Virus record (IMG/VR): IMGVR_UViG_3300047321_000083
Location: 1 to 29,797 of that record
Reading direction: 5' to 3' (one strand)
Origin: a virus
DNA: 29,797 nucleotides
Shown here one piece after another: positions 1 through 29,797 of this stretch. The notes below the pieces were generated by a model that had not been told where the DNA came from, ran no database searches, and saw only the letters and a program-made list of their open reading frames with translations. Numbering within the stretch: position 1 is the first letter of the stretch; each line of letters opens with the position of its first letter. The position numbers were made by a program, and so were the translations under genes.

Positions 1-91
1 CGCGGAGGAGCGGTTGACGTTCGAAATTGGGACGCATGTCGACCCGGAGCAGGACGCGCTGGACGACGTGGCCTACCAAGAGAGCCTGTGA
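1..91 (+). CDS. C-terminal end of an unidentified protein (truncated by window edge)
   Basis: An open frame enters the window in frame 2 and ends at TGA 89-91, leaving 29 residues (AEERLTFEIGTHVD...AYQESL). The composition is acidic and ordinary, with G/C-rich third positions as in the genes downstream, so I take it as a true gene end rather than a chance frame. The remainder lies outside the window and no family can be named. An AGGTGA ribosome-binding-like sequence begins right on its stop codon, which suggests a closely following gene. Confidence 0.5.
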   Translation, partial: AEERLTFEIGTHVDPEQDALDDVAYQESL

Positions 92-103
92 GGTGACGAG
101 CTG

Positions 104-220
104 GTGACGCTGGACGGCGCCTCGTCGACCGCCTCCGCCGCCCTCGTCGACGTCGCCCGAAGCCTCCGCCATCCACAGGCGCCTGTGGATAACTACAGTG
201 AGTGGCGAGCCGCAGGGTGA
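104..220 (+). CDS. Possible small ORF (38 aa), unknown function
   Basis: A GTG start at 104 is preceded at 7 nt by GAGGTGA, a good Shine-Dalgarno match, and the frame runs 38 codons to TGA 218-220. The product (MTLDGASSTASAALVDVARS then RHPQAPVDNYSEWRAAG) has no recognisable motif. It sits in the same frame as the upstream partial gene, separated only by that gene's stop. Its middle overlaps a perfect 20-bp palindrome, which argues that this DNA may be a site rather than a gene. I keep it only because of the ribosome-binding site and spacing. Confidence 0.3.
   Translation: MTLDGASSTASAALVDVARSLRHPQAPVDNYSEWRAAG
171..190. repeat. Perfect 20-bp palindrome containing a DnaA-box-like sequence
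   Basis: Positions 171-180 (ATCCACAGGC) and 181-190 (GCCTGTGGAT) are exact inverted copies with no spacer. The right arm extends into TGTGGATAA (184-192), whose complement is TTATCCACA, the classical DnaA-box 9-mer. The left arm carries ATCCACA in the opposite orientation. It lies at the left boundary of the non-coding, hairpin-rich stretch, so a replication-initiation or protein-binding role is an inference. Confidence 0.5.
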
Positions 221-254
221 GCTATCACGCTACGTAGCCGACTGCATGCCAGAT

Positions 255-347
255 TGGCCAAAAGGACAGACTAGATCCTTATTTTCACTTCTTACTACGC
301 GCGTTAGAGAGAAATGAAAATAGGGGTCTAGTTTGGATTTTTGGCCA
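255..347. repeat. Long imperfect inverted repeat (36-nt arms, 21-nt loop)
   Basis: Arm 255-290 pairs with arm 312-347. Runs TGGCCAAAA (255-263), CTAGA (271-275) and ATTTTCA (281-287) pair perfectly with 339-347, 327-331 and 315-321, and I count about 29 Watson-Crick pairs plus two G-T pairs over 36 positions. Arms are equal in length with no bulge, and the loop is 291-311. A second pairing option exists between GGACAG (264-269) and CTGTCC (350-355). There is no T-run after the right arm, so it is not a simple terminator. Confidence 0.7.
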
Positions 348-440
348 GACTGTCCGCGAGGGGGGGAGGCGGAGATCTTTTTGGTAACGGTGTGATAACG
401 CCGCATCACATATCGCGATTTGCGCCCCATAACAGAGGTA

Positions 441-487
441 GAGGGAGGAACAGCGACGCCGGCGAATGGCGCGGCGTCCTCTCCCTC
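441..487. repeat. Composite stem-loop
   Basis: The outer stem GAGGGAG (441-447) pairs with CTCCCTC (481-487), and the inner stem GACGCCG (455-461) pairs with CGGCGTC (472-478), leaving a loop of about ten bases and an asymmetric internal loop. It lies in the non-coding stretch and shows no terminator-type T-run. Confidence 0.4.
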
Positions 488-610
488 CGACGGCCGGCAG
501 CGCTCCCGTGCTCCCGCACTCTCCTCCGGTAGAGCGCGGTTGAGCGCTCCGGCCGTTCAAACTTCCCGCTCCGTGTGAGTCCTCGTATGCGTCGGGGCGG
601 GATGAACCAC

Positions 611-634
611 CCTGACGCGGGCAACTGCGTCAGG
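611..634. repeat. Perfect 8-bp hairpin
   Basis: CCTGACGC (611-618) pairs exactly with GCGTCAGG (627-634) across an 8-nt loop. It is not followed by a T-run. It could be a structured RNA element or an operator in the leader of the tRNA transcript. Confidence 0.4.
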
Positions 635-898
635 CCGACGTCATGCACTCCGGGAACTCCCGAAGCGAGCCTCTGACGTTTTTGGGTACGGCCGCGTGGT
701 GACCTGGGGCAGACCGGGAGCCGTGCGGTGGGATTCGTCAGGGCCTGCGACATGGCGCCCTGGCTGACCGTGGGTCGGTGGGGACGCCACGGCAACGGTA
801 AGGGGCTGCTGCGGCAGGAAAATCCTCCTCCCCCAGAATCGTCGTTGCCTTGCGCGACCGGGTTACCCGGGGAAGGCGAAGGAGTGGCACGACGACAC

Positions 899-973
899 GG
901 TCCCGTAGCTCAGTCTGGATAGAGCGCCGTACTACGGATGCGGAGGGCGGAGGTTCAAATCCTCCTGGGACCA
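899..973 (+). tRNA. tRNA-Arg (anticodon ACG)
   Basis: A full cloverleaf can be drawn. Acceptor 899-905 (GGTCCCG) pairs with 966-972 (TGGGACC, one G-T). The D stem GCTC/GAGC is at 908-911 / 922-925, the anticodon stem is 927-931 / 939-943 with loop CTACGGA, and the T stem GGAGG/CCTCC encloses TTCAAAT. The anticodon at 934-936 is ACG, read as ICG for CGU/CGC/CGA arginine codons. The discriminator is A973 and CCA is not encoded. It is the first of three tRNA-type structures in tandem. Confidence 0.93.
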
Positions 974-976
974 CTT

Positions 977-1131
977 CGGCAGCTAGATCAATGGCGGGCC
1001 CGGCAACGGGAACGTACAGCTACGCATCTCGTCGCAGGGTTGACCTAGGCACTCGCCTGCGGGATTGACTGCTAGTGGTGAGATCACCGGGCAATGGTCC
1101 GGAGACGGAGGTTCGATTCCTTCGCTGCCGA
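977..1131 (+). tRNA. tRNA-like gene with about 80 nt inserted in the D-loop (intron-bearing or decayed tRNA)
   Basis: Acceptor CGGCAGC (977-983) pairs perfectly with GCTGCCG (1124-1130), followed by discriminator A1131. After the acceptor come T-A (984-985) and D stem GATC (986-989), whose partner GATC lies far away at 1082-1085. Downstream are a 5-bp anticodon stem CCGGG/TCCGG (1087-1091 / 1098-1102), a 4-nt variable loop and a T arm GGAGG-TTCGATT-CCTTC (1107-1123). Removing roughly 990-1073 gives a normal tRNA of about 72 nt with a D-loop ending AGTGGTGA. The anticodon loop is 6 nt (or 8 nt if the closing G-T is open), so no anticodon can be assigned. It is flanked closely by two intact tRNAs. 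The insertion is too short for a group I intron. A pseudo-tRNA is the conservative reading. Confidence 0.55.
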
Positions 1132-1137
1132 CGACAC

Positions 1138-1214
1138 CGGGGTATGGCGCAGCTTGGTAGCGCGTCCGCTTTGGGAGCGGAAGGCCGTCAGTTCAAATCT
1201 GACTACCCCGACCA
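1138..1214 (+). tRNA. tRNA-Pro (anticodon TGG), CCA encoded
   Basis: Acceptor CGGGGTA (1138-1144) pairs with TACCCCG (1204-1210), discriminator A1211, and CCA at 1212-1214 is genomically encoded. D stem GCGC/GCGC, anticodon stem TCCGC/GCGGA with loop TTTGGGA (1170-1176), variable loop AGGCC and T stem GTCAG/CTGAC around TTCAAAT are all intact. The anticodon 1172-1174 is TGG, reading CCA and, by wobble, other proline codons. It lies about 55 nt before the start of the beta-helix protein gene and may share its transcript. Confidence 0.93.
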
Positions 1215-1269
1215 CAGACCAACCACTGAGCGGCCCCCGCTCGTGCCGCTCCCAACCCTGGAGTCGCAC

Positions 1270-2502
1270 ATGCCGGTAGAGGTAGCCAGTACGCAAGACA
1301 CTGACGCGCTAGCCACTCGCGCGAAGGCACTGGAGGACGCTGTAACGGCGCTCCAGGCCGCTCCTGCGCCCCCATCGACCGCAGACCCCACCATCGTCCG
1401 TCCGGAGGCTTACGGAGCCGTCCACGGGGAGGACGCCACGAAGGCGTTCCAGGCGATGTTCGCTGACGTCAACAAGCGTCTCACCGCAGACAAGGGCGGA
1501 AGCGTCCCGGTAGCCACCGTGACCGTGCTCCTGTCTGACGTCTACACGGTGTCAGACACGATCCTCCTGCCAGCCGCTGGTCGCGCGCAGGGGCTGACGA
1601 TCCGCGGTATCGGGAAGCGGTCCAGCGAGATTGTCATGACGGCCGCTAAGCCTCTGCTGATCAACGCTGATCGCTGGATGGGCGTCACGTGGGAGAACGT
1701 CAGCTTCCGCTCCACCAACAAGGCTGCGTCGTACCTCCTGTCGACGTCCACGGGCGCCTGCCAGGACTGGACATGGACGCGCTGTGAGTGGCGCGGAACG
1801 TGGGCATACGGCATCGGACTTGACGGTCCCGTGACGTCGAACTGCAACAGCGAATTCGTGTTCGACCGCTGCACCGTGACCGGCTCCTACGAGACGGCGT
1901 GGTTCTGGTCGGGGATGAGCCCGAAGTTCCCGCAACAGGATCAGTTCCTGAACTACAGCTTCCGTGACTGCAAGATGGAGCCCACGTGCGGCGACGTCCT
2001 CCGCTTCGACAAGGGCGGCTCGATCGTCGTCAGTGGCGGCTCATGGATCTTCACCGGCAAGCGACCCGACGGTAAGCCGTCGCGGTTCTTCAACTTCCCC
2101 GCCGGCTCGCACTTCGACTCCGTGCAGAACCTCACGGTGACCGGAGTCCGCTTCGAGCCGCGGGATGCGGCGAACATGGTGATCGACTCTGCCTGGAAGG
2201 GCATGATCCAGTTCATCGGCTGCATGGACGACGCCTGGTCGTTCCAGGGCTTCTCCGCGGCACCGACGTTTGCCCCGCACCGCTATATCAACCCCGGCGG
2301 AGTTCGATACCAAGGCTGCTCCCTGACGGGGCGACACGCCTACGTCCAGGATGCCGTACCGAGCCGCCAGAGCATCGTCTACGACCAGTGCGGGCGGACG
2401 GTGGCAGCGAACCGCACAGCCGCTACGTTCCTGAGTATCACGGGGGCGCAGGCGAAGGCAGTCAAGATCGTCCATCGCGACGACCGTGACGGCATCAAGT
2501 AG
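1270..2502 (+). CDS. Beta-helix (pectate-lyase-like) tail fibre/spike-type protein
   Basis: The product is 410 residues. After a short helical, alanine-rich start comes an EAYGAVHGEDATKAFQAMFA segment (about residues 46-65), then a stretch predicted to form strands with VLLSDVYTVSDTILLPAAG and GLTIRGIGKRSSEIV. This matches the opening of pectate-lyase-3/right-handed beta-helix folds, where YGA-G-D-T-AIQ is typical. The rest is rich in aromatic and serine/threonine residues and strand-turn patterns (VSFRSTNK, FDRCTVTG, FRDCKMEP). Such folds bind or degrade polysaccharide in phage fibres, on the outside of the virion. ATG 1270 is chosen because GGAG lies 6 nt upstream; the frame is open further upstream but runs back into tRNA-Pro. 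It sits apart from the tail genes, directly after the tRNAs, and is closed by a hairpin. Catalytic residues cannot be assigned. Confidence 0.75.
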   Translation: MPVEVASTQDTDALATRAKALEDAVTALQAAPAPPSTADPTIVRPEAYGAVHGEDATKAFQAMFADVNKRLTADKGGSVPVATVTVLLSDVYTVSDTILLPAAGRAQGLTIRGIGKRSSEIVMTAAKPLLINADRWMGVTWENVSFRSTNKAASYLLSTSTGACQDWTWTRCEWRGTWAYGIGLDGPVTSNCNSEFVFDRCTVTGSYETAWFWSGMSPKFPQQDQFLNYSFRDCKMEPTCGDVLRFDKGGSIVVSGGSWIFTGKRPDGKPSRFFNFPAGSHFDSVQNLTVTGVRFEPRDAANMVIDSAWKGMIQFIGCMDDAWSFQGFSAAPTFAPHRYINPGGVRYQGCSLTGRHAYVQDAVPSRQSIVYDQCGRTVAANRTAATFLSITGAQAKAVKIVHRDDRDGIK

Positions 2503-2513
2503 CCCACAGACCG

Positions 2514-2554
2514 GCCCCACTGACGGAGGACGACAACTCACCTGTCAGTGGGGC
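2514..2554 (+). terminator. 11-bp perfect hairpin after the beta-helix gene
   Basis: GCCCCACTGAC (2514-2524) pairs exactly with GTCAGTGGGGC (2544-2554) across a 19-nt loop, 11 nt after the stop codon. There is no T-run, so it may be an RNA-stabilising or factor-dependent terminator. Confidence 0.55.
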
Positions 2555-2575
2555 TGAGCTATTTCAGGAGGTCGC

Positions 2576-2788
2576 ATGGCCCGCATGCTCGGTGCGGCAG
2601 GGTTTGCCGGCTCCGGATGTTCTCCACGCTGTCGACGCTCCCACAATCCGCGACCGAAGCACCGCGTAGGCGCCATGCGCCGGATTGAACGCGCAGCCTG
2701 GCGACGCGAGTGGGGCGAGGACGAGAACGCGCGTTACGGCCCCGTCCGCCTGAACGTCAGGACGACGCGAGGCCCGGATCCGCGTTGA
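2576..2788 (+). CDS. Small basic cysteine-containing protein, unknown function
   Basis: ATG 2576 follows a near-ideal AGGAGG at 4 nt spacing. The product has 70 residues, strongly arginine-rich (CSPRCRRSHNPRPKHR near residues 15-30, then MRRIERAAWRREW near 34-46). The cysteine/histidine start and basic helix suggest nucleic-acid contact, but no family is clear. Its last 55 nt overlap the end of the convergent minus-strand gene. The strong ribosome-binding site is the main argument that it is real. Confidence 0.6.
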   Translation: MARMLGAAGFAGSGCSPRCRRSHNPRPKHRVGAMRRIERAAWRREWGEDENARYGPVRLNVRTTRGPDPR

Positions 2789-2991
2789 ACTTCCTCGCGC
2801 TGCTGGAGCTTCCATCCCGCAAGCTCGATGCGCGAGATGGCGACGTCGTGTTTCAGGATCCCCGCCGGCAGTGACTTCGTGTACACGGTCAGCCCTTTCT
2901 TGTACGCCATGAGCGCGTACCGATCCGGCTGGAGCGGCTTCGGCTCCAACGGTGTGCCGGCGATGTGCTTCCCGAAGAGCTTGAACTCCAC
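2734..2991 (-). CDS. Hypothetical 85-aa protein, only minus-strand gene in the window
   Basis: Read on the minus strand, a GTG start (2989-2991) opens an 85-residue frame: MEFKLFGKHIAGTPLEPKPL at the start, then PDRYALMAYKKGLTVYTKSL, a mixed alpha/beta composition with sensible hydrophobic spacing and G/C-ending codons throughout. This makes a real gene likely. The ribosome-binding site is weak (GGGGG about 5 nt upstream). It converges on the small basic protein gene, overlapping its 3' end, and its start faces away from the HNH gene. No motif is recognised. A regulated or accessory role is possible because it is transcribed against the late genes. Confidence 0.6.
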   Translation of the reverse strand: MEFKLFGKHIAGTPLEPKPLQPDRYALMAYKKGLTVYTKSLPAGILKHDVAISRIELAGWKLQQREEVQRGSGPRVVLTFRRTGP

Positions 2992-3071
2992 GACTACCCC
3001 CGAATCTTGACGGCCTCCCCTGGCCGCGAATGAGCGACAGCGTAGAACACAAGCCTGACGGAGGTGGCGAT

Positions 3072-3389
3072 ATGGCGTGGAGCGGGTCGAACCGGCGGCA
3101 GACGCTGCCGAAGGGCTGGGAGCGCACGCGACGTCGCATCATCCGGCGTGACGGAGGCGTCTGTACGGCGCTCTACAGCGACGGCCGACGTTGCGAGCTG
3201 CCCGGCACCGACGTCGACCACATCGTCCCGCACTCGCTTGGCGGGTCGGAGGACGACGACAACTTGCAGCTTTTGTGCCGCTGGCATCACGCCCAAAAGT
3301 CCTCTTCGGAGGGCGGCACAGCAGCCGCAGGAGCCCGCGTAAGCGTCCACCGTCCGAAGCCCACACACCCCGCCCTGGAGGACGGATGA
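3072..3389 (+). CDS. HNH endonuclease (small, terminase-associated type)
   Basis: A 105-residue protein with a classical HNH/beta-beta-alpha-metal core: C31, C41, the D49-H50 pair in DVDHIVP, N64 in the DDDNLQLLC segment, and the C69-x-x-H72-H73 end. Short HNH proteins beside the terminase are common in siphoviruses and are needed for cos-type DNA packaging in several studied phages; that role is inferred here. ATG 3072 is preferred over the in-frame ATG 3030 because GGAGG (3060-3064) is spaced 7 nt from it, whereas 3030 has no ribosome-binding site. Its stop overlaps the next start (ATGA). Confidence 0.88.
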   Translation: MAWSGSNRRQTLPKGWERTRRRIIRRDGGVCTALYSDGRRCELPGTDVDHIVPHSLGGSEDDDNLQLLCRWHHAQKSSSEGGTAAAGARVSVHRPKPTHPALEDG

Positions 3390-3628
3390 GCGTCGCCGGC
3401 GCGCGAGTGGAGATCGTCGAATCGGGCCACGAGCCCGGAGCCCCGGTCATTCCGACGAACGTCCGTGTAAACGGCGTTGACGTTGGGCGTCTGGCGAAGG
3501 TTCCGAAGGTCGCGATGGGCGACGACGAGGTGACCACGGTGACGCTCGTTCTGATGCCCGCTTCGGTGGAGATCAAGGGCGACGACGTTCGCACGGACCG
3601 CAAGCCAATCGGCTTCGCAGCTGAGTAG
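3386..3628 (+). CDS. Conserved-looking small phage protein (80 aa), unknown function
   Basis: Starts at ATG 3386, overlapping the HNH stop as ATGA, with GGAGG upstream. The 80 residues (MSVAGARVEIVESGHEPGAP ... VTTVTLVLMPASVEI) are rich in valine with alternating pattern, suggesting a small all-beta fold. There is no signal peptide or membrane segment. Translational coupling to the HNH gene suggests a joint unit, but no function can be stated. Confidence 0.7.
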   Translation: MSVAGARVEIVESGHEPGAPVIPTNVRVNGVDVGRLAKVPKVAMGDDEVTTVTLVLMPASVEIKGDDVRTDRKPIGFAAE

Positions 3629-3644
3629 CGCAACCCCATAGACA

Positions 3645-3703
3645 TCCGCGGCTGATCCCCGCGGACAGAAGGGCCCTGACATCTCCCGGTGTTGGGGCCC
3701 TTC
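3645..3703 (+). terminator. Two tandem hairpins ending the HNH/small-protein unit
   Basis: TCCGCGG (3645-3651) pairs with CCGCGGA (3659-3665); then GAAGGGCCC (3668-3676) pairs with GGGCCCTTC (3695-3703). They lie between the stop at 3628 and the next gene at 3723. The second is followed by CATGCCCGGGAG, the leader motif repeated elsewhere in the window. No long T-run is present. Confidence 0.55.
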
Positions 3704-3722
3704 GCCATGCCCGGGAGCAGAT

Positions 3723-4334
3723 ATGGCCACCCCTCGCACCGTAGATCGATCCAAGCCCATCACTTGCCCCCAGTGCCAGGTGTCCTTCATGGCGCGCCCG
3801 AACGGGCCGCTACCCACGTACTGCACTGGTACGTGCAAAGCCCTTGCGTGTAGCACTCGTGCTGCGCAGGACGGCCGCATGGGGCAGTGGCAGGCTGCAG
3901 CTAAGGCGCGGCACATAGCGGCACTACTGGAGCGCGCACGCCAGTGCCCCACGTGTGACGTGGTGTTCCACCCTGGCCTGCGTACGCGCATGTACTGCAC
4001 TGACACATGCTCCATGCGTGCGTACAACGCACGTCGTGAGGAGGATGGGCGCCTGGCTAGGTACCGGGCAGAGCGCCGGCAGATGGAGAGGGATCAGGCG
4101 GACCCGAGTGAGGTGTTCCGTGCCTCTGACGTCTACGAGTGCGACGGATGGAACTGTTGGCTGTGTGATGAGCCGATCAACCGCGAGGCTTCGTGGCCAG
4201 CTCCAGACAGCCCGAGTGTCGACCACGTGGTTGCCCTGGCGAAGGGCGGAGGCCACACGCTGAGCAACGTCAAGGCTGCTCATCTGCGCTGCAACCTGAT
4301 CAAGGGCGACCGGCCGGCGGACGTGGCAGCGTGA
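3723..4334 (+). CDS. HNH endonuclease with two N-terminal zinc knuckles
   Basis: The protein has 203 residues. Two similar cysteine modules come first: C15-x2-C18 with C34-x3-C38, and C75-x2-C78 with C92-x3-C96. Each is followed by a similar basic helix (AAQDGRMGQWQA / REEDGRLARYRA), an evident internal duplication. The C-terminal half carries the HNH core: C145-x2-C148, D167-H168 in SVDHVVALAKGGG, N182, and H187-x2-C190-N191. It would cut DNA; the fingers may add specificity. GGAG lies 5 nt before ATG 3723. It may be a free-standing homing-type nuclease or a packaging-related one, and it is distinct from the smaller HNH protein upstream. Confidence 0.85.
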   Translation: MATPRTVDRSKPITCPQCQVSFMARPNGPLPTYCTGTCKALACSTRAAQDGRMGQWQAAAKARHIAALLERARQCPTCDVVFHPGLRTRMYCTDTCSMRAYNARREEDGRLARYRAERRQMERDQADPSEVFRASDVYECDGWNCWLCDEPINREASWPAPDSPSVDHVVALAKGGGHTLSNVKAAHLRCNLIKGDRPADVAA

Positions 4335-4576
4335 GCTACCCCACCCGGGGCACCCCCACCGAGGGGTCTTCCGGGCCGTAAAGGTGCTGGTGTCGCCTGT
4401 CTGAATGACTCTGGGACTTCTAATGTAACGCTCATGCCGGCGCGGCTGGGAGGCCGTCAGGCGCCCGCACAGAGCCTCCTGGGGGCATCTGAGAGGCGCG
4501 GGAGGCGGTCTACCGTTACTCGCCGGCCATTGAACACATATGGATATCCCCAGCTCAAGGCTGGTATTACCGTTAC
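4335..4576. promoter_or_regulatory. Intergenic control region before the primase-like gene
   Basis: The 242-bp gap holds a short ACCCC/GGGGT hairpin (4352-4367) after the HNH stop, two copies of TACCGTTAC (4511-4519 and 4568-4576), and ATGTAACG (4423-4430), an inverted copy of CGTTACAT at 4571-4578. The second TACCGTTAC abuts the ATG of the next gene. These look like operator or promoter elements, but no clear -35/-10 pair can be fixed. Confidence 0.35.
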
Positions 4577-5197
4577 ATGCCCCGTAAGATGGAGCCCATG
4601 AACACACGAACCTGCGAGTGGTGCCCGGAGCATCTTGGAGCGCGACACTCGCACCGAGCACGCTTCTGCTCCACCCGTTGCCGTGTGGCTTCGCACCGCG
4701 CGGATAAGAAGCGCGTCTTCCCCGTAGAACTGACGACCTGCGACAGGTGGGTCCGACGAGCCGCGGACAAGCGACCGTTGACGACAACCGGCATGGCTGC
4801 CTCGTCGACGAACGCGCGCACGTGGAGCACCTACAAGAACGCCACGGAAGCCGTGGCCGGCGTCGGTCTGGGCTTCGTCCTCTCCGACGTCGATGACGTG
4901 GTCTGTCTGGACCTGGACCACTGCTTGAACCTGCTCACAGGGCGTCTTGCCCCGTGGGCCGCAGCCATTCTCCGCGACGCGGGCGCCACCTACGTAGAGG
5001 TGTCCCCGTCCGGCGATGGCCTGCACATCTGGGGCCGCGCTGACGTCCGACATGGACGGCGCATCCGACGCCCCGAGGGTACGGCCGTAGAGATCTATTC
5101 CACCGGCCGGTACATCACTATGACGGGACGCCGACATGGCTCTTCCCCGTCGATCCTCGCGGATATCTCCGCGGTGGTGACCAAGCTGACGCAGTAG
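4577..5197 (+). CDS. Stand-alone primase-polymerase (AEP/Prim-Pol) domain protein with N-terminal zinc knuckle
   Basis: A 206-residue protein. An N-terminal C13-x2-C16 ... C31-x3-C35 knuckle precedes a domain like the N-terminal part of bifunctional DNA primase/polymerases of phages and plasmids. It has motif I D112-x-D114 in VVCLDLDHCL, the S-x-H-type motif II in SPSGDGLHIWGR (H150), and motif III E172 in VEIYSTGRYITMTG. All three catalytic elements of archaeo-eukaryotic primases appear present. The protein ends right after, so the helicase usually fused or encoded nearby is missing. It lies between an HNH gene and the terminase rather than in a replication cluster. The start is uncertain: ATG 4577, 4589 or 4598 are all in frame with poor ribosome-binding sites. 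Confidence 0.75.
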   Translation: MPRKMEPMNTRTCEWCPEHLGARHSHRARFCSTRCRVASHRADKKRVFPVELTTCDRWVRRAADKRPLTTTGMAASSTNARTWSTYKNATEAVAGVGLGFVLSDVDDVVCLDLDHCLNLLTGRLAPWAAAILRDAGATYVEVSPSGDGLHIWGRADVRHGRRIRRPEGTAVEIYSTGRYITMTGRRHGSSPSILADISAVVTKLTQ

Positions 5198-5240
5198 CTC
5201 CCGGCATGGGCGGCAACTGCCGCTGATACCTGGAGGACTG

Positions 5241-5687
5241 ATGGCCGGCAGAGGCAGGGCCCCAAAAGACCCATCCAAGCTGCGACGTCCGGGCTCGGTA
5301 GATCCGAGCACCGTGGTAGTTCCCGACGATGAGCTTCGCGGTCCGGAGTTGCCTACTGGCATTCTCCCCGACGACGCTGACTGGCACCCGCGAACGCTTC
5401 AGTGGTGGCAGACCTGGCGCGAGTCGCCGCAGGCACAGACCTTCATCGACACCGACTGGGATTTTCTCCTGGACACCGCGCTCCTTCACCACGTCATGTG
5501 GACGAAGGGCCGTTGGGAGTTCGCCTCTGAGGTACGCCTCCGGGCCGCCAAATATGGCGCCACGCCGGAGGACCGGGCCCGCCTGAAGCTGAAGGTCGAT
5601 GACCCCATGGCAGGCCGTCATGCACCCGTACAGAGCGCCGGGAACGTCTCAGACATCACCAGTCGGCGAGCCCGACTCACAGGTTAG
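5241..5687 (+). CDS. terS: Terminase small subunit
   Basis: A 148-residue protein beginning MAGRGRAPKDPSKLRRPGS, a basic and flexible start seen in actinophage small terminases, followed by a helical middle (WHPRTLQWWQTWRESPQAQT, FLLDTALLHHVMW). It is expected to recognise packaging DNA and pass it to the large subunit. Assignment rests on this composition and on its position 8 nt before the large terminase. GGAGG lies 4 nt before ATG 5241. A short hairpin GCGGC/GCCGC (5210-5223) precedes it. Confidence 0.8.
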   Translation: MAGRGRAPKDPSKLRRPGSVDPSTVVVPDDELRGPELPTGILPDDADWHPRTLQWWQTWRESPQAQTFIDTDWDFLLDTALLHHVMWTKGRWEFASEVRLRAAKYGATPEDRARLKLKVDDPMAGRHAPVQSAGNVSDITSRRARLTG

Positions 5688-5695
5688 GAGACCGG

Positions 5696-7402
5696 ATGCC
5701 GCGCGCTCTTGTGCGCGCCCCCGGTCACGACCGCTCCCGCTCTCTCGGGTGGATGGCGGTCGCATGGATGGAGTACTTCGTCGTACACGGCCCTGGCGAC
5801 GTCCAGGGTGAGCCTGTACGGCATCGAGACGAATACACCGGCTTCGTTGTGGACTGCTACGCGGTCGATGACGACGAGGGCAAACTCCTCTACGACTCCG
5901 CGTTCTTCAGCCGCCCAAAGGGCTGCGACAAGTCCGGGCTGGGCGCGCGTATTGGCCTCTTCGAAGCCTTCGGGCCAGCCCGCTTCAACGGCTGGGCTGA
6001 AGGCGGTGAGGTCTACCGCGACCCGTGGGGGCTGGGCTTCGAGTACGTCTACGAGGCTGGCGAGCCCATGGGCCGCCCGGTCCGCGTCCCCTACCTCCGC
6101 ATCATGGCGACGGAGGAAGGCCAGACCGGCAACGTCTACGACACCATCTACTTCAACCTGACCGACGAGGCGTCGCTACTCAGCAGCGTCCCGGGCGTGG
6201 ACCCGGGCCTGACGAAGATCAACCTTCCCGACGGCGGAGAGATCACGCCGTCAACCGCATCGTCCTCCTCGAAGGACGGCGGTAAAGAGACGTGGGTTTG
6301 TTTCGACGAAACCCACCTCTACAACACTCCTGAGCTGCGCCGCATGTACGCGACGGTGACCCGTAACCTCCGCAAGAGGAAGCGTGGCGCGGGCACGTGG
6401 TACCTGGAGACGACGACCATGTTCGCCCCCGGGCAAGACAGCGTCGCAGAGCGCACCTATGAAGAGGCCGAAGCGATCCGTGAGGGTCGTAAAAAGCGTG
6501 GCCGTGCCAGGTTGATGTACGACCACCGTTACGGCGTTTGCAAGGATCTCAAGAACGAGGATGAACTCCGCGCCGCTCTCATGGACGCCTACGGCGACGC
6601 CATGGAGTGGATGGACATTGACACCCTCGTTGACGACTTCTACGACCTCCGTAACGACTCCGCCGACGGCAAGCGCTACTTCCTCAACTCCCGGACGTCC
6701 TCCTCCGACGCATGGATGAACCCCGACGCGTGGGAGCTGTGCCGACGAGCCGAAGAGATAGCGGCCGGCGAACTCGTCACGCTGGGCTTCGACGGATCCA
6801 TCCGCGACGACGCTACGGCGCTCACAGCCTGCCGCGTCTCCGACGGACACCTTCAGTTGCTCGGTGTCTGGGAGAAGCCTGAAGGCCCCGAAGGCGAAGG
6901 CTGGCAGGTGGACCGCGAAGCCGTGGACGCTGCGGTCTCCCGCGCCTTCGATCGCTACGAGGTCTGCGGCTTCTACTGCGACCCGCCGCACTGGCAGGAC
7001 TACGTGGACCGCTGGACCGCGGACTTCGGCGAGAACCTCTCCGTGCGCGCCACACAGGCCCGCCCGCTGGAGTGGTGGACCAACCGCCCAACGGCTATGG
7101 AGATGGCGCTGAATCGCTTCGTGGAGGCGACCGACGACAAGGCGCTCAGCTTCGCCGGCACCGAGAAAGGCGAAGATGCCTCGTTTTCCGCGCTGGGAGC
7201 CACGCTCTCTCGCCACGTACTGAACGCCAAGCGCCGCCCCATGGGCCGAAACCACATCGGCATCGGTAAGGAGCACGCCAAGAGTCCGAAGAAGATCGAC
7301 GCCGCCATGTCCGCCGTACTCGCCTACGAGTGCCGCGCTGACGCCGTTGCTGCAGGAATCACGAAGCGTAAGAAGAAGTCTGGCCGCTTGGTCGCTTTCT
7401 AA
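5696..7402 (+). CDS. terL: Terminase large subunit (ATPase and nuclease)
   Basis: A 568-residue packaging motor. The ATPase domain has a Walker A-type loop FSRPKGCDKSG (about 71-81; an aspartate precedes the lysine), Walker B VCFDE (201-205) and a coupling-type TTTMFAPGQ (about 239-247). The C-terminal RNase H-like nuclease has acidic residues D366 (TLGFDGSIRDDA), D429 (FYCDPPHW) and D535 (KKIDAAMSAVLA). The length is normal for the family. It starts at ATG 5696, 5 nt after GGAG, directly behind terS, and ends 12 nt before the portal gene, whose ribosome-binding site overlaps its stop. It drives DNA into the prohead at the portal. Confidence 0.95.
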   Translation: MPRALVRAPGHDRSRSLGWMAVAWMEYFVVHGPGDVQGEPVRHRDEYTGFVVDCYAVDDDEGKLLYDSAFFSRPKGCDKSGLGARIGLFEAFGPARFNGWAEGGEVYRDPWGLGFEYVYEAGEPMGRPVRVPYLRIMATEEGQTGNVYDTIYFNLTDEASLLSSVPGVDPGLTKINLPDGGEITPSTASSSSKDGGKETWVCFDETHLYNTPELRRMYATVTRNLRKRKRGAGTWYLETTTMFAPGQDSVAERTYEEAEAIREGRKKRGRARLMYDHRYGVCKDLKNEDELRAALMDAYGDAMEWMDIDTLVDDFYDLRNDSADGKRYFLNSRTSSSDAWMNPDAWELCRRAEEIAAGELVTLGFDGSIRDDATALTACRVSDGHLQLLGVWEKPEGPEGEGWQVDREAVDAAVSRAFDRYEVCGFYCDPPHWQDYVDRWTADFGENLSVRATQARPLEWWTNRPTAMEMALNRFVEATDDKALSFAGTEKGEDASFSALGATLSRHVLNAKRRPMGRNHIGIGKEHAKSPKKIDAAMSAVLAYECRADAVAAGITKRKKKSGRLVAF

Positions 7403-7414
7403 GGAGGTTCGTAA

Positions 7415-8935
7415 GTGCCTATCGATGCAACGAGGGTGGAGTCTCCGGGATGGTGGCTTCAGCGCCTGGGCAAGAAATTGCTGGACGAGCGTGACGACTC
7501 GCGCCCCGACTGCGACGGAGAGGTGACGCCCGGTCTCGATACCCTGCGTCGCTACGCCGAAGGAAAGGCGCCCCTTCCATACGTCCCGGGCGTCGACCCG
7601 CGCGAAGTTGCTGCGTGGATGCACGACGCACGGACTAACTGGACGTCGCTCGTCATCGACTCCCCGACGGAGCGTATGGGCGTCGACGGCTTCCGCTTCG
7701 GAAAGGTCAAGGGCGGCAAGTCCGCCAAGGCTGCCGACGAGGACGCGAACAGGATTTGGCAAGAAAATGGGATGGATGCGGACTCTGACCTCGTCCACTA
7801 CGGCGCACTCTCCCAGCGACGGGCTTTCGTCCTCGTGGAGAAGGGTGACGACGGCCGGCCTGTCCTGACGCACGAGACCCCCCGTCAGGTGGCTGTGGAG
7901 CATCTGCCGGGCAACCGTCGGAAGCTAGCCGCGGGCCTGAAGTTGTGGCGCGATGACTGGACTGGCGACACTCGCGCGACGCTGTGGACGCCGACAGAGG
8001 TCCATCAGTTCACCACCAAGTCACAGGCGCCGGTATTCTCCGGCAACGCCGCAACGCTCCGCGGCTGGGACGCCCTGGCGCTCCCGAGCACGGACGACAG
8101 CGTCGGCAAGAACACGCTGGGCATGGTTCCGCTCGTCCCCTTCGTCAACCGGCGCAACCGCAGACCGGAAGGCTTCGCGGAGCACGAAGACGTTCTTTCG
8201 ATCCAGAACCGCATCAACCTCTCGCTGATCAACTTGATTGCAGCCATGAAGTACGGTGCGTTCCGACAGCGTTGGGCCGCGGGCCTTCAGGTCGACGAGG
8301 ACCCCGTCACCGGCGCGAAAATTCAGCCGTTCCAACTGGACATTCGGAAGTTGTGGACTACCGACGACGCGGACGTCAAGTTCGGTGAGTTCGCGGCCAC
8401 CGACCTCGTGCCGTATGTGCGCGCGGTGGAGGCTGCCGTCCAGGATCTTGCAGCCATCAGTCGGACACCACCTCACTACCTGATCGGCGCCGTGGTCAAC
8501 GTCTCCGGCGACGCTCTGAAGGCCGCGGAGACCGGGCTTATCTCGAAGGTTCGAGACCGTCAGCGCACCTTCGGTGAGAGCTGGGAGAACGTCATGCGCC
8601 TGGCCTTCAAGGTGCTGGGCGACGAGACGCGCGCGACCGCATACGACGCTGAGACTCTCTGGCGTGACCCGGAGTCCCGCAGCATCTCCGAACTGGCAGA
8701 CGCTGCAGTGAAGAAGGCTTCGGCCGGCGTTCCGTGGCGTCAGCGCATGGAGGACATGGGCTACACGCCCGCACAGATCGACCGCATGGAGATCGATCGC
8801 GCGGCAGACGCACTGAACGCAGCTCCGGCGACCGACCCACAGCCGGCCTCCCTCCAGGCCAAGCGCGACGCGAAGCAGCCGACCACTGATCAGCCTGTGA
8901 TCGGACGGAGCGCGGATGTCCCTAACGCGGCTTGA
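7415..8935 (+). CDS. Portal protein
   Basis: A 506-residue protein starting at GTG 7415, with AAGGAGG 7 nt upstream (overlapping the terL stop). The sequence has the features of SPP1 gp6-type portals: an N-terminal wing region with an ERMGVDGFRFG segment, a central EDVLSIQNRINLSLINLIAA helix region, the conserved-looking SRTPPHYLIGAVVNVSGDAL segment (about 350-370) and a long C-terminal helix ending in a disordered tail. It forms the dodecameric DNA gateway. Its last 20 nt overlap the MuF-like gene, so the two are translationally coupled. Confidence 0.93.
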   Translation: MPIDATRVESPGWWLQRLGKKLLDERDDSRPDCDGEVTPGLDTLRRYAEGKAPLPYVPGVDPREVAAWMHDARTNWTSLVIDSPTERMGVDGFRFGKVKGGKSAKAADEDANRIWQENGMDADSDLVHYGALSQRRAFVLVEKGDDGRPVLTHETPRQVAVEHLPGNRRKLAAGLKLWRDDWTGDTRATLWTPTEVHQFTTKSQAPVFSGNAATLRGWDALALPSTDDSVGKNTLGMVPLVPFVNRRNRRPEGFAEHEDVLSIQNRINLSLINLIAAMKYGAFRQRWAAGLQVDEDPVTGAKIQPFQLDIRKLWTTDDADVKFGEFAATDLVPYVRAVEAAVQDLAAISRTPPHYLIGAVVNVSGDALKAAETGLISKVRDRQRTFGESWENVMRLAFKVLGDETRATAYDAETLWRDPESRSISELADAAVKKASAGVPWRQRMEDMGYTPAQIDRMEIDRAADALNAAPATDPQPASLQAKRDAKQPTTDQPVIGRSADVPNAA

Positions 8936-9725
8936 TCGCCAGTACGGGACGGCAGTCAGCAGCGTGTGGACGAGCGTCCTTGGACGTACCGCCCGCGCCT
9001 GGACTGATCTGGGCTCGTACCGCGATCCCGACGTCAAGCGTTTCCAGCGAACTGCGCTCCCCGTGCTGCTCGCTGGGCAGCGTCAGGTGGCGTCGCTGAC
9101 GGCGACCTACCTGGAGCAGCTCTACCGGGATGTCGACGCTGACGCCGGGCGAATCGGCCTGGACTTCGACAAGGTAACCGGCAAGGCCCTGCGCGACGTT
9201 GACCCGGAGGACGTCTACGAGCGTCCCTTCAAGGACGTGTGGTGGGCGCTCTCCAACGGTGAGCCGCTGGACGTGGCTATCGACCGCGGAGCGCATCGCC
9301 TGGAGACGCTTGCGAAGACCGATCTTCAGCTAGCCCGGACGCACACCGTGCGCGAGGTCGGCGACGACATGCCGCGCTTTCAGTACACGGTCCGTGAGCT
9401 GCAGGGCGAGTACGACTGTGCTCTCTGCATGATCGCGTCCACGCAGCGCTACCGGAAGCGCGACCTGGCGCCAATCCATCCGGGCTGTGACTGCCTCGTG
9501 AAGCTCGTGACGGCCGACGAGGATCCGGGCCAGGTCATCGACGAAGAGAAGCTAGAGCGCATCCACGACCTAGTCGAAGAAGCGCTCGGCAAGAGCGACC
9601 GCGGAGGACGAGCGGTCGACTACCGAAAGATCATCATCGCCAACGATCACGGCGAGATTGGTCCGGTCCTCGGATATCGCGGACAGCGATTCTCGGGCCC
9701 TGACGACATTCACCTTCCGACCTGA
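8916..9725 (+). CDS. MuF-like minor capsid protein
   Basis: A 269-residue protein starting at ATG 8916 (GACGGAG upstream) inside the portal's end. The N-terminal half is helical. The centre has the DLQLARTHTVREV helix followed by a cysteine/histidine cluster: C-x2-C in YDCALCMIAS and H-PGCDC in APIHPGCDCLV, the pattern of phage Mu gpF/SPP1 gp7-like domains. Such proteins sit on the portal inside the head and assist DNA injection or head assembly. The C-terminal extension (about 60 residues) is not assigned. Position after the portal supports the call. Confidence 0.85.
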   Translation: MSLTRLDRQYGTAVSSVWTSVLGRTARAWTDLGSYRDPDVKRFQRTALPVLLAGQRQVASLTATYLEQLYRDVDADAGRIGLDFDKVTGKALRDVDPEDVYERPFKDVWWALSNGEPLDVAIDRGAHRLETLAKTDLQLARTHTVREVGDDMPRFQYTVRELQGEYDCALCMIASTQRYRKRDLAPIHPGCDCLVKLVTADEDPGQVIDEEKLERIHDLVEEALGKSDRGGRAVDYRKIIIANDHGEIGPVLGYRGQRFSGPDDIHLPT

Positions 9726-9766
9726 CGCCCGCCACGGGCTGACGACTCCCGACAGGGGAAACCACC

Positions 9767-10312
9767 ATGCCTGAGCCAGAGACTCCGCCGGCCGTCAACG
9801 AGCACGGCTACCCGGACAACACTCCGACTGCGGAGATGACGCCCGAACATCAGGCCGCGTACTGGAAGTTCCAGTCCCGCAAGCACGAGCAGCGCGCCTC
9901 ACAGGCGCCGGACTCCACGGAGCTGGAGCGCCTGCGCGCGATCGAGACGGAGCTGAACGCCCGCAAGGCCGCGGATCTGACCGACGCTGAGCGGCTCCAG
10001 GCAGAAAAGGACGCCGCGGACGCCGCTCGCCTCACCGCCGAACGCGAGCGGGACGAGGCCCGGGCGGACGCGCTTCGGATCACTGTAGCCGCTGAGAAGG
10101 GCCTCACGCCCGCGCAGGCCAAGCGCCTCCAGGGCTCCACGAAGGAGGAGCTGGAGACCGACGCAGACGATCTGCTGAAGGACTTCGCACCCTCCGGCTT
10201 CGGCACCCCTCCACCCCGCGCAGGCGGCGACCGTGGGGGCGACGTGGGCGGTAGCACCCGCACCACGGCTACCGGCGCGGAGCTGTACCGACAGCGCCAC
10301 GCCAAGAACTAA
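9767..10312 (+). CDS. Capsid scaffolding protein
   Basis: A 181-residue, highly charged protein: a central region rich in Ala, Glu, Arg and Asp (ELERLRAIETELNARKAADL, then AERERDEARADALR) should form a long coiled coil. It is followed by KGLTPAQAKRLQGSTKEELE and a glycine/proline-rich tail ending in a short basic helix. This is the usual design of scaffolds in HK97-like phages, which guide the capsid subunit into proheads. It lies just before the decoration and major capsid genes. No protease domain is seen in this protein. Confidence 0.88.
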   Translation: MPEPETPPAVNEHGYPDNTPTAEMTPEHQAAYWKFQSRKHEQRASQAPDSTELERLRAIETELNARKAADLTDAERLQAEKDAADAARLTAERERDEARADALRITVAAEKGLTPAQAKRLQGSTKEELETDADDLLKDFAPSGFGTPPPRAGGDRGGDVGGSTRTTATGAELYRQRHAKN

Positions 10313-10333
10313 CCGACCCTCACAGGAGGACCC

Positions 10334-10732
10334 ATGAACCTCGGACTCATCACTGAGTCGTTCAGCCAGGACCGGCGGGACTGGCTCGCCGGCGACCACG
10401 GCACCGACATCGCTCTCAGCGTGACGCTCGACGTCACCAAGTTCACCGCTGGCACCCACTACCCGGACGGCTACGTCAAGAGCGGCATTCCGCTCGGCAA
10501 GATCACGACCGGCGGCAAGTACGGCCCATACGACGACACCGCCGTTGACGGCCGTCAGACCCTCGTCGGCTTCCTGTTCACGGGCGTGGAGGTCGTGACT
10601 CGTCGCGGCGCCACCCTGTCCAGCGCCGTCGGCTCCATGCTCGTTCACTGCGCGGTCAAGGAGTCCAAGCTCCCCGTGGCCGTCGACGCCGCCGGCAAGG
10701 TCGATCTGGCCTCCCGCGTCATCTTCGTCTGA
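10334..10732 (+). CDS. Head decoration protein (lambda gpD-like)
   Basis: A 132-residue, glycine- and valine-rich protein preceded by AGGAGGA. The segment SGIPLGKITTGGKYGPYDDT followed by VDGRQTLVGFLF closely follows the pattern of lambda-type head decoration domains. It should bind the outside of the expanded capsid at three-fold sites. Position directly upstream of the major capsid gene supports this. Confidence 0.85.
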   Translation: MNLGLITESFSQDRRDWLAGDHGTDIALSVTLDVTKFTAGTHYPDGYVKSGIPLGKITTGGKYGPYDDTAVDGRQTLVGFLFTGVEVVTRRGATLSSAVGSMLVHCAVKESKLPVAVDAAGKVDLASRVIFV

Positions 10733-10750
10733 GAGAGGTAACAACCAACT

Positions 10751-11779
10751 ATGCAGCTCATTGACGAGTTCGCGACCCCGGCGGAACTGACCGGGTACGC
10801 GCGGGCGGCTCTTGCCGACCGCCCGGAGAACGCGCAGACGCTCGACCGCTGGCTCCCCAATCGCACCATCAACGACCTGTCCTACCGCTTCACTCGCGGT
10901 GGCGGTGGCCTGACTGAGGCTGCGACCTTCCGCGCCTACGACGCCAGCTCTGACGTCGGCGTCCGGCCCGGTGGCGCGCGCGTGAGCGGCGAACTGCCGC
11001 CCATCTCGCGGAAGATCCCCGTCGGGGAGTACGAGCGCATCAAGCGCCGGAACCTGGACACTCAGAACGCTGAGATCCGTGACGCGATGCTGGACGACGG
11101 CATCCGGCTGGCTCGCCAGATCGAAGCCCGTATGGAGCTGGCGCGCGGTGAGGCACTCTTCAACGCCGGCGTGAGCCTGAATGAGAACGGCGTTCAGGCC
11201 AGTGTCGACTTCGGCCGCAACGCTGCGCACTCGGTGACCATCGCTTCGGGCACCCTGCAGTGGAACGACACCGCCAACTCGAAGCCGTATGACGACTTCC
11301 AGGCGTGGCTTGACGTCTACAACGCGACGAACGGCAACCTTCCTGCGTACACCCTGATGTCGCGGACGGTCTACAACTACCTGCGTCGCAACGCGCAGCT
11401 CTGCAAGCTGGCGCAGTCGGTCAACCCGCCCACCGTGCTCACCAAGGACGGCCTGTCGAACGTCTTCGGCGACTTCGACATCCCGCCCGTCGTCATCTAC
11501 GACGCGCAGGTGTCCGTGAACGGTGTCGCGACGCGAGTCACTCCCGTGGACAAGATCCTCTTCCTGCCGGAGTTCGGCGACGCTGTGGGTCAGACCCTGT
11601 GGGGCGTCCCTGTGGAGGCTGACGACCCGCGGTACGGCCTGGCTGGCGACGCTGCCGGCGTGGCTGTCGGTGGCTACAAGAGCGAGGACCCACAGACCGT
11701 GTGGACCCGCGCGACCGCCATCGCCCTTCCTGTCGTGGCGGCTCCTGACCTGACCTTCGTCGCGGACGTCCTGGCCTGA
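10751..11779 (+). CDS. Major capsid protein (HK97 fold, gpE-like)
   Basis: A 342-residue protein starting MQLIDEFATPAELTGYARAA. Features of gpE-type capsid proteins are visible: the PNRTINDLSYRFTRGG start of the N-arm/E-loop, EYERIKRRNLDTQNAEIRDA, a long helix DGIRLARQIEARMELARGEA (the spine helix), a central TYNYLRR-like A-domain part, and VDKILFLPEFGDAVGQTLWG near the end. Length and position after the decoration protein are typical. It forms the icosahedral shell. AGAGAGGT upstream acts as ribosome-binding site. Confidence 0.93.
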   Translation: MQLIDEFATPAELTGYARAALADRPENAQTLDRWLPNRTINDLSYRFTRGGGGLTEAATFRAYDASSDVGVRPGGARVSGELPPISRKIPVGEYERIKRRNLDTQNAEIRDAMLDDGIRLARQIEARMELARGEALFNAGVSLNENGVQASVDFGRNAAHSVTIASGTLQWNDTANSKPYDDFQAWLDVYNATNGNLPAYTLMSRTVYNYLRRNAQLCKLAQSVNPPTVLTKDGLSNVFGDFDIPPVVIYDAQVSVNGVATRVTPVDKILFLPEFGDAVGQTLWGVPVEADDPRYGLAGDAAGVAVGGYKSEDPQTVWTRATAIALPVVAAPDLTFVADVLA

Positions 11780-11810
11780 CCAGCGTAAGTCACTCACAGA
11801 AGGGCCGACC

Positions 11811-12050
11811 GTGGCCAAGCTACGTACCTACGTCCACGTGAAGGACGACAAGGGTCAGACCCACGCGTTCGGCCCTGACGACGTCGTGCCCGACTGGGCA
11901 CAGGTGCTCATCACCAATCCGAAGGCGTGGAGCGAGCCGCCCACCGTGAAGCGACTTACGGAGCCCGCTCCGGCGAAGAAGACCGTCGCCAAGCGCACCC
12001 CAGCGCGACGTAAGGCAGGCGGTGGCGATGCTGCTGTTCACGACGGCTGA
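11811..12050 (+). CDS. Small head-associated protein, unknown function
   Basis: Starts at GTG 11811 and encodes 79 residues: an N-terminal compact part (MAKLRTYVHVKDDKGQTHAF, then DDVVPDWAQVLITNP) followed by a lysine/arginine/alanine-rich tail (PAPAKKTVAKRTPARRK). A short folded domain plus a basic tail is common in the gene after the major capsid protein of actinophages. DNA contact by the tail is only a guess. It overlaps the next gene by 29 nt. Confidence 0.7.
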   Translation: MAKLRTYVHVKDDKGQTHAFGPDDVVPDWAQVLITNPKAWSEPPTVKRLTEPAPAKKTVAKRTPARRKAGGGDAAVHDG

Positions 12051-12408
12051 GCTACGCGCGCTGCTGGGGACTCCAATCTCCGACGAGCGCGCGCAGCTGG
12101 CGCATGACCTGACGGAAGACGCGATCCTCGGTGAGGTGGGGGAGCGGGTAACCGAGCCCCCACAGCGCGGGATTCGCGCCGTCGCACTGGCGGTGGCCGC
12201 TCGCATTCTGACCAACCCGCAAGGGCTCCGGTCGGAACAGGCGGGCGGCATGCTCCAGTCCTACGCCGACTCGCAGACAGGCGTGATCCTGTCTGACGAC
12301 GAGCGTCGCCGGCTGAAGCGGGCTGTCGGCATGTCGGCCGGCGCGGGAATGTTGGACATCGCACCGCCGGACGTTCGGATCACTACGTACCCATGGCGGC
12401 AGGCATGA
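12022..12408 (+). CDS. Head-tail connector (adaptor-type) protein
   Basis: About 128 residues from GTG 12022 (ATG 12028 is also possible). The mostly helical sequence, with TTAELRALLGTPISDERAQL at the N-terminus, a central RGIRAVALAVAARILTNP helix, and QSYADSQTGVILSDDERRRL followed by a C-terminal tail, matches the layout of gp6/gp15-like adaptor proteins that dock beneath the portal. Position between capsid and tail genes supports it. It overlaps the upstream gene and ends in an ATGA overlap with the next one. Confidence 0.75.
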   Translation: MAMLLFTTAELRALLGTPISDERAQLAHDLTEDAILGEVGERVTEPPQRGIRAVALAVAARILTNPQGLRSEQAGGMLQSYADSQTGVILSDDERRRLKRAVGMSAGAGMLDIAPPDVRITTYPWRQA

Positions 12409-12764
12409 GCCTGATCGCAGGACTGATGTCCGCGACGTGGTTCATCGAGCGGCCAGGGGAGCGGGTCCGGGATTCCACCGGCTCCTACGTCCCTGGCCCG
12501 CGCGTCCGAACCCGCGTCGACTACTGCGCCGTTATGAGCCCCTACGGCGTGACCGTGGGCTCTTCGTCGGAGACACATGAGGCGAGCGACACCGTGCTGA
12601 CACGGCGCGTTTTCGCGGCCCCCATTGGCACCGACGTTCGCCCCTCCGACCGCATCGTCAGTGAGGACGGCACGGAAACGTGGGAGGTTATCGGCCGCCC
12701 GCTCATCTTCCCGTTGACGTCCCTGGCTCGCGTCGAAGCAACCTTGCAGGAGGTGACTGGCTGA
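12405..12764 (+). CDS. Head closure/stopper-type protein
   Basis: About 119 residues from ATG 12405 (ATGA overlap with the previous stop; an in-frame ATG at 12393 would add four residues). The small beta-rich sequence has DYCAVMSPYGVTVGSSSETH and ends RIVSEDGTETWEVIGRPLIF, resembling head-closure proteins that seal the connector after packaging, where a V-x-DG-x-x-YEV-G-P pattern is typical. Assigned mainly from gene order. It is coupled to the next gene by a one-base overlap (TGATG). Confidence 0.65.
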   Translation: MSLIAGLMSATWFIERPGERVRDSTGSYVPGPRVRTRVDYCAVMSPYGVTVGSSSETHEASDTVLTRRVFAAPIGTDVRPSDRIVSEDGTETWEVIGRPLIFPLTSLARVEATLQEVTG

Positions 12765-13126
12765 TGGCGTACCGCTCGAAGTACACCGGCCGGTACTCCG
12801 GCATCGGCGCCATGCTGTCCCGCCCGTGGCTGCAGCCCGCGTGTGTGTCGGCCGCAACGAAGATGATGGCGGAGGCGCAGGCAGTCTCTCCGACGGGTGA
12901 CCCTGAAGAGGACCGGCACCCGGGCCTGTATCGGGCCTCCTTCGAAGTGCTGCCGATCTACAAGAACGTTCCCTTCCGTGGCAAGCCCCGCCGGCGCGCA
13001 AGTGCCCGACTCGTCAACCGCGCTCCGCATGCCTGGCGCGTGGAGCACGGCGACGGACACGTCCCGCGGTACGCCCCGCTGCAGAAGGCGATAGACGCTG
13101 CGAAGGCGGGACACAGTGGCGGCTGA
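12764..13126 (+). CDS. HK97 gp10-like tail completion protein
   Basis: A 120-residue basic protein starting at ATG 12764 overlapping the previous stop, with GGAGG 10 nt upstream. It has an N-terminal helix region (CVSAATKMMAEAQAVSP) then RASFEVLPIYKNVPFRGKPR and HAWRVEHGDGHVPRY with a final LQKAIDAAKAG helix. The pattern of a helix, strands and an aromatic E-x-G near the end is that of HK97 gp10-like neck proteins, which join head to tail. The call rests on this pattern plus position. Confidence 0.7.
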   Translation: MAYRSKYTGRYSGIGAMLSRPWLQPACVSAATKMMAEAQAVSPTGDPEEDRHPGLYRASFEVLPIYKNVPFRGKPRRRASARLVNRAPHAWRVEHGDGHVPRYAPLQKAIDAAKAGHSGG

Positions 13127-13484
13127 CATCGAAGCGGTACTAGCCCCGTGGGCAGAGCAGACCTTCGACGTCTTCGGCTGCTCCGAGACTCCCGCGGACC
13201 TGGCGGAGCAGCTCCCCGTGATCCGCGTGGAGCGCATCGGTGGGGGAGACGAGCGATTCTCGCTCCATCCTCGCGTCGCAGTCGACGTATTCGCCGCAAC
13301 GGCTGACGAGGCCCGCACCCTAGCTAACAGCGTGCGAGATGCCCTCGTCTTCCTGAGCGGTCCCGTCAACGGCGCCGTGATTCGGTCCGTCCGCTGTGAC
13401 TCCGGCCCGTCGCGACAGCCGTGGGCGAACGAATCCGTCCATCGACGTGGCGCCAGCTACACCGTGAGCCTCCGGGCCGCGTAA
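13116..13484 (+). CDS. Tail terminator protein
   Basis: A 122-residue protein from GTG 13116, overlapping the previous gene by 11 nt. It follows the alpha/beta layout of tail terminators: MAADIEAVLAPWAEQTF at the start, LAEQLPVIRVERIGGG, FSLHPRVAVDVFAATADEAR, an ALANSVRDAL-like helix, then a C-terminal strand RRGASYTVSLRAA. Tail terminators cap the tail tube at the head-proximal end. It immediately precedes the major tail protein, as expected. Confidence 0.78.
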   Translation: MAADIEAVLAPWAEQTFDVFGCSETPADLAEQLPVIRVERIGGGDERFSLHPRVAVDVFAATADEARTLANSVRDALVFLSGPVNGAVIRSVRCDSGPSRQPWANESVHRRGASYTVSLRAA

Positions 13485-13499
13485 CCCCCAAACCACTGA

Positions 13500-13523
13500 C
13501 CCGAATTGCCATCGGCGTTCGGG
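13500..13523 (+). terminator. Hairpin between tail terminator and major tail genes
   Basis: CCCGAA (13500-13505) pairs with TTCGGG (13518-13523), with a further inner GCC/GGC pairing (13508-13510 / 13514-13516). It is followed directly by the CATGCCCTGGAGG leader (13531-13543). It may partly terminate head-gene transcripts or mark an RNA processing site. Confidence 0.45.
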
Positions 13524-13547
13524 CATTTCGCATGCCCTGGAGGCATC

Positions 13548-14138
13548 ATGGCGGACACCCGCAATGCCGATCTCACTTTCGGCGCAACTGACTACCTCGT
13601 CTACGCGGCGGCCATCAACACGACCATGCCTGTCGCGTTCGCGGACCCGGCGACCCCGTGGGTCAACCTCGGCTGGGTCACCACGGAGGGCGGCCTCTTC
13701 AAGATCGAAGAGGAGTCGAAGGACGTGGAGGCGGCTGGCTCCCTGGAGCCTATCCGCACCCTGATGACGAAGTCGGTGAAGTCCGTCCAGGTGACCTTCC
13801 TGGAGGGCCTGAACCCTCTCGTCCGCAGCCTGTATGACAACGTCCCTGTGGCGTCGCTGGAGCCGACCACGGAGACCGTGACGTACGCGCTCCCCGACAA
13901 GCCGTCGGACCTGCGCTACGCCTTCCTCTTCGACAGCATGGACGGCGACAAGCGTATGCGCCTGTACATGCCGAACGGCAAGGTCACCGAGCGAGGCGAC
14001 GAGCAGCCGCAGACCTCTGACGTCATGGGCGTTCAGATGACCCTGAAGTTCTACAAGGGTGCCGCGAACAGCGCGGCCGTCCAGCGCTCCATCGACTACG
14101 GCGGCGTTGACGTCTCGTCGTTCTTCCCAGCGGGCTGA
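13548..14138 (+). CDS. Major tail (tube) protein
   Basis: A 196-residue protein: MADTRNADLTFGATDYLVYA, WVNLGWVTTEGGLFKIEEES, an AGSLEPIRTLMTKSVKSVQV stretch and VTERGDEQPQTSDVMGVQMT near the C-terminus. The order of strands and the glycine-rich turn LGWVTTEGG are typical of siphovirus tail-tube subunits (lambda gpV-like N domain), stacked as hexamers around the tape measure. ATG 13548 is chosen because CTGGAGG precedes it; an in-frame ATG at 13506 lies inside the leader hairpin and lacks a ribosome-binding site. A strong terminator follows the stop. Confidence 0.88.
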   Translation: MADTRNADLTFGATDYLVYAAAINTTMPVAFADPATPWVNLGWVTTEGGLFKIEEESKDVEAAGSLEPIRTLMTKSVKSVQVTFLEGLNPLVRSLYDNVPVASLEPTTETVTYALPDKPSDLRYAFLFDSMDGDKRMRLYMPNGKVTERGDEQPQTSDVMGVQMTLKFYKGAANSAAVQRSIDYGGVDVSSFFPAG

Positions 14139-14152
14139 TAGCCCCACCTACC

Positions 14153-14195
14153 AGCGACGCCCTGTACCGCGCGGGTCCGGGGCGTCGCTCTCTTT
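14153..14195 (+). terminator. Rho-independent terminator after the major tail gene
   Basis: AGCGACGCCC (14153-14162) pairs perfectly with GGGCGTCGCT (14180-14189) over a 17-nt loop and is followed by CTCTTTT. This is a good intrinsic terminator and would lower the amount of transcript for the tail-assembly and later genes relative to the abundant tube protein. Confidence 0.8.
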
Positions 14196-14244
14196 TGCAC
14201 GTCGACCCGCGCAAGCCATTCACTGACATAGGAGACCCGCGCCC

Positions 14245-14565
14245 ATGACTGACATCACCCCCGCTGAGGCACAGGAGAACGAGGCCACCGACGAGTACAC
14301 GACCGTCCCTCTGGACGGCGTGGACCTGCGGATCAAGCCTGCGAACCACTGGCGTCCGTCGTACCTCCGCGCCCTCCGGGGCGGCGACTACGACACGTGG
14401 GCGGCCGGCGTGCTTCACGCGGATGACGTGGACACCTTCATCGAGCTGGACGCGACCTTCGACGCGATCAACGAGTTCACGGCGGCTGCGATGGAGACGA
14501 CCGGGGAGACCCCGGGAAAGTCTTCTGGACGCTCCACGTCGCGACGGAGCACGCGGAAGCGCTAG
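14245..14565 (+). CDS. Tail assembly chaperone, short form (gpG-like)
   Basis: The zero-frame product has 106 residues: acidic start MTDITPAEAQENEATDEYTT, a compact middle (VDLRIKPANHWRPSYLRALR, FIELDATFDAINEFTAAAME) and, after the slippery site, a serine/arginine tail of low coding character (SSGRSTSRRSTRKR). Such proteins coat the tape measure during tail assembly and are absent from the finished virion. TAGGAG lies upstream of ATG 14245. The real functional pair is this product plus the -1 frameshift fusion. Confidence 0.85.
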   Translation: MTDITPAEAQENEATDEYTTVPLDGVDLRIKPANHWRPSYLRALRGGDYDTWAAGVLHADDVDTFIELDATFDAINEFTAAAMETTGETPGKSSGRSTSRRSTRKR

Positions 14566-14975
14566 AAGGCGATCTAGCCTTCTACTACAGCGGGCTGGAC
14601 CTCCTGGACATCTACCGGGGACGCCTCTCCCTGCGGAAGCTGCGTGTCTACATCAACCGGCTTCCGCCGGAGTCCGCAACGAAAACCGCTCTCCGGAACG
14701 AGGCGGAGGAGACCGGAGCTGTGGCGGCACCCGGCGCGGAGTACCGGCCGGATAAGGCGCCGTGGAGTGGCGTGGAGATCATGCTCGCGATTCTGCGGGA
14801 TGAGATCCGGCAGAACACGAACGCTGCTATCGCCATTGCCGGCGGTACGCCTCCCGAATTCACGCCCACACCACGTCCGGGAATTCCCCCGAAGTCGGCT
14901 GCTCGAAAGGGCCTTACCGACGAGCAGCGCCGCGCCCTTGACCCGCGGCTGAGAAACCAGCCAAAGGAGGCGTAG
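14245..14975 (+). CDS. Tail assembly chaperone, -1 frameshift fusion (gpGT-like)
   Basis: Ribosomes slipping back one base at 14514-14520 leave the short frame after ...ETPGK and continue VFWTLHVATEHAEALEGDLA, FYYSGLDLLDIYRGRLSLRK, RVYINRLPPES and on to TAG 14973-14975, giving 243 residues in all. The downstream frame opens at the slip site and has no good start of its own (GTG 14721 is well inside it), and its codons are far more coding-like than the zero-frame tail. Its end overlaps the leader of the tape measure, whose ribosome-binding site (AAGGAGG) falls in the last codons. Confidence 0.88.
14514..14520 (+). promoter_or_regulatory. Programmed -1 ribosomal frameshift site GGGAAAG
   Basis: The heptamer is phased as G GGA AAG in the upstream frame, so both tRNAs can re-pair on GGG AAA one base back, the X-XXY-YYZ arrangement. 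A possible stimulatory stem lies 10 nt downstream: GCTCC (14531-14535) with GGAGC (14546-14550). It joins the two chaperone frames. Confidence 0.88.
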
Positions 14976-14979
14976 CGTA

Positions 14980-17900
14980 ATGGCGGACCTGGATATCGTC
15001 GGCTCTGTCGGCGTCGACGTCGTACCGCTGACCCCCAATTTCCACAACCGACTGAAGGCCGCTGTCCTTCCGTCCGCGGACCGCATTGGGCGGGACGTGG
15101 GCGAGCGCATGGGCGACGCCATCAGTCGCCACCTTGTGATCAGCATCCCCGACGCCGTCAACCGTGGTGGGAACGCAGCGCAGCGCGCCGGCGCCCGCCA
15201 GGGTGACGACGTTGGTGGAGCCTTCGCGAACTCCCTTCGGCGGAAGCTGACTGCTGCGTTCAAGGCCATGCCGAAGCTGGATATCCGGCTCGGTGACACA
15301 GGCGTTGACGCCGAACTCGCGCGCCTCCGCGCCAAGCTGGAGCAGCTGGCTGGCAAGCGCATCGGCGTGGACGTCGACGCCATGGCCGCTCGCGCTGAGG
15401 TGCAGCGCATCGAAGAGGAGCTGAAGAGGCTAGGAGCGCAGCACCCGAACATCGCAGTCCGTGCCGACACTGCCGCCGCTCGGGCTGCTCTCGCGGAGAT
15501 CCGCGCAGAGATCGACGCTGTGGACGCGAAGGACGTCAATGTCCGTGTAGATATAGACACGGGCCGTGCGCAGGCCGCTCTCATGGGTCTGGCGATCCAG
15601 ATGGGCATCACAGCCGCTATCCCGCTTGGCCCGGTAATCGCTGCCGGCCTCGGTGCGGTCGTCTCCATGGCGGCAGCTGCCGGCGCAGGCATCGGCGCCA
15701 TGGCACTCGTAGCTATCCCCGCCGTGTCTGGCGTCGTGAAGGTAGTCCAGGCGCAGAAGGCGGCACAGGACGAGGCCACGAAGTCGACCGACAACGGCGC
15801 GAAGGCAGCCGTACAGGCGTCACAGCGTGCGCTTCAGATGGCTGGCGCGCAGGCGACGCTATCGTCTGCCCACCGATCCGCCGCACGCTCCATCGCGCAG
15901 GCGAGCCAGCAAGTTGAAACCGCGGAACGTGGAGTCGCTCAGGCGGTCCAGCGTGCCGCTGACCAGCGTCGCCAGGCTGCGGATGCCGTGGCACGTGCGG
16001 AGCGATCCCTCTCCGACGCACAGCGCACCGCGCGCCAGGCTGAACAGGATCTGACGCAGGCTCGCGCTGACGCTGCCCGGCAGCTGAAGGCACTCAATGA
16101 TCAGCTCATTGACGGTGCCCTGGACCAGCGGGAGGCGACTCTCCGCGTCCAACAGGCACAGCTAGATCTGAACGCCACACTGGCCGACCCCATGGCCACG
16201 GACCTCCAGAAGGAGGCCGCGCAGCTGGCGTTCGACCAGGCGCAGCAGGCTGCCAAGGAGCAGAAGCAGAGTTACGCGGAGCTGCAGAAGTCCGCGGCTG
16301 CGCAGAAGAAGGCGGGCGTAGAAGGCTCCGATGCCGTTAAGACGGCAACGCAGCGCCTGGCCGATGCACAGCGCGACGTCCTGGACCAGACGAAGGCCGT
16401 AGCCGATGCACAGAAGGCAGCCGCCCGCGCGCAGGTCGACGCAGCGCAGACCGTGGCCGACGCACAGCGGTCACTTGCCAGCGCCGTGGCGAACGCAGCA
16501 GACACTCAGGTGTCCGCCGCGGAGTCCATCGCATCGGCTGAGCGCGGAGTTCAGTCCGCCCGCCTCTCCGGCATCGACACGACGTCGAAGGCCATCAGTA
16601 AGACCGACGAGTATCAGAAGGCGCTTGCGAAACTCACGGCGCCACAGCGCGCGCTGTTCGACGCCATCGCCGGCCCGCGCGGGCTGAAGACGGCGTTCGA
16701 CCAGTGGCAGAAGTCCTTGCAGCCTCAGGTGCTCCCGCTCTTTACGCGCGGAGTCGATTCAGCGAAGGCGTCGTTGCCTGGCCTGACGCCGCTCGTCCTC
16801 GGTGCTGCGGCCGGCGTGAAGACGTTGTATGACAAGGCGTCGGCGGAGCTGAAGACGCCGTTCTGGAAGGGCTTCAAGGCCGACCTGAAGGACAGCGTAC
16901 AGCCAGCCGTTGAAGGCTTCGGCGTGGCGTTCGGCAACGTCATCAAGGGCATTGCCGGTATCATCGACGCATTCTTCCCGCATATGGACGGCATCGCACA
17001 GAGGTCGGACCGCATCACCGCGCGATTCGCGAAGTGGGGGACGAGCCTGAAGGGCTCCCCGCAGTTTGAGAAGTTCCTCGCATACGTCAAGGAAACGGCG
17101 CCTGGACTCGCAGATTTCATCGGCAGGGTCCTGAGTTCCGCGCTTGACCTGTCGAAGGCAATCGCGCCGCTCTCGCAGACGATGTTCGAGGTTCTTGGCC
17201 CGCTCCTGGACGGTATCGCCTGGATCGCGACGAACTGCCCGGAGGCAATTCAAGCCCTCTGGCTGATGTGGGCGGCAACGCGCGCCGTGACCCTGGCAAC
17301 CGCAGCATTCGGCGTCATCATGGTCGCCTATCGTGCGGGCGTTGTTTTGGCGACGCTGATCACGCAGGGGTGGACGGCGGCAATCGTCGCATCCAATCTC
17401 GCCTTCGAGATGAACCCTGTCGTCGCGATCATCACGATCATCATTGCAGCGCTCGTACTGCTGGCAGCCGGAATCATGTACGCATGGAATCACTGGGCAT
17501 GGTTCCGCACGGCAGTGATTGCCGTCTGGGACGCGATCAAGTTTGCGGCCATGTTCGTGTGGGACAACGTCCTGAAGCCGGTGTTCTCCGCCATCTGGAC
17601 CGCGATGAAGGCCATCGGCGACGTCGCGATGTGGCTGTGGAACAACGCGCTGAAGCCAGCCTTCAAGTTCATTGGTGAGGCTGCTCAGTTCCTCTTCACG
17701 CTAGTAGTGACGCTCTTCCTCCTGCCCGCCTACCTGGCGTTCAAGGCACTCGGCAAGATCGGAGCGTGGCTGTGGGAGAAGGCGATCGGCCCTGCGTTCC
17801 GCGCGATCGGCGACGCGGCTAAGTGGCTGTGGGACAAGATCCTCAAGCCTGTCTTCGGATGGATCGGCGACAAGGCTAAGTGGGTCTGGGAGAAGGGCAT

Positions 17901-19665
17901 CAAGCCGGCCTTCGGCGAAGCGAAGAAGGAGTTCGACGCTCTTGGAAAGGTCGCCAAATGGCTTTGGGACAAGGCTATCAAGCCTGTCTTCGGGTGGATC
18001 GGCGACAAGGCTAAGTGGCTGTGGGACAAGGCGATCAAGCCGCCGTTTGAGAGAATCAAGCAAGGCGTCGACCTCGTCGCAGAGGCGTTCAAGAAGTCCA
18101 AGGACGACATCAAGAAGCACTGGGACAAGCTCCAGGAAATCACAAAGAAGCCGGTCCGCTTCGTCATCGACCACGTCTACAACAACGGCATCGTTCCTCT
18201 CTGGAACCAGGTCGCGAAGGTCACCGGAGCCGACAAGCTAAAGCCCATGTCGCTGAAGGGCTTCCACACTGGCGGCATCATGTCCGGGTATTCCCCGGGC
18301 CGTGACGATCGCGTCATCGCCGTCGGTGGCGGCGAGGCAGTCATGCGGCCGGAGTGGACGCGCGCAGTTGGCGCGGACCGGATCAACGCGTGGAACGCTG
18401 CCGCCCGTTCAGGCGGCATCAGTGGCGTTCACCGTGCGATCTCCAGCGGCATGCCGGCGTTCGCGGACGGCGGCATCGTCGGCTGGATGAAGGACAAGGC
18501 AAGCGACGCCGGTAAGTTCCTTGGCGGTGCGTTTGACTACCTGAACCCGGGCAAGATCTTCCAGTCGGCCAAGGGCGTTTTCACTGACGCCATGGCGCCG
18601 ATCCTGACGAATCCGTGGGCTAAGTCGGTGGCACAGATGCCGCTGACGATGCTGACGGACATGAAGAATGCGGTGACCGGTCTCTTCAGCTTCGGCGGAG
18701 GAGGCGCAAACGTTGCTGCGGGCCTCAGTTGGGCGAAGACGCAGGCGGGCAAACCCTATCAGTGGGGCGGCAACGGCAACCCCTCATGGGACTGCTCCGG
18801 CCTCATGAGCGCCATCGAATCCGTCATCCGCGGCGAGAAACCGCACCGACGGTGGGCAACGGGTGCGTTCAGCGGTAGCCGTGCCCCGTCGGGCTGGGTC
18901 CGCAACCTCAACGCTCCATTCCAGATCGGCGTCACCAACGCAGGCGTCGGCCACACGGCCGGCACGCTCGCGGGCGTCAACGTGGAGTCGCGCGGCGGGG
19001 ACGGCGTCCTCGTCGGATCCCGTGCTCGTGGCGCGCACAGCGCGATGTTCCGCGACGTCTACGGCTTCAAGCCGTCGATCGGCGGCGGAAGTGGTGGAAG
19101 CACTGGAGCGGCTCAGACCGCAGCCCGTCAGATGCTGGGCGAGTTCGGCTGGGGCGACTCCCAGTGGAACCCGCTGAAGAAGCTGTGGCAGGGCGAAAGC
19201 GGCTGGCGCTGGAACGCTAAGAATCCGTCGTCCGGCGCTTACGGCATCCCGCAGGCGCTTCCCGCAAACAAGATGGCTGCTGCGGGCGCTGACTGGTCGT
19301 CGAACCCCGCCACTCAGATCAAGTGGGGACTCGGCTACATCAAGAACCGTCCCGACTACGGCAGCCCCGCAGCCGCCTACTCGAAGTGGCTGAGCCGCTC
19401 GCCTCACTGGTACGACGACGGAGGGTACCTCCCGGAGGGCCTCTCGCTCGTCGCCAACGGCACCGGGAAGCCTGAACCCGTTTTCACCGGATCCCAGTGG
19501 GACACCCTGCGCGCGAGCGCGGGACGAGGCGGAGGCACAGCGACGGTTCACGCCGACGTCCGCGTCTACGTCGGGGACCGCGAGATCACCGACATCGTGC
19601 GCACGGAAGTGACGGCGCGCGAGGAATCCACGGCTTCGGCCATCAACACAGGAAGGTGGGTCTAG
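14980..19665 (+). CDS. Tape measure protein with NlpC/P60-like and lytic transglycosylase domains
   Basis: A 1561-residue protein, by far the longest in the window, starting 8 nt after AAGGAGG. Residues about 240-540 are alanine/glutamine-rich coiled coil; about 765-845 form hydrophobic, probably membrane-spanning, segments; about 857-1027 hold W-rich repeats (KWLWDKAIKPVFGW type). The C-terminus has two cell-wall domains: an NlpC/P60-like region (about 1245-1360) with C1272 in SWDCSGLMSA and H1325 in GVGHTAG, then a transglycosylase (SLT)-like region (about 1383-1475) with E1406 in WQGESGWRW and SGAYGIPQ. It sets tail length and should open peptidoglycan and perhaps line a membrane channel during DNA entry. 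It ends with a GTG overlap of the next gene. Confidence 0.93.
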   Translation: MADLDIVGSVGVDVVPLTPNFHNRLKAAVLPSADRIGRDVGERMGDAISRHLVISIPDAVNRGGNAAQRAGARQGDDVGGAFANSLRRKLTAAFKAMPKLDIRLGDTGVDAELARLRAKLEQLAGKRIGVDVDAMAARAEVQRIEEELKRLGAQHPNIAVRADTAAARAALAEIRAEIDAVDAKDVNVRVDIDTGRAQAALMGLAIQMGITAAIPLGPVIAAGLGAVVSMAAAAGAGIGAMALVAIPAVSGVVKVVQAQKAAQDEATKSTDNGAKAAVQASQRALQMAGAQATLSSAHRSAARSIAQASQQVETAERGVAQAVQRAADQRRQAADAVARAERSLSDAQRTARQAEQDLTQARADAARQLKALNDQLIDGALDQREATLRVQQAQLDLNATLADPMATDLQKEAAQLAFDQAQQAAKEQKQSYAELQKSAAAQKKAGVEGSDAVKTATQRLADAQRDVLDQTKAVADAQKAAARAQVDAAQTVADAQRSLASAVANAADTQVSAAESIASAERGVQSARLSGIDTTSKAISKTDEYQKALAKLTAPQRALFDAIAGPRGLKTAFDQWQKSLQPQVLPLFTRGVDSAKASLPGLTPLVLGAAAGVKTLYDKASAELKTPFWKGFKADLKDSVQPAVEGFGVAFGNVIKGIAGIIDAFFPHMDGIAQRSDRITARFAKWGTSLKGSPQFEKFLAYVKETAPGLADFIGRVLSSALDLSKAIAPLSQTMFEVLGPLLDGIAWIATNCPEAIQALWLMWAATRAVTLATAAFGVIMVAYRAGVVLATLITQGWTAAIVASNLAFEMNPVVAIITIIIAALVLLAAGIMYAWNHWAWFRTAVIAVWDAIKFAAMFVWDNVLKPVFSAIWTAMKAIGDVAMWLWNNALKPAFKFIGEAAQFLFTLVVTLFLLPAYLAFKALGKIGAWLWEKAIGPAFRAIGDAAKWLWDKILKPVFGWIGDKAKWVWEKGIKPAFGEAKKEFDALGKVAKWLWDKAIKPVFGWIGDKAKWLWDKAIKPPFERIKQGVDLVAEAFKKSKDDIKKHWDKLQEITKKPVRFVIDHVYNNGIVPLWNQVAKVTGADKLKPMSLKGFHTGGIMSGYSPGRDDRVIAVGGGEAVMRPEWTRAVGADRINAWNAAARSGGISGVHRAISSGMPAFADGGIVGWMKDKASDAGKFLGGAFDYLNPGKIFQSAKGVFTDAMAPILTNPWAKSVAQMPLTMLTDMKNAVTGLFSFGGGGANVAAGLSWAKTQAGKPYQWGGNGNPSWDCSGLMSAIESVIRGEKPHRRWATGAFSGSRAPSGWVRNLNAPFQIGVTNAGVGHTAGTLAGVNVESRGGDGVLVGSRARGAHSAMFRDVYGFKPSIGGGSGGSTGAAQTAARQMLGEFGWGDSQWNPLKKLWQGESGWRWNAKNPSSGAYGIPQALPANKMAAAGADWSSNPATQIKWGLGYIKNRPDYGSPAAAYSKWLSRSPHWYDDGGYLPEGLSLVANGTGKPEPVFTGSQWDTLRASAGRGGGTATVHADVRVYVGDREITDIVRTEVTAREESTASAINTGRWV
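17548..18060 (+). repeat. In-frame tryptophan-rich repeats within the tape measure gene
   Basis: Units of the type A-K-W-L-W-D-K-x-I-K-P-x-F recur with starts near 17548, 17626, 17761, 17818, 17875, 17953 and 18010. Neighbouring units are spaced by 57 nt (19 residues) or 78 nt (26 residues). The copies at 17818-17880 and 17953-18015 are nearly identical in DNA, including GTCTTCGG followed by TGGATCGGCGACAAGGCTAA, suggesting recent duplication. Confidence 0.8.
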
Positions 19666-19811
19666 TGCCCGACGAAACGTCCGACCCCGTTCCTGATCAG
19701 GGTGGGGAGGCTCCGGTTTACACGGCGCCCCCCATTGCCCGTCCGGCGGTTCCGGATCTCATGCCACGACGTGGCGAGCCCGAAGCGGAAGAGGGTGACC
19801 AGTGGGCGTAA
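19665..19811 (+). CDS. Small acidic proline-rich protein between tape measure and minor tail genes
   Basis: GTG 19665 overlaps the tape measure stop (TAGTG) with AGGAAGG about 10 nt upstream, and the frame encodes 48 residues (VPDETSDPVPDQGGEAPVYT, then PPIARPAVPDLMPRRGEPEA). It is acidic, proline-rich and probably unfolded, with no recognisable domain. It ends 10 nt inside the next gene, so the three genes form a coupled chain. I judge it real because of its ribosome-binding site and overlaps at both ends. Function is unknown. Confidence 0.65.
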   Translation: MPDETSDPVPDQGGEAPVYTAPPIARPAVPDLMPRRGEPEAEEGDQWA

Positions 19812-22036
19812 CTACGAACCTCCTGCCGGCCAACACAAGCAGCATGGAGACCGACGTAACCGGGTGGGTGGCCGACACCAACGCTACGGCCACCCGCTCC
19901 ACGGCGCGGTTCTACTCCGGCGTGGCCAGTCTCCAGCTGAAGGCCACCGTCACAGGCGCTGTGAGTGCTTACGCAGCGAGCCGAATAGCGGTCACGGCTG
20001 GAACGGAGTACGTCGCCTATGCGTACTTCGGGCTGATAACCGCAGCTGCTGGCCGTACCGCAACCGTCACCGTGTCGTACTACTCCGCTGTGACGGGCGG
20101 AACCCTTCTGGGATCCTGGACCTCCGCGCCCGGGGCGTTGCCTAACTCCGTGGTGTGGGCCGAACCGCCGCCCATCCTGGTCACTACCGCACCCGCAGGC
20201 GCGAAGTACGCGTCGATGCGAGTAACGGTGAACGGCCTTGCCGCCGCTCAGTCCGTGGTCATGGACCTTGCGACGTTCGGACCCGCCGTTACCATCCCCG
20301 GCAATCTGCTGCCTTACAACGTGCAGGGGGTGGAGGCAGATACGAGCGGCTGGCAGAGCGTCTGGAATTGCAGCGTCGACCGAATCTCGACACTGAGCTA
20401 CGAAGGCTGGTGGGCGCTGCGGGCCACCGCGACGGCCGTTGACCTGCTCCGCGTCGGCACCACGGCCTCTGTGCCTGTGGCGGCAGGGGTGGAGCATGTG
20501 GCGTACGCGTGGGTCTACCCGCCTGTAACCGGTGAGCTGCACGTTCAGATCCGCTGGTACGACAACGTCGGCACGCAGATCAGCACCTCGTCGCAGACGT
20601 GGACAGGACTGGCGGCGTCGACGTGGACCCGATGCGCAGTCATTGACAAGGCGCCCGCTGGCGCAACGTCAGCGCGCGTCGTGCTGGAGGCGGTGGCGAC
20701 GGCTGCCGGCCAGTCGTGGATTTTCGATCAGGTGAGGCTTTCACCGTCCCCGACGCTCCCGGGAAACCTGCTGGGCTACAACGACCAGTCGTTTGAAGTC
20801 TCCGTGGCCAGCTGGAAGATCGTCAGTGGGGCTACTTCACTGATTCGGTCGACGCCGCCGTCCACCTACGAGGGGGTTGCAACTCTTCGATTCGTGGCTG
20901 ACGGCACCGTCGACGCCATCCTCTCGATGAAGTCCCCGATCCCGGTGGCGCCCCGACAGGCGTACCTGATAGCTCCGTACGTCTACCATCCGGCGGCGGC
21001 AGACGGCCCGATAGTTGACATGTTGTTCACGTGGCAGGACGCGTCAGGCGCGACGATCTCAACCACCTATTCGCGCTGGAAGATGGGCGCCCTTGCCGGG
21101 TGGTACGCCCCACAAGGCAGCTCCGTGGCGCCGTCGAACGCTGCGACCCTGACGGTCGGACTTCGGTTCATCACGCCTGACGCCGGCGCCGGAATCCACG
21201 TCGACAACGTCTTCGTGGGGCCCGGCGGCATCAACGTCCTGGCGGACCCGCTCCCCGGGGGAGTAGGCACCGCTATCACCATGCAGGGGATGACGACCAG
21301 TAGCTACACCTACTGGAGTCTCTCGCGCATGGGCGCGGACGGCACGCTAACTCCGGTCCGCGGACCCTCTGGCGACCTGACGCAAACCGTCATCACGGGT
21401 GACTCTGCCGTGGCCGAAGACTACGAGGCGCCGCTAGGTGTCCCGGTCCGGTACCTGATGAAGCTGTGGACCGGATCGACGTACATAAATGCGGCATCGG
21501 AGCCGATCACCCTGCCCGAACCGGACTACACGTCCGTGTCGATCGTGGACCCGGGACTCCCCGCAAGGAACGCTACGGCCGTCGTCGGCACACTCCCGGA
21601 CTGGTCACGGGCCGCACGGCAGGGCGTCAACCCCGTCCGGGGCCGTGCTCGACCCATCGTCATCACCGACGTGCGTACCTCACGTACAGGGACGCTGACG
21701 CTGGTCACGGAGACACAGGAAGAGTTGGAAAGCATGTGGTGGCTCCTGGAGACAGGGAACACGCTGCTGATCCGGTGGCCGCGCGCGTGGGGTGAGTCCG
21801 ACGTGTACGTGCAGGTCGGCGACGTGTCGGCTGCACGCCTTGCCGACTACGCCGGCCATCAGGACCGCGCATGGTCCGTTCCGCTGACGGAGGTTGACCG
21901 TCCCATCGGCGGAGCGACCGGGAGCGCGAGCCGCACGTGGGATTCGGTGCGCACCGGCAACCCCGACTGGCTAGGCGTCCTGACGTCCGGCGCGACCAAC
22001 TGGCTTGACGTCTACACCGGAGTGAACGGGGGATAG
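19802..22036 (+). CDS. Minor tail protein with three carbohydrate-binding-like repeats
   Basis: A 744-residue protein from GTG 19802. It opens with three related units of about 150 residues beginning near residues 6 (NLLPANTSSMETDVTGW), 167 (NLLPYNVQGVEADTSGW) and 320 (NLLGYNDQSFEVSVASW). Each continues in strand-rich sequence with an aromatic, VAYAYF/VAYAWVY-like core, as in CBM4/9-type jelly-roll modules. The C-terminal third differs and includes a segment near the end (VYVQVGDVSAARLADYAGHQ, DRAWSVPLTEVDRP) that looks like tail-tip proteins. I infer a virion surface protein binding cell-wall polysaccharide. It overlaps the upstream gene and precedes the tail-tip protein by 2 nt. Confidence 0.82.
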   Translation: MGVTTNLLPANTSSMETDVTGWVADTNATATRSTARFYSGVASLQLKATVTGAVSAYAASRIAVTAGTEYVAYAYFGLITAAAGRTATVTVSYYSAVTGGTLLGSWTSAPGALPNSVVWAEPPPILVTTAPAGAKYASMRVTVNGLAAAQSVVMDLATFGPAVTIPGNLLPYNVQGVEADTSGWQSVWNCSVDRISTLSYEGWWALRATATAVDLLRVGTTASVPVAAGVEHVAYAWVYPPVTGELHVQIRWYDNVGTQISTSSQTWTGLAASTWTRCAVIDKAPAGATSARVVLEAVATAAGQSWIFDQVRLSPSPTLPGNLLGYNDQSFEVSVASWKIVSGATSLIRSTPPSTYEGVATLRFVADGTVDAILSMKSPIPVAPRQAYLIAPYVYHPAAADGPIVDMLFTWQDASGATISTTYSRWKMGALAGWYAPQGSSVAPSNAATLTVGLRFITPDAGAGIHVDNVFVGPGGINVLADPLPGGVGTAITMQGMTTSSYTYWSLSRMGADGTLTPVRGPSGDLTQTVITGDSAVAEDYEAPLGVPVRYLMKLWTGSTYINAASEPITLPEPDYTSVSIVDPGLPARNATAVVGTLPDWSRAARQGVNPVRGRARPIVITDVRTSRTGTLTLVTETQEELESMWWLLETGNTLLIRWPRAWGESDVYVQVGDVSAARLADYAGHQDRAWSVPLTEVDRPIGGATGSASRTWDSVRTGNPDWLGVLTSGATNWLDVYTGVNGG

Positions 22037-22038
22037 GA

Positions 22039-23148
22039 ATGCAGACCGTAACACCGCGCTTCCTCCAGACCCTGACGACGTCGCACTCCATCTCGGTGTC
22101 CGTCAGGGCTATGTATGACGGCATCGTCACCGTGGCCGACCTTCCTATCTCGGATGGGTCGGTCACGGTGGACCGGGGGAGCAAAGTCCGACGCTCCCTC
22201 TCCCTGACGGTGGCCGACCCGAAGCGACTTCCGTGGGGAGCGCTAGACCCTCTCGCGGTCTACGGGCAGAAGCTCATGGTTTCCCGCGGCATTCGATACG
22301 CGGGGAACATTTTGGAAATGGTTCCGCTGGGAACGTTCCGCATCAACGAGCCGGCCGGCGACACGATGTTCGGCCCGGTCACGCTCACCGGGCAGTCGTC
22401 GGAGTGCTACATCATCGACGACAAATTCATGGTCCCGACGTCGACCCGCGGCTATACAACGTGCGTCGACGCGATCGAGTACCTGATCCGTCAGACCCTG
22501 CCCGACGCAGTAATCGTCAACGCAACGACAGGTGCGCGGAATCCAGCGTGCGCTGTTGTCACCTGGAACGCGAATAGCGACCGGTGGGATGCCGTTCAAC
22601 AGGTGGCATTGGCGATGCAGGCGGAGATTTATGTCGACGCCCTGGACCGTTTCGTCATTGCCGATGTTCCGCAGGTGTTGACCTCTCGCGTTGTCTGGGA
22701 CATCGCGGAGGGAGAGGGCGGAACGCTGATGTCAGCCGCCCGGCAGATGTCACGGACCGCCGTTTACAACGCCGTTGTGGCGAGCGGCGAGAATACCGCC
22801 TCCAACGCCGCCCCGGTCAGCGCTGTTGCCTACGACAACGGGCCGACGAGTCCGACGAGGTGGAGCGGCCCATTCGGTCACGCGCCGAAATTCATCTCCT
22901 CCGCCCTGTGGGTTACGCAAGGAGCCTGCCAGGCTGCCGCGGACTTCGCGCTCTTCGACGCCATTGCGCCGAATGTGTCGACGACGATCAGCGCAATTCC
23001 CAATGCCGCCCTGGAGGGTGGCGACTGTATCCGCGTGGCCTACGCCGGAAAGAAGGAGCTGTTCATAGTGCAGACCGCTACGACGCCCCTGACGGCGGAG
23101 GGATCCGCCTCCCTGACACTGCTGGGCGGCAAGGAGGACACCGCATGA
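22039..23148 (+). CDS. Minor tail/tail-tip protein (DUF5047-like)
   Basis: A 369-residue protein starting MQTVTPRFLQTLTTSHSISV. The opening SHSISVSVRAMYDG, the DGSVTVDRGSKVRRSLSLTV region and the later YDALDRF-like hub part (AEIYVDALDRFVIADVP) follow the pattern of the DUF5047 tail proteins known from Streptomyces phages, which resemble tail-hub beta domains. It probably forms part of the tail tip. GGGGGATAGG precedes the ATG. Its stop overlaps the next start (ATGA). Confidence 0.75.
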   Translation: MQTVTPRFLQTLTTSHSISVSVRAMYDGIVTVADLPISDGSVTVDRGSKVRRSLSLTVADPKRLPWGALDPLAVYGQKLMVSRGIRYAGNILEMVPLGTFRINEPAGDTMFGPVTLTGQSSECYIIDDKFMVPTSTRGYTTCVDAIEYLIRQTLPDAVIVNATTGARNPACAVVTWNANSDRWDAVQQVALAMQAEIYVDALDRFVIADVPQVLTSRVVWDIAEGEGGTLMSAARQMSRTAVYNAVVASGENTASNAAPVSAVAYDNGPTSPTRWSGPFGHAPKFISSALWVTQGACQAAADFALFDAIAPNVSTTISAIPNAALEGGDCIRVAYAGKKELFIVQTATTPLTAEGSASLTLLGGKEDTA

Positions 23149-23402
23149 CCCAACGTCAGAGGCTCGCAGACGCCGTACAGCGCGCTGCCAGTCGCACCGT
23201 GGCGCAGGAGTCCTCCGGGTGGTGTCTGGCCTCTGTGACGGCCGTCTACACGGACGGCACGGTCGACATCAGCACCGCCCGCGGAGCGATTGCGAAGGTA
23301 CGCCGGCTGAAGGCGTATGCGACCCCCGTCGTCGGCGACACAGTGAAGGTCGACTTCAACCCTGACGGAAATTGGATCGTCGTCGGCGCCCTTGCGTCGT
23401 GA
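23145..23402 (+). CDS. Small tail-associated protein, possible OB-fold
   Basis: ATG 23145 overlaps the previous stop (ATGA) and follows AAGGAGG by 7 nt. The 85-residue product has a helical start (MTQRQRLADAVQRAASRTVA) and then alternating strands: SVTAVYTDGTVDISTARGAI, VRRLKAYATPVVGDTVKVDF, GNWIVVGAL. The Y-x-DGTVDI and VGD-V-V patterns are those of OB-fold domains in baseplate hub or spike proteins. Position between two minor tail genes agrees. The fold call is inference. Confidence 0.72.
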   Translation: MTQRQRLADAVQRAASRTVAQESSGWCLASVTAVYTDGTVDISTARGAIAKVRRLKAYATPVVGDTVKVDFNPDGNWIVVGALAS

Positions 23403-23423
23403 GGACTTTGAGGAGCACCACGA

Positions 23424-24032
23424 ATGCCCAAGCCAGATAACTACGGTCAGAACGTTCAGTACCCGGTACTCTCTGACGCGCCCAACCTGGAAACCGCGCT
23501 GCAGACGCTGGTAAACGGAGTCGTTCCGCTGACAACGATGCGATTCGCCAACGCCAACGAGCGTTCCGCCGTCCTCACCGGAGCCTATAAGCCCGTTCCG
23601 GGGATGATTACCTACCTGATCGCGGAAGACCGGTGGGATAGGCGAGATGGCGACAACGTTTGGCGGGCGTTTTCCCCCGGCGTTTGGAAGCCGTTGACGT
23701 ATGCGACGGGATACACCGCGAATTCAGGTTCGCCGGCGTATCGAATCATCAACAACGAGGTCCAGCTCCGCGGAACGTTCCGACGGACGGCGGCAAACTC
23801 CGACCTGTTGACGAACGATGAAACGAAGTTCGCAACCCTGCCGACGGAGGCGCGCCCCATCGGGGCTTACCGCTATTTCGCGGCGGCCGGCAACTTCGTC
23901 AACACGAGTGGCGTCAGCTACTTCTCCGGCCGCATCGGCATTGCTCCGGCGGGCGACATGATCTACATCATGCCGATCAACTCGAAGAGCGAGTGGCTCT
24001 CCCTGGACGGCATCCGCTTCAGCATCGACTAG
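23424..24032 (+). CDS. Minor tail/fibre protein
   Basis: A 202-residue protein with GAGGAG upstream of ATG 23424. It starts MPKPDNYGQNVQYPVLSDAP, then NLETALQTLVNGVVPLTTMR and FANANERSAVLTGAYKPVPG, a region that resembles attachment parts of fibre proteins. The C-terminal half, with YRIINNEVQLRGTFRRT, FATLPTEARPIGAYRYFAAA and GRIGIAPAGDMIYIMPINSK, is strand-rich and looks like a short receptor-binding or fibre-head domain. It is the last gene before a strong terminator and so closes the tail operon. Confidence 0.68.
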   Translation: MPKPDNYGQNVQYPVLSDAPNLETALQTLVNGVVPLTTMRFANANERSAVLTGAYKPVPGMITYLIAEDRWDRRDGDNVWRAFSPGVWKPLTYATGYTANSGSPAYRIINNEVQLRGTFRRTAANSDLLTNDETKFATLPTEARPIGAYRYFAAAGNFVNTSGVSYFSGRIGIAPAGDMIYIMPINSKSEWLSLDGIRFSID

Positions 24033-24062
24033 ACCCGCGCGCAGCATTCACGCACAGACCAC

Positions 24063-24086
24063 GCCCCGCGTTGCCGGGGCTTTTTT
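24063..24086 (+). terminator. Rho-independent terminator at the end of the tail operon
   Basis: GCCCCG (24063-24068) pairs with CGGGGC (24075-24080), followed at once by six T residues (24081-24086). It lies between the last tail gene and the endolysin and runs directly into the CATGCCCTGGAGG leader of the endolysin gene. Confidence 0.9.
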
Positions 24087-24108
24087 CATGCCCTGGAGGG
24101 GATCACCA

Positions 24109-25173
24109 ATGGGTGAAATCTGGATCAAGGAAGCCGCGAGACTGGGGGACGGCAGCATCGGAGGCGCGATGGACTCCCCGTCGGCGCCCGGTCGCGTCGT
24201 CTGGCACACCACCGAGAGCGGCCACGGTGACGCGTCCTTCACCAACGTGGGGAAGTACCTGATCTCCATCGGCGCGGAGCCGCACATTCTGTACGACCCG
24301 ACCACTGACCGCCTCGGGCAGTACGGACCGCTGAACCAGAGCGCGCGTGCGCTCAAGAACGACGGCCTGACGAGGACGAACAGGACGGGGCGCGTCTGCA
24401 TACAGATCGAGGTCCTGGCCCGCGCGAACACTCCGTTCACCGGCTACTGGAAGCCCGGTCCCAACTTCCGGGCGCTCATGCGCGCGATCCGCTCGTGGGG
24501 TGTCCCCGACGCCTGGCCAGGTGGGAGCTGTGCTCCTGGCGCCTCCCGCAACCGCTCCACGTGGGCGGGCAAAGGGGGCCACTACGGTCACTGCCACGTC
24601 CCCGGAAACGATCACTGGGACCCGGGCAACATCGACCGCGCGGCCATCTTCAAGGCTGCTTCGGCAGGCACTCCCGCTCCCGCACCGTCCAAGCCTTCGA
24701 CGCCGGCGAGCACCTACACCGTCAAGAGCGGTGACACTCTCTCGGGCATCGGCGCGAAGACCGACGTCAAGTGGGAGACGATCGCGAGCCTGAACGGCAT
24801 CAAGGCTCCGTACACCATCACGGTCGGCCAGGTGCTGAAGCTGAAGGCGTCCACCCCGTCGGCGCCTAAGCCTGCGACGAAGCCAACTGTCGACCTCTCC
24901 AACCTGATCGCGGCTGCTCGTCGCGACCCTGGCCTGACGCAGGGCGGCACCACTCACGCCGCGGACGTCCGCATCGTCGAAGCAGCCCTGAAGGCGGAAG
25001 GCTTGCTCGCATCGGCCTACGCAGGCGACGGGAGCTACGGCTCCACGACCGTCGCGGCCTACAAGGCGTGGCAGAAGAAGTGCGGTTACACCGGCTCCGC
25101 GGCTGACGGCGTCCCCGGCATGACGTCGCTGGAGAAGCTCGGCATCAAGCGCGGCTTCAAGGTGAAGGCGTGA
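24109..25173 (+). CDS. Endolysin: PGRP-type amidase with LysM and C-terminal binding domain
   Basis: A 354-residue enzyme. Residues about 20-185 form a peptidoglycan-recognition/amidase_2-like domain: RVVWHTTES with H33 as a likely zinc ligand, PHILYDP, and YGHCHVPGNDHWDPG with the second histidine region. It would cut the N-acetylmuramoyl-L-alanine bond. A proline/alanine linker leads to a LysM domain (about 202-246: STYTVKSGDTLSGIGAKTDV ... YTITVGQVLKL). The end (about 284-345: AADVRIVEAALKAEGL ... VAAYKAWQKKCGY ... DGVPG) resembles peptidoglycan-binding modules. No signal peptide is seen, so release depends on a holin. ATG 24109 is chosen because CTGGAGGG is correctly spaced; an in-frame ATG at 24088 lies upstream of that site. 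Confidence 0.92.
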   Translation: MGEIWIKEAARLGDGSIGGAMDSPSAPGRVVWHTTESGHGDASFTNVGKYLISIGAEPHILYDPTTDRLGQYGPLNQSARALKNDGLTRTNRTGRVCIQIEVLARANTPFTGYWKPGPNFRALMRAIRSWGVPDAWPGGSCAPGASRNRSTWAGKGGHYGHCHVPGNDHWDPGNIDRAAIFKAASAGTPAPAPSKPSTPASTYTVKSGDTLSGIGAKTDVKWETIASLNGIKAPYTITVGQVLKLKASTPSAPKPATKPTVDLSNLIAAARRDPGLTQGGTTHAADVRIVEAALKAEGLLASAYAGDGSYGSTTVAAYKAWQKKCGYTGSAADGVPGMTSLEKLGIKRGFKVKA

Positions 25174-25174
25174 C

Positions 25175-25495
25175 ATGAGTCCTGAACTTGCCGTCGCCAT
25201 CGTCGGCGCCCTTGGCGTCGTTATGGCGGCTCTCGTGACGGCCGTCGTCCCTCTCGTCCGCCGCGCCACCCATGGTGCTGTGGCGGCGGAGGGGACGGCC
25301 ACCCGGGACGCGATGGATGCCCACATCGTGGCCCTGAACACGCGCATTGACGACGTACGCAGCGACGTGAACGGCGTGCGCGACGACGTCGACGACGTGC
25401 GCGAAGGCATTACGCGCGTCCGCGAGTGGCAGGCCGGCCACGACGCGGAACACATGATCATTGGACGACCCCGCACCGGAGGTGACGGCGCATGA
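25175..25495 (+). CDS. Membrane-anchored coiled-coil protein (holin-region protein)
   Basis: A 106-residue protein with one N-terminal hydrophobic segment (ELAVAIVGALGVVMAALVTA, about 4-30) ending in RR, followed by a charged heptad region (HIVALNTRIDDVRSDVNGVR, DDVDDVREGITRVREWQ) that should be a coiled coil. This layout is seen in DUF2746-like proteins next to actinophage endolysins. It may be a holin, an antiholin or a regulator of lysis; a single membrane span with a large cytoplasmic coil argues against a classical holin. It overlaps the next gene as ATGA. Confidence 0.65.
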   Translation: MSPELAVAIVGALGVVMAALVTAVVPLVRRATHGAVAAEGTATRDAMDAHIVALNTRIDDVRSDVNGVRDDVDDVREGITRVREWQAGHDAEHMIIGRPRTGGDGA

Positions 25496-27615
25496 CCATG
25501 CCCGCAGGAATCGCTACAGTCACGCTGACCGGTCGCTACATCCACCCTGACGGAGCCGCCCTGACGGGCAGCATCACCATTGCAGCACCTTCGCTCATCA
25601 CCCTGTCGGGCGCGGACACCATCACTGCCGGAGCCGTTACCGCCACCCTGAACGCGCAAGGCGCCTTCTCCGTAACGCTCGTGGCGACGGACAACGCGGC
25701 CATGCAGCCCACCGGGTGGGCCTACGACGTCACGGAGACGCTGAGCGGATTCCCTCCGCGGACTTATTCCATCGTCCTCCCGCAGGCAGTTCCCGCCGTG
25801 GACCTGGCGGACATCGCCCCCGCCAACCCCGCGGACGGTGACTACGTCCTCGTGGTCGGTCCGACGGGCCCGTCCGGGCGGACGATCCTGAACGGCACCG
25901 TCGCGCCAGCGGCGGGCGTAGGCGCCAACGGTGACTTCTACATCGACACCGTGGCCTGGAAGATCTACGGTCCGAAGGCGTCCGGCGCCTGGCCTGCCGG
26001 CTACTCGATCGGTGGCGGCGGAGGAGGCGTCATTGCCTCCGTCAACGGCAAGACGGGAACGGTCGTCCTTACCGCAGCCGACGTCAATGCTGACGCTTCT
26101 GGCGCAGCGTCGGCCGCACAGACCGCAGCCGTTGCCAGCGCTGCGACGTACACCGACAGCGCCGTTGCGACGGAGGCGAGCGCACGTGACGCCGCCGTTG
26201 TGTCGGAGGCGACCGCACGGATCAACGCGCTGGCGGCAGAAGTGACGCGCGCGGATGCTGCCTATGTCGGCACTGGTGACAGCCGGCTGACCGACGACCG
26301 CAACCCGACTTATCACGCCTCGTCGCACGCGGCTGGCGGCGTTGACCCTGTCTCTCCCGCGTCCATCGGAGCGGCGGCAGCGACGGACCTGACGACACTG
26401 GCGGGCAGGGTGACGGCCAATGAAGGCACGCTCGCGGCTCGCGCCCGCTACGCCATCCGGCGTGGAGGCATCGCGGACCCGGGAATGACCGACCTTCTGT
26501 ACTCCGGCTCCGCCCCGACGATCAGCACCACGCAGACGACTACGAGCACGATCGCGAGCGCCGTGAAGTACGCGCCTCCGCTGGTCACGCTGGCAGGTAC
26601 CGACGTCCGCGGGGATTTCCTGTGGTGCGGAGCGGCTGACTTCGCTATCGGCACCATCGCGCCGGATACGTCCTACGCACTGCCGACGTCGAAGACACCG
26701 CACCTGTACAGCTCGGGGCAGAGCGCGTGGGCGCTGGAGTTCACCACGGACGCCGACGCCTTCGAGATGCGTTTCAAGTACATCGCTGCGACGTCCATGT
26801 ACAAGCTGAGCATCGACGGGAGGCCGGTGACGGCCACTCCCGTCAGCCTTGGCGGTACGACCATCGGCTCCGGGCACATGTTGAAGGTCGCTTTCGGGTC
26901 GTCGGCAATGCGCCGGATCCGCCTGGACCTCTTCACCGTCCCCTTCGGCGGCATCTACATCGGCCCCACGTTCACGCTGTTCCGCCCTGTGACGGTCCGT
27001 GGACGCCTCATGGTGCTGGGCGACTCCATCACCGACGGAAGCGCGCAGAACTCTGGCCAGGGCGTCGGAACGTGGCTCTACCGGGCGGCTCGCATGCTCG
27101 GTGTGACTGACGTCTGGGACCAGGCACGGGGCGGCACCGGGTACATAACGCCGGGATCGTTCCAGGTCTTCGGCGACCGGCTGACGTCGGACATCGTGGC
27201 GTATGCGCCGGACGTCCTGATCATCAAGGGTGGATACAACGACAACGGCGGCTCTCAGTCGGCCATCGGGGCGGCAGCCGCGAGCCTGTACGCCGCAGCA
27301 CAGGCGGCGCTCCCGAACACGCAGATCATCGTAGTCGGGCCATGGGTGCCTACAGCGACGCCCGCGGGATCGCTCGTGACGACGGACAGCACCCTTGCGG
27401 CTGCCGCACTGGCTGCAGGTCTGCCGTTCGTCTCCTTCGTCACCGGCAACACCCTGAGCGGCACCGGTGTCGTTGTGAGCACTCAGACGCCACTTGTGAC
27501 GTCGGGCAACGTGGCCACGGTAGTGGGCGCCGACAATGTCCACCCCACGGACGCCGGCCACGCGCTGCTAGGTCGATGGATGGTGCGCGCACTGGCACCG
27601 ATCCTGCCGCTCTAA
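25492..27615 (+). CDS. Tail fibre protein with C-terminal SGNH/GDSL esterase domain
   Basis: A 707-residue protein, ATG 25492 after GGAGGTGA. The N-terminal 120 residues are a beta-rich phage-fibre domain (VTLTGRYIHPDGAALTGSIT), then a GPTGPSGRT turn, a fibre stretch SVNGKTGTVVLTAADVNAD, an alanine-rich trimeric coil (about 200-255) and a DDRNPTYHASSHAAGGVDPV segment typical of tail fibres. From about 500 an SGNH hydrolase follows: block I GDSITDGS with S512, block III GGYNDN with N583, and D681/H684 in ADNVHPTDAGH. It probably removes acetyl or other ester groups from cell-surface glycans during adsorption. It lies downstream of the lysis genes rather than inside the tail operon. Confidence 0.9.
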   Translation: MTMPAGIATVTLTGRYIHPDGAALTGSITIAAPSLITLSGADTITAGAVTATLNAQGAFSVTLVATDNAAMQPTGWAYDVTETLSGFPPRTYSIVLPQAVPAVDLADIAPANPADGDYVLVVGPTGPSGRTILNGTVAPAAGVGANGDFYIDTVAWKIYGPKASGAWPAGYSIGGGGGGVIASVNGKTGTVVLTAADVNADASGAASAAQTAAVASAATYTDSAVATEASARDAAVVSEATARINALAAEVTRADAAYVGTGDSRLTDDRNPTYHASSHAAGGVDPVSPASIGAAAATDLTTLAGRVTANEGTLAARARYAIRRGGIADPGMTDLLYSGSAPTISTTQTTTSTIASAVKYAPPLVTLAGTDVRGDFLWCGAADFAIGTIAPDTSYALPTSKTPHLYSSGQSAWALEFTTDADAFEMRFKYIAATSMYKLSIDGRPVTATPVSLGGTTIGSGHMLKVAFGSSAMRRIRLDLFTVPFGGIYIGPTFTLFRPVTVRGRLMVLGDSITDGSAQNSGQGVGTWLYRAARMLGVTDVWDQARGGTGYITPGSFQVFGDRLTSDIVAYAPDVLIIKGGYNDNGGSQSAIGAAAASLYAAAQAALPNTQIIVVGPWVPTATPAGSLVTTDSTLAAAALAAGLPFVSFVTGNTLSGTGVVVSTQTPLVTSGNVATVVGADNVHPTDAGHALLGRWMVRALAPILPL

Positions 27616-27702
27616 CGTAAAAGATCTACGAAGTCCCGCATCACATTTTCGCTCCAGCGCCCCATTACCCAATCGACATAGTCGAGTAGGGGAGAGGACG
27701 CC

Positions 27703-28344
27703 ATGGGGAACATCGGCATCATCGGACGGGCTCGCGTCGGCAAGGACACCGCCGGCGCGTGGCTCGTCGACAACCGCGGATACCGACGGATCGGGTTCGC
27801 TGACGCGCTGAAGGATGCGGCGCTGACGCTGGATCCGATCGTCGGCTACAGGCAAGACGAGGTCTGGGACATCGTCTACGGCGAGTGGGAGCTGGTACGC
27901 ACAGACACGGACCAGGTGCGCCTGTCCGCGGCCGTCGCTGACATCGGCTGGGAGCGCGCCAAGGACGAGTACCCCGAAGTCCGCCGCACCCTCCAGGAAC
28001 TGGGCATGGCCATTCGCGCCATCGACTCCGAGTTCTGGCTCCGCGCAGCCCTGGCGAAGGTGACGGAGACGAACGAGGCCGGCGTAGCTGCGGTCATCAC
28101 TGACGTCCGCTTCCCCAACGAGGCGGACCGCCTCCGTCGCGCTGGCTTCCACCTCGTCTACATCGACCGCCCCGGAGTGCCGCAGCTGGACCACGCGTCG
28201 GAAGGCGCCCTGACGGCGGAGGATGCGGACTACATCGTCAGGAACACCAGTGACCTGACGACCTTCGTCGGGAAGGTGGAAGTGGTCGCCAACCGCATCA
28301 CCGACATCGAGTCCCGTCGGCACTACGCACGGGCGCTCTCCTAA
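27703..28344 (+). CDS. Deoxynucleoside monophosphate kinase
   Basis: A 213-residue P-loop kinase. The N-terminus MGNIGIIGRARVGKDTAGAW carries the Walker A loop G8-RARVGKDT, followed by GFADALKDAALTLDPI, the substrate-binding region. LQELGMAIRAIDSEFW and VITDVRFPNEADRLR (lid/acceptor region) are classic in phage dNMP kinases such as T4 gene 1-like proteins. It would phosphorylate dNMPs to dNDPs for phage DNA synthesis in the cytoplasm. GGGGAGAGGA precedes ATG 27703 after an 87-bp gap that may hold a promoter. It overlaps the next gene as TAATG. Confidence 0.92.
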   Translation: MGNIGIIGRARVGKDTAGAWLVDNRGYRRIGFADALKDAALTLDPIVGYRQDEVWDIVYGEWELVRTDTDQVRLSAAVADIGWERAKDEYPEVRRTLQELGMAIRAIDSEFWLRAALAKVTETNEAGVAAVITDVRFPNEADRLRRAGFHLVYIDRPGVPQLDHASEGALTAEDADYIVRNTSDLTTFVGKVEVVANRITDIESRRHYARALS

Positions 28345-28583
28345 TGGAGTGGGCCGATTGCGGTTGCTGCTGGCCACAGAAGCCAAAGGTCCGGAAGGCC
28401 GCTGACTGGCTGATCCTTGGCAGCCCCGGAGAGCCTGACGAGCCTGTGACGCCGTTCTGGTACGTCGAGATCGGCGGATGGCCGCAGGGTCATTTCGACA
28501 GCTGGGACAGCGCACTTCGCGCGGCAGGCCGGTACCTGCGTGACGAGGACTATGCGTGGCGCCTGGACCCCGACGTCACGTGA
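28344..28583 (+). CDS. Hypothetical protein, aromatic and cysteine-rich (79 aa)
   Basis: ATG 28344 overlaps the kinase stop by one base (TAATG). The product begins MEWADCGCCWPQKPKVRKAA and ends GRYLRDEDYAWRLDPDVT, with a WYVEIGGWPQGHFDSWDSAL core, suggesting a small compact fold. The C-x-C-C start could hold metal. No family is recognised. Coupling to the kinase suggests co-expression in late lytic growth. Confidence 0.65.
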   Translation: MEWADCGCCWPQKPKVRKAADWLILGSPGEPDEPVTPFWYVEIGGWPQGHFDSWDSALRAAGRYLRDEDYAWRLDPDVT

Positions 28584-28603
28584 CCATCAACCGAAAGGCA
28601 TTT

Positions 28604-28852
28604 ATGCGAAAGATCCTGGACTACCTGAACACCCTCACACTCCGCGCCTACGTGGCGCTGCAGGTCTTCGCCCACACCGAGCCCGTGCGGCTCCGGGCGG
28701 CGCTCCTGTCGGCCGTCGCGTTCGCCTCGTTCACCATCCCCGCCCTGGCGGACGCCGACGTCGCACAGTCCGTCGCCAGTATCGCAACCGTGGCCCTCCC
28801 GATTCTCGTCGGCGAGAGCACACGCTCGAAGGTGTCGCCGACCGCCAAGTGA
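28604..28852 (+). CDS. Two-helix membrane protein, holin candidate
   Basis: An 82-residue protein from ATG 28604 (AAAGG about 8 nt upstream; a GTG at 28580 in frame overlaps the previous stop and is an alternative start). It is predicted to have two membrane segments: LRAALLSAVAFASFTIPALA (about 30-49) and VAQSVASIATVALPILVGES (about 54-73), with a basic start MRKILDYLNTLTLRAYVALQ and a short polar tail. Small size, two spans and a charged C-terminal tail fit a class II holin. It is separated from the endolysin by four genes, which is unusual, so the role is inferred. Confidence 0.6.
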   Translation: MRKILDYLNTLTLRAYVALQVFAHTEPVRLRAALLSAVAFASFTIPALADADVAQSVASIATVALPILVGESTRSKVSPTAK

Positions 28853-28884
28853 ACGGCGCCGTACCTTAAGCGCACCTTAGCTTT

Positions 28885-28949
28885 AGGCAAAACTTTGCCT
28901 CGCAGACAAGGCCCCGTACCCGCCGTAACAGGCAGGTGCGGGGCCTTTT
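28885..28949 (+). terminator. Tandem hairpins with a Rho-independent terminator
   Basis: AGGCAAA (28885-28891) can pair with TTTGCCT (28894-28900); then AAGGCCCCG (28908-28916) pairs with CGGGGCCTT (28939-28947), followed by TT and part of a T-rich run. It closes the lysis/accessory operon. Confidence 0.8.
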
Positions 28950-28997
28950 GCGTTTCTGGGGCTGCGTGAAGCGACTCACGGAGCCATACAACTATCA

Positions 28998-29027
28998 TTG
29001 TGTTGCGCGACATATGCAAGGTACATT
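28998..29027 (+). promoter_or_regulatory. Candidate promoter of the SprT-like gene
   Basis: TTGTGT (28998-29003) and TACATT (29022-29027) are 18 nt apart, a plausible -35/-10 pair of the TTGNNN/TANNNT type. The expected start of transcription falls at about 29034-29035, on the ATG itself. The near-palindrome TGTTGCGCGACA (29001-29012) overlaps the spacer and could be an operator. Confidence 0.4.
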
Positions 29028-29034
29028 CGCCGAC

Positions 29035-29661
29035 ATGTCGACCTCACCCGGACCACTACTACAGGCCCTGGACGGCCTGTGGGACCGCCTTCGATCACAC
29101 ACCCCGGAGCTGCCTCCTGCGCGCATAGCGATCTCTCCGCTACCCCCATCACCTAAACACGGCTGGGAGCGGTGGGAGCGGGAAGGCGGGGTCGTGACGG
29201 GCCTCGTCGTCAGTGCTGAAACCCTGACGGCCGGCGCGGATGCCACCTTGGAGTACGTCCTCCACGAGGCCGCGCACGTGCTCTGCTGGACCCGCGAAGT
29301 CACGGAAACCGCGACCTACGGCGTCTACCACAACGCTGTGTACCTGGAGGCTGCGGGGGAAGTGGGGCTGATCTGGCCTCCCGCCCAATCTCGCGACGCT
29401 AGGAAGGGCTACGCGTCGCCAGTGCTCACGGGGGCGTCGAAGGTCCGATACGCCGACGACGTGGACGCGCTGGAGGCGGCCATCCCGCTCATCCTGCCGC
29501 ACCTGACCGTCCCCGAAGCCCCGACGAGGAAGCGGCCGGCAAACCGGCTTTACCTCCAGTGCCAGTGTGCCGAGCCACGCCGGATCCAGATCTCCCCGAC
29601 CGTGGCAGCGAAAGGGCCTGTGATCTGTGGGGTATGTGAGAAGCCGTTCACGGAGCAGTGA
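29035..29661 (+). CDS. SprT-like zinc metalloprotease with C-terminal zinc ribbon
   Basis: A 208-residue protein. TLEYVLHEAAHVLCW (71-85) contains the HExxH zinc motif H77-E78-x-x-H81, and GVYHNAVYLEAAGEVGL (about 96-111) supplies a third histidine (H99) in the way of SprT/Spartan-type proteases. The end has a C176-x-C178 ... C198-x2-C201 zinc ribbon (LYLQCQCAEP, PVICGVCEKPF). SprT relatives act on DNA-protein crosslinks or are uncharacterised; in this phage the substrate is unknown. No ribosome-binding site precedes ATG 29035, and a candidate promoter predicts a leaderless mRNA. In-frame ATGs at 29014 and 28936 are alternatives. The gene begins a unit after a strong terminator. Confidence 0.75.
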   Translation: MSTSPGPLLQALDGLWDRLRSHTPELPPARIAISPLPPSPKHGWERWEREGGVVTGLVVSAETLTAGADATLEYVLHEAAHVLCWTREVTETATYGVYHNAVYLEAAGEVGLIWPPAQSRDARKGYASPVLTGASKVRYADDVDALEAAIPLILPHLTVPEAPTRKRPANRLYLQCQCAEPRRIQISPTVAAKGPVICGVCEKPFTEQ

Positions 29662-29742
29662 CCGTGGTGAGGTATCCTCTCGCCCATGTCAGTGCCTTAC
29701 GGTAGGCTGACGGCGCCCGTAGCTTTGTGTCGCTGAGAGGTC

Positions 29743-29797
29743 ATGATGAGTTCCAGAGAGCTAGCCCACCCCGGCAAGGCGGGCACCCCTGTATCCG
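29743..29797 (+). CDS. Start of an unidentified gene (cut by window end)
   Basis: GAGAGG (29735-29740) is followed by two adjacent ATG codons at 29743 and 29746; the second has the better spacing. The frame stays open to the window edge with MSSRELAHPGKAGTPVS visible. The 81-bp gap upstream may hold a promoter (TAGGCT at 29703-29708 is a possible -10). Too little is present to name a family. Confidence 0.5.
   Translation, partial: MMSSRELAHPGKAGTPVS

Follow-up and report, generated by a model that had tools for sequence, protein, structure and literature searches.

A predicted leaderless SprT-like gene with a dispersed operator-like site, next to a putative immunity repressor gene, in Samy-like Streptomyces phages

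The window, by which we mean the whole stretch of DNA analysed here, is a 29,797-base IMG/VR virus record, and the gene under study lies near its 3′ end. PHROGs matches in the window include terminase, portal, major head, tape measure and deoxynucleoside monophosphate (dNMP) kinase genes. To judge from these marker genes and a gene order similar to that of phage Samy, the window is a Samy-like temperate Streptomyces siphophage. The kinase gene (27,703–28,344; phrog_139, E = 6.4e-41) stands near the end of the late module, and a kinase gene precedes the corresponding region in Samy and phiC31 as well. Downstream of it, and like it on the plus strand, follow an intrinsic-terminator-like hairpin ending in TTTT (28,908–28,947), a palindrome that we call site A (CGTGAAGCGACTCACG, 28,965–28,980), a −35-like TTGTGT (28,998–29,003), a second palindrome, B (TGTGTTGCGCGACATA, 28,999–29,014), lying over the −35 and the spacer, a −10-like TACATT (29,022–29,027) and the gene for an SprT-like zinc protein of 208 amino acids (29,035–29,661). 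Behind the SprT-like gene lie a further element, C (AGTGCCTTACGGTA, 29,691–29,704), and the start of the next gene (MMSSRELAHP..., 29,743–29,797), which runs for about 18 codons before the contig ends. Elsewhere in the window we noted a tRNA-Arg(acg) (899–974) and a tRNA-Pro(tgg) (1138–1214) and, by eye, a tRNA-like 3′ part between them at about 1080–1135.

The SprT-like protein carries HEAAH at residues 77–81 (H77, E78, H81), a distal third histidine (H99), E109 and four cysteines (C176, C178, C198 and C201); H77 and E78 stand at the positions given in an earlier, sequence-only reading of this DNA. An HExxH motif with a distal third histidine is characteristic of the SprT-like family, and the three histidines, together with E109, are invariant in all of the 47 homologs that we aligned, 41 of them from the locus set described below and 6 from annotated phages and plasmids. 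The cysteines, which would form a C-terminal zinc ribbon, are all present in 46 of the 47, the window protein included. In PHROGs the protein matched phrog_6361 (E = 4.5e-12), the family also noted for Samy SAMYPH_31, which is annotated as a putative DNA-dependent metalloprotease. In Pfam, the window protein matched no family at E ≤ 1. At the same threshold PF10263 matched 15 of the 16 members of a homolog alignment (best E = 1.3e-4) and Zn_ribbon_SprT matched only two of them (best E = 0.073), and no ImmA/IrrE profile was found for the window protein or among the four families matched by any of the 16. A PDB sequence search with the 16-member profile returned a single irrelevant match (E = 2). 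The AlphaFold model of the protein (pLDDT 87.7) had no Foldseek match at E ≤ 0.001, and a second look with VIA placed SPRTN (6mdw; Z = 6.7, rmsd 3.7, 101 aligned) level with BepA (also 6.7), with ArdC (Z = 3.2) and PprI (Z = 2.5) lower in the list. The SprT-like assignment made from the sequence alone is thus backed by the HEAAH motif, the profile matches of the relatives and a compatible fold, and we treat the product as SprT-like on these grounds and its protease activity as putative.

The locus set comprised database loci, Samy and the window, giving 47 loci that reduced to 42 distinct proteins after five identical-protein loci were merged; the partial matches L081 and L082 were left out. 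Thirty-six proteins starting with M[PS]TSPG, including that of the window, are referred to here as close relatives, and near-duplicates such as L015 as well as the frame-disrupted L076 were kept among them. The disrupted sprT occurs in one prophage record (L010/L076), and an intact relative with an identical upstream region is present in L015.

While the zinc ligands are fixed, position 78 varies: 27 of the 47 homologs have E there, 17 have D, two have Q and one has V, and among 35 close relatives (one further relative was not scored) it is D in 17, E in 16, with the window among these, and Q in 2. The protein tree of the close relatives requires five changes at this position. The zinc site is therefore, as far as the alignment tells, more strongly constrained than the catalytic residue. 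As the general base in such enzymes Asp is poor and Gln is usually dead. Because 19 of the 35 close relatives carry Asp or Gln instead of the catalytic Glu while their zinc ligands are unchanged, protease activity is unsafe as a family-wide claim. For the same reason, the role suggested in the sequence-only reading, acting on DNA–protein crosslinks or clearing bound host proteins, is weakened as a claim about the family and is best called conceivable. The pattern might also mean that the gene encodes a zinc-stabilised DNA-binding or regulatory protein, with protease activity not its conserved job. The constancy of the histidines, E109 and the cysteines beside a position that changed repeatedly would fit such a protein, but nearly half of the scored close relatives retain the Glu and an Asp could still serve as a weak base, and we regard this reading as unlikely.

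The strong terminator that had been proposed ahead of the gene is borne out by RNA folding: the hairpin has a predicted energy of −33.7 kcal/mol (z = −4.73), and none of 200 shuffled sequences folded as well. A simple terminator scan was silent on it. Since generic sigma-70 and terminator scans of positions 27,500–29,797 called nothing, conservation and RNA folding were used in their place, and the promoter must be considered weak by consensus alone. Its elements are nevertheless as first described, with TTGTGT separated by an 18-nt spacer from TACATT, which ends 7 nt before the ATG at 29,035. A transcript starting 7 nt past the −10 would therefore begin at the A of this ATG. A ribosome-binding site is indeed missing, the best anti-Shine–Dalgarno (SD) match within −20 to −4 being 4 nt (AGGT).

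Comparison among the close relatives supports a leaderless promoter. In 35 of the 36, the conserved ATG has a TANNNT hexamer ahead of it at a distance of 6 or 7 nt, the exception being L013 with CACAGT at this place, whereas the rate of such hexamers at random Samy positions is 0.0018. Only two of 93 annotated plus-strand coding sequences of Samy have TANNNT at that distance, the SprT-like gene and the integrase gene. The hexamer itself varies (TATACT, TACATT, TACCGT, TACAGT, TAGATT, TACGCT, TACCCT and others), while its place is fixed. SD matches within −20 to −4 reach at least 5 nt in none of the 36; 22 have no match of at least 3 nt, seven have 3 nt and seven have 4 nt, as against 81 of the 93 Samy plus-strand coding sequences with a match of 4–7 nt. 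The 35 cases are not independent, since related sequences share ancestry, but the conservation of the −10 geometry across the close relatives places it beyond chance. Leaderless mRNAs are common in Streptomyces; in S. coelicolor they make up 21% of the primary start sites (PMC4895711), so the feature is supported without being exotic. The literature that we searched describes neither a leaderless sprT in Samy-like phages nor the sites reported below. We also noted that the Samy integrase gene (at 56,925) has TATCAT 6 nt before its start and an SD match of only 3 nt, and is possibly leaderless too.

Site A is a 16-bp palindrome between the terminator and the promoter, centred 62 bp upstream of the ATG in the window. 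It and palindrome B were first spotted by comparing upstream regions by eye, and its consensus is approximately CGTRAGNCGNCTYACG. A site with at most two mismatches to the degenerate pattern lies near the gene in 33 of the 36 close relatives, compared with a fraction of 0.0405 of shuffled stretches; with at most one mismatch, the numbers are 29 of 36 and 0.0040. Beyond the locus, scans allowing up to three mismatches found the site in all seven relatives' records. Six of these gave 9–17 forward matches against 0–6 for a reversed-pattern control, and the shorter record G004 gave 4 against 2. At a matrix score of at least 10 there are 12 copies in G001, 16 in G002, 11 in G007, 12 in G003, 10 in G006 and 13 in Samy, while three shuffles of each record averaged no more than 0.67; the counts for G001, G002, G007, G003 and G006 are partly circular because the matrix was trained on those five, while Samy and the window lay outside the training. 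The window has two copies, the one at 28,965 (score 19.3) and a second, CGTGAAGCGACTTACG, at 11,945–11,960 (score 16.4) within the ORF at 11,811–12,050. Both scores are far above the threshold, although the number alone, against a shuffle mean of 0.33–0.67, is not decisive. By eye, the copy at 11,945 resembles copies of relatives with similar downstream sequence, such as G001 13,717 and G003 34,792. Eight of the 13 Samy copies lie wholly between annotated genes, three overlap a gene end or start and two are inside genes. The Samy copies are asymmetric, and the site was not picked up when Samy was searched de novo for palindromes. Site A thus belongs to a dispersed family and is a candidate repressor operator or stoperator.

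The distance from the centre of site A to the ATG, available for 33 close relatives, falls into clusters of 49–52 (8 cases), 60–64 (21) and 72–73 (2), with single cases at 68 and 90. The clusters are about one helical turn apart, and at least seven changes between them are required on the protein tree. This spacing suggests a constraint on the side from which site A faces the promoter, such as a bound repressor or activator acting there would impose. A fitted period of 10.5 bp was not singled out (R increased steadily in the fit, being 0.54 at 9.5 and 0.71 at 12), and we accordingly speak of three clusters. Positions of −50, −62 and −73 are also used by activators, so that the control could be of either sign.

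The near-palindrome over the spacer that the sequence-only reading had pointed to fared less evenly. It is present, covers the −35 as well as the spacer and recurs in phage promoters, but it is clear in only part of the family. As a family-wide operator it was rejected: at least six of its eight base pairs are kept in 10 of 35 close relatives against 13% of shuffles, so B is retained for the window's part of the family; some relatives have it repeated and in perfect or nearly perfect form. In relatives, it takes part in a recurrent layout. Site A followed by B, 22–35 bp from start to start, occurs at three places in G001, four in G002, three in G007, four in G003 and four in G006; the sprT promoter is one of these in each genome, leaving two or three further places each. 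Samy has TTGTGTGGTCGACATAAC behind four additional A sites, seen by eye and missed by the B pattern. In the other A–B promoters, TTGTGT precedes a CATAGT-like hexamer by about 17–18 nt; most of them, judged by eye, are followed by a leader that has an SD and a further half A site. Because the layout recurs, the sprT promoter appears to be a member of a phage promoter family and its leaderless copy; in Samy its −35 spacing differs (15 nt, by eye). Tandem B-like palindromes 29 bp apart were also seen, at 48,364/48,393 in G001 and at 43,928/43,957 in Samy; the Samy pair lies in the gap that follows the gene for DNA polymerase. These pairs are perhaps the control region of a gene for a B-binding protein.

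In all 32 readable close relatives, the SprT-like gene is followed by a SAMYPH_32 homolog (E ≤ 3e-35 to the Samy protein), a number that excludes Samy itself, the window and L073, which end too early, and L076, which was skipped. Beyond these, a SAMYPH_32 homolog also comes next in L077 and L078; L072, L079 and L080 have something else there and L083 has no ORF. In the window, the next gene is assigned as the candidate immunity repressor by its position and an N-terminal likeness seen by eye. SAMYPH_32 is described in the text of PMC11302927 as a putative immunity repressor that is highly expressed in all conditions tested. Its sequence matched no PHROGs family at 1e-3 and no Pfam family above the cut-off, and its model (pLDDT 83.2) is mostly helical, with structure matches to common helical arrangements, none recognised as DNA-binding. 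The repressor function of the next gene is thus putative. A half site of A, YTYRCGSTA, lies within 90 nt downstream of the sprT stop codon in 30 of 35 close relatives, compared with 0.66% of shuffles, and abuts a −10-like sequence; element C of the window follows this pattern.

A tblastn search with the Samy putative repressor also found relatives in phage records of Arthrobacter (75, among them Lego, YesChef and Liebe) and Microbacterium (5). These matches cover about a third of the length of the Samy repressor, are annotated as "hypothetical protein" and, in the two that were viewed, lie between kinase and exonuclease genes. Since the available text of PMC8758107 reports that Cluster AZ phages, including Lego and YesChef, show immunity without an identifiable repressor, the repressor-like genes of the Arthrobacter phages are candidate repressors. 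Liebe (L084) contains eight exact copies of CCTGGCCATCTTC (20,535, 22,025, 24,533, 25,485, 27,700, 39,055, 42,329 and 42,999), six of which lie 49–57 bp before an annotated gene start; the repeat is stoperator-like. In phiAAU2 (Y11761.1, L085), a Samy-repressor-like stretch at 443–649 in the ORF II frame overlaps the start of ald ("Aborting Lytic Development"), a gene read in a different frame.

The closest known counterpart of the locus is in Samy (OR263580.1). SAMYPH_31 is homologous to the window gene (50.7% identity of the products), lies directly before the putative repressor gene SAMYPH_32, and has the same leaderless −10 geometry (TATACT, 7 nt) and a site A 64 bp upstream. It differs in having HDAAH instead of HEAAH and the asymmetric form of site A, CGTAAAACGACTCACG. 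The words leaderless, SprT and metalloprotease are absent from the main text of PMC11302927. At the protein level, the SPRTN/SprT family (PF10263, 6mdw) shares with the window protein the HExxH motif, third histidine and zinc ribbon, and SPRTN shares the top score in the VIA comparison; the window protein, however, is itself without a Pfam match, and its phage family often has Asp or Gln in place of the Glu.

phiC31 resembles the window's group in having palindromic sites throughout the genome and a repressor gene between the late and early regions. In phiC31, our de novo search found CCTACTCACGTGAGTAGG or a close variant of it at 15 dispersed places, including one between gp52 and the repressor gene and another within the repressor gene; we take this repeat to be the binding site of the repressor. 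The hexamer CTCACG/CGTGAG is common to the phiC31 repeat and site A, but its arrangement in phiC31 is the opposite one. In addition, the kinase and repressor genes of phiC31 have no SprT gene between them, and the Samy-type repressor shows only weak likeness to the phiC31 c protein (E = 0.11 at best). The likeness to R4 is by description, through the repressor–stoperator system with dispersed sites reported for R4-type phages in the accessible portion of PMC10276819. Site A is likewise repeated across the genomes of the relatives, the window fragment holding its two copies. On this sequence-level comparison, the SprT-like gene is a predicted leaderless, operator-flanked neighbour of a phiC31/R4-like immunity system. 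A metalloprotease gene beside the repressor gene of an element is also known from ImmA/ImmR (ICEBs1, TnSmu1), and the SprT-like gene stands in this position, next to a putative repressor gene, in all of the readable close relatives. Unlike ImmA, however, the window protein lacks an ImmA/IrrE family match and has a zinc ribbon and an SprT-type third histidine; in the VIA fold comparison its model gave Z = 2.5 with PprI and 6.7 with SPRTN.

Because a dispersed operator-like site lies upstream and a repressor homolog comes next, we take repressor control as the main story. With moderate confidence, we favour the view that this is an immunity-region gene under repressor control, expressed early in lytic growth, whose product acts on DNA-bound proteins. 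The SprT-like gene would be the first transcription unit after the late operon, within the immunity region and separated from late transcription by the strong terminator, and its own promoter would start the mRNA at the ATG, giving translation without a leader. The candidate immunity repressor would probably bind site A upstream of the sprT promoter and the half site in its own promoter, so that the gene would be kept repressed in the lysogen and be expressed upon infection or induction. The SprT-like zinc-ribbon protein, with HExxH intact in the window phage, would then most likely cut or bind proteins sitting on DNA during early lytic growth. In one of four plasmid loci viewed, out of 60 matched records, an SprT-like homolog lies just before a relaxase gene: in a Streptomyces longwoodensis plasmid (L045, 3959–4852), it is the last annotated gene before that gene. 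Relaxases form covalent DNA adducts, and this neighbourhood gives circumstantial support to the DNA–protein theme. Mycobacteriophage LHTSCC gp83, SprT-like by its listing, is toxic, bactericidal and filament-forming on expression, as given in the accessible part of PMC7474061.

The same arrangement could instead serve lysogeny, if a repressor sitting at A, and facing the same side of the helix as RNA polymerase, activated the leaderless promoter and the protein served the lysogen in the manner of a moron. The stepwise A-to-ATG distances, with their seven tree changes, would suit this idea, as would a separate promoter behind a terminator and the absence of the gene from the corresponding place in phiC31 and Liebe. 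However, the distances of 68 and 90, two of the 33, do not fit these steps, the A–B layout also precedes other genes, and A sites in or beside structural genes, such as Samy 8,367 and 10,598, fit roadblocks better than activation. The text of PMC11302927 is silent on SAMYPH_31 expression in the lysogen. An activated lysogeny gene is accordingly a doubtful reading.

A further alternative is that the SprT-like protein acts as an anti-repressor: it would cut the repressor of its own phage, and the two would make up a mutual switch comparable to ImmA/ImmR but built on an SprT-type protease. The invariable adjacency of the two genes in the readable close relatives and the placement of A at the sprT promoter, with the half site before the repressor gene, would be expected of such a switch. 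According to PMC11302927, neither mitomycin C nor ciprofloxacin induced Samy, which leaves room for such a route of repressor inactivation, and PMC10233336 provides ImmR/ImmA metalloprotease pairs as a precedent. Against this, the frequent loss of the catalytic Glu speaks against a universal protease role, homologs occur in 60 records of a plasmid collection that yielded no relative of this repressor at E = 1e-3, one plasmid homolog is instead beside a relaxase gene, and phiC31 and the Arthrobacter phage Liebe keep the kinase–repressor order with no SprT gene between. We consider cleavage of the repressor quite improbable. The wider proposal, that anti-repressors of SprT type rather than ImmA type operate across this actinobacterial temperate phage group, with phased operators, destruction of the DNA-bound repressor and SOS-independent induction, strikes us as more doubtful still.

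Finally, ordinary leadered transcription from an unseen upstream promoter, or a non-ATG start with an SD, is very unlikely: Samy, L016, L020 and L063 do have an in-frame GTG at −30 behind a GGGAGG/GAGAGG-like stretch, L075 has a GTG behind CGGAGG and the generic scan sees no promoter, but 9 of the 36 close relatives have no in-frame ATG, GTG or TTG upstream before a stop codon and conservation of the protein begins at MPTSPG/MSTSPG. A GTG start is thus a small rival for those five loci and not for the window. In-frame upstream ATGs occur in 10 of the 36, the window's being at 29,014; starts at this ATG or at GTG 28,936 were ruled out, having neither SD nor conservation.

What had been an isolated annotation becomes a testable regulatory module consisting of a candidate operator, a predicted leaderless SprT-like gene, a half site and a putative repressor. 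The natural exchange of Glu for Asp or Gln in half of the close relatives makes these a ready set in which to ask whether SprT-like proteins depend on protease activity. Should the repressor control a protease for DNA-bound proteins, crosslink proteases would be linked to the lysis–lysogeny decision, and to the induction of Samy-like prophages without an evident SOS signal.
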